DNA of 64,000 bases from Leucobacter sp. wl10 (GTDB taxonomy: Bacteria; Actinomycetota; Actinomycetes; Actinomycetales; Microbacteriaceae), in NCBI RefSeq assembly GCF_003569785.1, contig NZ_KZ983987.1, positions 62,001-126,000 on the forward strand. Direction: 5' to 3'. The notes under the pieces are model-generated. The model did no database searches. It was not told the origin of the DNA and saw only the letters and a program-made list of their open reading frames with translations. Position numbers and translations under genes: made by a program. Of the stretch, positions 1 through 64,000 are shown one piece after another. Position 1 is the stretch's first letter, and each line of letters opens with the position of its first letter.

Positions 1-2
1 TC

Positions 3-98
3 AGCCGGCTTCTCCGGGACGCCACCGCGAGTCTCTTCCATCCGCCGAGCGCTGACGCCGCGCGCCCGATGTACGCCGCGGCGCTCCTCGACGACTAA
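3..98 (+). CDS. possible 3' end of an unidentified gene
   Basis: One plus-strand frame is open from the window edge to a TAA at 96-98, giving about 31 residues that end in MYAAALLDD. The composition (Leu, Ala, Asp, Arg) looks like an ordinary protein C-terminus, and the next 400 bases have no gene. The start lies outside the window and no family can be recognised from so short a tail, so the frame could also be chance in GC-rich DNA. Confidence 0.25.
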   Translation, partial: SRLLRDATASLFHPPSADAARPMYAAALLDD

Positions 99-126
99 CC
101 CGCGCCCCGCTCCCGCCCCGCCCTCG

Positions 127-187
127 ATCCGTGTGCGTGTTTCGGCCGCCCGGGACCGGAGCGAGCCGCCGAAACACGCACACGGAT
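127..187. repeat. intergenic palindrome, copy 1
   Basis: The left arm ATCCGTGTGCGTGTTTCGGC (127-146) and the right arm (168-187) are perfect 20-base reverse complements around a 21-base GC-rich centre. Three related palindromes lie at 10418, 32809 and 60311. It is in non-coding DNA and has no T-run, so a simple terminator role is unlikely. It looks like a REP-type or small mobile-element-derived repeat. Confidence 0.85.
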
Positions 188-196
188 GTTCTCAGC

Positions 197-244
197 GGGC
201 GGCGCGCAGGGCGGCGCGCACGAACGCGCGCAGGTCGGCGCGCA
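197..244. repeat. 12-base GC-rich tandem repeat beside palindrome copy 1
   Basis: Four contiguous 12-base units each end in GCGCGCA (ends at 208, 220, 232 and 244), with small differences at the start of each unit. It begins about ten bases after the palindrome. The same palindrome-plus-tandem-repeat arrangement recurs at 10506 and 60362 with different units. Confidence 0.7.
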
Positions 245-260
245 CGACGACCGCGTTGCC

Positions 261-289
261 TTGCAGATTGCTGCGCCAGGGCGTAAAGT
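261..289 (+). promoter_or_regulatory. predicted rpsL-rpsG promoter
   Basis: A -35 box TTGCAG (261-266) and a -10 box TAAAGT (284-289) are separated by 17 bases, close to the housekeeping sigma consensus for actinomycetes. Transcription would start near 296, leaving a leader of about 230 nucleotides before rpsL. Confidence 0.6.
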
Positions 290-524
290 TGGTGTTTGGT
301 GTGCTCCAGCGTGCTGAGCCGTGCCCGCACGACGCAGATCGGGGGAGCGCATCTCAGGGTCAATCGCCCCCCAGGGCTGACACCCCCACGGCATAGCTGC
401 ACTCGGTCTTCGGCATCTCGTTCGCGCGGTGCGGGTGACAGCAGCTCAGCGCCCGCGCAAGCGGTCGCACATGCTTGACCATGGAAGCATTCCTGTCACC
501 GTGCAGGACGAAAGAGGAGAATCA

Positions 525-896
525 GTGCCTACTATTCAGCAGCTGGTTCGCAAGGGACGTACGCCGAAGGTCTCCAAGACCAAGGCGCCCGCCCTGAAGT
601 CGAACCCGCAGCAGGCCGGGGTCTGCACCCGCGTCTACACCACCACGCCCAAGAAGCCGAACTCGGCGATGCGCAAGGTCGCTCGTGTGAAGCTGCGCAA
701 CGGCACCGAGGTCACCGCCTACATCCCGGGCGAGGGGCACAACCTGCAGGAGCACTCGCTGGTGCTCGTGCGCGGCGGTCGTGTCAAGGACCTCCCCGGT
801 GTCCGCTACAAGATCGTGCGCGGCGCGCTCGACACGCAGGCGGTCAAGGACCGTCAGCAGGCCCGCAGCCGCTACGGTGCGAAGAAGGTGAAGTAA
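525..896 (+). CDS. rpsL: 30S ribosomal protein S12
   Basis: S12 of the small subunit, 123 residues, which forms part of the decoding centre. The GTG at 525 is chosen because it gives the family N-terminus [11 protein letters not shown] and has an AAAGAGGAG site just upstream; an in-frame ATG at 429 would add an unrelated tail. Lys43 (in the KKPNSA loop), Lys88 and Pro91 are the wild-type residues at positions where streptomycin-resistance changes are known. The stop codon overlaps the rpsG start (TAATG), so the two are translationally coupled as the first genes of the str operon. Confidence 0.98.
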
Positions 897-1366
897 TGCC
901 CCGGAAAGGTCCCGCCCCCAAGCGCCCCGTCGTCGCCGATCCCGTCTACGGCTCGCCCGTGGTCAGTCAGCTCGTCAACAAGATCCTGCTCGACGGCAAG
1001 AAGGGCCTCGCCGAGCGCATCGTCTACGGTGCGCTCGAGAACGTGGCCGAGAAGTCCGGACAGGATGCGGTGACGGTGCTCAAGAAGGCGCTCGACAACG
1101 TGCGCCCCACGCTCGAGGTCCGCTCGCGCCGCGTCGGCGGCAGCACCTACCAGGTGCCCGTCGAGGTCAAGCCGCACCGCGCGAACACGCTCGCGCTGCG
1201 CTGGCTGACCAGCTACGCGAAGGCCCGTCGTGAGAACACGATGACCGACCGCCTCACCAACGAGATCCTCGACGCCTCCAACGGTCTCGGCGCCGCTGTG
1301 AAGCGCCGCGAGGACACGCACAAGATGGCTGAGTCGAACCGCGCGTTCGCCCACTACCGCTGGTAG
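896..1366 (+). CDS. rpsG: 30S ribosomal protein S7
   Basis: S7, 156 residues, nucleates assembly of the 30S head by binding the 3' domain of 16S rRNA. The length and the C-terminus ([11 protein letters not shown]) are typical for actinobacteria. The ATG shares one base with the rpsL stop codon. It is followed by a strong hairpin and then fusA. In other bacteria S7 represses the str operon by binding its mRNA; I do not recognise that site here. Confidence 0.98.
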
Positions 1367-1382
1367 CAGCCGGTAGACCCAG

Positions 1383-1421
1383 GGCGGTGGGCCGGATCGC
1401 CGAGCGATCCGGCCCACCGCC
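1383..1421 (+). terminator. strong hairpin between rpsG and fusA
   Basis: An 18-base perfect stem (1383-1400 with 1404-1421) closes a CGA loop. No T-run follows, so it may act as a partial terminator, an mRNA processing or stability element, or a place where S7 acts. It splits rpsL-rpsG from fusA, which starts 57 bases later. Confidence 0.45.
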
Positions 1422-1478
1422 TGCGGGGCGAGAACCCCGCGACCCGAAACTTTCATCCCCACACCGGAGGAGACCCCT

Positions 1479-3593
1479 GTGGCACAAGACGTGCTCACCG
1501 ACCTGAGCAAGGTCCGCAACATCGGCATCATGGCCCACATCGATGCCGGCAAGACCACCACCACCGAGCGCATCCTGTTCTACACGGGTGTCAACCATAA
1601 GCTGGGCGAGACTCACGACGGCGCCTCGACGACCGACTGGATGGAGCAGGAGAAGGAGCGCGGCATCACCATCACCAGCGCCGCGGTGACCTGCTTCTGG
1701 AACAAGAACCAGATCAACATTATCGACACCCCGGGTCACGTCGACTTCACGGTCGAGGTGGAGCGCTCGCTGCGCGTGCTCGACGGCGCCGTCGCCGTGT
1801 TCGACGGCAAGGAGGGCGTGGAGCCCCAGTCCGAGACCGTGTGGCGCCAGGCCGACAAGTACGGCGTGCCCCGCATCTGCTTCGTCAACAAGATGGACAA
1901 GATGGGTGCCGACTTCTACTTCACGGTCGACACCATCGTCAGCCGCCTCGGCGCGAAGCCGCTCGTGATGCAGCTGCCGATCGGCTCCGAGAGCGACTTC
2001 GTGGGCGTCGTCGATCTGCTGTCGATGAAGGCGTTCGTCTGGGAGGGCGACGCCAAGGGCGACGTGACCCTGGGCGCGAACTACGAGACGCGGGAGATCC
2101 CCGCCGACCTCCAGGCCAAGGCCGAGGAGTACCGCGCGAAGCTCGTCGAGACCGTCGCCGAGACCGACGACGAGCTGCTCGAGAAGTTCTTCGGCGGCGA
2201 GGAGCTCACGATCGACGAGCTCAAGGCGGGCATCCGGGGGCTCGTCGTGAACAATGAGATCTACCCCGTGTACTGCGGATCGGCGTTCAAGAACCGTGGC
2301 ATCCAGCCGATGCTCGACGCGGTCGTCGACTTCCTGCCCAACCCGCTCGACATCGGCGCCATTCAGGCGCACGATCCTCGCGACGAGGAGATCGTCATCG
2401 AGCGGAAGCCGTCGGCCGCCGAGCCCTTCTCGGCGCTGGCCTTCAAGATCGCCGTGCACCCCTTCTTCGGCCGTCTCACGTACGTGCGCGTCTACTCGGG
2501 CAAGGCTCCCTCGGGCGCCCAGGTCGTCAACTCGACCAAGGGCAAGAAGGAGCGCATCGGCAAGATCTTCCAGATGCACGCGAACAAGGAGAACCCGGTC
2601 GACGAGCTCACCGCGGGCAACATCTACGCGGTGATCGGTCTCAAGGACACCACAACGGGTGACACCCTGAGCGACCCGAACAATCAGGTGGTGCTCGAAT
2701 CCATGACCTTCCCGGAACCCGTCATCGAGGTGGCCATCGAGCCCAAGACCAAGGGCGACCAGGAGAAGCTCGGCGTCGCGATCCAGAAGCTCGCCGAGGA
2801 GGATCCCACGTTCCGCGTGAGCCTCAACGCCGAGACCGGGCAGACCGTCATCGCGGGCATGGGCGAGCTGCACCTCGACATCCTCGTCGACCGCATGAAG
2901 CGCGAGTTCAAAGTCGAGGCCAACGTGGGCAAGCCCCAGGTGGCCTACCGCGAGACGATCCGCCGCGAGGTGCCGAAGTACGACTACACGCACAAGAAGC
3001 AGACCGGTGGATCCGGTCAGTTCGCGAAGGTGCAGATCGCGCTCGCGCCGCTCGATGCCGAGGCCGAGAAGACGTACGAGTTCGAGGACAAGGTGACCGG
3101 CGGTCGCGTGCCCCGCGAGTACATCCCCTCGGTCGATGCCGGCATCCAGGACGCCATGCAGTACGGCATCCTCGCGGGCTTCCCCGTCGTCAACATCAAG
3201 GCGACGCTGCTCGACGGCCAGTACCACGACGTCGACTCCTCGGAGATGGCGTTCAAGATCGCCGGTTCGATGGCCTTCAAGGAGGCCGCCCGTCTGGCGC
3301 AGCCGGTGCTGCTCGAGCCGATGATGGCAGTCGAGGTGCGCACGCCCGAGGAGTACATGGGCGATGTCATCGGCGACCTGAACTCCCGTCGCGGACAGAT
3401 CCAGGCGATGGAGGACGCGAGCGGTGTCAAGGTCGTGCGCGCCCTCGTGCCGCTCTCCGAGATGTTCGGGTACATCGGCGACCTGCGGTCGAAGACCAGC
3501 GGTCGCGCGGTGTTCTCGATGACCTTCGACTCCTATGCTGAGGTGCCGAAGGCCGTGGCCGATGAGATCGTTCAGAAGGCTAAGGGCGAGTAG
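1479..3593 (+). CDS. fusA: elongation factor G
   Basis: Translocation GTPase, 704 residues, the normal length. Visible GTPase motifs are AHIDAGKTT (residues 19-27), DTPGH (83-87) and NKMD near 137; the downstream domain II, III, IV and V sequence runs unbroken to the end. The GTG at 1479 follows a CCGGAGGAG ribosome binding site. It is the third gene of the str cluster and is followed by tuf after 163 bases. Nothing points to a paralogue such as a tetracycline-protection protein. Confidence 0.98.
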
Positions 3594-3603
3594 ATCCGCC
3601 CGG

Positions 3604-3636
3604 GGTCCGGCGGCGGGCGCGTTCCGTCGCCGGACC
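3604..3636 (+). terminator. hairpin in the fusA-tuf spacer
   Basis: A 9-base perfect stem (GGTCCGGCG with CGCCGGACC) closes a 15-base loop just after fusA. There is no T-run. It could reduce read-through or protect the fusA 3' end. Confidence 0.35.
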
Positions 3637-3670
3637 AGTGGCTCAGGTCGCGATCGCAGACCGGAGCTTG

Positions 3671-3676
3671 TAACAT
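3671..3676 (+). promoter_or_regulatory. candidate -10 box before tuf
   Basis: TAACAT lies in the only AT-rich patch of the fusA-tuf spacer, 81 bases before the tuf start. No good -35 box is visible at the right distance, so this is a weak call. A separate tuf promoter would be consistent with the high EF-Tu demand. Confidence 0.3.
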
Positions 3677-3756
3677 AAGTACACACCCCGTGCCCGCCCG
3701 CCCTCGAAACCGTCGAGGGCGAAAGCGGGTGCAACGATGTCCTGAGGAGGACCATA

Positions 3757-4950
<1,194 letters not shown>

Positions 4951-4980
4951 GTCTCAGCGACCTTCGCCGAGCGATACTCC

Positions 4981-5014
4981 GAAGAACCCCCGGGAGCGAT
5001 CCCGGGGGTTCTTC
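4981..5014 (+). terminator. terminator of the str operon
   Basis: A 15-base perfect stem (4981-4995 with 5000-5014) closes a GCGA tetraloop, 30 bases after the tuf stop. There is no long T-run, as is common for actinobacterial hairpin terminators. Confidence 0.85.
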
Positions 5015-5072
5015 GCGTTCGGGGCTGCGGCGAACCGGCGCGCGGCGACGCCTTTCGGCAGCGGGGGAGCGG

Positions 5073-5078
5073 TATCCT
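5073..5078 (+). promoter_or_regulatory. candidate -10 box for the nucleotide-sugar genes
   Basis: TATCCT matches the TANNNT actinobacterial -10 pattern 52 bases before the gene at 5130. The -35 region is poor. A small hairpin (GACCCC with GGGGTC, 5086-5101) lies in the presumed leader. Confidence 0.3.
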
Positions 5079-5129
5079 CGAGTGTGACCCCGAACGGGGT
5101 CGCGACGAGGTCAGAGCGAGGGAGGCCGA

Positions 5130-6929
5130 GTGCCGCAGACCGTCGGGGCGCGAGGCGCCCACTTCGCACGCCGGTACGGGCTGCTCTTCCTGCTCGACTC
5201 GCTGGCCTGGGCGACGGCGATTCTCGCCGCGCTCGTGCTGCGCTTCGACTTCAATCTCTCCCGCATCCACCCGGTCTGGACCCTCGCGGTCATCGGGGTC
5301 ACGATCCTGCTGCAGATGTTCGGCGGCTGGGCGTTCTGGGTCTACCGCAACCGCTACGAGGTGGGCAGCTTCGACGAGGTGCGCGCCCTCGTGCTCGACG
5401 TCATCGCGGTGATGGTGGTCGCCTGGATCTTCGCCTACCTCGTGGGGTACGGCAACGGGATCCCGCGCAGCACCCTGATCATCGCGGCGCCGATCGCCTT
5501 CAGCCTCATGGGGGTCGCCCGGTACCTCCTGCGGCTCTCCAGGGAGCGCCAGCTCAAACCGGGAGCCGAAGCGGAGCGCACGCTGCTCTACGGCGCCGGC
5601 TACCTCGGCGTGCAGACGGCGAAGCGCCTGCTCACCGACGCGAAGGGCTCGGCGCTGCCGGTGGGCTTCATCGACGACGATCCGGCCAAGCGGTACCAGG
5701 AGGTGCGGGGCGTGCGCGTGCTCGGATCACTCGACGACCTTCCGGCGATCGCGCGCAGCACGCGGGCGACCCGCCTCATCGTGTGCATCGGCGATGCCGA
5801 CACCGCGCTGATGCGGCGCGTGGACGGGGCCGCGGATCGCTCGGGCATGACCGCGATGGTGCTGCCGCCCCTCGAGCAGATCCTGCAGAACGCCTCGGCC
5901 ATCTCCAACGTGCGCGAGCTCTCCATCGAGGACCTCATCGGCCGCCACCCGGTGCGCCTGGAGACCGAGTCGATCGCCGAGTATCTGCAGGACAAGCGGG
6001 TGCTGGTGACGGGGGCGGGCGGATCCATCGGCTCCGAGCTGTGCCGGCAACTGGCGCGCTTCGCGCCCCGCGAGCTGATCATGCTGGATCGCGACGAGAC
6101 CGCGCTGCAGGAGAGCCAGCTCTCGATCAGCGGGCACGGGCTGCTCGATACGAACGACGTGGTGCTGGCCGACATCCGCGACCGGGCGACGCTGCTGCAG
6201 ATCTTCACGGAGCGCGGGCCGGAGGTCGTGTTCCACGCGGCGGCGCTCAAGCACCTGCCGATGCTCGAGCAGTACCCCGACGAGGCCTGGAAGACCAACG
6301 TGCTGGGAACGCTGGGCGTGCTGCGGGCGGCCGAGGCCGCCGGCGTGAGCACCTTCGTGAACATCTCCACCGACAAGGCCGCCAACCCCACGAGCGTGCT
6401 CGGCCACTCGAAGCGCGTCGCCGAGAAGCTCACGGCCTGGATGGCCGAGCGCACCGGCCGGCGCTATCTCTCGGTGCGCTTCGGCAACGTGATCGGCAGT
6501 CGCGGCTCGATGCTGCCCACCTTCCGCAAGCTCATCGACGCCGGCGGGCCGCTCACGGTGACCCATCCCGAGGTGACGCGCTACTTCATGACCATCCCCG
6601 AGGCCTGCCAGCTTGTGGTGCAGGCCGGCGGTATCGGGCGGCCCGGAGAGGTGCTGATCCTCGACATGGGGGAGCCGGTGCGGATCCTCGACGTCGCCAA
6701 GCGCATGATCGCGCAGTCGGGCAGGGACATCGAGATCGTCTACACCGGCCTGCGCCACGGTGAGAAGCTGCATGAGGAGCTGGTGGGTCACGGTGAGGGC
6801 GACGACCGGCCCTTCCACCCCAAGATCTCGCACGCGCGCGTCGACACGATCTCCCCGGACGTGCTGGACCATGAGGGATGGGTCGCGCGTTTGGACCTGA
6901 CGGAGGCGGCCGAGGAGCGGGTGCGATGA
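5130..6929 (+). CDS. membrane-bound nucleotide-sugar 4,6-dehydratase/epimerase (WbpM/CapD type)
   Basis: 599 residues. The N-terminus has about four membrane segments (roughly 17-135), followed by a CoA-binding-like Rossmann domain (GAGYLG, 155-160) and an extended short-chain dehydrogenase domain (GAGGSIG, 295-301; STDKA, 413-417; catalytic-type Lys428). Family members convert UDP-GlcNAc to a 4-keto-6-deoxy sugar for surface glycans. The residue four before Lys428 is Leu424, where ordinary dehydrogenases have Tyr and WbpM/PglF-type enzymes usually have Met. It overlaps the next gene by 4 bases, so the pair probably makes and then loads a sugar onto a lipid carrier. The exact sugar cannot be told. 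Confidence 0.88.
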   Translation: MPQTVGARGAHFARRYGLLFLLDSLAWATAILAALVLRFDFNLSRIHPVWTLAVIGVTILLQMFGGWAFWVYRNRYEVGSFDEVRALVLDVIAVMVVAWIFAYLVGYGNGIPRSTLIIAAPIAFSLMGVARYLLRLSRERQLKPGAEAERTLLYGAGYLGVQTAKRLLTDAKGSALPVGFIDDDPAKRYQEVRGVRVLGSLDDLPAIARSTRATRLIVCIGDADTALMRRVDGAADRSGMTAMVLPPLEQILQNASAISNVRELSIEDLIGRHPVRLETESIAEYLQDKRVLVTGAGGSIGSELCRQLARFAPRELIMLDRDETALQESQLSISGHGLLDTNDVVLADIRDRATLLQIFTERGPEVVFHAAALKHLPMLEQYPDEAWKTNVLGTLGVLRAAEAAGVSTFVNISTDKAANPTSVLGHSKRVAEKLTAWMAERTGRRYLSVRFGNVIGSRGSMLPTFRKLIDAGGPLTVTHPEVTRYFMTIPEACQLVVQAGGIGRPGEVLILDMGEPVRILDVAKRMIAQSGRDIEIVYTGLRHGEKLHEELVGHGEGDDRPFHPKISHARVDTISPDVLDHEGWVARLDLTEAAEERVR

Positions 6930-8014
6930 GCGCGCTGTTCCTGGGACTGCTCGGCGGCGTGCTGACGCTCGGATTGAGCCTCGCCCTGCCCTTCGCGGTG
7001 AGGCCGCTGCTCACGCGCCTGAGGATCATGGACGTGCCCAACGAGCGGTCGTCGCACGAGCGCCCCGTGCTGCGCGGGCTGGGACTCGCCGTGCTCATCG
7101 CCATGGCGTGCGGCGGCTCGCTGGGGACCGCACTGACGCTCGTGACCGCGCCCACGGAGCCGGGTTGGGGCTTCCTGCTCGCCGTCGGCGCGGGGTCCCT
7201 CTCGGCCGGCCTGCTCGGTCTGAGCGAGGACCTCAACGGGTTGAGCGTGCGGGTGCGCAGCGCGATCCTGCTCAGCATCGCGATCGTCTCGTCCGTGTCG
7301 CTGTTCTGGATCGCGCGCGTCGGCGAGTTCGAGTTCGTCGCCGGCAGCTTCCTGCGCAACTGGACGCTGCAGACGCCGGTGCTGTCGTTCTGGTCGTTGA
7401 TCCCGCTCGCCGTCTACGGAGTGCTCTTCATCTCCAGCTACATCAACGTCGCCAACTTCATGGACGGCCTGAACGGGATCAGCGGCTTCCACGGCGTGGT
7501 GGCCGGTGTCGCCTTCGCGACCTCGGGCCTGCTGCTCGACGAGGGGTGGCTCGTCACGGCGGGAGCCGTGCTGGCGGGCGGATTCGCGGGGTTCCTCCCG
7601 TGGAATCTGACCCGGCCCGGAGCCTTCCTGGGCGACGTGGGCAGCTACCTGCTCGGCGGTGCGACGGCCATCATCAGCTTCGCCGCGTTCGTCGGCGGGA
7701 TTCCACTGCTCGCGACGATCGGTCCGATGGTGATCTACTTCGGCGACGTCGGCGTGACGCTCGTCCGGCGCATGAGGAAGGGAAAGCGCTGGGACGAGCC
7801 GCACAAGGAGCACGTCTACCAGCGCATCCAGCAGATGGGGTACTCGCACGTGCAGGCCTCCGCGATGACGGCCGGCTGCACCCTGCTCGCCTCGGTGCTG
7901 GGCATCGCGTCGATCTACACGACCTTCTTCGGCACCCTCCTGCTGCTCGCGGGGGGACTCGCGGTGCTCGTGCTCTACCTCCTGCTGCCGCGCCTGCTGC
8001 CCTCCCGCGTCTGA
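6926..8014 (+). CDS. polyprenyl-phosphate sugar-1-phosphate transferase (WecA/MraY family, WbpL-like)
   Basis: 362-residue multi-pass membrane protein with about ten hydrophobic segments. Family motifs are present in order: VPNERSSHERP (37-47), NFMDGLNG (177-184), FLGDVGS (234-240) and HKEHVYQR near 284. The cytoplasmic DD motif is Glu101-Asp102 (SEDLNGLS), a conservative change. The ATG at 6926 overlaps the upstream stop (ATGA); an in-frame upstream ATG at 6878 would lie inside the previous gene. It probably transfers a sugar-1-phosphate made with the upstream enzyme to undecaprenyl or decaprenyl phosphate. MraY itself is less likely because no murein gene is nearby. Confidence 0.85.
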   Translation: MSALFLGLLGGVLTLGLSLALPFAVRPLLTRLRIMDVPNERSSHERPVLRGLGLAVLIAMACGGSLGTALTLVTAPTEPGWGFLLAVGAGSLSAGLLGLSEDLNGLSVRVRSAILLSIAIVSSVSLFWIARVGEFEFVAGSFLRNWTLQTPVLSFWSLIPLAVYGVLFISSYINVANFMDGLNGISGFHGVVAGVAFATSGLLLDEGWLVTAGAVLAGGFAGFLPWNLTRPGAFLGDVGSYLLGGATAIISFAAFVGGIPLLATIGPMVIYFGDVGVTLVRRMRKGKRWDEPHKEHVYQRIQQMGYSHVQASAMTAGCTLLASVLGIASIYTTFFGTLLLLAGGLAVLVLYLLLPRLLPSRV

Positions 8015-8038
8015 CACGCCCCCGCGACGGGATCCGGA

Positions 8039-8875
8039 TCACGGGGCCGGGTTGATCACCCGGCCCCAGGTGCTCTTGTTGCCCCAGATGTTCTGACGCA
8101 GGCCTTCCAGCTGCAGGATCTGGCTGTGGTCGACGAACAGGTTGACCTCGTTGCCGTAGTTCTTGATGTACCACTCGAAGACGGGGCCGTCGGCCGCCTC
8201 GAACATCACGTTCTCGAGGCCTAGGCCGTTGATGATGGAGGCCGCCGCGCCGGTGTCCCACTCGGCGACGTTCTCGGTGATGCCCTCCGACTCGATCATG
8301 ATGATCGAGGCGCCCGCGTCGAGCGCCCTGCTGCCGCGGTCGATGAGGTCTCCGATGTCCTTCTTTCCCTCGGCGGCCAGTTCGGCCTCGGTCGAGTCGC
8401 CGCCGGATCCGATCTGGAGGCCCAGCTCGGGCTTGGCCTTGAGGCCTGCCTTCACCACCTTCTCCACCAGGCGCAGCAGCCCGGAGGTGTTGAGCATGAT
8501 GAAGCCGGTCGAGATCTCGATGACGTCGAAGCCGACCCCTTTCGCCTCTCTGAGGTACTGGTCGACCGCTTCGTCGCCGTAGCGCAGCACGGTCTCGATC
8601 CAGCCGCCCGAGGAGACGTAGGCGCCGTGCTCGTGGGCGATGTCGCTGAAGGCGCGCACCTGCTCGGCGGGCAGCAGCGCGAAGGATCCGCCGGCCCACT
8701 TGATGCCGTCGACCCACTGGCCGGCGACGTCGAAGACGTCGCGCAGGCGGCGCGTGCCGAAGGTGTCGTAGTACGGCGCGCGAACCTCGGTGACGCCGAA
8801 GGTGCGGGGCTTGGCCGGGCGGTAGGCCCGGGGCACGAAGTTGAAGGAGACGTCGTGCGGGACTGCGTTGCTCAT
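8039..8875 (-). CDS. ComA-like protein (phosphosulfolactate synthase / Hsa32 family)
   Basis: 278 residues matching the ComA fold: an (alpha/beta) barrel with FGVTEVRAPYYD near the N-terminus, DVIEISTGFIML and LQIGSGGDST in the middle and IMIESEGI toward the end. Archaeal ComA adds sulfite to phosphoenolpyruvate to give phosphosulfolactate, the first step of coenzyme M synthesis; plant Hsa32 shares the family with no settled reaction. It lies 31 bases downstream of the MmgE/PrpD gene, so the two are probably one transcript. No other coenzyme M gene is visible, so the substrate is open. The ATG at 8875 is the first in-frame start. Confidence 0.75.
   Translation of the reverse strand: MSNAVPHDVSFNFVPRAYRPAKPRTFGVTEVRAPYYDTFGTRRLRDVFDVAGQWVDGIKWAGGSFALLPAEQVRAFSDIAHEHGAYVSSGGWIETVLRYGDEAVDQYLREAKGVGFDVIEISTGFIMLNTSGLLRLVEKVVKAGLKAKPELGLQIGSGGDSTEAELAAEGKKDIGDLIDRGSRALDAGASIIMIESEGITENVAEWDTGAAASIINGLGLENVMFEAADGPVFEWYIKNYGNEVNLFVDHSQILQLEGLRQNIWGNKSTWGRVINPAP
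8043..8067. terminator. hairpin between converging genes
   Basis: A 10-base perfect stem (GGGGCCGGGT with ACCCGGCCCC) around a 5-base loop lies 28 bases after the transferase gene. It overlaps the last codons of the convergent gene at 8039. It probably serves plus-strand transcripts. Confidence 0.6.
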
Positions 8876-8906
8876 GGGGGTTCCTCTCTCGGCGCGTGTT
8901 TCGGGA

Positions 8907-10283
8907 TCAGCCTCGGCGGGTGCGGGGGACGTTCGCCAGCGCGGCGGTGAGGTCGGCGACGGTTCGATGCTCGAGGTCGCGGACCGTGTCGGCGATCTCG
9001 TCGCGCAGGGCGACCTCGGCGAAGGGAGCGGCCAGCGCGTCGAACTTGAGGCGGGCCGCCTCCCAGTCGAGCGGGTTGTCGTGGAAGCCGTGGTAGCTGT
9101 CCTGCGATGAGCGGAACGTCGTGCCGTCGGCGAGCACCACCTCGAGGTCGGCCGGCATCTGATCGGGAAAGCGCGCTGAGAACTCGGTCTTCGGCGTGAT
9201 CCGGATCCGGGTCATCAGGCCCTGCACGTCGGCGGCGACGATGCGCTCGGGCGCGTACTGATCCGGCGTCAGACGGCCGTCGAGCAGCACCACCGCGAGC
9301 ATCCACGGCAGCGAGTGGTCGGCCTCCTCCTTCGTGCGGACGAGGCGCTTGTCGCCCTCCTCGCCGCCGCCGATGATCGAGTGGGCCACGTCGAACGTCG
9401 AGAGGCGCACCTCCTCGATGGCCCTCGCGTTGAAGCCGTCCTGCGAGCGCACGTCCTGCGCCGCGTCGAGCGCGGACTGGGAGTGGATCTCGGCGTTGTG
9501 CTTCTTGACGATCGTGCGCGTGACGCGCTCGAGATCCTCGCGCGACCAATCGATCTCGAAGGGGCCCGCGATCGAGTCCTTGAAGCCCTTGTTGCCCTCG
9601 AAGACCTGCTCGGGGCCCGTGATGCCGCGGCTGGCGAGCAGGGCCGCGAAGGCGCCCTCCTTGGAGACGTGGGGGGCGGCGAGCCCCTTCCAGTGGCTCA
9701 GGTTGCCGGTGCGGGTGACGCGCAGCGCAGCGTTGGCGGTGCCCGCGATGGCGACGGCGTTGGCGATCTGCTCGACGGGGAGGCGCATCGCCTTCGCCGC
9801 GGCTGCCGCTGCTGCGAAGGCGCCCTGGGTCGTGTGGTCGAACCCCCGGTCCCGCACCGGGGCGACATCGGCCAGCCGGGTGTGCACCTGGTAGGCCACG
9901 GCCAGTGCGGTGAGCAGCTCGGCGCCGGACGCGCCGACGCTCTCGGCGGAGGCGAGCACTGCGCCGAGGTTGTCGGAGGGGTGGTTCGTCTCGCCCTTGG
10001 CGAGGTAGGAGTCCATGAAGTCGAGGTAGCGGCTCAGCGCGCTGTTGAAGAAGGCGGCCCGTTCGGGGCTCGTCCTGCCGCCCCCGATCAGCGTCGAGAT
10101 CGGGGTTCCGCCGAGGTCGTCGAGCAGTCCCCTGATCGCCACGATCGGCTCGGCGTCGAGGGCGCCGATGGCGACGCCGAGCGTGTCGAGCACGCGGATC
10201 TTCAGCTGCTCCACCGCCTCCGGGCTGAGGCGCGCCCAGCTCGCTTCCGAGACGAAACGAGCGAGATTCTGAGATTCGGTCAC
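8907..10283 (-). CDS. MmgE/PrpD family dehydratase-like protein
   Basis: 458 residues, the usual MmgE/PrpD length. Family landmarks include VRVLDTLGVAIG-like text near the N-terminus, GETNHPSDN around residue 100, GFDHTTQGAFA, and WKGLAAPHVSKEGAFAALLA near 205-225. Characterised members include 2-methylcitrate dehydratase, cis-aconitate decarboxylase and iminodisuccinate epimerase, so water elimination or decarboxylation of a polycarboxylate is plausible but not fixed. It is the first gene after a strong minus-strand promoter and is followed by the ComA-like gene. The GTG start has a GGAGAG site upstream. No prpB, prpC or acn gene is nearby, which argues against a methylcitrate cycle. Confidence 0.8.
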   Translation of the reverse strand: MTESQNLARFVSEASWARLSPEAVEQLKIRVLDTLGVAIGALDAEPIVAIRGLLDDLGGTPISTLIGGGRTSPERAAFFNSALSRYLDFMDSYLAKGETNHPSDNLGAVLASAESVGASGAELLTALAVAYQVHTRLADVAPVRDRGFDHTTQGAFAAAAAAAKAMRLPVEQIANAVAIAGTANAALRVTRTGNLSHWKGLAAPHVSKEGAFAALLASRGITGPEQVFEGNKGFKDSIAGPFEIDWSREDLERVTRTIVKKHNAEIHSQSALDAAQDVRSQDGFNARAIEEVRLSTFDVAHSIIGGGEEGDKRLVRTKEEADHSLPWMLAVVLLDGRLTPDQYAPERIVAADVQGLMTRIRITPKTEFSARFPDQMPADLEVVLADGTTFRSSQDSYHGFHDNPLDWEAARLKFDALAAPFAEVALRDEIADTVRDLEHRTVADLTAALANVPRTRRG

Positions 10284-10321
10284 GTCTCTCCAATCATCGG
10301 ATGAAACTGAGTCCTCTCTGA

Positions 10322-10350
10322 ATTACACACCAGATATATCTCGATGTCAA
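10322..10350 (-). promoter_or_regulatory. promoter of the prpD-like/comA-like pair
   Basis: Read on the minus strand, TTGACA (10350-10345) is followed after 17 bases by TGTAAT (10327-10322). This is one of the two best consensus promoters in the window. The predicted start of transcription is near 10315, about 30 bases before the GTG. AGATA and TATCT half-sites flank the -35 region and could bind a regulator. Confidence 0.75.
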
Positions 10351-10417
10351 GATACTTTCATCCCCTCCGGCGGACCTGGAGGACCGAATCCGCTGCCGCA
10401 TCGCGTTCCGCTTCGGG

Positions 10418-10478
10418 ATCGGTGTGCGCCTTTCGGGCGCCCACGCGACTCGAGAGCGCCCGAAAGGCGCACACCGAT
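10418..10478. repeat. intergenic palindrome, copy 2
   Basis: Perfect 23-base arms (10418-10440 and 10456-10478) flank a 15-base centre. The arms share the GTGTGCGCCTTTCGG core with copy 3 and, with changes, copies 1 and 4. It lies upstream of both flanking genes (divergent starts), so it cannot be their terminator. Confidence 0.88.
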
Positions 10479-10505
10479 TCCGTCCGCCGGCGGCGGGGGT
10501 GAAGG

Positions 10506-10558
10506 GGGCGCGAGACGGGCGCGAGACGGGGGCGAAGCGGGCGCGAGACGGGCGCGAC
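10506..10558. repeat. 11-base GC-rich tandem repeat beside palindrome copy 2
   Basis: Five contiguous units of about GGGCGCGAGAC occupy 10506-10558, the third unit degenerate and the last truncated. It begins 28 bases after the palindrome, the same layout as copies 1 and 4. Confidence 0.7.
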
Positions 10559-10567
10559 ACGCCCGGG

Positions 10568-10597
10568 TTGCATCGACCCCGGTTGCCGTGCGAGAAT
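10568..10597 (+). promoter_or_regulatory. candidate S10-operon promoter
   Basis: TTGCAT (10568-10573) and GAGAAT (10592-10597) are 18 bases apart. The predicted leader to rpsJ is about 300 nucleotides, long enough for ribosomal-protein feedback. The -10 box is imperfect, so confidence is moderate. Confidence 0.4.
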
Positions 10598-10852
10598 AGA
10601 CAGGTTCAGTACTCCGCGCCTCTGTGCGGATCACTGCCAGGCTGTGCATAGCCGCTCCGGTTCGCCGGGGTTCGGGCTAGGCCGCGGGTAGCGAACAACG
10701 CCCGCACGCCATACGGCGGCCAGACGCGAGTCCGGCCGTCTTCTTGTGTGCGGATCGCGCGAGAGCGCGTTTTGACAGGTGAACAGAGACCCAGCACATG
10801 GTGTTGCACAGCACTCCAGATGCCAGGGCGCTGGTACGCAAGACGTCCAATG

Positions 10853-10873
10853 CCGCGATCCATGGGATCGCGG
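10853..10873 (+). promoter_or_regulatory. leader hairpin before rpsJ
   Basis: A 9-base perfect stem (CCGCGATCC with GGATCGCGG) closes an ATG loop, ending 29 bases before the rpsJ start. It may be part of an S10-leader control element (in Escherichia coli L4 acts there), but the sequence alone does not show this. Confidence 0.35.
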
Positions 10874-10902
10874 TACGACGCAAGTAGAAAGTAGAGAGTC
10901 AC

Positions 10903-11211
10903 ATGGCGGGACAGAAGATCCGCATCCGACTGAAGTCGTACGACCACGAGGTCATCGACAGCTCCGCGCGCAAGATCGTCGACACGGTGACCCGCGCGGG
11001 TGCGACCGTGATCGGCCCCGTGCCGCTCCCCACGGAGAAGAACGTGGTCGCCGTGATCCGTTCGCCCCACAAGTACAAGGACAGCCGCGAGCACTTCGAG
11101 AAGCGCACGCACAAGCGCCTGATCGACATCGTCGATCCCACCCCGAAGGCCGTCGATTCGCTCATGCGCCTCGATCTGCCGGCCGACGTCAACATCGAGA
11201 TCAAGCTCTAA
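10903..11211 (+). CDS. rpsJ: 30S ribosomal protein S10
   Basis: S10 (NusE), 102 residues, full length, starting [19 protein letters not shown]. Besides its ribosomal role, S10 links NusG and RNA polymerase in antitermination. It is the first gene of the S10 operon and follows a long structured leader. The ATG at 10903 lies after a purine-rich stretch (GTAGAAAGTAGAGAG). Confidence 0.98.
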
Positions 11212-11226
11212 GGGGGGATCCGGAAC

Positions 11227-11880
11227 ATGTCAGTCACACGCAACGTGAAGGGTCTTCTGGGCACCAAGCTCGGTATGACGCAGGTGTGGGACGAGAACGG
11301 CAAGGTCGTTCCCGTGACCGTCATCGAGGTGGCCCCCAACGTGGTCACCCAGATCCGCACCCCCGAGGTCGACGGCTACAGCGCCGTGCAGATCGCCGCG
11401 GGCCAGATCGATCCCCGCAAGGTGAACAAGCCGACCGCCGGCCACTTCGAGAAGGCCGGCGTGACCCCGCGCCGCCACCTCACCGAGGTGCGCACCGCCG
11501 ATGCCGCTGAGTACGCGCTCGGCCAGGAGCTGACCGTCGACGGCACCTTCGAGGCCGGTCAGAAGATCGACGTCGTCGGCACCTCGAAGGGCAAGGGCTT
11601 CGCGGGCACCATGAAGCGTCACAACTTCAAGGGCGTCTCGGCCTCGCACGGCGCACACCGCAACCACCGCAAGCCGGGTTCGATCGGCGGAGCCTCGACC
11701 CCCGGCCGCGTGTTCAAGGGGCAGCGCATGGCCGGACGCATGGGCGGCGAGCGCGTCACCGTGCAGAACCTCACCGTGCAGGCGATCGACGCCGAGAAGG
11801 GTCTCATCCTGGTCAAGGGTGCGGTTCCCGGCGCTCGCGGTCGTCTCGTTTTCGTTCGCAACGCAGTGAAGGGAGCGTAG
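11227..11880 (+). CDS. rplC: 50S ribosomal protein L3
   Basis: L3, 217 residues, an early 23S rRNA binder near the peptidyl-transferase centre. [12 protein letters not shown] near the N-terminus and the [15 protein letters not shown] loop, the long finger that reaches the A-site, are present. It starts 15 bases after rpsJ with GGGGGATCC upstream, in the standard S10-operon place. Confidence 0.98.
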
Positions 11881-11883
11881 TTC

Positions 11884-12552
11884 ATGGCTACCGCTACCAA
11901 GCTCGAGGTGCTCGACGCCAAGGGGAAGAAGGCCGGCTCGGTCGAGCTGCCCGAGGCCATCTTCGCCGTCGAGACCAACGTCCCGCTGATCCACCAGGTG
12001 GTCACCGCTCAGCTCGCCGCTGCGCGTCAGGGCACGCACAAGACCAAGAACCGCGGCGAGGTCTCCGGTTCCGGCGCCAAGCCCTTCAAGCAGAAGGGCA
12101 CCGGCCGCGCCCGTCAGGGCTCGGTGCGCATGCCGCAGCATCGCGGCGGCGGCGTCGTGCACGGTCCCGTGCCGCGCGACTACTCGCAGCGCACCCCCAA
12201 GAAGATGATCGCCGCGGCTCTCCTCGGCCTGCTCTCGGATCGCGCCCGCGCGAACCGCCTGCACGTCGTCGAGTCGTTCGGCGTCGGCGACAAGCCCAGC
12301 ACGAAGACCGCTCGCGAGTTCCTCGCCTCGGTCGCTCCGGGCAGGCGCGTCCTCGTGGTCGTCGACCGCGAGGACGAGGTCACCGCGCTCAGCGTGCGCA
12401 ACCTGCAGCACGTCCACGTGCTGTTCCAGGATCAGCTCAACGCCTACGACGTGGTCGTCAGCGACGATCTCGTCTTCACCAAGGCGGCCTTCGACGCGTT
12501 CGTCGCCGGCCGCGAGGTGGCCACCAACACCGTGAAGGAGGGCGCGAAGTGA
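11884..12552 (+). CDS. rplD: 50S ribosomal protein L4
   Basis: L4, 222 residues, the usual actinobacterial length. It lines the peptide exit tunnel with its basic loop ([15 protein letters not shown]). In Escherichia coli L4 represses the S10 operon through the leader; whether that holds here is unknown. It overlaps the rplW start by 4 bases (GTGA), so the two are translationally coupled. Confidence 0.98.
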
Positions 12553-12848
12553 GCCTGCCCAAGTCTGCACACGACGTCATCATCCGCCCCATCGTCTCGG
12601 AGAAGAGCTACGGTCTCATCGACGCGAACGGCCAGTACACCTTCGAGGTGCGGCCGACCGCGAACAAGACCGAGATCAAGCTCGCCATCGAGCAGGTCTT
12701 CAACGTGAGGGTCGAGAAGGTCCGCACGCTGAACCGCAAGGGCAAGACTCGCCGCACGAAGTTCGGGGTGGGCAAGCGCAAGGACACCAAGCGCGCCATC
12801 GTCACCCTGAAGTCGGGCTCCATCGACATCTTCACGGCTGCGCTGTAG
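12549..12848 (+). CDS. rplW: 50S ribosomal protein L23
   Basis: L23, 99 residues, sits at the tunnel exit and docks trigger factor and the signal recognition particle. The GTG start overlaps the rplD stop. [11 protein letters not shown] and the C-terminal KKAIV-like strand are recognisable. Twenty-two bases separate it from rplB. Confidence 0.97.
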
Positions 12849-12870
12849 AAGGGGCGAAGAGGAACACAAC

Positions 12871-13707
<837 letters not shown>

Positions 13708-13731
13708 TCGGCAGGTAGGAGAGAGTAGAAG

Positions 13732-14013
13732 ATGCCTCGTAGTCTCAAGAAGGGCCCCTTCGTCGACAACCACCTGCTGAACAAGGTGGTTGCCCAGAAC
13801 GAAGCCGGCACCAAGAACGTGATCAAGACCTGGTCGCGCCGCTCGATGATCATCCCGGCCATGCTCGGCCACACGATCGCGGTGCACGACGGTCGCAAGC
13901 ACATCCCGGTGTTCGTCACCGAGACCATGGTCGGTCACAAGCTGGGCGAGTTCGCGCCCACGCGCACCTTCCGTGGCCACGTGAAGGACGACAAGAAGGG
14001 CCGTCGCCGCTGA
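13732..14013 (+). CDS. rpsS: 30S ribosomal protein S19
   Basis: S19, 93 residues, binds S13 and 16S rRNA in the 30S head. It starts [12 protein letters not shown], as usual, and ends in a basic KDDKKGRRR tail. AGGAGAGAG lies just upstream of the ATG. The downstream gene follows after 26 bases. Confidence 0.98.
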
Positions 14014-14039
14014 GCGGCGACGTGAAGGAGGAGAGAGAA

Positions 14040-14420
14040 ATGGTGGAGTCGATCGCACGCGTGCGTCATATCCGCATCACCCCCCAGAAGGCCCGTCGCG
14101 TGGTTGACCTGATCCGCGGCAAGAACGCCCAGGAGGCCCTGGCCATCCTGAAGTTCGCCCCGCAGGCGGCCTCGGAGCCGGTGTTCAAGCTCGTCGCCGC
14201 GGGCATCGCGAACGCGCGCGTCAAGGCCGACAACGAGAACCTGCGCCTCAACGAGGACGAACTCGTCGTCGCACGCGCCTTCGTCGACGAGGGGGCGACG
14301 CTCAAGCGTTTCCGCCCCCGCGCACAGGGCCGCGCATTCCGCATCAACAAGCGCACCAGCCACATCACCGTCGTTCTGCAGACGGCCGATGAGTTCGCCG
14401 CTGCGAAGAAGGGAGCCTAA
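14040..14420 (+). CDS. rplV: 50S ribosomal protein L22
   Basis: L22, 126 residues, whose beta-hairpin lines the exit tunnel next to L4 (macrolide site). I start at the ATG at 14040, which follows AAGGAGGAGAGAG and gives [15 protein letters not shown]; the in-frame ATG at 14022 would put the ribosome site inside the gene. It ends 4 bases before rpsC. Confidence 0.96.
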
Positions 14421-14424
14421 CGGT

Positions 14425-15183
14425 ATGGGCCAGAAGATTCATCCCTACGGCTTCCGCCTGGGGGTCACCACCGATCACGTGTCGCGCTGGTTCTCGGACT
14501 CGACCAAGAAGGGTCAGCGCTACGCCGACTACCTGGCCGAGGACATCAGGATCCGCCAGCACCTGACGAAGCAGCTCGACCGCGCCGGCGTCTCGCGCGT
14601 CGAGATCGAGCGCACCCGCGACCGCGTACGCGTGGACATCCACTCGGCGCGCCCGGGCATCGTCATCGGCCGCCGCGGCGCCGAGGCCGAGCGCATCCGC
14701 GCCGACCTCGAGAAGCTGACCGGCAAGCAGATCCAGCTCAACATCCTCGAGGTGAAGAACCCCGAGGCCGACGCCCAGCTCGTGGCGCAGGGCATCGCCG
14801 AGCAGCTCGCCGCTCGCGTGGCATTCCGCCGCGCGATGCGCAAGGGGCTGCAGGGCGCGCAGCGCGCCGGTGCCAAGGGCATCCGGATCCAGGTCTCCGG
14901 CCGCCTCGGCGGCGCCGAGATGAGCCGTTCGGAGTTCTACCGCGAGGGCCGCGTGCCGCTGCACACCCTCCGCGCGAACATCGACTACGGCTTCTACGAG
15001 GCGAAGACCACCTTCGGCCGCATCGGCGTGAAGGTCTGGATCTACAAGGGCGACCTGACCAACAAGGAACTCGCTCGCGAGCAGGCGGCCCAGAAGCCGT
15101 CGCGCGACCGCGGCGATCGCCGCCGTGCGCCCCGTGGCGCTCAGGCCGAGGCTGCACCCGCTGCAGCAGGAGCGGAGAAGTAA
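14425..15183 (+). CDS. rpsC: 30S ribosomal protein S3
   Basis: S3, 252 residues, with an N-terminal KH domain (around GIVIGRRG) that helps form the mRNA entry helicase. The ATG at 14425 gives the family start [13 protein letters not shown]; the upstream in-frame ATG at 14389 lies inside rplV. The C-terminus has an alanine- and proline-rich tail of about 25 residues ([13 protein letters not shown] end), common in actinobacteria. Confidence 0.97.
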
Positions 15184-15185
15184 GC

Positions 15186-15605
15186 ATGCTGATTCCCCGT
15201 CGAGTCAAGTACCGCAAGCAGCACCACCCCGGTCGCAGCGGTGCTGCGAAGGGCGGCACCAAGGTGTCCTTCGGCGAGTTCGGTATCCAGGCACTCACCC
15301 CGGCTTACGTGACGAACCGTCAGATCGAGTCCGCTCGTATCGCGATGACCCGTCACATCAAGCGCGGCGGCAAGGTGTGGATCAACATCTATCCGGACCG
15401 TCCCCTCACCAAGAAGCCTGCGGAGACCCGCATGGGTTCAGGTAAGGGTTCGCCCGAGTGGTGGGTGGCCAATGTCAAGCCGGGCCGCGTCCTCTTCGAG
15501 GTCGCCGGTGTCAACGAGGAGCTCGCTCGTGAGGCGCTCACCCGCGCCATCCACAAGCTGCCCCTGAAGGCCCGCATTATCAAGCGCGAGGAGGGCGACG
15601 CGTAA
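15186..15605 (+). CDS. rplP: 50S ribosomal protein L16
   Basis: L16, 139 residues, needed for A-site tRNA placement. [19 protein letters not shown] and the later [14 protein letters not shown] segment are diagnostic. The stop codon shares a base with the rpmC start (TAATG). Confidence 0.98.
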
Positions 15606-15925
15606 TGGCGATCGGTACCAAAGAACTGGCCATCACCGAGCTCGATTCCTTCGAGGACGAGCGTCTGGCCGAGGAGCTCAAGAAGGCCAAGGCCGAGCTC
15701 TTCAACCTTCGTTTCCAGTCGGCCACCGGTCAGCTGGAGAGCCACGGCCGCGTGCGCCAGGTGAAGCGCGACATCGCTCGCATCTACACGGTGCTGCGCG
15801 AGCGCGAGCTCGGCATCCGGGTCACCCCGGCCGCCGCGCCTGCTCCCGCGAAGAAGAAGAGCAGCAAGAAGGCCGAGCAGGCGGACGCCGCCGAGTCGGC
15901 GAGCACCGAGACGAAGGAGGCCTAA
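15605..15925 (+). CDS. rpmC: 50S ribosomal protein L29 with C-terminal extension
   Basis: L29, which helps form the trigger-factor docking site. The core of about 65 residues ([20 protein letters not shown]) is normal, but the protein is 106 residues long because of a low-complexity Ala/Lys/Glu tail from about residue 76. Such tails are common on actinobacterial ribosomal proteins and probably lie on the ribosome surface. It is coupled to rplP by a one-base overlap. Confidence 0.97.
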
Positions 15926-15927
15926 CG

Positions 15928-16203
15928 ATGACTGCTGAGGTCGAGAAGGAACAGCGCGGCTACCGCAAGGCCCGCCGCGGCTACGTCGTCAGCGACAAGA
16001 TGGACAAGACCATCGTCGTCGAGGTCGAGGATCGCGTGAAGCACCCGCTCTACGGCAAGGTGATGCGCCGCTCGTCGAAGGTGAAGGCTCACGACGAGCA
16101 GAACACCGCAGGCATCGGCGATCTCGTGCTCATCCACGAGACCCGTCCGCTGAGCGCCACCAAGCGCTGGCGTCTGGTCGAGATCCTCGAGAAGGCGAAG
16201 TAA
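15928..16203 (+). CDS. rpsQ: 30S ribosomal protein S17
   Basis: S17, 91 residues, an OB-fold protein that binds the 5' domain of 16S r[21 protein letters not shown] and the following KAHDE segment are typical. It is the last gene of the classical S10 operon; only 31 bases separate it from rplN, so S10 and spc operons are probably co-transcribed. Confidence 0.97.
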
Positions 16204-16234
16204 GCCTCGCGCTTACTGAGTGAAGGAGTAACAA

Positions 16235-16603
16235 GTGATTCAGCAGGAATCCCGACTCAAGGTCGCCGACAACACCGGCGCCAAGGAGTTGCTCACCATT
16301 CGTGTGCTCGGGGGCTCGAAGCGTCGTTACGCCGGTCTCGGCGACACGATCGTCGCGACCGTCAAGGACGCGATCCCCGGCGGCAACGTGAAGAAGGGCG
16401 ACGTGGTCAAGGCCGTCGTCGTCCGCACGCGCAAGTCGACCCGTCGCTCCGACGGCTCGTACATCGCGTTCGACGAGAACGCCGCCGTCATTCTCAAGGC
16501 AGACGGGGAGCCCCGCGGCACCCGTATCTTCGGGCCGGTCGGCCGTGAGCTGCGCGACAAGCGGTTCATGAAGATCGTCTCGCTCGCACCGGAGGTGATC
16601 TAG
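16235..16603 (+). CDS. rplN: 50S ribosomal protein L14
   Basis: L14, 122 residues, contacts the 30S subunit and binds the silencing factor RsfS in other bacteria. It starts (GTG) [18 protein letters not shown] after GAAGGAGTAACAA. It is the first gene of the spc operon. Confidence 0.98.
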
Positions 16604-16607
16604 TCCC

Positions 16608-16970
16608 ATGGGCGCAAGGATCAAGAAGGGTGACCTCGTCGAGGTCATCTCGGGCCCGTCGCAGGAGCGCGGCGGCTACAAGGGCAAGCAGGGGCGCGTC
16701 ATCGAGGTGCTCAAGGACAGCGACCGCGTCGTGGTCGAGGGCGTGAACTTCGTCACGAAGCACGTGCGCGTCGGCCAGTCGGATCGAGGCACCCGCGAGG
16801 GCGGCATCGAGACCGTCGAGGCCCCGATCCACGTCTCCAACGTCGCCATCGTCGATCCCGAGACGAAGAAGCCGACCCGCGTCGGGTTCCGCGTCGAGGA
16901 GGTCGAGAAGGACGGCAAGAAGAAGACCGTCCGCGTGCGCTACGCCAAGCAGTCTGGGAAGGACCTCTAA
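16608..16970 (+). CDS. rplX: 50S ribosomal protein L24
   Basis: L24, 120 residues, an early assembly initiator with a KOW motif ([18 protein letters not shown] region). It begins 4 bases after the rplN stop and abuts rplE with no gap. The C-terminal [17 protein letters not shown] segment is ordinary. Confidence 0.97.
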
Positions 16971-17531
16971 ATGACTGAGACCAAGGTTCAGCCCCGTCTC
17001 AAGCAGAAGTACCGGAGCGACATCGTTCCGCAGCTTCGCGAGGAGTTCGGCTACGCCAACATCATGCAGGTTCCGGGCATCGTCAAGGTGGTCGTGAACA
17101 CCGGTGTCGGAGATGCCGCCCGCGACAGCAAGGTGATCGAGGGCGCCATCGCAGACCTCGTCAAGATCACCGGTCAGAAGCCCATGGTGACCAAGGCCCG
17201 CAAGTCCATCGCGCAGTTCAAGCTGCGCGAGGGCCAGGCCATCGGCGCGCACGTCACCCTCCGCGGCGACCGCGCCTGGGAGTTCCTCGATCGCCTGATC
17301 AGCCTGGCGCTGCCCCGTATCCGCGATTTCCGCGGCCTCTCGGCCAAGCAGTTCGACGGAAACGGCAACTACACCTTCGGCCTGACCGAGCAGAGTGTGT
17401 TCCACGAGATCGATCAGGATAAGATTGATCGGGTGCGTGGTTTCGACATCACCGTCGTGACCACCGCGAAGACCGACGACGAGGGCCGCGCGCTGCTTCG
17501 CGCGCTCGGCTTCCCGTTCAAGTCCGAATAA
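16971..17531 (+). CDS. rplE: 50S ribosomal protein L5
   Basis: L5, 186 residues, binds 5S rRNA and the P-site tRNA elbow. [21 protein letters not shown] is interrupted nowhere and the fold runs full length. It starts directly after the rplX stop. In many actinobacteria a zinc-type rpsN follows; here there is only a hairpin and then rpsH. Confidence 0.97.
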
Positions 17532-17551
17532 CTGAATAGTCCAAGCGGCGA

Positions 17552-17578
17552 GGGTGCCCGGGAGTTTCCCGGGCACCC
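17552..17578 (+). terminator. hairpin after rplE, at the place rpsN often occupies
   Basis: A 12-base perfect stem (GGGTGCCCGGGA with TCCCGGGCACCC) has a GTT loop. A second small stem (CACCGT with ACGGTG, 17603-17617) follows before rpsH. Neither has a T-run. They may set expression of the distal spc genes or hold an S8-responsive site, which in Escherichia coli lies near rplE. Confidence 0.5.
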
Positions 17579-17648
17579 GATCCGTGTGTCACCCAGGTCG
17601 CTCACCGTGTAACGGTGTGTGATACCAGGCGAGAAAGAAGAGTCACTC

Positions 17649-18047
17649 ATGACGATGACTGATCCGGTCGCAGATATGCTGACCCGGCTGCGCAACGCCA
17701 ACGCTGCGCATCATGACGACGTTTCGCTTCCCGGCTCGAAGCTGAAGGAGCGGATCGCTGAGATCCTCAAGCGCGAGGGCTACATCAAGGACTGGAAGGT
17801 CGAGCAGGCGCGCGTCGGCACGACCCTCACCATGTCGCTGAAGTACGGCTCGGGCCGCGAGCGCTCCATCGAGGGCATCAAGCGCGTGTCCAAGCCCGGC
17901 CTCCGGGTCTACGCGCGCTCCACCGAGATCCCGAGCGTGCTCGGCGGCCTCGGCATCGCGATCCTGTCCACCTCCTCGGGGCTCCTCACCGACCGCGAGG
18001 CCGAGCAGAAGGGCGTCGGCGGGGAAGTCCTCGCCTACGTGTGGTAA
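17649..18047 (+). CDS. rpsH: 30S ribosomal protein S8
   Basis: S8, 132 residues, binds the central domain of 16S rRNA. The ATG at 17649 gives [18 protein letters not shown] and has GAAAGAAGAG upstream; the in-frame ATG at 17619 adds ten unrelated residues. The C-terminal [12 protein letters not shown] motif is conserved. In Escherichia coli S8 is the spc-operon repressor. Confidence 0.96.
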
Positions 18048-18053
18048 GCCGTC

Positions 18054-18590
18054 ATGTCACGTATCGGTAAGCTTCCCATCACCGTTCCCGGTGGTGTAGA
18101 CGTCAAGATCGAGGGCCAGAAGGTCACGATCAAGGGTTCGAAGGGCGAGCTTTCGCTCGTCGTCGCCGAGCCCATCCGCGTCGCTCTCGAGGACGGCCAG
18201 GTGCTGGTCACCCGTCCCGACGACGAGCGCGATTCCCGGGCGCTGCACGGCCTCACCCGCACGCTCATCAACAACGACATCATCGGCGTCACCGAGGGGT
18301 ACTCGAAGCAGCTCGAGGTCGTCGGCACGGGCTACCGCGTGCAGCAGAAGGGCGCGGGCCTGGAGCTCGCGCTCGGCTTCTCGCACCCGGTCAACGTGAA
18401 CGCCCCCGAGGGCATCACCCTCTCGGTCGAGGGCAACACCAAGATCACCGTGAGCGGGATCTCGAAGCAGGCGGTCGGCGAGGCCGCGGCGAACATCCGC
18501 AAGCTGAAGAAGCCGGAGCCCTACAAGGGCAAGGGCATTCGCTACGCGGGCGAGAACGTCCGTCGCAAGGCAGGAAAGGCTGGTAAGTAA
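18054..18590 (+). CDS. rplF: 50S ribosomal protein L6
   Basis: L6, 178 residues, a duplicated-fold protein near the sarcin-ricin loop. It starts [17 protein letters not shown] and has the C-terminal [14 protein letters not shown] motif, both typical. Six bases separate it from rpsH and two from rplR. Confidence 0.98.
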
Positions 18591-18592
18591 GC

Positions 18593-18967
18593 ATGGCCGC
18601 TAATGTTTCCCGCGCGAAGGGTCGCTCGGCGGCGCGCGTCCGCCGCCACGTTCGCCTGCGGAAGAAGATCGTCGGCACGGAGGCCCGTCCCCGCCTCGTG
18701 GTGACCCGCTCCTCGCGTCACGTGTTCGTCCAGGTCGTCGACGACTCGAAGGGTCACACCGTCGCTTCCGCCTCGACCATGGAAGCCGATCTGCGCGCCT
18801 TCGACGGCGACAAGACGGCCAAGGCCCGCAAGGTCGGCGAGCTCGTCGCCGAGCGCGCCAAGGGCGCCGGCGTCGAGGCCGTGGTCTTCGACCGCGGCGG
18901 CAGCAAGTACGCCGGTCGTGTCGCCGCGATCGCCGATGGCGCTCGCGAAGGGGGGCTGACCCTGTGA
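18593..18967 (+). CDS. rplR: 50S ribosomal protein L18
   Basis: L18, 124 residues, a 5S rRNA binder. [20 protein letters not shown] and the C-terminal [20 protein letters not shown] region identify it. Its stop overlaps the GTG used by rpsE (GTGA). Confidence 0.97.
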
Positions 18968-19668
18968 GCAACGAAACGAAGGAGCAGCAAGTGTCTGCAG
19001 AGGCGACTGAGGCCCGGGCCGCGGAGGCCCCGGCTCAGGATCACCGCAACGAGCCCCGCGAGCAGCGTCGCGGCAGCCGCGACCGCGGCACCCGTGGCGA
19101 GCGCGGCGGCCGCGACCGCAGCGAGAGCCAGTTCCTCGAGCGCGTCGTGACCATCAACCGCGTCTCGAAGGTCGTCAAGGGCGGTCGCCGCTTCAGCTTC
19201 ACCGCGCTCGTCGTGGTGGGCGACGGCAACGGCACCGTCGGCGTCGGCTACGGCAAGGCGAAGGAGGTGCCCCTCGCCATCTCGAAGGGTGTCGAGGAGG
19301 CCAAGAAGAACTTCTTCCGCGTGCCCCGCGTCGGCAGCACGATCCCGCACCCGGTGCAGGGCGAGGCCGCGGCGGGCGTCGTGCTGCTGCGTCCCGCCGC
19401 CGCCGGTACCGGCGTGATCGCCGGCGGCCCCGTGCGCGCCGTGCTCGAGTGCGCCGGCATCCACGACGTGCTGAGCAAGTCGCTCGGCTCGTCGAACACC
19501 CTGAACATCGTGCACGCGACCGTCGAGGCGCTGCAGCAGCTCGAGGAGCCCCGCTCCGTCGCTGCCCGTCGCGGCCTCGACTTCGACCGCGTCGCCCCGG
19601 CCCGCATCGTGCGAGCCGAGGCGAAGGCCGCGGCCGACGCTGCCGCGAAGGCAAAGGCAGGTGCGTAA
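18964..19668 (+). CDS. rpsE: 30S ribosomal protein S5
   Basis: S5, 234 residues from the GTG at 18964, acts in translational fidelity and mRNA unwinding. The core is normal ([20 protein letters not shown] onward). It is preceded by an unusual charged Arg/Gly/Glu-rich N-terminal stretch of about 55 residues and followed by an Ala/Lys tail. A second GTG at 18991 has the better ribosome site (AAGGAG six bases upstream) and may be the true start, which would remove nine residues. It is coupled to rpmD by a one-base overlap. Confidence 0.96.
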
Positions 19669-19856
19669 TGGCCAAGAGCCTGAAGATTACGCAGACGAAG
19701 TCCGTCATCAGTGAGAAGCAGAACCAGCGCGACACCCTGCGCAGCCTCGGCCTCAGGAAGATCGGCCAGACGGTCGTTCGCGAGGACACCAAGGCCAACC
19801 GGGGCTACGTTCGCGCTGTCGCTCACCTGGTAGAGGTTGAGGAGATCGACGCATGA
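19668..19856 (+). CDS. rpmD: 50S ribosomal protein L30
   Basis: L30, only 62 residues, the usual size. It starts [18 protein letters not shown] and contains [15 protein letters not shown], the family signature. The TAATG and ATGA junctions tie it to rpsE and rplO. Confidence 0.97.
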
Positions 19857-20314
19857 GCGAGAAGAACGAGGAGCGCGAGCAGGTGCTCAAGGCGCACCAC
19901 CTGCGTCCGGCTCCCGGCGCCAAGAAGGCCAAGACCCGCGTGGGTCGCGGCGAGGCGTCGAAGGGCAAGACCGCGGGTCGCGGTACCAAGGGCACCAAGG
20001 CCAGGTACCAGGTCAAGGCCGGCTTCGAGGGCGGGCAGATGCCGCTGCACATGCGCACCCCGAAGCTGCGCGGGTTCAAGAACCCGTTCCGCACGGAGTA
20101 CCAGGTGGTGAACGTCGCCAAGCTCGCGGAGCTGTACCCGCAGGGCGGCGAGGTGACCGTCGAGGACCTCGTGGCCAAGGGCGCCGTGCGCAAGAACCAG
20201 CCCGTCAAGGTGCTGGGCGACGGCGACCTGCAGGTCAAGCTCACCGTGCAGGTGGACAAGGTCTCCGGCTCGGCCGAGCAGAAGATCGTCGCCGCCGGCG
20301 GAGAGATCAAGTAG
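19853..20314 (+). CDS. rplO: 50S ribosomal protein L15
   Basis: L15, 153 residues, a late-assembly protein with the Gly/Lys-rich N-terminal arm ([18 protein letters not shown]) that threads into 23S rRNA. The protein is followed by a terminator-like hairpin and a 192-base gap before secY, so secY-adk-map may have their own promoter. Confidence 0.97.
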
Positions 20315-20337
20315 CATCCGCGTGATGCAGGCATGAC

Positions 20338-20377
20338 GGGGGTGCCGGAGCCGGTGTGACGCCGCTCCGACGCCCCC
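20338..20377 (+). terminator. terminator-like hairpin after rplO
   Basis: A 14-base stem with one mismatch and one G-T pair (20338-20351 with 20364-20377) is followed by TTTTCT at 20385. This probably causes partial termination between the ribosomal genes and secY. Confidence 0.6.
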
Positions 20378-20441
20378 GCCGCCGTTTTCTCCGGGATCCT
20401 CGTCGTCGGACGATCCCGGGCACGCACACCTGTCAGCCGTG

Positions 20442-20447
20442 TAGGCT
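20442..20447 (+). promoter_or_regulatory. candidate -10 box before secY
   Basis: TAGGCT fits TANNNT and lies 60 bases before the secY start, downstream of the rplO hairpin. No convincing -35 is visible. Confidence 0.35.
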
Positions 20448-20506
20448 GGTGCAATCGGTTCTCGTCGTAAGGCGAAGGCCCCTACGACGTTCCCAGGAGG
20501 CAGATT

Positions 20507-21832
20507 TTGTTCAGCGCCATCGGACGGATCTTCCGGACGCCCGATCTGCGGCGAAAGATCGTGTTCACACTCGCGATCGTGTCGCTCTTCCGGCTCGGAT
20601 CCTTCATCCCGGCACCGTTCGTGCAGTTCGACAACGTGCAGGCGTGTCTGGTCGCCAATGAGGCGCAGGGCACTTCCGGCCTCTACGACATGATCAACCT
20701 CTTCAGCGGCGGTGCGCTGCTGCAGCTCTCGATCTTCGCGCTGGGCATCATGCCGTACATCACGGCCTCGATCATCACGCAGCTGCTGAGGGTCGTCATC
20801 CCGCACTTCGAGGCGCTCCACAAGGAGGGCCAGGCCGGTCAGGCCAAGCTCACGCAGTACACCCGCTACCTCACCATCGCGCTCGCGATCCTGCAGTCGA
20901 CCACCCTCATCACCGTCGCCCGCTCCGGCCAGCTCTTCGGTGCCGCGGCCAATCAGGCCTGCCAGAACCTCGTGTCCCAGGAGTGGTGGGCGATCCTCAT
21001 CATGATCGTCACGATGACGGCCGGCACCGGCCTCATCATGTGGTTCGGCGAGCTCATCACCGAGCGCGGCATCGGCAACGGCATGTCGCTGCTCATCTTC
21101 ACCTCCATCGCCGCGACGTTCCCCGGAGCCATGTGGGTCATCAAGGAGTCGCAGGGCTGGGAGGTCTTCTTCATCGTGCTGGCCGTCGGCCTGCTCGTGG
21201 TCGCCGCGGTCGTGTTCGTCGAGCAGTCGCAGCGGCGCATCCCGGTGCAGTACGCCAAGCGCGTGGTCGGGCGCCGCACCTACGGCGGCAGCAGCACCTA
21301 CATCCCGATCAAGGTGAACATGGCGGGCGTGATCCCGGTCATCTTCGCGTCGGCGATCCTGTACCTGCCGATGCTCATCACCCAGTTCAACCAGCCCCAG
21401 ATCGGCGAGGAGCCGAAGGAGTGGGTGGTCTGGATCCAGAGCAACCTCGTGTACGGCGATCAGCCCGTGTACATGCTGGTCTTCTTCCTGCTCACCATCG
21501 GCTTCACCTTCTTCTACGTGCAGATCACGTTCAACCCCGAAGAGGTCGCCGACAACATGAAGCAGTACGGCGGCTTCATCCCGGGCATCCGCGCGGGTCG
21601 CCCGACCGCCGAGTACCTCAACTACGTGCTCACGCGCATCACGAGCGCGGGCTCGCTCTACCTCGGCGTCATCGCGCTGCTCCCGCTCATCGCGCTGTCG
21701 TTCTTCGGCGCCAACCAGAACTTCCCGTTCGGCGGCGCCTCGATCCTCATCATCGTGGGCGTCGGCCTCGAGACCGTGAAGCAGATCGACGCGCAGCTGC
21801 AGCAGCGCCACTACGAAGGGCTTCTCAAGTGA
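20507..21832 (+). CDS. secY: preprotein translocase subunit SecY
   Basis: Channel subunit of the Sec translocon, 441 residues, with ten membrane segments. [16 protein letters not shown] and the cytoplasmic loop before TM7 and TM9 are typical. The start is a rare TTG at 20507, supported by CCAGGAGG seven bases upstream and by the N-terminus [17 protein letters not shown]. The stop overlaps the adk GTG. Confidence 0.97.
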
Positions 21833-22428
21833 CCGAGACGATCACCGCGCGGCTGCTCATCATCGGTCCTCCCGGAGCGGGCAAGGGAACGCAGGCGTCC
21901 CGGATCGCGGAGCGCTACGGCGTTCCGACGATCTCGACGGGGGACATCTTCCGGGCCAACATCAGGGGCGGAACCGAGCTCGGCAGGCGCGTGCAGGCCG
22001 TCATCGAGGCCGGCGAACTGGTTCCCGACTCGCTCACGAACGAGATCGTGGAGGACCGCCTCGCGCAACCCGACGCGGCGAACGGCTTCCTGCTCGACGG
22101 GTACCCCCGGACGGTCGATCAGGTGCACGCGCTCGACGGCATGATCGGCGGCGCCTCGCTCGACGCCGTCGTGCTGCTCGAGGCCGACACGGAGGAGGTC
22201 GTCGCGCGGCTGCTCAAGCGCGCCGAACTCGAGGGTCGCGCCGACGACACGGAGGCGGTGATCCGGCACCGCCAGGAGGTGTACGCGGAGCAGACCGCAC
22301 CCCTCGTCGAACTCTTCTCGGAGCGAGGGATCCTCGTGGCCGTCGACGGGCTCGGGTCCGTCGAGGAGGTGGCCGAGCGCATCGCCTCCGGCCTCGACGC
22401 CCGGCTCGCGGCGCCGACGGGGCGCTAG
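21829..22428 (+). CDS. adk: adenylate kinase, short-LID type
   Basis: Interconverts ATP, AMP and ADP; 199 residues. The P-loop GPPGAGKGT is at 13-21 and DGYPRT near 86. The LID region between about 120 and 140 is short and has no four-Cys zinc motif, as in the short-form enzymes of actinobacteria. The GTG start overlaps the secY stop (GTGA), which shows coupling in a secY-adk-map unit. Confidence 0.96.
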
Positions 22429-22431
22429 ACC

Positions 22432-23274
22432 GTGGCCCGCAGAGGCCTGCTGCGTCGCTCGATCTACAAGTCGCCGGCGCAGCTTCGGCTGATGGTCGAG
22501 CCGGGCCTCGCGACCGGCGCGGCTCTGGCCGCCATGCGCGACGCGGTGCGGCCGGGCATCACCACGCTCGAGCTCGACGCCATCGCAGAGGACGCGATCC
22601 GCTCCCGCGGGGGCGCTCCGAACTTCATGCTCGAGCCCGGCTACCGGCACACCATCTGCGCCAACGTCAACGAGCACGTGGTGCACGCGATCCCCACCGG
22701 GCGCCCGCTCGAGCCCGGCGACATCGTGGCGCTCGACGCCGGCGCGGTCGTCGACGGGTGGCACGGCGACGCCGCCTTCACCGCGGTGCTGCCGGATCCG
22801 GCCCGGCCCGATCGCACGACCGCCATCGAGAAGCTCGGCGACGTCACCGAGCAGGCCATGTGGCGGGGGATCGCCCGCCTCGCGACGGCCTCCCACCTGG
22901 GCGAGGTGGGGGAGGCCGTCTCGGCGTACGTGCGGGCGAACAGCGACTTCGGCGTGCTCGAGGACTACATCGGGCACGGCATCGGCCGCAGCATGCATGA
23001 GGATCCGCCCGTGTTCAACGTGCCCGTGCACCGTCGCGGGCCCGAGGTGAAGCCCGGGCTGGTCGTCGCGATCGAGCCCATCATCTCGGCCGGCGGCATC
23101 GACACGGTGGTCGAGGACGACGACTGGACCGTGACTATCGCCGACGGGTCGATGAGCGCGCAGTGGGAGCACTCCGTGGCCGTGCACCGGGACGGCATCT
23201 GGGTGCTCACCGCGGAGGACGGCGGAGCGAGCGGGCTGGCCCCGCTGGGCATCACGCCCGTTCCGATCCCCTGA
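22432..23274 (+). CDS. map: type I methionine aminopeptidase
   Basis: Removes N-terminal methionine; 280 residues. The metal ligands are in place: two Asp in VALDAGAVVDGWHGDAAFT, His in GHGIGRSMHEDP, Glu in VAIEPII and Glu in QWEHSVAV. The substrate-side His of VVHAIP is also present. It starts with GTG 4 bases after adk. The N-terminus lacks the long zinc-finger or SH3-binding extensions seen in some isoforms. Confidence 0.96.
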   Translation: MARRGLLRRSIYKSPAQLRLMVEPGLATGAALAAMRDAVRPGITTLELDAIAEDAIRSRGGAPNFMLEPGYRHTICANVNEHVVHAIPTGRPLEPGDIVALDAGAVVDGWHGDAAFTAVLPDPARPDRTTAIEKLGDVTEQAMWRGIARLATASHLGEVGEAVSAYVRANSDFGVLEDYIGHGIGRSMHEDPPVFNVPVHRRGPEVKPGLVVAIEPIISAGGIDTVVEDDDWTVTIADGSMSAQWEHSVAVHRDGIWVLTAEDGGASGLAPLGITPVPIP

Positions 23275-23308
23275 CCCGTTTCTCGCGGCTTGCGGGGCTG
23301 GGCTGGGC

Positions 23309-23337
23309 TTTACAAACGCGACTCGCCCGGGTATTAT
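23309..23337 (+). promoter_or_regulatory. promoter of the infA-rpmJ-rpsM-rpsK-rpoA-rplQ unit
   Basis: TTTACA (23309-23314) and TATTAT (23332-23337) are 17 bases apart. The spacer and both boxes are close to consensus. The predicted start near 23344 leaves a leader of about 115 bases before infA. Confidence 0.75.
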
Positions 23338-23457
23338 CGATCTTTGGTGCTTTGTGCCTGTTTTGCGTTCGCAACTGAGCTGTCAGTTTCGCCGTCGCGA
23401 AGCGGGGACCGGGCATTCGCAAGACCAGCACACACCTACGCAAGCGATAGTGAGGCT

Positions 23458-23679
23458 ATGGCGAAGAAAGACGGCGTCATCGAGATCGAGGGACAGGTTG
23501 TCGAGGCTCTGCCGAACGCGATGTTCCGCGTCGAGCTGACCAATGGACACAAGGTGCTCGCCCACATCTCCGGAAAGATGCGCCAGCACTACATCCGCAT
23601 CCTTCCCGAGGATCGCGTGATCGTCGAGTTGACGCCCTACGACCTGACCCGCGGCCGCATCGTCTACCGCTACAAGTAG
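23458..23679 (+). CDS. infA: translation initiation factor IF-1
   Basis: IF-1, 73 residues, an S1/OB-fold protein that occupies the ribosomal A-site during initiation. The ATG at 23458 gives [20 protein letters not shown], the family start; an in-frame upstream ATG at 23290 would add a 56-residue tail that reads through the promoter. It heads the alpha-operon region. Confidence 0.97.
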
Positions 23680-23747
23680 GTCGCTGGAAAGTAACGGCTC
23701 GCGGCACCCCGCGGGTACGAGGACAGCGAACCGCATAAGGAAACATC

Positions 23748-23864
23748 ATGAAGGTCAAGCCCAGCGTCAAGCCGATCTGCGATCACTGCAAGGTCATCCG
23801 CCGCCACGGCCGCGTCATGGTGATCTGCAAGAGCAACCCCCGGCACAAGCAGCGTCAGGGCTAG
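23748..23864 (+). CDS. rpmJ: 50S ribosomal protein L36, zinc-binding form
   Basis: L36, 38 residues, the smallest ribosomal protein. It starts [19 protein letters not shown]. Cys11, Cys14, Cys27 and His33 form the complete zinc ligand set, so this is the zinc-dependent C+ form. ATAAGGAAACATC precedes the ATG. It lies 68 bases after infA and 163 before rpsM. Confidence 0.97.
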
Positions 23865-24027
23865 CGCCCGGCCCCGCGGCCGGCTCCGCAGAACACTCAC
23901 AATTCAATATCCCATCCAGCGCGTCGAAGAACCCGCAGCGGCCCGGCCGCGAGCGGGGGACACCTCGGGACGGAGGCCCGAACCCCCGATGCGCATCACA
24001 CCTCCACTATCGCCAAGGAGAGCCAGC

Positions 24028-24396
24028 ATGGCACGTCTTGCAGGAGTCGACATCCCGCGCGACAAGCGCGTCGAGATCGCACTCACGTACATCTACGGGG
24101 TCGGCCGCACCAGCGCGCTGAAGACCCTCACCGACACCGGAATCGACGGCAACACCCGAGTGAGGGACCTCACCGACGACCAGCTCGTCGCGCTCCGCGA
24201 CTACATCGAAGGCAACTTCAAGGTTGAGGGCGACCTCCGCCGCGAGGTCGCAGCCGACATCCGCCGCAAGGTCGAGATCGGCAGCTATCAGGGTCTCCGC
24301 CACCGCAAGGGCCTGCCCGTGCATGGTCAGCGCACCAAGACGAACGCCCGCACCCGCAAGGGTCCGAAGCGCACCGTCGCCGGCAAGAAGAAGTAA
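24028..24396 (+). CDS. rpsM: 30S ribosomal protein S13
   Basis: S13, 122 residues, in the 30S head at the inter-subunit bridge. [20 protein letters not shown] is the standard start, preceded by CAAGGAGAG; the earlier in-frame ATG at 23989 is not used. The C-terminal [21 protein letters not shown] tail contacts tRNA. Confidence 0.97.
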
Positions 24397-24444
24397 CCGC
24401 CGGTCCACTCGACCATCACACAGAGCTTTTCAGGAGAACACTCA

Positions 24445-24843
24445 ATGGCTGCACCAAAGACGGCGGCTCGCAAGCCGCGTCGCAAGGACAAGAAGAACGT
24501 GGTCGTGGGCCAGGCCCACATCAAGTCGACGTTCAACAACACGATCGTCTCGATCACGGACACGACCGGCGCCGTGATCAGCTGGGCGTCCTCGGGCGGC
24601 GTCGGGTTCAAGGGCTCGCGCAAGTCGACCCCCTTCGCCGCGCAGCTCGCGGCCGAGTCGGCCGCCCGCAAGGCGCAGGAGCACGGCATGAAGAAGGTCG
24701 ACGTCTTCGTCAAGGGTCCGGGATCGGGCCGCGAGACGGCTATCCGGTCGCTGCAGGCCGCGGGCCTCGAGGTCGGCTCGATCACCGACGTCACCCCGCA
24801 GACGCACAACGGCTGCCGCCCGCCCAAGCGTCGCCGCGTCTGA
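24445..24843 (+). CDS. rpsK: 30S ribosomal protein S11
   Basis: S11, 132 residues, on the 30S platform. The [19 protein letters not shown] and [13 protein letters not shown] segments are diagnostic. In many bacteria rpsD follows; here a 210-base spacer with three hairpins leads to rpoA. Confidence 0.98.
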
Positions 24844-24876
24844 GCCTATGGTCGCGCCGCGCGCTCGCTCAGATGC

Positions 24877-24961
24877 GAGGGCGATTTCCCGCCCTCACTG
24901 CGAGCCAGCGCCGAGGCCGTCTCGGCCTCGGATGTCGGCGCGACTGTCGCCCTCGGGCGAC
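24877..24961 (+). promoter_or_regulatory. three tandem hairpins between rpsK and rpoA
   Basis: Perfect stems of 7 (24877-24896), 9 (24911-24931) and 6 bases (24946-24961) with 3- to 6-base loops follow each other in the 210-base spacer. The spacer also carries no gene. They may act as an attenuator, a processing site or a mark left by loss of rpsD from this position. Confidence 0.5.
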
Positions 24962-25053
24962 GGTCCACTCAAGCCGGCTGGTTCACGTCGGTTTCAACCC
25001 ACCCCGTTCACGCATGAGTCATATAGCGGACTCCAGCGAAAGGACCACACACA

Positions 25054-26040
25054 GTGCTCATTGCACAGCGACCCACTCTGACTGAAGAATCGATCTCCGA
25101 GTACCGCTCGCGCTTCGCCATCGAGCCGCTCGAGCCCGGCTTCGGCTACACGCTCGGCAACTCGCTTCGTCGCACCCTGCTCTCGTCGATCCCGGGCGCC
25201 GCCGTCACGAGCGTGCGCTTCGAGGGCGTCGCCCACGAGTTCACGACCATCCAGGGCGTGACCGAGGACGTCACCGAGATCATCCTCAACATCAAGGACC
25301 TCGTCGTCTCCAGCGAGCACGACGAGCCCATCACCGCCTACCTGCGCAAGACCGGCGCGGGAGAGGTGACCGCCGCCGACATCTCGGCTCCGGCCGGCGT
25401 CGAGGTGCACAACCCCGAGCTCGTCATCGCGACGCTCAGCGACTCGGCGCAGTTCGAGCTCGAGCTGACCATCGAGCGCGGCCGCGGCTACGTCTCGGCC
25501 GTGCAGAATCGCAACGAGGACGCCGAGGTCGGCCGCATCCCGGTCGACTCGATCTACTCGCCGGTGCTCAAGGTCACCTACCGCGTGGAGGCCACGCGCG
25601 CCGGTGAGCGCACCGACTTCGATCGCCTCGTCGTCGATGTCGAGACCAAGCCCGCGATCAGCCCCCGCGACGCCATCGCGTCGGCGGGCTCGACCCTCGT
25701 GGAGCTCTTCGGCCTCGCCCGCGAGCTCAACACGGCGGCCGAGGGCGTCGAGATCGGCCCGGCCCCGGTCGAGGTCGTGACCGAGGGCGAGCTCTCGATC
25801 CCCATCGAGGACCTGGACCTCTCGGTGCGCAGCTACAACTGCCTGAAGCGCGAGGGCATCAACACGGTGAGCGAGCTCGTGGCGCTCTCCGAGGCGCAGC
25901 TCATGAACATCCGCAACTTCGGTCAGAAGTCCGTTTTCGAGGTGCGCGACAAGCTCACCGAGATGGGACTGTCGCTGAAGGACGCCGTGCCCGGCTTCGA
26001 CGGCGCGCAGTTCTACAGCTACGAAGACGACAACAACTGA
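25054..26040 (+). CDS. rpoA: RNA polymerase alpha subunit
   Basis: 328 residues: an N-terminal dimerisation domain ([17 protein letters not shown], residues about 29-45) and a C-terminal DNA- and activator-binding domain ([20 protein letters not shown] near 253). The GTG at 25054 follows CGAAAGGACC. It has the normal alpha-operon position before rplQ. Confidence 0.98.
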
Positions 26041-26084
26041 CGATCCGGCGCCGTCCCCCGATCGCACACTTACTGGAGTAGACA

Positions 26085-26576
26085 ATGCCCAAGCCCACCA
26101 AGGGCGCCCGCCTCGGAGGCGGCCCCGCACACCAGCGCCTGATGTTGAACCAGATGGCTGCGCAGCTGTTCGAGCACAAGCGCATCCAGACCACGGAGAC
26201 GAAGGCCAAGCGCCTGCAGCCCGTGGCCGAGCGCCTGGTCACCTTCGCCAAGCGCGGCGACCTGCACGCCCGCCGTCGCGTGATGCGCCAGATCCTCGAC
26301 AAGTCCGTGGTGCACGAGCTCTTCACCGAGATCGCGCCCCTCGTCGAGAACCGCGAGGGTGGCTACACCCGCATCATCAAGACCGGCTTCCGCAAGGGCG
26401 ACAACGCTCCGCTGGCCGTGATCGAGCTCGTGCTGGAGCCCGTCGCCCCGAAGCCCAAGGCCAAGAAGGCCGCCGAGGAGGCTCCGGCCGCCGAGGAGCC
26501 GAAGGCGGGGGAGGCTCCGGCCGCCGAGGCCGATGCTCCCGCCGCGGAGACCGCCGCGGAGGAGAAGGCCGAGTAG
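26085..26576 (+). CDS. rplQ: 50S ribosomal protein L17 with acidic tail
   Basis: L17; the family core ([21 protein letters not shown]) takes the first 120 residues. The protein is 163 residues long because of an Ala/Glu/Pro-rich tail from about residue 125, of the same type as in L29 and S3. It closes the alpha operon and is followed by the strongest terminator in the window. Confidence 0.97.
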
Positions 26577-26593
26577 GGCCTGTCCGCACGCAA

Positions 26594-26640
26594 CAGCGAA
26601 GCGCCCCGCGATCCGTGCAGGATCGCGGGGCGCTTCGCTG
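26594..26640 (+). terminator. terminator of the alpha operon
   Basis: A 21-base perfect stem (26594-26614 with 26620-26640) closes a GTGCA loop. It isolates rplQ from the inserted catabolic genes and from truA, which follows rplQ directly in many related genomes. Confidence 0.85.
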
Positions 26641-26707
26641 TAACTTCCCCCGCCCGCCCGGCCTGCCTCCTCCTGAATCGGGGCCGGCCGCGGCGGGCGG
26701 CGGGCGC

Positions 26708-28042
26708 TCAGTGGACGTGCGAGCGGGAGAGCGACAGGTGCTTCGTCTCGCGGAACAGGAGGACCACGACGAGCGCGCTCACCACGGCGAGGCCCATCAG
26801 GTAGAAACCGGGCGCGAGGGGCGTGCCCGTGCCCGCCACGAGCCAGGTGGCGACGAACGGAGCGGTGCCGCCGAAGAGCACGTACGCGAGGGTGTAGCCG
26901 ATCGCGGAGCCGGATGATCGAACAGCGCTCGGGAACATCTCCACCAGCGCGGGCACGTTCGAGGTGCCGATGACGGCCACCATGGTGGCGAGCACCGAGG
27001 TGCCGAGCATCGCCCACCCCAGGCCGAGCGGCATGATGGAGAACGACGGCACGGTGAGCGCGACGAAGCCGATGCACGCCGTGAGCAGCATGGGCCTGCG
27101 TCCGAAGCGGTCGGAGAGCAGCGCCGCGAGCGGGCACGCGAGCGTGTAGACCATCATCGCGACCAGGTTCGTCACCATCGATTCCGTCGGTGTGTAGCCG
27201 AGGTTGGAGGTCATGTAGGCGATCATGTAGCTGCTCATGAGGTAGTAGGCCACCGCATTGGTGATGCTGTAGCCGAAGAGCGTCATGATCTGGCGGCCGC
27301 AGGTGCGAATGGCCTCGAGCAGCGGCGCCTTCGATTTGTCGGCCCGCTGCTCGAGCTCCCGGAAGACCGGGGTGTCGTCGACGCGCGACCGGATGTAGAG
27401 GCCGATGAGCCCGAGCGGAGCCGCGAGGAGGAACGGGATGCGCCATCCCCACGATTCGAGGGCCTCGGTGCTGAGCGTGAAGGTGATGAGAGCGCCGACC
27501 GTCGCGCCGGCCACGGAGGCGAGTCCCACCGTGGCGGGGATCACGCTCGCGTAGAACGCGCGCTTGCCCTCGGGGGCGTACTCGACGATGAAGGACGAGG
27601 ACCCCGTGTATTCGCCGCCGGTTGTGAACCCCTGCGTGGCGCGGAAGACGAAGAGCAGGATCGGGGCCCAGACGCCGATCACGGCGAACGGCGGGAGGAC
27701 GCCGATGGCGAAGGTCGCCGAACTCATGATGATCACGCAGAGGCCGAGCATCTTGTTGCGGCCGATGCAATCGCCGTACCGTCCGAAGAAGGCGGCTCCG
27801 AGCGGGCGGGCGATAAAGCCCCCGGCGAAGACGGCCCAGGTGGCCAGCAGGGAGGCGGTGGGCGACTCGGCGGGGAAGAACAGCTTCGCGATGGTCACCG
27901 ACATCACCGCGTACGCGGCGGAGTCGAACCACTCGACGAAGTTGCCGATGGCGGCGGCCGAGGCGACGCGTTTGAGGCTGCGGCGCCCGGGATCGCGGCC
28001 GACGTCGTTGCCGGTCGCGGGACTCTGAGTGGGTGCGGTCAT
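26708..28042 (-). CDS. MFS transporter, metabolite:H+ symporter (MHS) family
   Basis: 444 residues with 12 membrane segments. GNFVEWFDSAAYAV near 33-46, FGRYGDCIGRNKML between segments 2 and 3, and the GFTTGGEYTGSSSFIVEYAP loop mark the MHS branch (ProP, KgtP, ShiA, citrate-type carriers). It should import an organic acid, betaine or similar metabolite with protons. It lies downstream of the enoyl-CoA-hydratase-like gene on the same strand and probably feeds the CoA-dependent catabolism encoded beside it. The substrate is not predictable. Confidence 0.88.
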   Translation of the reverse strand: MTAPTQSPATGNDVGRDPGRRSLKRVASAAAIGNFVEWFDSAAYAVMSVTIAKLFFPAESPTASLLATWAVFAGGFIARPLGAAFFGRYGDCIGRNKMLGLCVIIMSSATFAIGVLPPFAVIGVWAPILLFVFRATQGFTTGGEYTGSSSFIVEYAPEGKRAFYASVIPATVGLASVAGATVGALITFTLSTEALESWGWRIPFLLAAPLGLIGLYIRSRVDDTPVFRELEQRADKSKAPLLEAIRTCGRQIMTLFGYSITNAVAYYLMSSYMIAYMTSNLGYTPTESMVTNLVAMMVYTLACPLAALLSDRFGRRPMLLTACIGFVALTVPSFSIMPLGLGWAMLGTSVLATMVAVIGTSNVPALVEMFPSAVRSSGSAIGYTLAYVLFGGTAPFVATWLVAGTGTPLAPGFYLMGLAVVSALVVVLLFRETKHLSLSRSHVH

Positions 28043-28184
28043 GATGGCTCCTCTCGAGGGGCCGTGAAGTGGGCGGGTGGGGCGGTGGACGTCGCCGTCC
28101 CGTGGACGACGACGCTGTCGGGTGGTTCGTTCCGCCTCGAGCGGTTGGGCCGGGGCGGGATGACGGGACGGGGGGCGGGCGAGG

Positions 28185-28239
28185 CCCGGATCCGGCCTGC
28201 GAGGGTTGTGGTGCAGCTCGCTCGCAGGCCGGATCCGGG
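28185..28239 (-). terminator. long hairpin after the enoyl-CoA-hydratase-like gene
   Basis: A 19-base perfect stem (28185-28203 with 28221-28239) has a 17-base loop, just 14 bases past the stop of the minus-strand gene at 28253. It probably lowers read-through into the transporter, so that the two may be expressed at different levels. Confidence 0.65.
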
Positions 28240-28252
28240 GCCGCCCGGGTCG

Positions 28253-29020
28253 TTAGCGGCTGCGGCGCTTCTCGAGGAACCTCGCCATCTCGCGCTGCGG
28301 CTCACCGGTGGCGTACGCCTCGCGGTGCACCTCCTTGGCGCTCGCGAAGGCCTCCGTGAAGTCGGCCTCCTCGATCTCGCGAATGCGGCTCTTAGTGAGG
28401 CGAACGGCGCCGGAGGGCAGCCGGCTCATCCGGTGGGCCAGCGCGATCGCCTGCTCGAGCGCCCGGCCGGGCTCGACCAGGCGATTCAGCAGGCCGAGCC
28501 GGTACGCCTCGTCGGCGTCCACGAGTTCGCCCGTGAGCGCGAACTCGGTGGTCTTGCCGCGGCCGAGCAGCCCCCACATCACCCAGAGGCCGGTGACGCT
28601 GGGGATGCCCGAGTGCACCTCGGGCTGGCCCATGCGGGCGGAGGCGCCGCCGACGCGGAGATCGGCGAGGGCCGCGAACTGGAAGCCCGAGCCGGCCGCG
28701 ACGCCGTCGACGGCCGCGATGGTGACCTGGTCGAGCTCGCGGACGGCGCGGTAGAGATCCTCGAAGCCGTCGATCCAGGCCTCCGCCGCCTCGTGATCGT
28801 CGGGATCGGTGGTCGCGGTCTCCGCGAGATCCTGTCCCGCGCAGAACGCACCTCCCGAGCCGGTGAAGACGATCGCGCGACAGCTCTCGTCGCGCGTGAG
28901 GCCGGCGAGGATCTCGATGATCCGAGAACGCATGTCCGCGGTCCAGGCGTTGAGCTTCTCGGGGCGGTTCAGCGTGACGACGGCGACTTCGCCGTCGCGT
29001 TCGAGGAGTACGTCAGGCAT
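28253..29020 (-). CDS. enoyl-CoA hydratase/isomerase family protein
   Basis: 255 residues of the crotonase fold. The two oxyanion-hole segments are GGAFCAGQDL (56-65) and GVAAGSGFQF (106-115). Glu134 (in GQPEVHSG) matches one catalytic Glu of rat hydratase, but the other is Gln114 here, so a plain hydratase reaction is doubtful; isomerase, hydrolase, lyase or dehydration variants fit as well. It is divergent from a LysR gene and adjacent to a CoA ligase and a transporter, which suggests catabolism of an acyl-CoA formed by the ligase. The ATG at 29020 has AAAGGGACT upstream. Confidence 0.85.
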   Translation of the reverse strand: MPDVLLERDGEVAVVTLNRPEKLNAWTADMRSRIIEILAGLTRDESCRAIVFTGSGGAFCAGQDLAETATTDPDDHEAAEAWIDGFEDLYRAVRELDQVTIAAVDGVAAGSGFQFAALADLRVGGASARMGQPEVHSGIPSVTGLWVMWGLLGRGKTTEFALTGELVDADEAYRLGLLNRLVEPGRALEQAIALAHRMSRLPSGAVRLTKSRIREIEEADFTEAFASAKEVHREAYATGEPQREMARFLEKRRSR

Positions 29021-29087
29021 GGAGTCCCTTTCAGTGATTCGACGGTGAATTCTGCCATCTCATCAGCCGCGGGGACGGCTGTCTAAC

Positions 29088-29124
29088 ATCAATTCCGCAT
29101 CCCGTCGATATCGAATTGATATCG
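29088..29124. promoter_or_regulatory. operator palindromes in the LysR divergent spacer
   Basis: ATCAATTC (29088-29095) pairs with GAATTGAT (29113-29120). A second perfect palindrome, CGATATC-N5-GATATCG, covers 29106-29124, ending 6 bases before the LysR start. The AT-rich inverted repeats in a 110-base divergent spacer fit LysR-type binding and autoregulation. Confidence 0.55.
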
Positions 29125-29130
29125 TGAGGC

Positions 29131-30039
29131 ATGGATATCCACCACCTGCGGTACTTCCTCGTGCTCAGCGAAGAGCTCCACTTCGGACGGGCGGCTCAGC
29201 GTCTGCACATGGCGCAGCCGCCGCTCTCCCAGCGGATCAAGTCGCTCGAGCGAGAGCTCGGCGTCGAGCTGTTCCACCGGCGGCGCACGGGCGTCGAGCT
29301 CTCCGAGGCGGGCGCGCTGCTGCTCGAGCACGCACGGGCGGTGCTGGAGAAGATGTCCGAGGCTGAGGCGGCCATGGGGCGGATCCGCCCCGGTGCGAGC
29401 GGAGTGATCCGTGTCGCGCTGCCGCCGGACACGAACCCGGTGACCATCGAGGCCCTGATCGAGGAGTTCGCCGCGTCGACCCCTGGCGTGCTGCTCGATC
29501 TGCACGAGCTGTCGACCGAGGAGCAGATTCCCCGCCTGCGGGACGGTGAGCTCGACGTCGCCGTGGTGCGGCACCCCATCAGCGCGGTGGGGCTCGAGTC
29601 GGGGCCCGTGACCTCGCGGCCGCTCGTCGCGATCCTGCGCGAGGACGACCCGCTGGCGCAGAGCGGGCGAGCCGTATCCCTCGGCGCGCTGACCGGCCAG
29701 CCGCTCGTGCTCTTCCAGCGCTACATGGCCCCGATGCTCTACGACGAGATCCTGTCCACCTGCCGCGATGCCGGATACCTGCCCTCGGCGATGCTGCACG
29801 CGCGCAACCAGAACTTCGCCCACGGCCTCGTGCTCGGCCGGCGAGGCGTCTACCTGCACGAGGCGCCCTGGAATCAGTTGCCCCCGGGCCTCGTGTGGCG
29901 CTCGCTCGAGGGGGATCCGCTGAGCTGGCGCACGTCGGCGATGTGGCTGAAGACGCGCCGTACCGAGGTCACCGACGCGTTGGTGCGGGCGGTCACCATC
30001 GGCCTTGAGAGCGGCGGGCACGCCGTATCGCGGCAGTGA
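29131..30039 (+). CDS. LysR-type transcriptional regulator
   Basis: 302 residues. The N-terminal winged helix (MDIHHLRYFLVLSEELHFGR through LERELGVELFHRR) is followed by a substrate-binding domain from about residue 90. It is divergent from the enoyl-CoA-hydratase-like gene, the usual arrangement for a regulator and its target. It probably senses the catabolised substrate or its CoA ester and controls the hydratase, transporter and ligase genes. Confidence 0.9.
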   Translation: MDIHHLRYFLVLSEELHFGRAAQRLHMAQPPLSQRIKSLERELGVELFHRRRTGVELSEAGALLLEHARAVLEKMSEAEAAMGRIRPGASGVIRVALPPDTNPVTIEALIEEFAASTPGVLLDLHELSTEEQIPRLRDGELDVAVVRHPISAVGLESGPVTSRPLVAILREDDPLAQSGRAVSLGALTGQPLVLFQRYMAPMLYDEILSTCRDAGYLPSAMLHARNQNFAHGLVLGRRGVYLHEAPWNQLPPGLVWRSLEGDPLSWRTSAMWLKTRRTEVTDALVRAVTIGLESGGHAVSRQ

Positions 30040-30059
30040 GCGACTCCGAGAGCGGGCGA

Positions 30060-30088
30060 TTCAGTTTCGGCTCGCGGTGTGCTAGGTT
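30060..30088 (+). promoter_or_regulatory. candidate promoter of the acyl-CoA ligase gene
   Basis: TTCAGT (30060-30065) and TAGGTT (30083-30088) are 17 bases apart, and TGC precedes the -10 box as in extended -10 promoters. The 170-base leader to the gene at 30263 is rich in short inverted repeats. This promoter may also serve truA. Confidence 0.45.
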
Positions 30089-30262
30089 TGCCAGCGGTGC
30101 AGCAGGAGACATCGGCTCCTGGAGATGATCGACGCCCTCGCTCTCGAGCGGCCGATCTCTCGTCGACGGAATCGATGTCCGTTCTGAAAGCCGACCCTGC
30201 GTAGCGGACCCGGCCCGATATGGGCGGCGATCCGCGCAGCACCCACGAAAGGAATCTCTGCG

Positions 30263-31828
30263 ATGAGTTCCCACCCCGATCTGTCCGTCGACATCGTCAG
30301 CGCGCTCCGGCGGAAGGCCGCGGAGCACCCGGATCGCCTCTTCGCCGCGTTCGAGGGCGAGCCCCTCGCGTTCGGCGAGCTCGACCGCCTCTCGGACGCC
30401 TTCGCCGCGCACCTGCGCGCGGAGGGCGTGGGTCCGGGCGACCGGGTCGCGGTGATGCTGCGCAATTCGATCGAGGCGATCGCCGTGTTCTTCGGCCTCG
30501 CGAAGGCGGGTGCCGCGTGGGTGCCGGTCAACCCGCAGCAGCGGGGGCCCGGCCTGGCGTACCTGATCGACCACTGCCGACCGAGCCTCGTCGTGGTCGA
30601 GGCCGAGCTGGGCGGCGTCGTGCGCGAGTGCGGCGCCGACTCCGATCCGCGACTCCTGCTGCGCGGGCCCGAGGTCGCAGGCGGACTCGCCGAGGCGCTC
30701 GCCGCGCCGAGGACGTTCGACGAGCCCGCGCCCGCGCCCGCGCCCGCGGACACCCTCGCCCTCATGTACACCTCGGGCACCACGGGGCCGCCCAAGGGCG
30801 TGGTGGTCACGCACCGCATGCTGCGCATCGCGGCGGAGGGCGCGCTCGTGGCATCCGACGGGGGCGACGGCAGCGTCTACTTCCTGTGGGAGCCGCTCTA
30901 CCACGTGGGCGGCGCGCAGGTGCTGCTGCTGCCGCTGCTGCGCGACGTGCGTCTGGCGCTCGTCTCCCGCTTCAGCGCGAGCCGGTTCTGGCGGCAGGCG
31001 AGAGAGGCGGGCGCGACGCACATCCACTACCTCGGCGGCATCCTCCAGATGCTGCTCGCCCAGGATCCGGCGCAGACGGATCGTGCGCACGGCGTGCGGG
31101 TGGCGTGGGGCGGCGGATGCGCCGCGGGGACCTTCGAGGCCGTGCGCGAGCGCTTCGGCGTCGAGATCCGCGAGTGCTACGGCATGACCGAGGGATCGAG
31201 CATCGCGACCGCGACCGACGGCAACCGGGCGGGGTCGATCGGGCGGGCGCTGCCCTGGTTCACGGTGACTGTGCGAGACGGAGAGGATCGCGCGCTGCCT
31301 CCGGGGGAGCGCGGGGAGATCGTGATCGAGTCGGAGCTGCCCGGTGCGATCTTCGCCGAGTACTACCGCAACCCGGACGCCACGGCGAACGCCCTCCGCG
31401 GCGGCGCGCTGCACACGGGCGATCTCGGTTCGCTCGACGCCGACGGCGAGCTCACCTTCCACGGGCGGCTCACCGAGAGTCTGCGCTGTCGCGGCGAGAA
31501 CGTTTCGGCGTGGGAGGTGGAGCACGTCGTCGTCTCCCATCCGGACGTGGAGGAGGCGGCCGTGATCGGCGTGGCGGCCGCGGTCGGGGAGCAGGATATC
31601 AAGCTCTTCGCGAAGCCCCGCAAGGGCGCCTCGATCGGTCCTGCGGAGCTGAGCGAGTGGCTCGAGCCTCGCCTCGCCAGGTATCAGCGCCCGCGATACA
31701 TCGCGGTGGTCGACAGCTTCGAGCGGACGCCCAGCCAGCGTATCCGCAAGCACCTGCTGAGCGCGGCGACCGACGACATCTGGGATCGCGAACGCCGCCG
31801 AGGCCGATCTGGCAGGATCGAAGCGTGA
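30263..31828 (+). CDS. AMP-forming acyl-CoA ligase (CaiC-like)
   Basis: 521 residues of the ANL superfamily. The ATP loop MYTSGTTGPPKG is near 169-180, CYGMTEGSS in the middle, and TGDLGSLDADGELTFHGR before the hinge. The GENVSAWEVE motif resembles crotonobetaine/carnitine-CoA ligase CaiC. The C-terminal catalytic Lys is probably in QRIRKHLL. It would activate a carboxylic acid taken up by the nearby transporter. The stop overlaps the truA GTG by 4 bases, so a catabolic gene is translationally coupled to a tRNA-modification gene. Confidence 0.85.
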   Translation: MSSHPDLSVDIVSALRRKAAEHPDRLFAAFEGEPLAFGELDRLSDAFAAHLRAEGVGPGDRVAVMLRNSIEAIAVFFGLAKAGAAWVPVNPQQRGPGLAYLIDHCRPSLVVVEAELGGVVRECGADSDPRLLLRGPEVAGGLAEALAAPRTFDEPAPAPAPADTLALMYTSGTTGPPKGVVVTHRMLRIAAEGALVASDGGDGSVYFLWEPLYHVGGAQVLLLPLLRDVRLALVSRFSASRFWRQAREAGATHIHYLGGILQMLLAQDPAQTDRAHGVRVAWGGGCAAGTFEAVRERFGVEIRECYGMTEGSSIATATDGNRAGSIGRALPWFTVTVRDGEDRALPPGERGEIVIESELPGAIFAEYYRNPDATANALRGGALHTGDLGSLDADGELTFHGRLTESLRCRGENVSAWEVEHVVVSHPDVEEAAVIGVAAAVGEQDIKLFAKPRKGASIGPAELSEWLEPRLARYQRPRYIAVVDSFERTPSQRIRKHLLSAATDDIWDRERRRGRSGRIEA

Positions 31829-32796
31829 ACGCTGATCCGGATCCCGCGCCTGCGGCGGAGCCCGCGGCTCCCGACGCCCGCCTGCGCCTCGACCTCGCCT
31901 ACGACGGCACCGATTTCTCGGGGTGGGCGGCGCAGCCGGGGCTGCGCACGGTGCAGGGGGAGCTGGAGGCGGCCATCGCGCACCTGCTGAGGGTGCCGCG
32001 GGTGCGGCTCACCGTCGGCGGGCGCACCGACGCCGGGGTGCACGCCAGGGGGCAGGTGGCGCACCTCGACGTCACGGCGGCTCAGCTGGCCAAGTGGGGC
32101 TCGCAGCGGCGCGGCGCGGATCCCGAACCGGGTTCTGCGGCGGCCCGCGCCGCCGACGCGCGTCTGCGGGCGCGCAAGCTCAACGGCGCGATCCGGGCGC
32201 GGTGGGGCGCGACGCGAGGTGCGGGGGCCTCCCGCGCGGCGGGATCCCCCGACCTCGTCGTGCACGCGGTGCGCGAGGTGCCCGCCGCCTTCGACGCGCG
32301 CTTCTCGGCGCTGCGGAGGCGCTACGAGTACCGGCTGCGGGGGGAGGGGATGCTGCGGGATCCGCTCACCGCGCGCTTCACCGCCGACGTGCCGCGGCCG
32401 CTCGACCTCGACGCGATGCAGCGCGCCTCGGATGAGCTGCTCGGCCTGGGCGACTTCACGACCTTCTGCCGGGCGCGCGAGGGGTCTACGGCGGTGCGCG
32501 ACCTGCTGTGCTTCGAGTGGCGCGAGACAGGCGACGGGGCGTACGCGGCGCGCATCGAGGCCGACGCGTTCTGCCACTCGATGGTGCGGGCGCTCGTGGG
32601 CGCCGTCGTCGCGGTCGGCAGCGGGCGCATCTCGGAGGGGGAGCTGATCGACCTGCGCGACGCCCGCCGGCGCACGAGCCGCTTCACGGTGATGCCGGCG
32701 CGCGGGCTGTCGCTCGAGGAGATCGCCTACCCCGCCGACGAGGCTCTCGCGGCCCGAGCGGAGCAGACCCGAGCGCGCCGCGACCCCCTCGCCTGA
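31825..32796 (+). CDS. truA: tRNA pseudouridine synthase A
   Basis: Makes pseudouridine at positions 38-40 of the anticodon arm; 323 residues. Asp69 in GGRTDAGVHARG is the catalytic residue. Residues about 95-140 form an Arg/Ala/Gly-rich insertion (KWGSQRRGAD to GASRAAG) that lengthens the protein compared with typical 260-290-residue enzymes. The GTG at 31825 overlaps the ligase stop. The usual neighbours rplM and rpsI follow. Confidence 0.95.
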   Translation: MNADPDPAPAAEPAAPDARLRLDLAYDGTDFSGWAAQPGLRTVQGELEAAIAHLLRVPRVRLTVGGRTDAGVHARGQVAHLDVTAAQLAKWGSQRRGADPEPGSAAARAADARLRARKLNGAIRARWGATRGAGASRAAGSPDLVVHAVREVPAAFDARFSALRRRYEYRLRGEGMLRDPLTARFTADVPRPLDLDAMQRASDELLGLGDFTTFCRAREGSTAVRDLLCFEWRETGDGAYAARIEADAFCHSMVRALVGAVVAVGSGRISEGELIDLRDARRRTSRFTVMPARGLSLEEIAYPADEALAARAEQTRARRDPLA

Positions 32797-32808
32797 CTCG
32801 GGATCTCG

Positions 32809-32868
32809 ATCCGTGTGCGCCTTTCGGACGCTTGCGGGTCGTGCGAGCACCCGAAAGGCGCACAGGGA
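32809..32868. repeat. intergenic palindrome, copy 3
   Basis: Imperfect arms (32809-32835 and 32842-32868) share the TGTGCGCCTTTCGG core with copy 2; mismatches sit at the fifth base and in the inner third. It lies 13 bases after truA, where it could also act as a 3'-end stem. A second, unrelated 9-base palindrome (32872-32891) follows instead of a tandem repeat. Confidence 0.78.
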
Positions 32869-32871
32869 TGG

Positions 32872-32891
32872 CGGGCAGACGGGTCTGCCCG
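32872..32891. repeat. short palindrome beside palindrome copy 3
   Basis: CGGGCAGAC pairs perfectly with GTCTGCCCG around a 2-base centre. It begins 4 bases after palindrome copy 3, in the place where copies 1, 2 and 4 have a tandem repeat. Confidence 0.6.
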
Positions 32892-32915
32892 TGGCCCGGA
32901 GCGCCGATCCTGTGC

Positions 32916-32921
32916 TAAACT
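32916..32921 (+). promoter_or_regulatory. candidate extended -10 promoter of rplM-rpsI
   Basis: TAAACT is preceded by TGC (extended -10 pattern). The -35 region is GC-rich and poor. The predicted leader to rplM is about 110 bases. It lies right after the palindromes that separate truA from rplM. Confidence 0.45.
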
Positions 32922-33039
32922 CGATCCTTGGTGCGCAAGCACTCGATTTGTTGAGCCCTCCACCGTTCGAGCACTCGTCAGGGACCGGACCGGAGCGGGA
33001 TCCACGAACACCTCCAATTCGACAGAAAGCAGCACGACA

Positions 33040-33486
33040 GTGACTCGCACATACTCGCCGAAGGCCTCCGAGCAGAAGCACGACTGGCTCGTCATCGACG
33101 CCACCGACGTGGTGCTCGGCCGCCTCGCCTCCCACGCCGCGGCCCTGCTCCGCGGCAAGCACAAGCCGACGTTCGCCCCCCACATGGACATGGGCGACTA
33201 CGTCGTCATCGTCAACGCCGACAAGGTCGTCCTGACCGCGGGCAAGGCGGCCAAGAAGCTGGCGTACCGCCACTCGGGCTACCCGGGCGGCCTGCGCTCG
33301 GTCAGCTACACCGAGCTGCTCGAGAAGAACCCGGAGCGCGCCGTCGAGAAGGCGATCCGCGGCATGCTGCCGAAGAACTCGCTCGGCCGCGATCAGTTCC
33401 GCAAGCTGAAGGTCTACGCCGGTGCCCAGCACCCGCACGCGGCTCAGCAGCCCACCCCCTACACCTTCGGCCAGGTCGCGCAGTAA
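33040..33486 (+). CDS. rplM: 50S ribosomal protein L13
   Basis: L13, 148 residues, an early 23S rRNA binder. The GTG at 33040 gives [20 protein letters not shown]; upstream in-frame starts read through the palindromic repeat and are rejected. [19 protein letters not shown] is the conserved C-terminal motif. It pairs with rpsI as usual. Confidence 0.96.
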
Positions 33487-33522
33487 CCGCGGCGACGAGA
33501 CATTCAGAGAAGAGACTGCACA

Positions 33523-34002
33523 GTGACTGAAGAGCAGACCGTGGCCCCCGAGAGCTACACCACCGAGACCCCGGCCTCGCAGGCCGTCGCGTCGACCCCG
33601 CGCCCCGCCCTCACCGTCCCCGGCTCCGCCGTGGGGCGTCGCAAGCAGGCCATCGCCCGCGTGCGCCTCGTCCCCGGCTCGGGCGAGATGACCGTGAACG
33701 GCCGCGCGCTCGACGAGTACTTTCCCAACAAGCTGCACCAGCAGCTCATCACCGATCCCTTCACGGTGCTCGAGCTCGGCGGCTCGTACGACGTGATCGC
33801 CCGCATCGTCGGCGGCGGCCCCTCGGGTCAGGCGGGTGCGCTGCGCCTCGCGATCGCCCGCGCGCTCAACGAGATCGACGCCGAGCACAACCGCCCGAAG
33901 CTCAAGAAGGCCGGCTTCCTCAGCCGCGACGCCCGGATCAAGGAGCGCAAGAAGGCCGGTCTCAAGAAGGCCCGCAAGGCTCCGCAGTACTCGAAGCGCT
34001 AA
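33523..34002 (+). CDS. rpsI: 30S ribosomal protein S9
   Basis: S9, 159 residues, whose C-terminal KAPQYSKR tail touches P-site tRNA. The core begins near [17 protein letters not shown]; a 30-residue Ala/Thr/Glu/Pro N-terminal extension precedes it, as in other actinobacteria. The GTG at 33523 follows AGAGAAGAGACT. Confidence 0.96.
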
Positions 34003-34013
34003 CCGCTCCTTCC

Positions 34014-35366
34014 ATGGGACGCCTGTTCGGCACCGATGGGGTCCGGGGTCTGGCGGGGGTCGACGTGACCGCCGGCCTGGCCCTGGATCTCGCGCACGCC
34101 GCGGCTCTCGTCCTCGGGCGCTCCGCCCGGGGCGAGAGCCGTCGCGCTATCGCGGTGATCGCCCGCGATCCGCGGGTCTCCGGCGAGTTCATCTCGGCCG
34201 CCGTCTCCGCCGGGCTCGCGTCGGCGGGCGTGGACGTGCTCGACGCCGGTGTGATCCCGACCCCCGCCGCCGCCTACCTCGTCGCCGACACCGGAGCCGA
34301 CTTCGGCGTGATGGTCTCGGCGTCGCACAACCCGGCGCCCGACAACGGCATCAAGTTCTTCGCCGAGGGCGGCCGCAAGCTGGCCGACGACATCGAGGAC
34401 GAGATCCAGGAGGCGATGGACGGGCCGGCGATCGCCGTCACCGGTCGTGAGGTGGGGCGGATCCGCCGCTTCGCGGACGCGGAGGACCGCTACCTCGTGC
34501 ACCTGCTCGGCACGCTCGAGGGCCTGCGGCTCGACGGGCTGCACATCGTGCTCGACTGCGCGCACGGCGCCGCAGCCGGCATCTCGCCCGACGTCTTCAC
34601 GGACGCCGGGGCGCAGGTGACGGTCATCGGCAACGATCCCGACGGCTTCAACATCAACGACGGCTTGGGGTCCACGCACCTCGAGCCGCTCGCCGCCGCG
34701 GTGCGGTCGCACGGCGCCGATCTCGGCATCGCCCACGACGGCGACGCAGATCGGTGCCTCGCCGTCGACGCCGACGGCAACGTCGTCGACGGCGACAAGA
34801 TCATGGCGATCCTAGCGCTCTCGATGTCGTCGCGCGGCAAGCTCGAGCAGAACACGCTCGTCGCGACCGTCATGTCGAACCTCGGCCTGAAGCTCGCGAT
34901 GGCCGACAACGGCATCGAGGTGATCGAGACCGGCGTGGGCGATCGCTACGTGCTCGAGGCCATCAACGAGCACGGCTACTCGCTCGGAGGCGAGCAGTCG
35001 GGGCACGTGATCATGAGCGACTACGCGACGACGGGCGACGGGATCCTCACCGGCCTGCACATCGCCGCCGAGGTCAAGCGCAGCGGCAAGACGCTCGCCG
35101 AGCTCGCCGAGTGCATGACGGTCTACCCCCAGGTGCTCGTGAACGTGCGCGGCGTCGATCGCACCGGCGTCTCGGGTGACGCGGTGCTGCAGCAGGCGGT
35201 GCACCAGGCCGAGCTCGCGCTCGGCGGCAAGGGCCGCGTGCTGCTGCGCCCCTCCGGCACCGAGCCCGTCGTCAGGGTGATGGTCGAGGCGGAGCGCGAG
35301 GAGCAGGCGCGGGGCCTCGCCGACGACCTCGCCGCGATCGTCAAGGAGCGCCTCGCGGTCAACTAG
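34014..35366 (+). CDS. glmM: phosphoglucosamine mutase
   Basis: Converts glucosamine-6-phosphate to glucosamine-1-phosphate for UDP-GlcNAc and murein; 450 residues. [12 protein letters not shown] opens the protein, Ser104 in VSASHNP is the phosphoserine, DGDADR binds the metal and [12 protein letters not shown] binds the substrate phosphate. It starts 12 bases after rpsI. GlmS, the previous enzyme of the pathway, lies 15 kb downstream beyond the inserted glycosyltransferase region. Confidence 0.97.
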
Positions 35367-35433
35367 CCTTCCCGCTGCGCGATCTGCGGGACGAGAGACC
35401 CCGTGTCACGAGAGGTTACGCTGCGTTTCAGAA

Positions 35434-35483
35434 GCGTGACATACTGATCACCGTCACGCATTGAGACGAGTATCGTCGTCTCA
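35434..35483. terminator. two stem-loops between glmM and the convergent operon
   Basis: GCGTGAC-N12-GTCACGC (35434-35459) and TGAGACGA-N6-TCGTCTCA (35462-35483) lie in the convergent gap. The second overlaps the stop codon of the minus-strand gene at 35481. They probably terminate one or both converging transcripts, although no T-run is present. Confidence 0.5.
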
Positions 35484-35810
35484 GTCATCGTCCCCGTCGT
35501 CATCATCGTCCCCGTCGTAGTCGTCATCATCCGTCGGCGCAGGCGCGACCGGTGGCGGGGCGACGGGTTGCGGGCCAGCCGGCCCCGTGGAGGGTGACGG
35601 TGCCGGATCGGTCGGCGGGGTGGATGTCGGCGGGGTGGATGTCGGCGGGTTCGGATTCGGCGTCGCCGACGGGGCGATCAGAGGAGCCTGATCGATCACC
35701 ATCTGGTCGGAACCCGCGCCCATCGCCGCAGCGACGCCCACGAAGCCCCCCGCGACCGCCGCCGCACTGAGCACGACGCCCAGGGCGAGCAGCATCCGAT
35801 TGCGCTTCAT
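35481..35810 (-). CDS. small secreted or membrane-anchored protein with Pro/Thr linker and Asp-rich tail
   Basis: 109 residues. A hydrophobic N-terminal segment (about 6-30, LLALGVVLSAAAVAGGFVGV) acts as signal peptide or anchor. A Pro/Thr/Ser linker follows (TSTPPTSTPPTDPAPSPS), and the last 17 residues are nearly all Asp with one Tyr and two Gly. The tail could bind calcium or other cations outside the cell. It lies 27 bases after the second kinase gene, with GGAGGAGATGA just before the ATG, so it is probably the last gene of the glycosyltransferase operon. I do not recognise a family. Confidence 0.75.
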   Translation of the reverse strand: MKRNRMLLALGVVLSAAAVAGGFVGVAAAMGAGSDQMVIDQAPLIAPSATPNPNPPTSTPPTSTPPTDPAPSPSTGPAGPQPVAPPPVAPAPTDDDDYDGDDDDDGDDD

Positions 35811-35837
35811 GGTGTCATCTCCTCCATATCGATCCTG

Positions 35838-36890
35838 TCACAAGTCCCTCTCGAGGTCATCGGCGATGCGGGTCAGCTCACCTCTGGCGACCGTCCATGA
35901 CGGCGGCCGCATGATGTGCACGCAGGCCACCCGGAACGCGGCGGCCAGCCGCCAGGCTGCGAGGCGCACGGGGCCGACTCCGACCGCCGCGGCCGTGCCT
36001 GCGATCGTCGTCTGAGCGAGAGCGGCACGCGCGGCGCTCCACCGTCCCTGCCGCGCGGCGAGATCCACGTGGGCGGCGAGGTTGCCCAGATCGAGCGCCG
36101 GATCGGCCCGCGCGCACGTGTCGAGATCGAGCAGTGCGATGCCTGCCGAGGGATGCCACAGCACCTGCCCATCGTGCAGATCGCGATGAGCGATACGGGG
36201 AGGCCCGGCGCCTGCGGCGCGGAGCCGTGCGATCACCCCCTCGGCGGTCTCGGCGGTGCGGATGTCCGCGCAGGGCGTCTCCGACGCGTGCCCGGCCCAC
36301 GTGCGCAGCACTGCGGCCTCGGCCTCGGCATCGTGCACTCTCCGACCCTGGTCGGTGGGGGCGTCGAGCGCCGCGAGCCAGGCCGTCCGCCAGGCGCGCC
36401 ACGCCCGCTCCCAGTCGGCGCGATCGAGAGCGGGGTCTTCGCCCAGGGCGGCCAGCGTCCGCCCCGGCAGCCTCTGTGCGCAGACGACCTCATCGGGAGA
36501 GAAACCGTGATCGACGAGCTCCGCTCGTCGGAGCCCCGCATCGAAGCCGCGCGCCTGTGCGTGAGCGTTGCGGACGCGGGCAGCCCGGCCGGGGCGGACG
36601 ATCTTCGCGAACCCGCCGTCGCGGTGCAGCCGGACGACCGCCCGCGTGCCGGGACGGTGCGAGACGACCGTGCCATGAGGGGCGACGTCCCGTAACGCGG
36701 GCAGTCGCGGGTCCTCCCCCTCGGACAGGAGCGCGACGGCGCCCCGCTCATCGAGGTACCCGCCGCGCACATCGCCGCCGGATCGCGCCTCCAGCGGTGA
36801 GCGCGGATCGTCGCCGCGAGGCGGCCAGACGCGTTCGATCCGCCACACGCGTCCGTCCGCGGCAGTGGCCCCGGGGGCGAGGGGCCTCAT
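35838..36890 (-). CDS. APH-fold phosphotransferase (kinase 2 of the glycan locus)
   Basis: 350 residues of the aminoglycoside-phosphotransferase/choline-kinase fold. Lys96 (FAKIVRP) is the likely ATP Lys, the catalytic loop is HRDLHDGQ (235-242) and the metal Asp is Asp255 (ALLDLDT). The loop has Gln where most of the superfamily has Asn, as in maltokinases of the Pep2/Mak type. The ATG at 36890 overlaps the end of the preceding kinase gene by 4 bases; longer reading frames upstream are in the shadow of that gene. A small sugar or glycan acceptor is more likely than an antibiotic. Confidence 0.78.
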   Translation of the reverse strand: MRPLAPGATAADGRVWRIERVWPPRGDDPRSPLEARSGGDVRGGYLDERGAVALLSEGEDPRLPALRDVAPHGTVVSHRPGTRAVVRLHRDGGFAKIVRPGRAARVRNAHAQARGFDAGLRRAELVDHGFSPDEVVCAQRLPGRTLAALGEDPALDRADWERAWRAWRTAWLAALDAPTDQGRRVHDAEAEAAVLRTWAGHASETPCADIRTAETAEGVIARLRAAGAGPPRIAHRDLHDGQVLWHPSAGIALLDLDTCARADPALDLGNLAAHVDLAARQGRWSAARAALAQTTIAGTAAAVGVGPVRLAAWRLAAAFRVACVHIMRPPSWTVARGELTRIADDLERDL

Positions 36891-37999
36891 GGCCGCAGCT
36901 CCTCGGCGCGACGGAGCGCCCGCTCGATCTCCGCAGGCCAGTCCGCAGCGCCACGACGGAACGGAGCGCTCGCGCGCTGCAACTGCGCGAACGCCTGCCA
37001 ACCGCGCAGCAGGTCGTCGTCGAGCCGTGCGCTTCCGGCGCGGTAGCCTTCGAGCATCGCGGCATCCCCGCCCGCAGCGAGGTAGGCGCCCAGATCGTGC
37101 TCGCGCGGTGCGGCGACCGCGCGGTCGAAGTCGATGATCCGCACCTCCGTGCCGTCGGTCAGCACCTGGTCGGCCGACCAGTCCCCGTGACAGAGCACTC
37201 GTGAGGCGACCGGAAGCCCGGACAGCCGCGCGGCCAGAGCGTGCGCTCGCCCGGCGAGCCGCGGGAGCACGGTCGCGATCGCCGCCGCAGAGGTGCGGGC
37301 GATCCCGGCCGCATCCAGCGTCGGGACGCCGAGCCGGTCGAACGGGGCTGCATGGATCGCGGCGAGGGCGCGACCGGCCCGCACCGCCTGCTCCGGTGCG
37401 TCGCGTCGGGCGAGGTCGCCGTCGCCCCACCAGGGGAAGGCCCACGCGTCCCTCTCGACGCGCACCGGCGCGAGCACCGGGTGCCCCTCGGCCGCCAGCG
37501 CCGCCGCCACCGCGTGACGCGCACCCCCGGGCGAGGTGAGCTTCAGCGCATGATCGGCCGTGCGCAGCACCAGGCGCCGATACGGGTTGTACCGGATCAC
37601 CTCGGCTCCGCCCAGGTGCGCGGCGGCGGAGCCGAAGACGCGGGTGATGGCCCCGGAGAGGAGCCGGTCGGTGTGGACGGGGCCGGCGAGCGCGCCGGAG
37701 GAGAGGCGCGTCGGCTCCGCGCCCGCCTGCCCTGCGCGGACGGCGACCTTGGCCGCGGTGGCGGTCTCCGCGTAGGCGGCGACCCAGAGCGGCCGGTCCG
37801 CGGCATCCCGCACGGCGGCGACGATCGAGGTGCCCGGTTTGTAGCGCAGCCATTCGATGGTCGTCGCGCGCCCCAGGGCGTCGGCGCGCCGCCGGTCATC
37901 GAGCACGAGCGGGAGATCGGGCAGGGCGGGGTCCCGCTCCGCGAGGGACTGGAGCGCGGTGCTCGCGGAGCGCGAGGCGCGGAGGGCGGATGCGGTCAT
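36887..37999 (-). CDS. APH-fold phosphotransferase (kinase 1 of the glycan locus)
   Basis: 370 residues. Lys153 (ALKLTSPG) probably binds ATP, HGDWSADQ (271-278) is the catalytic loop and Asp290 (RIIDFDRA) the metal ligand. Residues 1-130 form a separate N-terminal part without an obvious motif. Like its neighbour it has Gln at the loop Asn position. It overlaps the ABC exporter gene upstream and kinase 2 downstream by 4 bases each, so three proteins are translationally coupled. Low similarity between the two kinases suggests different substrates. Confidence 0.78.
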   Translation of the reverse strand: MTASALRASRSASTALQSLAERDPALPDLPLVLDDRRRADALGRATTIEWLRYKPGTSIVAAVRDAADRPLWVAAYAETATAAKVAVRAGQAGAEPTRLSSGALAGPVHTDRLLSGAITRVFGSAAAHLGGAEVIRYNPYRRLVLRTADHALKLTSPGGARHAVAAALAAEGHPVLAPVRVERDAWAFPWWGDGDLARRDAPEQAVRAGRALAAIHAAPFDRLGVPTLDAAGIARTSAAAIATVLPRLAGRAHALAARLSGLPVASRVLCHGDWSADQVLTDGTEVRIIDFDRAVAAPREHDLGAYLAAGGDAAMLEGYRAGSARLDDDLLRGWQAFAQLQRASAPFRRGAADWPAEIERALRRAEELRP

Positions 38000-39810
38000 G
38001 CCGGCATCCTCGGCTCCGGGGCTGCGGTCTGCACCCAGCGGGCCAGGCGGGAGGTGTCGTTGGCAAGCAGCACGTCGGGCGCGCCGTCCTCGACGATCCG
38101 CCCCCTCTCGATCCAGAGGACGCGATCGGCCGCGCGGATCGCGATCGGATCGTGCGTGATCGCGATCGTCGTCCGCCCGGCGGTCAGCTCGGCGACCGAG
38201 ACGGCGACCTGCTCCCGGGCGAGGGGGTCCAGTCCGGCGCCGGCCTCGTCCAGAACGACGATCGGCGCATCCCGCAGCAGTGCGCGCGCGATCGCGATCC
38301 GCTGGCGCTGCCCGCCCGAGAGCGTGCCGCCGCGGTCGCCGAGCAGGGTGTCGTACCCCTCGGGCAGCTCGCGGACGAAGCCGTCGGCGAGCGCGCGCCG
38401 CGCGGCCTCCTCCACCTCCTCGTCCGTCGCGTCGGGACGGCCGAGACGGATGTTCTCACGCACGGTCATGGCGAACAGCACCGATTCCTGCAGTACCACG
38501 GCGACGCTGGCGCGCACACTCGCCACGGTCGCATCGCGCAGGTCGACGCCATCGATGCTCACCCGTCCGCCGGTCGGGTCGGAGGTGCGGGTGAGCAGCC
38601 CGGTCAGGGTCGACTTGCCCGACCCGGAGGGTCCGACGATGCAGACCGAGCTCCCGGTCTCGACGTCGAGGTTCAGATTCCGGAACAGGGGGCGTCCGTG
38701 CCCGTCGTCCAGGTCGATCCTCTCGAAGCGGATGCGCCCGGCGACCCTCGTCAGTGCGATGGCGCCGGGTCGCTCGACGATCTCGATGCGTTCGTCGAGC
38801 AGATCGGCGATGCGCTCGCCCGAGGCGATGGCCCTGGCGATCCTGCCGGTGTACTTGGCGAGATCCTTCAGCGGACGCAGCGCGAGCTTGAGGTAGCTGG
38901 TGAAGACCACCAGATCCCCGGGGGTGAGCACCCCATCCACGACGCGCATCCCGCCGACGACGAGCACGACGGCGAGCCCGAACCCGACGACGACGTCGGT
39001 TGAGCGTTCGAGTGCCGCCGCGAGACGCCGGGAGGCGACGCCCTCGCCCAGGACGCGCTGGTTGCCGTCGTCGAACCTCCGCGCGAGGTGCGACTCCAGG
39101 CCGTAGGCGTGCACGACCCGGATGGCGCCGAACGTCTCGGTCGCGATGTTGGCCAGCGCGCCTTCGCTGCGGCGCATGCGCCGGGCCGCGGCGGCGATGC
39201 GCGGGGCGCCGACGCTGGAGATCAGCAGGTAGCAGGCTGCGGCGACGGCCACTACCGCTGCCAGCAGGAGATCCATGACGGACATCACCACCACGAGCAC
39301 CAGCAGGGTCAGAACGTTTCCGATCAGGGGGAGTCCCGCCGTCACGGCCGTTTCCTGCAGTCGGCTGATGTCGCCGACCAGCCGCTGCACGGTATCGCCG
39401 TGCCTGGCCGCGGAGTGATAGCGCATGCCGAGCGCCTGCAGGTGGTCGAACACGCGGGAGCGCACGCGGGTCGCGATCCTCGAGCCGGCCAGGGCCAGCG
39501 AGACCGTCGCGCCGTACTGGGCGACGGCCCGCAGCCCGACGATGCCGAGCAGGAGCAGCGCGCACGAGAGCAGCAGGCCGAGGCTCGCCTCCGGTCCGCC
39601 TGCGGCGGCCCCTCCCGTCGCCCCGAGGGAGACGCTCACCGCGTCGATGACGAACTTCACCGGCCACGGCTCCAGCACGCGCAGTGCGACCTCCGCGAGC
39701 AGCAGGACGAGCCCGGCGGCCATCGTGAGCCACTGGCCGCGCAGGTGCGGGCGGGCGATGGCCAGCGTGCGCCGCAGCCCGTTGCGGCTGGACTTCTGCC
39801 CGCGGCTCAT
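37996..39810 (-). CDS. ABC exporter, fused membrane and ATPase domains (MsbA/LipidA-type half transporter)
   Basis: 604 residues. Six membrane segments occupy about 25-320, followed by the ATPase: Walker A GPSGSGKST (393-401), signature LSGGQ (497-501), Walker B ending DE at 521-522. It would work as a homodimer. The ATG at 39810 is used because the open frame upstream belongs to an antisense-like extension through the next gene. Position between glycosyltransferases and kinases suggests it flips or exports the glycoconjugate made by this locus. Overlaps of 4 bases on both sides mark tight coupling. Confidence 0.9.
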   Translation of the reverse strand: MSRGQKSSRNGLRRTLAIARPHLRGQWLTMAAGLVLLLAEVALRVLEPWPVKFVIDAVSVSLGATGGAAAGGPEASLGLLLSCALLLLGIVGLRAVAQYGATVSLALAGSRIATRVRSRVFDHLQALGMRYHSAARHGDTVQRLVGDISRLQETAVTAGLPLIGNVLTLLVLVVVMSVMDLLLAAVVAVAAACYLLISSVGAPRIAAAARRMRRSEGALANIATETFGAIRVVHAYGLESHLARRFDDGNQRVLGEGVASRRLAAALERSTDVVVGFGLAVVLVVGGMRVVDGVLTPGDLVVFTSYLKLALRPLKDLAKYTGRIARAIASGERIADLLDERIEIVERPGAIALTRVAGRIRFERIDLDDGHGRPLFRNLNLDVETGSSVCIVGPSGSGKSTLTGLLTRTSDPTGGRVSIDGVDLRDATVASVRASVAVVLQESVLFAMTVRENIRLGRPDATDEEVEEAARRALADGFVRELPEGYDTLLGDRGGTLSGGQRQRIAIARALLRDAPIVVLDEAGAGLDPLAREQVAVSVAELTAGRTTIAITHDPIAIRAADRVLWIERGRIVEDGAPDVLLANDTSRLARWVQTAAPEPRMPA

Positions 39811-40943
39811 CCGATCGCTCCTTCCCGGCGGCGCACGGGGGCGCGTCCGGTCGCCGGGGTCGAGGCGAGGATGCCGTCCAGGGTGCGATCCCAGTCGTGC
39901 CGCGCCAGGGCCTGCGCACGCGCGGCGGCTCCCAGCGCGCGGGTACGTGGCCGGTCGTCCCGCAGGCGGATCAGGGCGTCCCGGAGCGCTTCCGCATCCC
40001 CGGGAGGAACGAGCATCCCGGTGCGGCCGTCTTCGAGGATCGAGGGCAGCTGCCCGATGTCGGAGCCGATGACCGCGAGCCCGGCGGCGAGATACTCGTA
40101 GGCCTTCAGAGGGGAGAAGTAGTCGCCCGCATCGGCGGGGTAGGGAGCCAGTCCCACGTGCATCCCGGCCAGCGCGGTCGGCACGGCCGCGTGCGGCACG
40201 GCGGCGAGCCAGCGCACCGGCGCGCCGCGTTCGAGGGCGCGTCGTTGCAGGGCGTCGCGCTCCGGGCCGTCCCCGAGCACGGTCAGCTCGACGCCGTCCA
40301 GCCCAGAGGCGGCATCGATGGCGACCTCGACGCCGTGCCACGGCTTGAGGGAGCCGAGGAACACCGCCTGCAGCGAGCCATCGCCGATCGTAGCGGGCGC
40401 GAAGGCGCGCGTGTCCACCCCGTTGGGCGCGATGACGGCGCGCGCGGCGCCGTGCTCCCGCACCCAGGCCGCCACCGGTGCGGAGACGGCCGCGACGACG
40501 GATGCCGCGCCGAACAGCCGACGCGTGGCATCCTCCGCGCCGACGGCGTCTACGAGGCGACGATGCGCGCGCTGCTCCTCGATGAGCGGGGCGTTGACCT
40601 CGACGACGGAGGGAGCGCCGGTTCGCGCCGCCGCGTCCGAGAACAGCGCGTACCGCTCGTACACCAGGTCGCACCCGTCGTCTCCGGCGCGCGCGGCGAG
40701 TTCCGCCGCCGCGGCGGCGACCTCCTGTTCGCGCAGGGCGGGGTCGCCCTGCGCGATGGGCCGGGTGACGATGCGCGCGTCTCCGAGGGCGTCCGGCGCC
40801 ACATCTCCGGTGCGCGTGCAGTACACGGTCACGGTGTCGCCGCGGCGGCGGAACGCGCGCACGATCTGCTGGACGTGGATCGCGGCGCCCTTGGTGCCCC
40901 GCACCGGGACACCGGGGTCGAGGCAGAGGTAGGCGACGCGCAT
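39807..40943 (-). CDS. glycosyltransferase family 4 protein
   Basis: 378 residues, GT-B fold. The N-terminus MRVAYLCLDPGVPVRGTKG holds the first beta strand and glycine loop; the C-terminal donor site includes SPLKAYEYLAAGLAVIGSD, with the Glu of the retaining EX7E motif region. It is the third gene of the operon and overlaps the ABC gene by 4 bases. It is cytoplasmic, with no membrane segment. Donor and acceptor are unknown. Confidence 0.87.
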   Translation of the reverse strand: MRVAYLCLDPGVPVRGTKGAAIHVQQIVRAFRRRGDTVTVYCTRTGDVAPDALGDARIVTRPIAQGDPALREQEVAAAAAELAARAGDDGCDLVYERYALFSDAAARTGAPSVVEVNAPLIEEQRAHRRLVDAVGAEDATRRLFGAASVVAAVSAPVAAWVREHGAARAVIAPNGVDTRAFAPATIGDGSLQAVFLGSLKPWHGVEVAIDAASGLDGVELTVLGDGPERDALQRRALERGAPVRWLAAVPHAAVPTALAGMHVGLAPYPADAGDYFSPLKAYEYLAAGLAVIGSDIGQLPSILEDGRTGMLVPPGDAEALRDALIRLRDDRPRTRALGAAARAQALARHDWDRTLDGILASTPATGRAPVRRREGAIG

Positions 40944-42190
40944 CAGACCGTCTCCGCTTCTGCGGGGCGCGTGACACCGCGCGCCCCCAGTCGCCGGTGC
41001 TGCGCCGCCGTGGCGCGCACATCGTGCGCGTGCTCGATCAGCGCCCGGGCCGAACGGCTGAGCGCGATCCGGTCGATCTCGTCCCCGGCGAAGGCGCGTA
41101 TCGCCTCTGCGAGCCCCGCGGCATCGCCCGGTTCGCAGAGGATGCCGGTGACGCCGTCGATCACGGCTTCGGGGATCCCGGTGACCCGGGTGGCGATGCA
41201 GGGCACGCCGGACGCCATTGCCTCCAGGAGCACGGTCGGCAGACCGTCCGCGTTGCCGTCCTCGCCGATGACGCAGGGAGCCGCGAACACGTCGGCGTCG
41301 CGCAGCAGGGCGGCGATCTCGTCCTGGTTGAGCGGTCCGGGCATCCTGACGACCGCGTCGAGCCCCAGTGCGCGCACCCGTCCGGCGAGGTGCGCGTCGA
41401 GCTCCCCGCCGCCGGCGATGGTCACCCGGACGGGGTGCTCCTCGTGCGCCGCGGCCACCGCGTCGAGCAGCACCCCGAAGCCCTTCTTCTCCACGAGGCG
41501 TCCGACCGCGACGATGTGCAGCGGGCGTCGCGGGGGAGCGGGGTCGCGGTACGGGAAGCGGTCGAGCTCGATCGCGTTCGGCACGACCTGGATGCGCTCG
41601 GCGTGCTCCGGCGCGAGAGCCCGCAAGCGGCGCGCGTTGAACTCGCTGACAGTGGCGACGTAGGCGGCGTCGGCGATCTTCCGCCGCAGCAGGTCCGGGT
41701 CGACGCTGGAGTGATAGATGTCCTTCGCATGAGCCGTGAACGAATACGGAACGCCGACGATCTTCGCCGCCAGGCGGGCCGCGCTCGCAGGGGCGCTCGC
41801 GAAGTGCGCGTGCAGGCGGGTGAGCCCGCGCCGCACGGTGTGCGCGGCCAGGGCCACCGCGGCGACGGCCTCCTCGACGTCCGCCGCGAGCAGCTCGGGG
41901 AGTACACGGCCGAGCTCGGGGGTGATCCCGGTGCCGACTGCGGCGTCGCGCAGCGTTTCCCAGAGCGTAAGCGCCGTCGAGGGCCGCGGAAGGTAGGTCA
42001 CCGGCGCGGCGACGCGCGCGAGCTCGGCGTGGAACCGGGGATCGCCGGAGGGGCGCAGTGCAATGATCTCGATGTCCTCGCCCAGCGCTTCCCGCGCCAG
42101 GATCTCGGAGACGATGAACGTCTCCGAGAAGCGCGGGTAGACCTTCACGACGTACCCGATCCGCTCTGCGGGGTGGATCTCAGACGGCAA
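40943..42190 (-). CDS. glycosyltransferase family 4 protein
   Basis: 415 residues, GT-B fold. It begins with IGYVVKVYPRFSETFIVSEI, common in exopolysaccharide transferases, and has ARLAAKIVGVPYSFTAHAKD in the acceptor half. VGRLVEKKGF and EDGNADGLPTVLLEAMASGV form the nucleotide-sugar site with an EX7E-like pair of Glu. It overlaps the GT28-like gene by 11 bases and shares one base with the next gene. It differs clearly from the other GT4 in the operon, so each probably adds a different sugar. Confidence 0.88.
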   Translation of the reverse strand: MPSEIHPAERIGYVVKVYPRFSETFIVSEILAREALGEDIEIIALRPSGDPRFHAELARVAAPVTYLPRPSTALTLWETLRDAAVGTGITPELGRVLPELLAADVEEAVAAVALAAHTVRRGLTRLHAHFASAPASAARLAAKIVGVPYSFTAHAKDIYHSSVDPDLLRRKIADAAYVATVSEFNARRLRALAPEHAERIQVVPNAIELDRFPYRDPAPPRRPLHIVAVGRLVEKKGFGVLLDAVAAAHEEHPVRVTIAGGGELDAHLAGRVRALGLDAVVRMPGPLNQDEIAALLRDADVFAAPCVIGEDGNADGLPTVLLEAMASGVPCIATRVTGIPEAVIDGVTGILCEPGDAAGLAEAIRAFAGDEIDRIALSRSARALIEHAHDVRATAAQHRRLGARGVTRPAEAETV

Positions 42191-43352
42191 CGCGATCGCC
42201 TCCCGCCACGCGCTCGATCCGACCGGTCAGGAGCTCGGCGGCGAGTACGGGGATGCGGGCGAGACCGTCGAGGGCGAGCCCCGTGCGCGCCGTGCGCCGT
42301 CCCGCGTTCTGCGCGAACCAGTCGCCGATCTCCTCGGGGCCGGTCTGCCAGGGGGAGAGCGCCTCGATCGCGCCGATGCGCGCGAGCGCCCCGGCGCGGA
42401 TCCGCTGCTCGTCCCGGCGCTGCACGCGCGGCGCCACCAGCGCCGGCGTGGTCGTGCTCATCACCTCGCAGATCGTGTTGTACCCGGCCATGCAGACCAC
42501 GGCCTCGGCGGTGCGCATCAGCGGAAGCACGTCGGGCACACGCCGGACGACCTCCGTTCCCGGGCGTGCGGCGCCGATCACGCGTAGCCGGTCTTCGTCC
42601 GGCATCTGAGGCCCGGTGACGACGAGATGGCGGATCCCGTCCGGCACCGCTGCGGCGGCTGCCGCTGCGGCGAGCTCGACTCCGTCCACGCCGCCGCCGA
42701 CCGTGGTCAGCACGAACGGCCGCTCGATGCCGTGCCGGTGCCCGGCGATGCGCCCGTGCGCCAGGTACCCCGTGTGCGAGACGAGGTCGTGCAGGTCCGC
42801 CGGCAGTTCGCCGGCGACCGTGAGATCGTGCGCGCGAGGGTCGCCGTAGGCCCAGATCGCATCTAGCACCGACCGCAGCGCCGATCCGCCGCCGATCGCC
42901 CGCCACTCCGCGGCGGCGGCCGGTGCGGCATCCAGCACATCGCGCAGCCCGAGCACGATGCGGCAGTCCGGCTGCTCGACGCGCAGCGACCGCAGGGCGC
43001 TTTCGAGCTCCCGCCCCACCCCGAATGGGTGCCGATCGACCACGACGAGATCCGGACAGAAGCGCCGCACCGCCGCGCGGAACACCGCCCCGCGCAGTGC
43101 CGTCGCTGTATCCAGCCCGATGTCGAGCGCGCGGGAGCCGTAGCCGTCCCGGGCGTGCTGCACGCCGGGCAGGATCAGCCAGTCCCAGCCCTCCGGCGCT
43201 GCGAAGCGCGTGGCCTCGGGGCGTCCCGCCACGAGCAGGCCGGTCACCGGCTCGTTCAATCCTGCGGCGAGGGCGTGCGCGATGGCGAGATTGCGTCGGA
43301 TGTGCCCGAGCCCCGCCGAGTCGTGCGAGTACAACACGATCTTCACGGTCAT
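42180..43352 (-). CDS. MurG/GT28-like glycosyltransferase
   Basis: 390 residues. VLYSHDSAGLGHIRRNLAIA at the N-terminus is the glycine-rich acceptor loop of GT28-type enzymes. VLTTVGGGVDG and MAGYNTICEVMSTTTPAL form the donor domain. The ATG at 43352 has GAAGGAACG upstream; the in-frame ATG at 43391 would add 13 poor residues. It is the first gene of the six- or seven-gene glycan operon, whose promoter should lie within 43353-43476. Confidence 0.83.
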   Translation of the reverse strand: MTVKIVLYSHDSAGLGHIRRNLAIAHALAAGLNEPVTGLLVAGRPEATRFAAPEGWDWLILPGVQHARDGYGSRALDIGLDTATALRGAVFRAAVRRFCPDLVVVDRHPFGVGRELESALRSLRVEQPDCRIVLGLRDVLDAAPAAAAEWRAIGGGSALRSVLDAIWAYGDPRAHDLTVAGELPADLHDLVSHTGYLAHGRIAGHRHGIERPFVLTTVGGGVDGVELAAAAAAAAVPDGIRHLVVTGPQMPDEDRLRVIGAARPGTEVVRRVPDVLPLMRTAEAVVCMAGYNTICEVMSTTTPALVAPRVQRRDEQRIRAGALARIGAIEALSPWQTGPEEIGDWFAQNAGRRTARTGLALDGLARIPVLAAELLTGRIERVAGGDRVAV

Positions 43353-43369
43353 CTTCGCGTTCCTTCCGT

Positions 43370-43386
43370 GTCGCACGGCGTGCGAC
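43370..43386. promoter_or_regulatory. palindrome just upstream of the glycan operon
   Basis: GTCGCACG and CGTGCGAC are perfect inverted repeats around one base, 18 bases before the start of the GT28-like gene. It may be an operator or a 5' stem that affects translation. No clear promoter boxes accompany it. Confidence 0.4.
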
Positions 43387-43430
43387 CTCACAGAGGAAAC
43401 GATTCCAGTCGGCGAGGAAACTGCGGTGAG

Positions 43431-43458
43431 GCCTGGATGAGAGCACTCTCATCCAGGC
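43431..43458 (-). terminator. perfect palindrome after the response-regulator gene
   Basis: GCCTGGATGAGAG and CTCTCATCCAGGC are 13-base inverted repeats separated by two bases, 19 bases past the regulator's stop. It fits a terminator for the two-component genes. Because it also lies upstream of the glycan operon, and OmpR-type regulators often bind CTCA-like repeats, it might instead be an operator. Confidence 0.55.
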
Positions 43459-43476
43459 GGACGCGGCATCCGGTGC

Positions 43477-44139
43477 TCAGCCCGCCAACCGGTATCCCAC
43501 GCCGCGCACGGTCTCGATGCGCTCCTCGCCGAGCTTGCCGCGCAGGTAGCGCACGTAGACGTCGACGATGTTCGAGCCGGGGTCGAAACCGTAACCCCAC
43601 ACGCTGTTGAGGAGCTGCTCCCTGCTGAGCACCTGGTCGGGGTGGCGGAGGAACTCCTCGGCCAGCGCGTACTCCCTGGCGGAGAGGTCGACCTCCCTGC
43701 CGTCCACGCGGGCGCGGCGGGTGCGCACATCGAGGCTGACGCCGCCGAACGACGGTGTCGCCGTCTCCTGCGGTCGGGCGGAATCCCGCAGGCGCGCTCG
43801 CACCCGGGCCAGGAGCTCTTCGAAGCGGAACGGCTTGACCAGGTAGTCGTCGGCGCCGCCGTCGAGCCCTCGAACGGTGTCCTCCAGCGACCCCTGCGCG
43901 GTGAGCATGATCACCGCAACGCCGTCGCCCGTGCCGCGCAGCACCTCCAGCACCTCGAACCCGTTCATCCCGGGAAGGCCCACGTCGAGGATCACGAGAT
44001 CGAAATCGGACGCCTGAAGGGCGGCCAGCGCGTCTTCTCCGCTGCCGGTGATGTCGACGGCGTGGCCGGCCGCACGCAGGCCCTTGCCCACGAAGGTCGC
44101 GATGCGCTCCTCGTCCTCGACGATCAGGATCCTGCTCAT
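43477..44139 (-). CDS. OmpR-family response regulator
   Basis: 220 residues. The receiver domain begins MSRILIVEDEERI, with the phosphorylated Asp52 (LVILDVGLPG) and Lys near 102 (YLVKPF). The C-terminal winged helix ends SNIVDVYVRYLRGKLG and TVRGVGYRL. The ATG at 44139 overlaps the kinase gene by 4 bases. Location directly upstream of the glycan operon on the same strand makes that operon a plausible target. Confidence 0.93.
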   Translation of the reverse strand: MSRILIVEDEERIATFVGKGLRAAGHAVDITGSGEDALAALQASDFDLVILDVGLPGMNGFEVLEVLRGTGDGVAVIMLTAQGSLEDTVRGLDGGADDYLVKPFRFEELLARVRARLRDSARPQETATPSFGGVSLDVRTRRARVDGREVDLSAREYALAEEFLRHPDQVLSREQLLNSVWGYGFDPGSNIVDVYVRYLRGKLGEERIETVRGVGYRLAG

Positions 44140-45638
44140 GTCGACTCTCCATCCGTGTCTTCGTCGTCGCCCGCCTCTTCGGGGGCGGGGGCGGTCCGTC
44201 GTGGCAGGACCATCGTGAAGGTCGAGCCCCGGCCCTCGGCGCTGTCGAGCTCGATGCGTCCGCCGTGCGCGCTCACGAGCGCCTGCACGATGGAGAGCCC
44301 GAGGCCCGACCCGGCGGTTCCGCGGCTCGTCTCGGCGCGCCCGAAACGCTCGAAGATCCGCTTCTGCGCGGCCTCCGGGATTCCGGGACCGGAGTCTGCG
44401 ACCCAGCAGCGCAGCTCCTCCGCAGCGACGGCGCTGCCGATCTCGATGTCCGTGCCGGTCGGGGCGTACTTCGCCGCGTTGTCGGCCAGCTGCAGCCACG
44501 CCTGCGTGATCTGCGACGGGTCGATCGCGGCTTCGGCGTCGGCGATGTCCCCGAGCCGCCAGCGGTGCTCGCCGATGACACGCACCTTCTCGAAGACGTC
44601 GCGGGTGAGGTGCCCGATGTCGACCGTGCGCGGGCGGTGCGCGGCGCGGCGCTCGGCGTCGGCGAGGTGGGCGATCTGGGCGATGAGGCCGGCCATCCGG
44701 TCCAGCTCGTCCATGATCACCGCGCGAGTCTGGGCGACATCGGCGGAGTCCTCCGGATCGGTGAGCTCGAGGTGACCCCGGATGATCGTGATCGGCGTAG
44801 CCAGCTCATGGCGGACGTCGTTGAGGACGCGGCGCTGGCCGACGAAAGACTCCTCCAGCCGGGCGATCATGGCGTTGATGGTCTCGGTCAGCTCGGAGAC
44901 GTCGTCGTTGCCGGTGACCGGGATGCGCTCGTCGAGGTCGCCGGCGGTGATGCGCGCGGCGGTGCGGCGCAGATCGCGAAGCGGATGCAGCAGCCTGCCG
45001 GAGACGAACCACGCGACCAGGGCGACCACGAGCACGACGGCCGATGCGACCCACGCGTATGCCGTCGCCGTCGAACGGAGGTCGTCCAGGCGCGCGGGCA
45101 CATCGATCGCCGAGACGTACACGCCGGTCGATGAGGAGCCGTCCACCGCGATCGGCACCGCGAGGTAGCGGATCTCCCGACCGTGCACGGTCGCCGTGTC
45201 CAGCACGGTCGCACCGTCGGCGGTGGCCGCTTCCACCTCCCTGAGGAGGTCGCGGGAGTCGAGCTGCAGCGGCGTCGCGAACCCGGGAATGTACCGCGCC
45301 GTACCGTCGACGATGCCCAGCGTTCCGCCTCCGACCGGGGGGACGATGGTCCGCACGGCCTCGTACACGATCTCCTCCGTCGTGCCGAACGAGGTCGCCT
45401 CAGTGGTCGTCGCCTCCGGTCCGCTCGCATCGGGTGAGGCGGCATCCGTGCCGAGCACCAGCGCACGGACGGCGGAGTACTCCTGACGCAGCTCTTCGTC
45501 GATCGCGGCCATCACCCATCCGCGCTGCAGCAGGAGCGCGATCCCGCCGGCTGCGGTCAGGCCGAGCACGGTGACCGTGAGAATCGCCGCGAGGATGCGC
45601 ACTCGCACCGAATAGGTGCGCCGTCGCCCGACCGGCAT
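44136..45638 (-). CDS. sensor histidine kinase
   Basis: 500 residues. Two membrane segments (about 13-36 and 195-213) enclose an extracellular sensor of about 150 residues, followed by HAMP (about 214-266), the phosphorylated His277 in NDVRHELATP, the N-box with Asn387 (LADNAAKYAP) and the GSGLGLSIV G-box. The start codon ATG at 45638 lies in front of a long upstream spacer. It partners the response regulator with which it overlaps. The ligand is unknown; an envelope signal is likely given the outward sensor. Confidence 0.93.
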   Translation of the reverse strand: MPVGRRRTYSVRVRILAAILTVTVLGLTAAGGIALLLQRGWVMAAIDEELRQEYSAVRALVLGTDAASPDASGPEATTTEATSFGTTEEIVYEAVRTIVPPVGGGTLGIVDGTARYIPGFATPLQLDSRDLLREVEAATADGATVLDTATVHGREIRYLAVPIAVDGSSSTGVYVSAIDVPARLDDLRSTATAYAWVASAVVLVVALVAWFVSGRLLHPLRDLRRTAARITAGDLDERIPVTGNDDVSELTETINAMIARLEESFVGQRRVLNDVRHELATPITIIRGHLELTDPEDSADVAQTRAVIMDELDRMAGLIAQIAHLADAERRAAHRPRTVDIGHLTRDVFEKVRVIGEHRWRLGDIADAEAAIDPSQITQAWLQLADNAAKYAPTGTDIEIGSAVAAEELRCWVADSGPGIPEAAQKRIFERFGRAETSRGTAGSGLGLSIVQALVSAHGGRIELDSAEGRGSTFTMVLPRRTAPAPEEAGDDEDTDGEST

Positions 45639-45730
45639 CCGATCTCCTCACCTCGCGCTGCGCGCCCGATTCTCGCGCTGCTTCAGCCTAGCGAGCGGGA
45701 GAAGCGCGTCCGGGATCGCGCAGAGGTCGA

Positions 45731-45748
45731 TCATGAGAATAACCTGAA
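45731..45748 (-). promoter_or_regulatory. candidate regulator-binding repeat upstream of the sensor kinase
   Basis: Read on the minus strand, TTCAGGTTATTCTCATGA holds two TCA half-sites in the same orientation, the only AT-rich patch in the 45639-45819 spacer. This fits autoregulation by an OmpR-type protein, but the match to any known box is loose. Confidence 0.3.
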
Positions 45749-45819
45749 TGGCTGTGCGTCTGCCGACCCCCTCTGCCGACCCCGCCGTCGCGGATCGCGC
45801 GAGAGCTCGACGCGTTCGC

Positions 45820-46041
45820 TCAGACGATCCGGGGGAACTCCCGCGTTGAGAAGACCGTCTCGACGGGCACCTCGAAGTACTCGGCGATCCTGAGCGCCAG
45901 GTAGAGGCTCGGGCTGAACTCGCCCCGCTCGAGGTAGCCGATCGTCTGGTAGTGCACGCCGAGCGCGTCGGCGAGTTCGCGGCGCGACACCCTGCGCTCG
46001 GCGCGCAGCACCGCGATGCGGTTGTGAACGGTCTCTGACAC
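45820..46041 (-). CDS. small XRE-type DNA-binding protein
   Basis: 73 residues, almost all one helix-turn-helix (RRELADALGVHYQTIGYLER, near 20-39), followed by the ISPSLYLALRIAEYF-like helix of the YozG group. The GTG at 46041 lies 6 bases after the permease stop, so it is the third gene of the ABC-2 operon. Such proteins often repress their own operon; the palindrome at 47902 is a good candidate site. Confidence 0.88.
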   Translation of the reverse strand: MSETVHNRIAVLRAERRVSRRELADALGVHYQTIGYLERGEFSPSLYLALRIAEYFEVPVETVFSTREFPRIV

Positions 46042-46047
46042 TCGGCG

Positions 46048-46967
46048 CTACACTCCCCACTGCCGCTGGATGTCCCGCCGCCGCGCGGCCATCGCGGATC
46101 CGGACTCGCGTCGCGCCATGCGGCCGAGGAGCTTCGGGGCGAGCGAGAGGCCCACCACGGCCCAGGCCACCAGCACGGCGAACACCCATTCGACGCGCCA
46201 GGATCCCGCGATTTCCACGGCTGCCATCGTATCGGGCAGCAGCGAGGCCCGCATGCCGAGCCCCAACCAGTAGAGCGGGAACGCCTGCGCGATCCACTGC
46301 ACCCAGACGGGCAGCGCGACGAGCGGGTAGAAGATGCCCGAGATGCCGATGAGGATCATGAGCGGCATCATCACGACGCCCAGGCTCTTGGGGCTGTTGA
46401 TGAGGGCGCCGAGCACGGCGCCGATCGACAGGGTGGCGACGAGGCCGAGCAGCAGCACGCCGGTGAAGAGCAGCCAGCGGCCCGGCGTGCCGAACTCCAG
46501 CTCGGGGAATATCGCGAGGCCGGCGACGAGGATCAGGATCGCCCCGACGATCGACATGATCGCGTTCGCGGTGATCTCGCCGACCAGGTATCCGGTGGTG
46601 CCTCCCGGCACCGACTTCGAGCGCAGCAGCGTGCCGTTGGTGCGGTCCATCGCCAGCAGCGAGGTGATGCCCATGACCGCGCCGAACAGCGTGCTCATGG
46701 CGATGATGCTCGGCAGGCTCATGGCGCCCATGCCGACCGCCGCACCGTCGAAGTTGCCCCGCTGCATGAACAGGAGCACCGCGATGAAGACGGCGATGGG
46801 GATGAGGGTGCCGAGGATCTCGGAGGGGGTGGTGAGCATGATCCGCGTCGAGATCAGACCGCGGCGCAGGCCGGTGCGGTAGGCGTTCGCCTTCGGGCTC
46901 GTCCGCGCCACGCGGCGCCGCACCCCGGCGGCGTCGGTCGCGCTCGCGGCGCGTCGTGCTCGGTCGC

Positions 46968-46971
<4 letters not shown>
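46048..46971 (-). CDS. ABC-2 type transporter permease
   Basis: 307 residues with six membrane segments and a basic N-terminal tail of about 30 residues. The segments begin near IMLTTPSEILGTLIPIAVFI. The ATG at 46971 overlaps the ATPase gene by 4 bases (ATGA); longer frames upstream are shadows of that gene. With the ATPase it forms a two-subunit exporter for a peptide, drug or lipid. The substrate is unknown. Confidence 0.88.
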
Positions 46972-47867
<896 letters not shown>

Positions 47868-47900
47868 GGTCCCCTCCTATCGTGTCGCATATCATCGTAT

Positions 47901-48176
47901 TTATGTAGCACACATACTACATATCGGAGCAGGGGTGATCAAGCTCCGGACGTCGCGGCGACCCAGCGCGCTCACGCCGAAGAGGACAAGGATCGCCGCG
48001 CCCATGACGATCCAACCTGGTTCGCCGAGCACGGTCGCGAGCGCGGGATCCGCCTCGGGCGACATCGAGAACAGCGTGAAGGGACGTCCAGGACGCCGCG
48101 CCGGCCCCGCTCCTCGCCGAACGCGGCGAGTACGGGCTCTTCCGGGACCTCCGCCGGGTGGTCCCTCGTCGTCCAT
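47901..48176 (-). pseudogene. possible remnant of a small membrane protein gene
   Basis: A minus-strand frame of 91 codons has an Arg/Gly-rich first half unlike a real protein. Its second half does look like one: MSPEADPALATVLGEPGW, then one membrane segment (IVMGAAILVLFGVSALG), then RRDVRSLI. The upstream part of a normal gene may be lost or frameshifted; in another frame, PAEVPEEPVLAAFGEERG precedes it. The 3' end runs through the promoter zone. I cannot name a family, and chance is not excluded. Confidence 0.25.
47902..47923 (-). promoter_or_regulatory. operator-like palindrome at the ABC-2 operon promoter
   Basis: TATGTAG and CTACATA are perfect 7-base inverted repeats around an 8-base AT-rich centre, 35 bases before the ATPase start. 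It lies in the only AT-rich DNA of the region. It is a likely site for the small HTH protein of the same operon. Confidence 0.6.
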
Positions 48177-48241
48177 GCGTCCGGGTTTCCGTGGTCCGGC
48201 GCACCGCGGCCCCTCCCCGCGACGACGGATCCCCGACGTGC

Positions 48242-48295
48242 GGCCTCCCGCGGAAGGGAGGCCCGAGCTACCCGGGCCGGCGGGTGCCGGCCCGG
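48242..48295 (-). terminator. two tandem hairpins after the secreted-hydrolase gene
   Basis: GGCCTCCC-N6-GGGAGGCC (48242-48263) and CCGGGCCGGC-GGGT-GCCGGCCCGG (48272-48295) lie within 75 bases of the stop at 48313. They probably terminate the coaA transcript. Confidence 0.65.
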
Positions 48296-48312
48296 CGTGG
48301 GGAGGGACCGGA

Positions 48313-49497
48313 TCAGTACCAGCGCGGGTAGCGCGACTGCCAGGCGTTCCAAGCGGTGCAGGGCGTGCCGTAGGCCGCTTGGATGTACGCGAGGCCCCAG
48401 TCGACCTGCGTGGCCCCGTTCGTGCGCCAGTCGGATCCGGCGGCCGCCATCTTCTCGGCGGGGAGCGACTGCGGGATGCCGTACGCCCCGCTCGACGGGT
48501 TCAGCGCATCGGCGCGCCAGCCCGACTCTCCGTTCCAGAGCGGCACCAGACAGCCGAACTGGTCGTCTCCCCAGCCGTAGGCCCTCATCGCCTGGCGTGC
48601 GTAGGCCTGCGCTCCGGCGGGGTCCACGATCACCCCGGGATCCTGCCCTCCCGGCGGCCCGGCGCCGCCGCCCGGCTGGGAGGGGGGAGTCTCCTCCGCG
48701 GCGCGCTCCCGCTCCCGCTCCTGCTGGCGGAGCTCCTCCGCGACCCGCAGCCCGAGCTGGTAGCGCCGCTCGACGTCTGAGGTGGTGTCGCGGAGCGAGG
48801 CTAGCTGCGCATACACGGTGTCGCTGCGGTCGGCGGCCGCGCTCGCGGCGGCCTTGGCGCGCTGCGACACCTGCTCGGCCTCTTGCCTCGCGGCGCCAGC
48901 CTGCTCGGCGAGGTCCTCCCGCTCCTGCCTGGCCGCGGACGCCTGATCCTCGAGAGACGAGACGGCGTTCACCTCCTCTTTCGCCCGCTCGACGAGGGCG
49001 TTCCACGTGCCGGTCACCTGGGTGGCCGCGCCGAGCTTCGCCATGAACTCCTCGGGATCCTGCGACGAGGCGAGTTCGCCGTACCGGGCGAGGCCGGTTC
49101 CGTCGCGATAGAGCCAGGCGACGGTGCGACCCAGCGCGTCGCTGTTCCCGGCGAGCGACTCCCGCGCCCGCGCCAGCCGCGCAGCGAGCTGCTCCTCCAT
49201 CGCGACGGCATCGGTCAGGGCGGTGTCGGCCTGACGCGCGGCTTCGGCCCGCTCGATCGCGGTGACGGAGGCCTCTGCCGCCTCCGCCTGCGCCCGCTGG
49301 AGCGCCCCCTGCAACCTCTCGTACTCGGCCCGCGAAGCCTGCTCCGAGCTCTTCGCGGCCTCAACTTCCTCCCAGGTCGGATAGCCGGGAGCGACCTCGT
49401 TCTCCGGAGCGGCCGCGCCGGGCGACGCCCAGACCAGGAGGAGCGCCGCGGACAGGACCGCGATCGCGATACGGCGTGGAGTCGACACGAGAGCCAC
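48313..49497 (-). CDS. secreted coiled-coil protein with lytic-transglycosylase-like C-terminus
   Basis: 394 residues. A signal peptide (about 1-29, ending near GAAAPEN) is followed by a long Ala/Glu/Gln-rich coiled coil (about 40-260), a Pro/Gly linker, and a C-terminal domain of about 85 residues. The last has VPLWNGESGWRADALNP and AYGIPQSLPAEKM, the pattern of an SLT/resuscitation-promoting-like muralytic domain with the Glu of NGESGW as candidate catalytic residue. It should act in the cell wall. It starts (GTG) one base after the coaA stop, so it is probably co-transcribed with it. Confidence 0.82.
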   Translation of the reverse strand: MALVSTPRRIAIAVLSAALLLVWASPGAAAPENEVAPGYPTWEEVEAAKSSEQASRAEYERLQGALQRAQAEAAEASVTAIERAEAARQADTALTDAVAMEEQLAARLARARESLAGNSDALGRTVAWLYRDGTGLARYGELASSQDPEEFMAKLGAATQVTGTWNALVERAKEEVNAVSSLEDQASAARQEREDLAEQAGAARQEAEQVSQRAKAAASAAADRSDTVYAQLASLRDTTSDVERRYQLGLRVAEELRQQERERERAAEETPPSQPGGGAGPPGGQDPGVIVDPAGAQAYARQAMRAYGWGDDQFGCLVPLWNGESGWRADALNPSSGAYGIPQSLPAEKMAAAGSDWRTNGATQVDWGLAYIQAAYGTPCTAWNAWQSRYPRWY

Positions 49498-49498
49498 C

Positions 49499-50518
49499 CT
49501 ACAGCTTGCGCAGCAGCACCTTCTGCACCCGGTGATCCGCCTCCTTGCGCAGCACCAGCGTGGCCCTGGCCCGGGTGGGCCGGATGTTCTCGATGAGGTT
49601 GGGTTCGTTGATGTTCGCCCAGTACTCGTCGGCGAGCGCCGCGGCGACCTCGTCGTCGAGCGTGGCGAACCGGCGGAAATAGGAGTCGGGGTTGGAGAAC
49701 GCGCTCTCGCGGAGATGCAGGAAGCGGTTGCGGTACCACTGCTGGATGTCGGACGTGCGGGCGTCGACGTACAGCGAGAAGTCGAAGAGATCGCTGACGG
49801 CCAGCGGGTGCTGCATCGACGGCGGCTGCAGCACGTTGAGCCCCTCGACGATGAGGATGTCGGGCTGTCGCACGACCGTGAACTCGCCCGGTACGATGTC
49901 GTAGACCAGGTGGCTGTAGTGGGGCGCGCACACCTCGTCGACGCCGGCCTTCACCTGGGACACGAAGCGCAGCAGGGCGCGACGGTCGTACGATTCGGGG
50001 AAGCCCTTGCGCGCGGAGATGCCTCGGCGGTGCAGCTCGGCGTTGGGGTAGAGGAAGCCGTCGGTCGTGACGAGTTCGACGCGCGGGGTCTCGGGCCACC
50101 TGGCGAGGAGGTCGCGGAGGATGCGGGCCACGGTCGACTTGCCGACGGCGACGGACCCCGCGATCCCGATCACGAAGGGGCTTTGGCGCTCGCCGTCGCG
50201 CTGAAGGAAGCCGCGGGTGCGCTGGTGCATCTCGCGCGCCGCGATGGCGTACTGGTTGATGAGGCGGCTGAGCGGCCGGTAGACCTCGGAGACCTCGGCC
50301 AGATCGAGCGGCTCGCCGAGGCCGCGGAACGCGTCGATCTCCTGCTCGGTGAGCGGCATGGGGGTCTCGCCCGCGAGGCGCGCCCATTCGGCGCGGTCGA
50401 TCTCGGTGAAGGGGGAGGTGTACTCGGGTCGGATGAGCGCCTGCGTGTCGGTGCCGGGCACCGGGGCGCCGGCGCTCACGGGAGACGCGGGATCTGGGGC
50501 GGTGCTGTACTCGGCCAT
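49499..50518 (-). CDS. coaA: type I pantothenate kinase
   Basis: First committed step of coenzyme A synthesis; 339 residues. The P-loop GSVAVGKST is at 121-129 and YDIVPGEF and [12 protein letters not shown] are typical of CoaA. The ATG at 50518 starts 33 bases from the divergent glmS. In related genomes coaA is also next to glmM or glmS, so this marks the end of the accessory insertion. Confidence 0.96.
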
Positions 50519-50537
50519 CGTTCATCCATCGTGCCAC

Positions 50538-50543
50538 TAAACT
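50538..50543 (+). promoter_or_regulatory. -10 box for a leaderless glmS transcript
   Basis: TAAACT ends 7 bases before the glmS ATG, the distance at which transcription would start at the A of the start codon. No ribosome binding site lies upstream of glmS. The -35 is poor. Leaderless mRNAs are common in actinobacteria. Confidence 0.6.
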
Positions 50544-50550
50544 TGGTCGC

Positions 50551-52401
50551 ATGTGTGGAATCGTCGGATATGTCGGCCCGAATGACACGGTCGAAGGGCT
50601 CCTCAACGGGCTGCGCCGCCTGGAGTACCGAGGCTACGATTCGGCGGGCATCGCCGTGATCGATGGCGTCGACGAGATCTCCGTGCGCAAGCGCTCTGGC
50701 AAGCTGGCCCGGCTCGAGGAACTGCTCGAGGCCAACCCGGTGCAGGCCGCCGGAACGGGGATCGGGCACACCCGGTGGGCCACCCACGGAGGCCCGACCG
50801 ACGCGAACGCGCACCCGCATCTGGGAGACGGCGGCAGGCTGGCGCTGATCCACAACGGCATCGTCGAGAACTTCGCCGAGCTGCGGAGCGAGCTCGAGGC
50901 CGAGGGCATCGAGCTGATCAGCGAGACCGACACCGAGGTCGTGGCGGCACTCGTGGGCCGCGAGGTGTCTCGCCTGGGAGACCTGGAGACCGCGTTCCGC
51001 TCCGTGGTCGCGCGACTCGAAGGCACCTTCACGCTGCTCGCCATGCACCGCGACGAGCCGGGCAAGGTGGTCGCAGCCCGGCACCACTCGCCGCTCGTGG
51101 TGGGGCTCGGCGAGGGTGAGAACTTCCTCGGATCAGACGTCGCCGCCTTCGTGTCGTCGACGCGGCGCGCGGTCGCGGTCGACGAGGACAACATCGCGAT
51201 CATCACCCCCGACGAGGTGCGCATCACCGATTTCGCGGGCGAACCGGTCGAGTTCACCGAGTACGAGGTGGAGTGGGACGCGGAGGCCGCCGACAAGGGC
51301 GGCTGGTCCTCGTTCATGGCGAAGGAGATCAACGACCAGCCCGACGCTGTGGAGAACACGGTGCGGGGCCGGGTGACGGGCGGCGGCGTGGACATCCCCG
51401 AGCTCTCGGCCCTCGGAGACGACCGCGTCGGCGGCATCGACCGCATCGTCATCATCGCGTGCGGCACGGCCTCGTACGCCGGCCAGGTGGGGGCCTACGC
51501 GATCGAGCAGTGGGCCCGCATCCCGGTCGAGGTGCAGCTCAGCCACGAGTTCCGCTACCGGGATCCCGTGCTCTCCGACCGCACGATGGTCATCTCCGTC
51601 AGCCAGTCTGGCGAGACCATGGACACGCTCATGGCCGTGAAGTACGCGAGCGAGCGCGGCGTGACCACGGTGTCGGTGTGCAACACGCAGAGCGCCACGA
51701 TCCCGCGGGAATCCGACGCGGTGGTCTACACGCACGCGGGCCCGGAGGTGGCGGTGGCCTCGACCAAGGCGTTCGTCGCCCAGGTCACGGCGCTCTACCT
51801 GATCGGCCTGCACCTGGGCCGCGTGCGCGGCACGCTGTCGGCCGAGGACTCGGCCGAGGCCGTCGCGCAGTTCGGGGCGCTGCCCGAGAAGGTGCGCGAG
51901 GCCGTGGACACCCACGATCAGATCGCGCAGCTCGCGCACTGGATGGCCGACACGCGCTCCGTGCTGTTCCTCGGGCGCCACGTGGGCTACCCGATCGCGC
52001 TCGAGGGCGCGCTCAAGCTCAAGGAGATCGCCTACATCCACGCCGAGGGCTTCGCCGCAGGCGAGCTCAAGCACGGCCCCATCGCCCTGATCGACCACGG
52101 CCAGCCCGTGTTCGTGCTCGTGCCGAGCCCCCGCACCTCGCCGCTCATGCACTCGAAGGTCGTCTCCAACATCCAGGAGATCCGGGCGCGCGGCGCGCGG
52201 GTCATCGCGGTCGTGGAGAAGGGCGACACCGCGGTGCTGCCCTACGCCGACGACGTCATCCGCCTACCGCTCGCCGACGCCTTCTTCGAGCCCCTGCTGC
52301 AGGTGATCCCCCTGCAGTGGTTCGCGCTCGAGCTGTCGACGGCGAAGGGCCTCGACGTCGACCAGCCGCGCAACCTCGCCAAGTCGGTCACGGTGGAGTG
52401 A
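50551..52401 (+). CDS. glmS: glutamine-fructose-6-phosphate aminotransferase
   Basis: Makes glucosamine-6-phosphate; 616 residues. Cys2 (MCGIVGYVG) is the glutaminase nucleophile, and the two SIS isomerase domains follow from about residue 295 (IIACGTASYAGQVG) with the C-terminal LAKSVTVE signature. The gene begins directly at a putative transcription start, and its stop lies 12 bases before acpS. The 32-base gap to coaA leaves no room for a glmS ribozyme. Confidence 0.97.
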   Translation: MCGIVGYVGPNDTVEGLLNGLRRLEYRGYDSAGIAVIDGVDEISVRKRSGKLARLEELLEANPVQAAGTGIGHTRWATHGGPTDANAHPHLGDGGRLALIHNGIVENFAELRSELEAEGIELISETDTEVVAALVGREVSRLGDLETAFRSVVARLEGTFTLLAMHRDEPGKVVAARHHSPLVVGLGEGENFLGSDVAAFVSSTRRAVAVDEDNIAIITPDEVRITDFAGEPVEFTEYEVEWDAEAADKGGWSSFMAKEINDQPDAVENTVRGRVTGGGVDIPELSALGDDRVGGIDRIVIIACGTASYAGQVGAYAIEQWARIPVEVQLSHEFRYRDPVLSDRTMVISVSQSGETMDTLMAVKYASERGVTTVSVCNTQSATIPRESDAVVYTHAGPEVAVASTKAFVAQVTALYLIGLHLGRVRGTLSAEDSAEAVAQFGALPEKVREAVDTHDQIAQLAHWMADTRSVLFLGRHVGYPIALEGALKLKEIAYIHAEGFAAGELKHGPIALIDHGQPVFVLVPSPRTSPLMHSKVVSNIQEIRARGARVIAVVEKGDTAVLPYADDVIRLPLADAFFEPLLQVIPLQWFALELSTAKGLDVDQPRNLAKSVTVE

Positions 52402-52412
52402 CCCGCCCCCGC

Positions 52413-52847
52413 ATGATCATCGGGATCGGCGTCGACACCGTCGACATCGCGCGTCTCGAGCGGCAGCTCGGGCGCACCCCGGCGCTGCGCGGGCGACTGT
52501 TCACCCCCGCCGAGGCGGCACTGCCGACGGGGTCGCTCGCCGCCCGCTTCGCGGCGAAGGAGGCGCTCATCAAAGCGCTCGGAGGTTCGGCGGGGCTGCG
52601 CTGGCACGACCTCGAGGTGGTGCGGGATGCGGATCGAGCGCCCTCGTTCGCGGCGACGCCTGGTCTCTCCGCCGCGCTGGCCGCCCGCGGCGCGGATCGG
52701 GCGCACCTCTCGATGACGCACGACGGCGGGCTCGCGACCGCGTTCGTGATCGTGGAGTCGCTCGGCGGATCGGCGCCTCGGTCTTCGGAGGCGCGCGGTA
52801 CGCTCGCAGCGGAGGCGGCAACGCGGACGGGAACGGGGCAGGCATGA
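52413..52847 (+). CDS. acpS: holo-[acyl-carrier-protein] synthase
   Basis: Transfers 4'-phosphopantetheine to ACP; 144 residues. MIIGIGVDTVDIARLERQ and the metal-binding FAAKEALIKALG helix identify it. A GTG at 52398 overlaps the glmS stop in frame and may be the true start, adding five residues; the ATG at 52413 matches the family better. An Ala/Thr/Arg-rich tail of about 20 residues extends the C-terminus. It precedes alr with a 4-base overlap. Confidence 0.93.
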   Translation: MIIGIGVDTVDIARLERQLGRTPALRGRLFTPAEAALPTGSLAARFAAKEALIKALGGSAGLRWHDLEVVRDADRAPSFAATPGLSAALAARGADRAHLSMTHDGGLATAFVIVESLGGSAPRSSEARGTLAAEAATRTGTGQA

Positions 52848-53989
52848 GGACAGGATCGATGCGGGTGGCCGAGATCTCGCTGCCGGCGATCAGGCACAAC
52901 GTGGCGCGCGTGCGCGAGCTCACGGGGGGTGCCGTGATCGTGGTGGTGAAGGCGGACGGCTACGGCCACGGCGCCGTGATCTCGGCCGAGGCTGCGCTCG
53001 CCGGCGGTGCGTCGATGGTGGCCACCGCCGACCTCGAGGAGGCGCTCGCGCTTCGCGATGCGGGTATCGAGGCGCCCATCCTCTGCTGGCTGCACGGCGT
53101 GCACGCCGACTTCGGTCAGGCTGTGGCCGCCGACATCGAGATCGGCGTCAGCCACATGCGGCAGCTGGAGGCGCTCGCCGATGCCGCGGAGCGCTCGGGC
53201 CGGACCGCGTCGATGCAGTTCAAGATCGACACGGGGCTCAGCCGCAACGGCGCGGCGCCCGAGGAGTGGGAGGCGCTCTTCGAGCGCGCGGCGGCGCTGC
53301 AGCGGGCCGGGGCCGTGCGGGTGCGCGGCATCTTCAGCCACCTGGCGAACGCGGGTGACGAGTACGATCGGGCTCAGGCCGCGCGCTTCGACGAGGCGGT
53401 CGAGATGCTCCGCTCGGCGGGCGTGGAACCCGAGATGATCCACCTGGCGGCCAGCGCGGCGACCTTCTCCTCGCCGCACCTGCACTACAACACCGTGCGC
53501 GTTGGGGTCGTCGCCTACGGGCTCAGCCCCTTCGCCGATAAGACGTCGGCCCAGCTCGGGCTCGTCCCGGCCATGACCCTGCGCTCGGAGGTCGTCGCGC
53601 TGCGGGGCGTGCCCGCGGGAACCGGGGTCTCCTACGGCTTCAATCACGTCTGCGAGACGGCGACCACGCTCGCGCTGGTGCCGATGGGCTACGCCGACGG
53701 CATGCCGCGCGCGCTCAACGGCGCCGGCGCCTGGGTCACGGTCGCGGGCGAGCACCGTCCGATCGTCGGGCGCATCGGCATGGACCAGTTCATCGTCGAC
53801 GTGGGCCCGGTGGGCGGTCGCATCGACCTGGGCGAGTCCGTGGTGCTCTTCGGCGATCCCGAGCGAGGTCATCCGCCCGTCGAGATCTGGGCCGGCCTCA
53901 TGCGCACGATCAACTACGAGATCGTCGCGGGCATCGGCCCGCGCGTGCTGCGCGTCCCCTCGGAGGAACCGCTGGCGGGTGCGGCGTGA
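52844..53989 (+). CDS. alr: alanine racemase
   Basis: PLP enzyme that supplies D-alanine for murein; 381 residues. Lys36 in VVKADGYGHG binds PLP; the Tyr of GVSYGFNH is the second catalytic base. It has ATGA and GTGA overlaps with its neighbours. In many relatives nnrD lies between acpS and alr; here it does not. Confidence 0.95.
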   Translation: MRTGSMRVAEISLPAIRHNVARVRELTGGAVIVVVKADGYGHGAVISAEAALAGGASMVATADLEEALALRDAGIEAPILCWLHGVHADFGQAVAADIEIGVSHMRQLEALADAAERSGRTASMQFKIDTGLSRNGAAPEEWEALFERAAALQRAGAVRVRGIFSHLANAGDEYDRAQAARFDEAVEMLRSAGVEPEMIHLAASAATFSSPHLHYNTVRVGVVAYGLSPFADKTSAQLGLVPAMTLRSEVVALRGVPAGTGVSYGFNHVCETATTLALVPMGYADGMPRALNGAGAWVTVAGEHRPIVGRIGMDQFIVDVGPVGGRIDLGESVVLFGDPERGHPPVEIWAGLMRTINYEIVAGIGPRVLRVPSEEPLAGAA

Positions 53990-54498
53990 GCGGTGCCGTG
54001 CCGGTGACGCTGCGGATCGCCGATCCCGACGCGATGCACGAGCTCGGCGTCAGGCTCGGGGGCCGGCTGCGCGCCGGCGATCTCGTGCTGCTGACCGGTC
54101 CGCTCGGCGCGGGCAAGACCACGCTCACGCGCGGCATCGGCGAGGGGCTCGGAGTGCGCGGTCCCGTGCAGAGCCCGACGTTCGTGCTGGCGCGCACCCA
54201 TCCGTCGCTCTCGGGCGGGGCACCGCTCGTGCACGTCGACGCCTACCGGCTCGGGGGCGCCGACGAGCTCGACGACCTCGACATCGACTTCGAGGGCGCG
54301 GTGGTGGTGGCCGAGTGGGGCTCCGGCGTGGTCGATCGACCGGGATCGTGGATCGAGATCGTGATCGAGCGGCCCGTCGGAGGTCGCCTCCCGGCGGAGG
54401 GCGCGGTCGAGGCCGACTGGTCCGAGGTCGCGGTCGAGGCCCGCGTCGTGACCGTCGCCGGGCACGGTTCGCGGTGGTCCGAGGGGGTGCTGCAGTGA
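53986..54498 (+). CDS. tsaE: tRNA threonylcarbamoyladenosine ATPase TsaE
   Basis: ATPase of the t6A tRNA-modification complex; 170 residues. Walker A is GPLGAGKTT (38-46), and the conserved SPTFVLARTH and HVDAYRL motifs are seen. The GTG overlaps the alr stop and its stop overlaps the tsaB start (both GTGA). Confidence 0.95.
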   Translation: MSGAVPVTLRIADPDAMHELGVRLGGRLRAGDLVLLTGPLGAGKTTLTRGIGEGLGVRGPVQSPTFVLARTHPSLSGGAPLVHVDAYRLGGADELDDLDIDFEGAVVVAEWGSGVVDRPGSWIEIVIERPVGGRLPAEGAVEADWSEVAVEARVVTVAGHGSRWSEGVLQ

Positions 54499-55139
54499 CT
54501 CCGGAGGCGCCGGGGCTGGGCGCACACGTGCTGCTCGCGATCGACACTGCGATCGGCACCGCCGTCGCGCTCGGCGCCGCGGGGCGCGTGTACGAGGCGG
54601 TCGGCGACGATCCGCGGGGCCACGCGGAGGCGATCGGACCGCTGCTCGAAGAGGTCTTCCGCGCGAGCGGGGTGCCGCCCGAGGCGGTGACCGGCGTCGT
54701 GGCGGGGATCGGGCCCGGCCCGTTCACCGGTCTGCGGGTCGGGATCGCGGCCGCGCACGCCTTCGCGCTCGGCCGGGGCGTCCCGGTGCTTCCCCTGCAC
54801 GGTCACGAGGCCGTGGCTCTGGACGCGCTCGAGGGCACGGCGCTGCCGGGAGTGCGGGTGGTGCAGGACGCGCGGCGGCGCGAGCTCTTCGTCTCCGAGT
54901 ACGCGGGGCTCGACCGGGCCGGCGTTCCCGAGCGCAGCTCGGGGCCGCGCCTCGTCGCGCGGGCCGACCATGATCCCGTGCCGAACGAGGTCTGGCCCGA
55001 GCGCATCCCCGCGCCCTCGCTCGTGAGGCTGGCCGCGCGGCGCCTGGCGGCCGGGCGCAACTTCGAGCCCGACCGCGCCGTGTACCTGCGCGTCCCCGAT
55101 GTGCAGCAGCCCCGCGCGCCGAAGCGGGTGTCGACGTGA
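54495..55139 (+). CDS. tsaB: tRNA threonylcarbamoyladenosine scaffold TsaB
   Basis: Partner of TsaD in t6A synthesis; 214 residues. The start LLAIDTAIGTAVALG and the GPGPFTGLRVGIAAAHAFAL segment are diagnostic. The GTG at 54495 sits in a 4-base overlap with tsaE; an earlier in-frame reading is a shadow of tsaE. The pseudo-active site lacks TsaD's metal-binding His pair, as is normal. Confidence 0.94.
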   Translation: MTPEAPGLGAHVLLAIDTAIGTAVALGAAGRVYEAVGDDPRGHAEAIGPLLEEVFRASGVPPEAVTGVVAGIGPGPFTGLRVGIAAAHAFALGRGVPVLPLHGHEAVALDALEGTALPGVRVVQDARRRELFVSEYAGLDRAGVPERSSGPRLVARADHDPVPNEVWPERIPAPSLVRLAARRLAAGRNFEPDRAVYLRVPDVQQPRAPKRVST

Positions 55140-55633
55140 CCCCGACGAGCCGGCCGGCCGGGGGAGAACCGGCGTCATCGCTGTCGCTGCGCGAGGCGGG
55201 GGCGAGCGACCTCGATGCGATCTGGGCCATCGAGCGCGCCGTGTTCGGCGCTGAGGCGTGGTCGCGCGACATGATGCGCGAGGAGCTCACCGCCGACCAC
55301 CGCCACTACCTCGCGCTCGTCGATCGATCCGGCGGGGTGCGGGGATACGCCGGGTTGCTCGTCGTGGGCGGCGAGGGCGACGTGCAGACCGTCGCCGTCG
55401 CCCCCGAGGCGCGCGGGGGCGGTCACGGGCGGCGGCTCATGACCGCGCTGCTCGCCGAGGCCCGGCGCCGGGGCGTGCGCGAGGTGTTTCTCGAGGTGAG
55501 GGCCGACAACCCGGTCGCGCGTCGGCTGTACGCGTCGCTGGGGTTCGGGGAGATCGGCGTGCGCCCGCGGTACTACCAGCCCGACGGCGTCGACGCCGTC
55601 GTCATGAGGCTCGAGACGGAGGGCCCACGATGA
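55136..55633 (+). CDS. rimI: ribosomal-protein-alanine N-acetyltransferase RimI
   Basis: GNAT acetyltransferase that modifies the N-terminus of S18 in Escherichia coli; 165 residues. [21 protein letters not shown] holds the acetyl-CoA loop and [15 protein letters not shown] the conserved end. It is encoded between tsaB and tsaD, as in most actinobacteria. GTG start in a 4-base overlap with tsaB. Confidence 0.93.
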
Positions 55634-56712
55634 GTGCAGCCGAGCCCCTGGTGCTGGGCATCGAGACCAGCTGCGACGAGACCGGGGTCGGGATCGTGCG
55701 CGGGCGCGCGCTGCTCGCCAACGCGATCGCGTCGTCGATGGACGAGCACGCCCGCTTCGGCGGCGTGGTGCCCGAGGTGGCGGCGCGCGCGCACCTCGAG
55801 GCGATGACCCCCACGATCGAGCGGGCGCTCGCCGATGCCGGCGTGACCCTCGACGAGCTCGACGCCGTGGCCGTCACCTGCGGGCCCGGCCTGGCCGGCG
55901 CCCTCATGGTGGGCGTGGCCGCCGCCAAGGCGCTCTCGGTGTCGCTCGGCAAGCCGCTCTACGCGGTCAACCACCTCGTCGGGCACGTCGGCGCCGACAT
56001 TCTGCACGGCGAGGGACTGCGCGAGGCCGTGGGGGCCGTCGGCGAACTCGAACTGCCCACCGTCGCGCTGCTGGTCTCGGGCGGGCACACCTCGCTGCTG
56101 CTGGTGCGCGACCTGGTGAGCGACGTCGAGATGCTGGGGGAGACCATCGACGACGCGGCCGGCGAGGCCTTCGACAAGGTCGCGCGCCTGCTCGGGCTGC
56201 CGTACCCCGGCGGCCCGCAGATCGACCGGGCGGCCGCTGGGGGCGATCCGGATGCGATCCGCTTCCCCAGGGGGCTCACGCTGCCCAAGGACCTCGAGCG
56301 GCACCGGTACGACTTCTCGTTCTCGGGGCTGAAGACCTCGGTGGCGCGCTGGGTCGAGAAGCGCGAGGGTGAGGGGCTGCAGGTGCCGGTGGCCGACGTG
56401 GCCGCCGGCTTCCGGGAGGCCGTCGCCGACGTGCTGATCACCAAGGCGCTCTCCGCCTGCCGCGACTTCGGCGTGCCGCGGCTGCTGCTGGGCGGCGGCG
56501 TGGTGGCGAACGCCAGGGTGCGCGAGCTGGCGCGCGAGCGCTGCGCCGCCGAGGGCGTCGAGCTGCGGGTGCCTCCGCTCTCGCTGTGCACCGACAACGG
56601 GGCCATGATCGCCTCCGTCGGCGCGCAGCTCCTCGCGGCGGGCCACGAGCCCTCCGGACTCGGCTTCGGGGCCGACTCGACGCTTCCCGTGACGCGGGTT
56701 CAACTGCGCTGA
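55630..56712 (+). CDS. tsaD: tRNA N6-adenosine threonylcarbamoyltransferase TsaD
   Basis: Transfers threonylcarbamoyl to A37; 360 residues. [12 protein letters not shown] opens the protein and His115/His119 ([10 protein letters not shown]) bind the metal. The ATG at 55630 overlaps rimI by 4 bases. It ends the operon that begins at glmS or alr; an upstream in-frame start at 55258 is within rimI. Confidence 0.96.
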
Positions 56713-56828
56713 CGGGCGCCTACCTCGCGCGAAACCGGCGGTTGCGGCAGACAGCGGCGCGTCCTGGCGGTTATCGTGGAGGGTGCATGTGGGGAAATTC
56801 CTCCTCCGCACTCGAACGAAGGAGCATC

Positions 56829-57236
56829 ATGTCCGAGAATCTGCCCGAAGGCCAGTCGGCCTCGAATCCCGTTCCGCCCCCGCCGCCCGCGGCTCCCGCT
56901 GCGCCCGCGGAGCCCGCCTACGGTGCGGCTCCCGCTCAGTCGAAGGGCCTCGCGATCGCGGCGCTGGTACTCGGCATCGTCAGCCTGGTGTTCTGCTGGA
57001 TCCCGGCCATCGGCATCATCGCAGGTGTGGTCGGCCTGATCCTCGGCATCATCGCCCTGAGGAAGCGGCAGTCCAAGGGCATGTCGCTCACCGGCATCAT
57101 CACCGGCGCGCTCGGCATCGTGGCATCGATCATCATCCTGATCGTGTCGATCATGATCATCGGCGCGGCGATGAATCAGCTCCAGAACGATCCCTCGCTG
57201 CAGGATCAGCTGCAGCAGCTCGAAGACGCGCAGTAG
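56829..57236 (+). CDS. DUF4190-like small membrane protein
   Basis: 135 residues. A Pro/Ala-rich cytoplasmic N-terminus of about 45 residues leads into two membrane segments (roughly 48-75 and 90-115) joined by the RKRQSKGMSLTGIITG linker, as in DUF4190 proteins, and an acidic Gln-rich tail. The ATG follows GAACGAAGGAGC. It has two relatives on the other strand (58571 and 59133). Function unknown. Confidence 0.75.
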   Translation: MSENLPEGQSASNPVPPPPPAAPAAPAEPAYGAAPAQSKGLAIAALVLGIVSLVFCWIPAIGIIAGVVGLILGIIALRKRQSKGMSLTGIITGALGIVASIIILIVSIMIIGAAMNQLQNDPSLQDQLQQLEDAQ

Positions 57237-57253
57237 GTCGCGCATCAAGCGAA

Positions 57254-57285
57254 GAGGGCCCCGGAGCTCGCGCTCCGGGGCCCTC
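57254..57285. terminator. terminator hairpin shared by convergent genes
   Basis: A 13-base perfect stem (GAGGGCCCCGGAG with CTCCGGGGCCCTC) has a 6-base loop. It lies between the stops of the plus-strand gene at 57236 and the minus-strand gene at 57309, so it can serve both. Confidence 0.8.
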
Positions 57286-57308
57286 GGCCGTTCCACGCTC
57301 TCACGCGC

Positions 57309-58574
57309 TCAGCAGCGCTCGGCCAGCAGCGCGACGTGGCGCCCGGCCGCGCGGGTGAGGAACAGCGTCGCGCTCCTCTCGCCGCTCAACCTCAGTCGTC
57401 GCCGCAGCGCGGCGGGATCCGCGTCGACCCCGCGCTTCTTGATCTCGAGCGCGCCGATGTCGCGCGAGGCGAGCGCGCGGCGCAGATCCCGCTCGCGCGC
57501 CGGCAGCTCCTCGAGCACGCGGAACGCGCTCGCGAACGGGGTCTCGACGAGACGGTCGCCGGTGAGGTAGGCGATGCCCGCGCCCGCCATCCCGGCGTCG
57601 ATGCGCGCGGCGAGCGCTCCGATGAGGCGGGCCCGGATCACAGCGCCGTCGGGCTCGTAGAGGTATGCCCCGAGCCGGCGCTCGGGGGCGTCCTCGGCAT
57701 CGGCGGGGGCGGTGAGCTCGTGCGCATCGGAGCCGCGCAGCACGAGCGCCGCGCGGCGGACCCCCGGGCGCGCGGTCGAGCCGAACCACAGGCCGGTCTC
57801 CACGAGCTGCCCGTCGACCGAAACCCACTGAGCCTCCGCCGTGCCCGGGATCAGCGCGCGATCGAGTCCGGGGCCGAGCTTCACCCCGGTCGGCAGGCGC
57901 TCGGCGAGGCCGAATGCGAAGCTCAGCGAGGGGGAGTAGCCGTCGGGCGACGCGATGCGCCTCGTGTCGCTGTGACCGGCCGTGCGTCGGGCCGGGTCGA
58001 GGAATGCGCCGTCGGCGCCGCCCGGCCCCAGCCGCTCCGCATCGCCGACGCGCACCCGCGGTGCATCGACGCCCAGCCGTCCGGCCAGCACGGCGAGGTT
58101 GTGCCGGGCGAACGCCGCGGTCAGCGGGTCGAGCTCGACGGGCAGGGGCGCGATCCCCGCCGTCAGCAGCGCGAGCGACTCGGCGCCGAGGCCGCACCCG
58201 AGATCGGCCACCGCGCGGCACCCGGCGCTGCGGAAGCGCCCGGCGTGCAGCGCCGCCACACGCTCGCGCGTCGCCTGCTCGAGTGCGGCGCGCGTGAACA
58301 GCAGCTCGCCGGCGAGTTCTCCGAACTTCGCGACCGCTCCGGCGCGCAGCTCCGTCTGCGTCAGCGCCGCCGCCAGCAGGGCGGGATCGAGGCCCTCGCC
58401 GCGCAGCCGGCGCGCGACCTCGTCGGCGGTGCGGCCCGACTCGCGGTGCTCGGAGATGCGCGCGAGCAGCGCCAGGCCCTCGGGCGCGGGCAGGCGCTCC
58501 CAGCCGGGTGAAGACGTCGGCGGCCCCGAGGGAAGGCCTCGAGGCCGCCGCGGCTGATCCGCCTCGGCGGTCAC
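57309..58574 (-). CDS. class I SAM-dependent methyltransferase with THUMP-like C-terminus
   Basis: 421 residues. The N-terminal helical part is followed by the SAM-binding motif VADLGCGLG (122-130) and the DGAFLDPARR motif near 190. The last 100 residues (IGALEIKKRGVDADPAALRR) match the THUMP-like domain common in actinobacterial proteins of this type. A role in rRNA or tRNA methylation is inferred from the THUMP-like domain. The GTG start overlaps the stop of the upstream membrane-protein gene (GTGA). Confidence 0.83.
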   Translation of the reverse strand: MTAEADQPRRPRGLPSGPPTSSPGWERLPAPEGLALLARISEHRESGRTADEVARRLRGEGLDPALLAAALTQTELRAGAVAKFGELAGELLFTRAALEQATRERVAALHAGRFRSAGCRAVADLGCGLGAESLALLTAGIAPLPVELDPLTAAFARHNLAVLAGRLGVDAPRVRVGDAERLGPGGADGAFLDPARRTAGHSDTRRIASPDGYSPSLSFAFGLAERLPTGVKLGPGLDRALIPGTAEAQWVSVDGQLVETGLWFGSTARPGVRRAALVLRGSDAHELTAPADAEDAPERRLGAYLYEPDGAVIRARLIGALAARIDAGMAGAGIAYLTGDRLVETPFASAFRVLEELPARERDLRRALASRDIGALEIKKRGVDADPAALRRRLRLSGERSATLFLTRAAGRHVALLAERC

Positions 58575-59086
58575 GAGTGCGTGCTTGAGACGGCGCCGAG
58601 ACCCGCGAGACCGCCCCAGATGAAGAACCAGAAGATGACCGCGAGAAGGGAGAATCCTATGGCGATGTATCCGAGCACGAGACCCGTGATCGCCATCCCG
58701 CGGCCGCTATCGCCCCTGGCCCTGATCTGGCTCAGGCTGATGTGGCCCATGATGACGGCGGCGATCGCGAACAGGGATGTGAACAGCCAACCGAGGATGC
58801 CGATGATGCCCGCGATCATCGAGATGATGGCCAGCGCATTCGTCGGCGGGGCGACGAATGCCGGCTGCGTGTACTGCACCTGCACGTAGGCCTGCTGAGG
58901 CTGCAGCGCGTACTGCGGTACCGGGGGCTGCGGCTGCTGCGGCGCCGAGTACTGCTGCGGCGCCGAGTACTGCTGCGGCGCTGAGTATGGCTGCGGTGCC
59001 GACGGCTCGGTCAGCGGCGCCTGCGGCTGGTCCAGCGGCGACTGCGGCTCGGGGTTCTCACCCGCCGGAGGCTGATTCTGAGACAC
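58571..59086 (-). CDS. DUF4190-like protein with Gln/Pro repeats
   Basis: 171 residues from the GTG at 59086, which has AAAGGAG seven bases upstream; an ATG at 59107 is less well placed. The N-terminal 80 residues are Gln/Pro-rich and include three tandem YSAPQQ units, encoded by a near-perfect 18-base repeat at about 58941-58985. Two membrane segments follow, separated by QIRARGDSGRGMAITG. It is translationally coupled to the methyltransferase. Confidence 0.78.
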   Translation of the reverse strand: MSQNQPPAGENPEPQSPLDQPQAPLTEPSAPQPYSAPQQYSAPQQYSAPQQPQPPVPQYALQPQQAYVQVQYTQPAFVAPPTNALAIISMIAGIIGILGWLFTSLFAIAAVIMGHISLSQIRARGDSGRGMAITGLVLGYIAIGFSLLAVIFWFFIWGGLAGLGAVSSTHS

Positions 59087-59132
59087 TGCGTGCTCCTTTC
59101 GCGGCACGGCCGGAGGCGCTGCTCGCCGGGTG

Positions 59133-59636
59133 CTAGTAGGGCCCGTAGTTCGAGCTCATCGAGCTCATCGAACCGAAGGCGCCGATCATCGCGACGATGA
59201 AGCCCACGTAGAGGATGACGAACAGCGCGATGAAGAGGAAGTACGCGTAGCTGATGATGAGGCCGGTGAGCGCGATGCCCCGTCCCGCGTCACCCGTGCG
59301 CTTGACCTGGCTGAGGCCGAGGTGCCCGAAGACGATGCCCGCGATGGGGGAGAGGAACGCGAAGATGATGGCCAGCAGGGCGTAGGTGTTGGTCTGGCCG
59401 ACCGTGGTCGCGGTCGAGGGGGCCGGGTGGTTCTGAGTGCGGTACTGCGCGGCCGACTGCTGCTGCGGGTTCCCCTGCGGCGCGGACTGCTGGTACGGCG
59501 CCGCAGGGGGGGTGTAGGCCGGCTGGCCGCCCTGCGGCGAGTATCCCGGCTGCGCGATATTCTCGGGCAGTGGCGTCGTGGGCTGCGAGGAGCCCTGCGA
59601 GGAACTCGGCTGCTGGGGTGAATTCGGTGTGGACAT
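59133..59636 (-). CDS. DUF4190-like protein, second copy
   Basis: 167 residues from the ATG at 59636. The layout is the same as the gene at 58571: a Gln/Pro/Ser-rich N-terminus of about 85 residues, a first membrane segment (TYALLAIIFAFLSPIAGIVF), the QVKRTGDAGRGIALTG linker, and a second membrane segment. The linker motif is nearly identical in both, so they are tandem paralogues. The start has CGAGGAGGACTC upstream. Function unknown. Confidence 0.78.
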   Translation of the reverse strand: MSTPNSPQQPSSSQGSSQPTTPLPENIAQPGYSPQGGQPAYTPPAAPYQQSAPQGNPQQQSAAQYRTQNHPAPSTATTVGQTNTYALLAIIFAFLSPIAGIVFGHLGLSQVKRTGDAGRGIALTGLIISYAYFLFIALFVILYVGFIVAMIGAFGSMSSMSSNYGPY

Positions 59637-59799
59637 GAGTCCTCCTCGGTACGTGAGCGGGGGGCGGCCCTGCGGGCCGTCGCCGTGCGGCTCCTCCAAT
59701 TCTAGGGGCGGGGCGCCGGACCCGGCCAGGCGGGGCGCCAGATCGGGGGGTCGGAGCGGCGGGCTTCTCGTTCGCTGTGCGCGATCCCGCACCACTCCG

Positions 59800-59826
59800 T
59801 TGGCACTCCCCTTGCGAGAGTGCCAA
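59800..59826 (+). promoter_or_regulatory. CIRCE element (HrcA operator)
   Basis: TTGGCACTC-N9-GAGTGCCAA is the CIRCE inverted repeat. The consensus is TTAGCACTC-N9-GAGTGCTAA; both arms carry the same change, so symmetry is kept. It overlaps the groES promoter, as expected for repression by HrcA. Confidence 0.9.
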
Positions 59827-59841
59827 TCGGAGTCCTAGACT
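59812..59841 (+). promoter_or_regulatory. groES promoter
   Basis: TTGCGA (59812-59817) and TAGACT (59836-59841) are 18 bases apart. The -35 box lies within the CIRCE element, so HrcA binding would block it. The leader to groES is about 58 bases. Confidence 0.65.
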
Positions 59842-59906
59842 CTGCTGTAGGCGCGCTCGCATGGGGCGGGCGCGAGAACCCTTCAGACATTGGAAAGAGG
59901 TCCACT

Positions 59907-60203
59907 GTGTCGGTTGCCATCAAGCCGCTCGAAGATCGTATTGTTATCAAGCAGGTCGAGGCAGAGCAGACCACCGCGTCCGGTCTGGTGATCCCCGACA
60001 GCGCCAAGGAGAAGCCCCAGGAGGGCGAGGTCGTCGCCGTCGGCCCGGGTCGCATCTCCGATAACGGCACGCGCATCCCGCTCGACGTCTCGGTCGGCGA
60101 CCTGGTGATCTACTCGAAGTTCGGCGGAACCGAGGTCAAGGTGGGCGGCGACGACTACCTCGTGCTCTCGGCTCGCGACATCCTCGCGGTCGTCGAGCGC
60201 TGA
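59907..60203 (+). CDS. groES: co-chaperonin GroES
   Basis: GroES, 98 residues, cap of the GroEL chamber. The GTG at 59907 gives [20 protein letters not shown], the family start, after GGAAAGAGG. The mobile loop ([18 protein letters not shown]) is normal. It is preceded by a CIRCE element. No groEL follows; rarD is next, so GroEL must be encoded elsewhere. Confidence 0.97.
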
Positions 60204-60218
60204 ACCGCGCACGTACCG

Positions 60219-60253
60219 ACGGGCCCGCCGATCCACGTGATCGGCGGGCCCGT
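60219..60253 (+). terminator. groES terminator
   Basis: A 15-base perfect stem (60219-60233 with 60239-60253) closes a CACGT loop, 16 bases after the groES stop. It isolates groES as a single-gene unit. Confidence 0.85.
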
Positions 60254-60310
60254 TCGCGTGTTCACCCCTGTCCGTGGGCCAGCCCTGCCCGCCGCGCCCT
60301 GAAAGTGCGT

Positions 60311-60355
60311 GCGCCTTTCTGTCGCTTGCAGATCGGCGAAGCGGCAGAAAGGCGC
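60311..60355. repeat. intergenic palindrome, copy 4
   Basis: Seventeen-base arms with one G-T pair (60311-60327 and 60339-60355) share the GCGCCTTTC core with copies 2 and 3. The left end continues with a related GTGCGT. It lies after the groES terminator and before rarD. Confidence 0.75.
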
Positions 60356-60361
60356 CCACGG

Positions 60362-60455
60362 TTCCCGGGGCGGCGCCGGGTTCGGGGGGCAGCGCCGGGT
60401 TCGGGGGGCGGCGCCGGGTCCGGGGGGCGGCGCCGGGCCCGGGGGCAGCGCCGGA
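60362..60455. repeat. 19-base GC-rich tandem repeat beside palindrome copy 4
   Basis: The heptamer CGCCGGG recurs at 60374, 60393, 60412 and 60431, exactly 19 bases apart, and a variant CGCCGGA starts at 60449. The unit is about GGTTCGGGGGGCGGCGCCG. It follows the palindrome by seven bases and lies 40 bases before rarD. Confidence 0.8.
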
Positions 60456-60483
60456 GCGGCAAGACCGGCCCACCGCCGGGGGA

Positions 60484-60489
60484 TAGACT
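60484..60489 (+). promoter_or_regulatory. -10 box for a leaderless rarD transcript
   Basis: TAGACT ends 6 bases before the rarD GTG, so transcription would begin at the start codon. There is no ribosome binding site. The -35 region falls in the GC-rich tandem repeat and is poor. Confidence 0.5.
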
Positions 60490-60495
60490 GACGCG

Positions 60496-61419
60496 GTGAA
60501 ACGAACGCGCGCCGGGCTGGGGTACGGGCTGGGGGCGTATCTGCTGTGGGGCGCATTCCCGTTCTACTTCGGGCTCATCGCGATGGTCGGGCCGTTCGAG
60601 GTGGTGCCCTGGCGCGTCGGCGCGACCCTCGTGTTCTGCGCGATCCTCGTCGCCCTCACCAGGCGCTGGCGTCAGCTCGGGGCGATCCTCCGCTCGCCCC
60701 GCCTGCTCGGGTGGTTCGCGCTGGCGTCGCTGCTGCTCTACGCGAACTGGCAGATCTTCATCCTCGGTGTCATGACCGGCCGAGTGCTCGAGGCAGCGCT
60801 CGGCTACTTCATCAACCCGATCTTCACGATCCTCGTCGGGGTGGTCGTGCGCAAGGAGCGGCTCAGCCGCCCGCAGTGGGTCGCCGTGTCGATCGCAGCG
60901 GTGGGCGTGACCGTCGCGGCGATCGCCTACGGCACCTTTCCGTGGATCGCGCTCGGGCTCGCTTTCTCGTTCGGGCTTTACGGAGCCGTGCACAAGCACG
61001 CGGGCGAGGCGGTCGACGGCATCACGGGGCTCACCATCGAGACGCTCGCGTCACTGCCCGTGGCGGCGGTGCAGCTGGCGGTCGTCGCGGGCCTGGCCGG
61101 CGTCAACGCCTTCTCCTTCGGGCCGGGGATCTCCGTGCTGGTCATGCTGAGCGGACTGCTGACCGCCGTGCCCTTGATCCTCTTCGGCGAGGCCACACGG
61201 CGGCTGCCGCTCTCGTACATGGGTTTCCTCCAGTTCCTCACCCCGATCCTCGGCTTCCTCTACGGCTATCTCGTCATGCGCGAGGAGATGCCGCTCAGCC
61301 GCTGGATCGGTTTCATCGCGGTGTGGATCGCGCTCATGATCCTCATCGCCGACATGGTGTCCCAGCTGCGTCGTTCTCCGACGGCGGAGACGAACACCGG
61401 CCCCGTTCCCTTAGACTGA
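60496..61419 (+). CDS. rarD: RarD-type EamA-family transporter
   Basis: 307 residues, ten membrane segments, DMT superfamily. It begins YGLGAYLLWGAFPFYF, the RarD signature (family originally linked to chloramphenicol sensitivity), and has ANWQIFILGVMTGRVLEAALGYF after the third segment. The substrate of the RarD group is unknown. The start GTG lies close behind a -10 box. Confidence 0.88.
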   Translation: MKRTRAGLGYGLGAYLLWGAFPFYFGLIAMVGPFEVVPWRVGATLVFCAILVALTRRWRQLGAILRSPRLLGWFALASLLLYANWQIFILGVMTGRVLEAALGYFINPIFTILVGVVVRKERLSRPQWVAVSIAAVGVTVAAIAYGTFPWIALGLAFSFGLYGAVHKHAGEAVDGITGLTIETLASLPVAAVQLAVVAGLAGVNAFSFGPGISVLVMLSGLLTAVPLILFGEATRRLPLSYMGFLQFLTPILGFLYGYLVMREEMPLSRWIGFIAVWIALMILIADMVSQLRRSPTAETNTGPVPLD

Positions 61420-61426
61420 ATAGGGT
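61412..61426 (+). promoter_or_regulatory. candidate -10 boxes before guaB
   Basis: TAGACT (61412-61417) and TAGGGT (61421-61426) overlap or follow the rarD stop codon. Neither has a good -35 partner. The leader to guaB would be about 60-70 bases. Confidence 0.4.
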
Positions 61427-61486
61427 GAGGGGGCCTGTGATCGGCGACCCTCGCGACCCACCAGGCTCCAACCACAACACAGATGA

Positions 61487-62995
<1,509 letters not shown>

Positions 62996-63005
62996 GAGAG
63001 GCCCC

Positions 63006-63080
63006 CGGAGGCTTCCTCCGCCGGGCGATCCGCCCGGTTCAGAGCCCCGTCCGCCGCGCACCCGCGGTGTACGGGGCTCT
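63006..63080 (+). terminator. three tandem hairpins after guaB
   Basis: CGGAGG-CTT-CCTCCG (63006-63020), CCGGGCG-ATC-CGCCCGG (63021-63037) and AGAGCCCCGT with ACGGGGCTCT (63041-63050 with 63071-63080) follow the guaB stop. The last is the best terminator candidate. Confidence 0.75.
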
Positions 63081-63153
63081 TCGCGCTGCCCGCGAGCCTG
63101 CTCTCCCGCCCGAGCGTTCACGATCCGCTCACGCCGACACCCTGCGCGCATCC

Positions 63154-63208
63154 TGCAATACGAACTGCACTTGACATTGCCAGGTGATATTCTGCAATAT
63201 TAATTGCA
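63154..63208 (+). promoter_or_regulatory. RpiR-gene promoter with two matching operators
   Basis: Two 16-base sites, TGCAAT-N4-ACTGCA (63154-63169) and TGCAAT-N4-ATTGCA (63193-63208), are 39 bases apart centre to centre. The second is the core of a larger 12-base-arm palindrome (63187-63214). A consensus TTGACA (63171-63176) lies between them, with a likely -10 at about 63195-63200 inside the second site. This is a standard layout for autorepression. Confidence 0.75.
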
Positions 63209-63239
63209 GAATATTCGAGCCACGAAGGAGTGAGCAGTC

Positions 63240-64000
63240 ATGCAGGGTGACATGTCCGGCGTCGTCGACTTCCTCGACACCACGGGTCTCACGAAGTCGC
63301 AGCAGCGCGTGATCGATGCGTTGGAGCGCAACCCGCAGCTCATCCCCTTCGCGGATACCGCGGAGGTCGCCCGTCGTGCCGACGTGAACAACTCCACCGT
63401 CGTGAGAACCGCCCAGGCGCTCGGCTATCGGGGCTGGCCCGATCTGCAGCGCGAGCTCCGCGCACGCTACCTGACGATGATCTCCTCGGAGGAGACCCTC
63501 ATCGAGCACGGCACCTACCAGTCGCCGCTGCACCGCGCACTCGAGCAGGACTCGACGAACCTCAGGCAGACGTTCGAGACGAACTCTCAGGAGGACGCCG
63601 ACGCCGCGATCGCCGCCCTCGCGGACGCCGGGCAGATCGTCGTGCTCGGCATGGGATCCTTCACCGGCCCGGCGAGCGTGCTCGCGCACCTCGGCAGCAT
63701 CATGGGCTACCGCATCACCCACGAGGCCAGGGGAGGGGTGCACCTCGCGAGCACGCTGAACCCCCTCGGCGAGGGCGATCTCGTAGTGCTCATCAACCTC
63801 TGGCGCACCCAGGGGCAGCTCCAGGCCGCTGCATCAGCCGCTCGAGCCGCCGGCGCCCGGGTGCTGGCGATCACCGACATCAGGAGCGGTCTCGTCGCCT
63901 CGAGCGCCGACCACGTGCTCATCGTCCCCTCGGAGGGCATCTCCTTCTTCCAGTCCGTGACCGCTGCGACCTCGCTCGTGTACGGACTCCTCGCGGGCAT
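63240..64000 (+). CDS. MurR/RpiR-family transcriptional regulator (3' end outside the window)
   Basis: 253 complete codons are seen; the gene continues past the window. The N-terminal helix-turn-helix (about 18-70, including VARRADVNNSTVVRTAQALG) and a SIS sugar-phosphate-binding domain (about 125-253, IVVLGMGSFTGPASVLAHLG) identify the family. It should sense a phosphosugar or related metabolite. The ATG at 63240 has AAGGAG nine bases upstream; a second ATG lies four codons later. Twin palindromes in its promoter suggest self-repression. Confidence 0.9.
   Translation, partial: MQGDMSGVVDFLDTTGLTKSQQRVIDALERNPQLIPFADTAEVARRADVNNSTVVRTAQALGYRGWPDLQRELRARYLTMISSEETLIEHGTYQSPLHRALEQDSTNLRQTFETNSQEDADAAIAALADAGQIVVLGMGSFTGPASVLAHLGSIMGYRITHEARGGVHLASTLNPLGEGDLVVLINLWRTQGQLQAAASAARAAGARVLAITDIRSGLVASSADHVLIVPSEGISFFQSVTAATSLVYGLLAG

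Follow-up and report, generated by a model that had tools for sequence, protein, structure and literature searches.

A four-gene organic-acid cassette, coding for a transporter, a crotonase-fold protein, a LysR-type regulator and a CoA ligase, sits between rplQ and truA on the Leucobacter sp. wl10 chromosome, where it was most probably acquired laterally, the presumed route of entry, and where it would have replaced an OatA-like acyltransferase gene that most of the genus has at this place. From sequence comparisons, we estimate at about 80% the probability that this is what happened and that truA is transcribed as a leaderless mRNA from a promoter of its own, largely independently of the cassette. 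According to this model, the join between the cassette and the resident DNA would coincide with the core of a leaderless-type truA promoter or immediately precede it; the ligase open reading frame (ORF) would enter this core and stop at the first in-frame TGA, made of the truA GTG and the A that follows it, and the truA mRNA would start at about 31825, with at most an added share coming from read-through.

Results

All coordinates given here refer to the window, the whole stretch of 64,000 nucleotides that was analyzed. The cassette is flanked on its left by rplQ (ribosomal protein L17; 26085..26576, plus strand; Pfam Ribosomal_L17, 2e-38) and it abuts on its right truA (tRNA pseudouridine 38-40 synthase; 31825..32796, plus strand, GTG start; Pfam PseudoU_synth_1, 7.3e-26), whose product scores 136.5 bits against TIGR00071, slightly under the cut-off of 142.85. 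Its first two genes are on the minus strand and encode an MFS transporter whose closest family is that of the metabolite/H+ symporters (26708..28042; Pfam Sugar_tr and MFS_1) and a crotonase-fold protein of the enoyl-CoA hydratase/isomerase family (28253..29020; Pfam ECH_1, 3.1e-44), while the last two are on the plus strand and encode a LysR-type regulator (29131..30039; Pfam HTH_1, 1.1e-21, and LysR_substrate, 4.9e-29) and an AMP-forming acyl-CoA ligase (30263..31828; Pfam AMP-binding, 3.5e-73). These Pfam matches confirm the four gene types that an earlier sequence-only reading had placed between rplQ and truA, and the overlap of the ligase stop with the truA start that it had described is also there, as a GTGA at 31825-31828 on the plus strand in which the ligase TGA occupies 31826-31828. 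Downstream, truA is followed by rplM and rpsI: an inverted repeat with 13-nt arms that could be a terminator can be read from the sequence 3' of truA (32815..32863), and rplM (ribosomal protein L13; 33040..33486, plus strand, with a presumed GTG start at 33040; Pfam Ribosomal_L13, 1.1e-46) forms the right flank. Since this is a draft genome of 64 contigs, the join could in principle be a chimaera of two places created during assembly, but it lies within a 482-kb contig, both of its flanks show the normal gene order and the G+C content, which in the cassette is similar to that of neighboring DNA, is even across the join, making such an artefact extremely improbable.

We compared the junction in 46 of 53 genus relatives, leaving out seven genomes (G032, G034, G035, G038, G041, G045 and G046) that were mostly fragmented or incomplete; two of the 46 (G011 and G029) have rplQ and truA on separate contigs, so that 44 relatives are bounded on both sides. 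An OatA-like acyltransferase gene is present at the junction in 42 of the 46 relatives, on the strand opposite to truA and divergent from it, and both members that we scanned have an Acyl_transf_3 domain. Most bounded relatives (31/44) have this gene in an rplQ-truA gap of 2.2-2.9 kb, nine have it together with other cargo (3.7-7.2 kb in seven cases, while the junctions of G005 and G028 reach 56 and 61 kb, respectively), and four lack it and have a gap of just 279-599 nt; in the two unbounded relatives, the OatA-like gene is directly beside truA. The cargo of G005 encodes an integrase core domain. The junction thus has changing cargo between the same pair of core genes, as expected of an integration hotspot, with extra cargo in 9/44 relatives, an empty junction in 4/44 and a cassette of its own in the window. 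The idea that rplQ, truA, rplM and rpsI are normally neighbors held for truA and rplM: among the 44 relatives showing both genes, only one has them more than 1 kb apart (the stretch fetched from G026 does not include rplM). It is weaker for rplQ and truA, which as a rule are not direct neighbors in this genus, being less than 600 nt apart in only 4/44. In the other genera of the family, represented by the 27 best-scoring loci from 150 genomes searched, the distance from rplQ to truA is at most 370 nt in 7 loci and at most 1.5 kb in 9; in the 18 others, one of which (L174) is at a contig edge, a stretch of 1.5 kb contained no rplQ match.

Searching all four proteins against the whole fetched junctions, we found the cassette of the window in none of the 46 relatives, and the sole match was an MFS gene of G015, with 32% identity and in the opposite orientation. 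The comparison thus supports a lineage-specific gene set of catabolic type at this place. Conversely, the OatA-like gene is absent from the junction of the window, where a search for remnants gave chance-level matches (best E 0.044), and the best OatA-like match in the same genome is 39% identical and on a different contig. A five-protein tree grouped the window genome, with moderate support, with G043, G005 and G050 (local support 0.81), and more closely with G043 (local support 0.84). Since these three tree neighbors all carry the OatA-like gene at the junction while the window does not, it was most likely in the lineage of the window that the cassette took the place of this gene. There is no integrase gene within the cassette of the window, and no direct repeats bracketing it were found among the 20 largest of at least 60 repeat families.

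On the left side of the junction, an inverted-repeat search detected a terminator-type hairpin 3' of rplQ (26593..26641) with perfect 22-nt arms and a 5-nt loop. Among 36 relatives in which the end of rplQ could be read, the same post-rplQ place folds with an energy below that of all 60 letter shuffles in 34, the exceptions being L083 and L097, and perfect arms of at least 14 nt are found in 25 of the 36, when the largest seen in shuffles is 9. A search for T-tailed terminator-like sites made four calls, none of them at either join, when shuffles lead one to expect 2.0.

On the right side, a block immediately upstream of truA is common to relatives, often reading TCTGGCAGGATCGAAG, then n, then the start codon. 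In the window, the corresponding sequence (31808..31824, plus strand) consists of TCTGG, the putative -10 hexamer CAGGAT (31813-31818) and 6 nt, which are directly followed by the GTG. In a frame-controlled count over the 240 nt upstream of truA, 41 of 45 genus loci (G028 being left out) had a [CT]AnnnT hexamer followed after 5-8 nt by an RTG in frame with truA, compared to 2 and 1 in the other two frames and to shuffles with a mean of 2.0 and a largest value of 7; in other genera, it was found in 21 of 27 loci, compared to 0 and 2 in the other frames and to shuffles with a mean of 0.96 and a largest value of 4. The pattern is consequently missing in four genus loci and in six loci of other genera. 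A longer block, [AT]CTG[GA]CAnnnT, is present in 38 of the 45 genus loci and the window keeps it whole; the seven loci without it have another sequence there, of the TATAGT/TATATT types in three cases. Because the alignment of the 38 loci was anchored on this longer block, its fixed letters partly result from selection, and the frame-controlled count is the fairer test. The core ends 6 nt before the start codon in 33 of the anchored loci and 7 nt before it in the five others; the three middle positions of the hexamer vary and there is no conservation upstream of the block. The first position is a C in the window and in all 38 anchored loci, thereby departing from the TANNNT consensus, while it is a T in most of the matching loci of other genera, where TAGACT, TAAACT or TAGGAT are often found at the same place.

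These observations suggested a leaderless-type promoter, and the sequence has what is looked for in such cases: a conserved hexamer with A2 and T6 that ends 5-8 nt before the start codon, here CAGGAT-6-GTG. That the block would be a translation signal instead is suggested by the AGGA located 7 nt before the GTG of the window, which could be a Shine-Dalgarno sequence, and by CAGGAT being the commonest hexamer in the anchored loci (27/38). However, the 11 remaining loci have another hexamer (CACTAT in three, CACACT, CAAGCT and CAAGAT in two each, CAGACT and CAGAAT in one each) in which A2 and T6 are still kept, so that the GGA is lost in several loci while the -10 positions are not. TAGACT or TAAACT is moreover found at the same distance in other genera, and the distance from the block to the start codon is constant even though the distance from the start codon to the conserved part of the protein varies. 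We thus consider it very unlikely that the block is a Shine-Dalgarno signal rather than a promoter, and 31808-31824 appears to be the intact core of a leaderless-type truA promoter, its activity and the leaderless start being what these comparisons predict. Counting against it, the hexamer of the genus starts with a C instead of a T and a consensus search called no sigma-70-like promoter in the region. Among 59 roughly called other genes of the window, only three have TANNNT-N6/7-RTG at their start, compared to none in either control frame, and this is an undercount since the gene caller picks the longest ORF start. As for the sequence that formerly preceded the truA core, it was replaced, so the strength of the promoter may have changed. 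Altogether, the terminator-type hairpin on the left and the promoter core on the right apparently bound the junction, and both seem to be older than the cassette.

When translated in the frame of the ligase, the truA promoter core yields the last six codons of this gene (516-521, SGRIEA) and its stop. Most ligase homologues end a few residues past a WDR motif (near residue 509 of the query), showing that the tail of the window ligase is extra, and 23 of the 38 aligned relatives have RTGA at the start of truA, none of them with a ligase gene there. The best reading of the GTGA overlap, from these alignments, is thus that the join created it incidentally.

A 4-nt overlap between a stop and a start is usually taken as a sign of coupling, and the sequence-only reading had accordingly suggested that truA expression may depend on a substrate-inducible promoter. 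In that case, truA would be co-transcribed with the ligase gene and translationally coupled to it through the GTGA, and TruA levels would mainly track the inducer of the cassette, as the shared strand, the overlap and the absence of a terminator between the two genes could indicate. Yet, truA retains its own conserved promoter core, RTGA is found in relatives that have no ligase to couple to, and the only nearby palindrome resembling a LysR box (CGATATC-GAATT-GATATCG, T-N11-A; 29106..29124) precedes lysR: the window contains no second match to it with fewer than three mismatches, and none within three mismatches is near the ligase gene or truA. Coupling as the main control is therefore improbable. 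The sequence-only reading had itself named a strong truA promoter inside the ligase gene as the finding that would speak against dependence, and the predicted core, which lies intact over the end of this gene, comes close to that. Since no terminator separates the two genes, some read-through from the ligase gene into truA is nevertheless possible. A dual supply, in which sizeable inducible read-through would add to the truA promoter, is compatible with our preferred model of a truA gene served by its own promoter and fits the ligase-truA architecture, in which no sequence feature would stop read-through; there is, however, no sign of strong induction of the ligase gene or of a LysR box acting on it, and we hold this addition to be possible but rather unlikely.

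Regarding the function of the cassette, the ligase has its best NCBIfam match with PRK06155 (NF004808; 421.4 bits, under the cut-off of 722), and it scores 243.6 bits against the crotonobetaine/carnitine-CoA ligase CaiC, not reaching the cut-off of 651. The transporter scores 367 bits against TIGR00883, under the cut-off of 443, and neither the transporter, the crotonase nor the regulator reaches an NCBIfam cut-off among the matches listed. The resemblance to carnitine-type pathways that had been proposed thus holds for the presence of a CoA ligase and of a crotonase fold and does not extend to CaiC or the other specific families among these matches. Classical enoyl-CoA hydratases have two catalytic glutamates; the crotonase-fold protein, whose closest solved chain is 4kd6, has a Gln at the position of the first Glu of 5z7r and keeps the second (QPE), so it lacks the classical pair. 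The regulator, having both HTH_1 and LysR substrate domains, is of the LysR type. The nearest named relatives of the ligase are from Rhizobium (58-59% identity), followed by Brucella, Sinorhizobium and Gluconacetobacter (53-54%) and, lower, by Herbaspirillum, Collimonas and others, with alphaproteobacterial relatives at 52-59%, which speaks in favor of our preferred model. A crotonase match is near the ligase homologue in 30 of 36 fetched ligase loci. The genes found next to ligase homologues in relatives did not point to one substrate, since the transporters and regulators among them differ. From the gene content, we infer that the cassette would serve to take up a small carboxylic acid, to convert it to its CoA thioester and to process the latter through the crotonase, with predicted control by LysR at the divergent lysR/crotonase promoter. 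Separately, a match to the LysR-box palindrome with three mismatches is located at 59933.

The nearest homologue of the ligase in the genus (56% identity) is found in G011, beside a crotonase and a LysR regulator that are 64% and 36% identical to those of the window, and these genes sit between infB and rbfA, accompanied by those of an ABC transporter and of another crotonase-ligase pair. There too, a hairpin is present 3' of infB and a leaderless-type promoter, TAGGCT-N6-ATG, precedes rbfA. In all 29 readable loci of 30 from the genus (L225 being unreadable), rbfA is preceded by a -10 pattern whose end is 5-8 nt away from the start codon, and the infB-rbfA gap is of about 155-1360 nt in the nine loci with infB within the flank. 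At rplQ-truA, the whole conserved promoter core is contained within 17 nt of the truA start and the preceding gene ends in a hairpin, so cargo could be swapped directly upstream of truA without harm. On the basis of these two junctions, we tentatively propose, while considering it unlikely as a general statement, that leaderless core genes may be insertion-tolerant docking sites for cargo.

Discussion

We read this locus as a core-gene junction of variable content that has received a foreign cassette, a kind of locus already known, and in which truA would be insulated from its new neighbors. Comparison suggests that the overlap between the ligase gene and truA arose when a foreign gene was attached to a leaderless promoter that was already in place. 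This corrects a plausible view of how a tRNA-modification enzyme is controlled and suggests a testable rule on where acquired genes can adjoin essential translation genes in actinobacteria. If the docking-site proposal were true, junctions of translation genes with a leaderless downstream gene would form a general class of settling sites for catabolic genes in these bacteria. A literature search, with most subscription journals outside its scope, found no paper treating truA, rplQ, operon and actinobacteria together.

The cassette can be compared with two known types of loci. Like the carnitine (Cai) pathway, it includes a CoA ligase and a protein with the crotonase fold, but there is no CoA-transferase or acyl-CoA dehydrogenase among its four genes. 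The ATP-dependent acyl-CoA ligases of the PRK06155 type (NF004808), which are mostly proteobacterial, are the nearest family of the cassette ligase even though it scores below their cut-off; a crotonase gene is near the ligase gene in both, whereas the transporters differ, being of ABC types in several relatives and of the MFS type in the window.

Hotspots located between core genes and devoid of mobile elements are known (PMC5635113). Compared with what is described there, the rplQ-truA junction likewise has changing cargo between conserved core genes and the cassette of the window is alike in having no integrase gene, while the G005 cargo, with its integrase core domain, is unlike them. Finally, leaderless genes of Actinobacteria are marked by a TANNNT motif some 12 bp upstream of their start codon (PMC3160421), and M. 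tuberculosis promoters have a dominant -10 element and no -35 consensus (PMC3898074). With the genes described in these two papers, truA shares A2 and T6 of the hexamer, the same 12 bp from the first base of the hexamer to the GTG and the lack of conservation at -35. It differs from them in that this genus mostly has CAnnnT instead of TAnnnT, preceded by TGG as in extended -10 promoters, and in that a foreign gene has its last codons within the truA core.

Variable cargo at the rplQ-truA junction and a related insert elsewhere

The distance between rplQ and truA reaches 56 kb in one genus relative, G005 (fetched loci L158, L159, L110 and L063), and 61 kb in another, G028 (L160-L163). Because a P450-ferredoxin fusion, an FAA hydrolase and a GCV_T protein are common to both inserts, their cargo may be related, judging from this shared gene content; that of G005 also contains an integrase core domain close to truA. 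Further cargo was found at the same junction in L075 (9774-14480), L084 (9487-14529), L079 (12418-14421) and L102 (12557-14371), and consists of a large secreted protein resembling a nuclease/5'-nucleotidase fusion, one catalase-like and one lipase-like protein, all named by reading the sequences rather than by a family search.

Homologues of the window ligase (30263-31828, plus strand), crotonase and LysR regulator are present at another site in the relative G011, in a catabolic-type insert of about 9 kb located between infB and rbfA (L105, 6993-19291). In the window itself, an inverted repeat with perfect 13-nt arms (32815-32863), read from the sequence 3' of truA, is possibly the terminator of this gene.

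Active-site residues of the ligase and crotonase

Comparison with FadD13 showed that the window ligase carries an arginine in its C-terminal part (SQR, at about 31720-31760) at the position of the lysine of the FadD13 TGK motif, a residue with a catalytic role. This arginine is found in 32 of the 33 homologous loci examined (L105-L109 and L112-L139), the sequence of the remaining one, L136, ending before that position.

The window crotonase (28253-29020, minus strand) may not be a classical hydratase. When it was aligned with the short-chain enoyl-CoA hydratase 5z7r, a glutamine replaced the first glutamate of that enzyme, and 4kd6, its closest solved relative, also has a glutamine at this same position.
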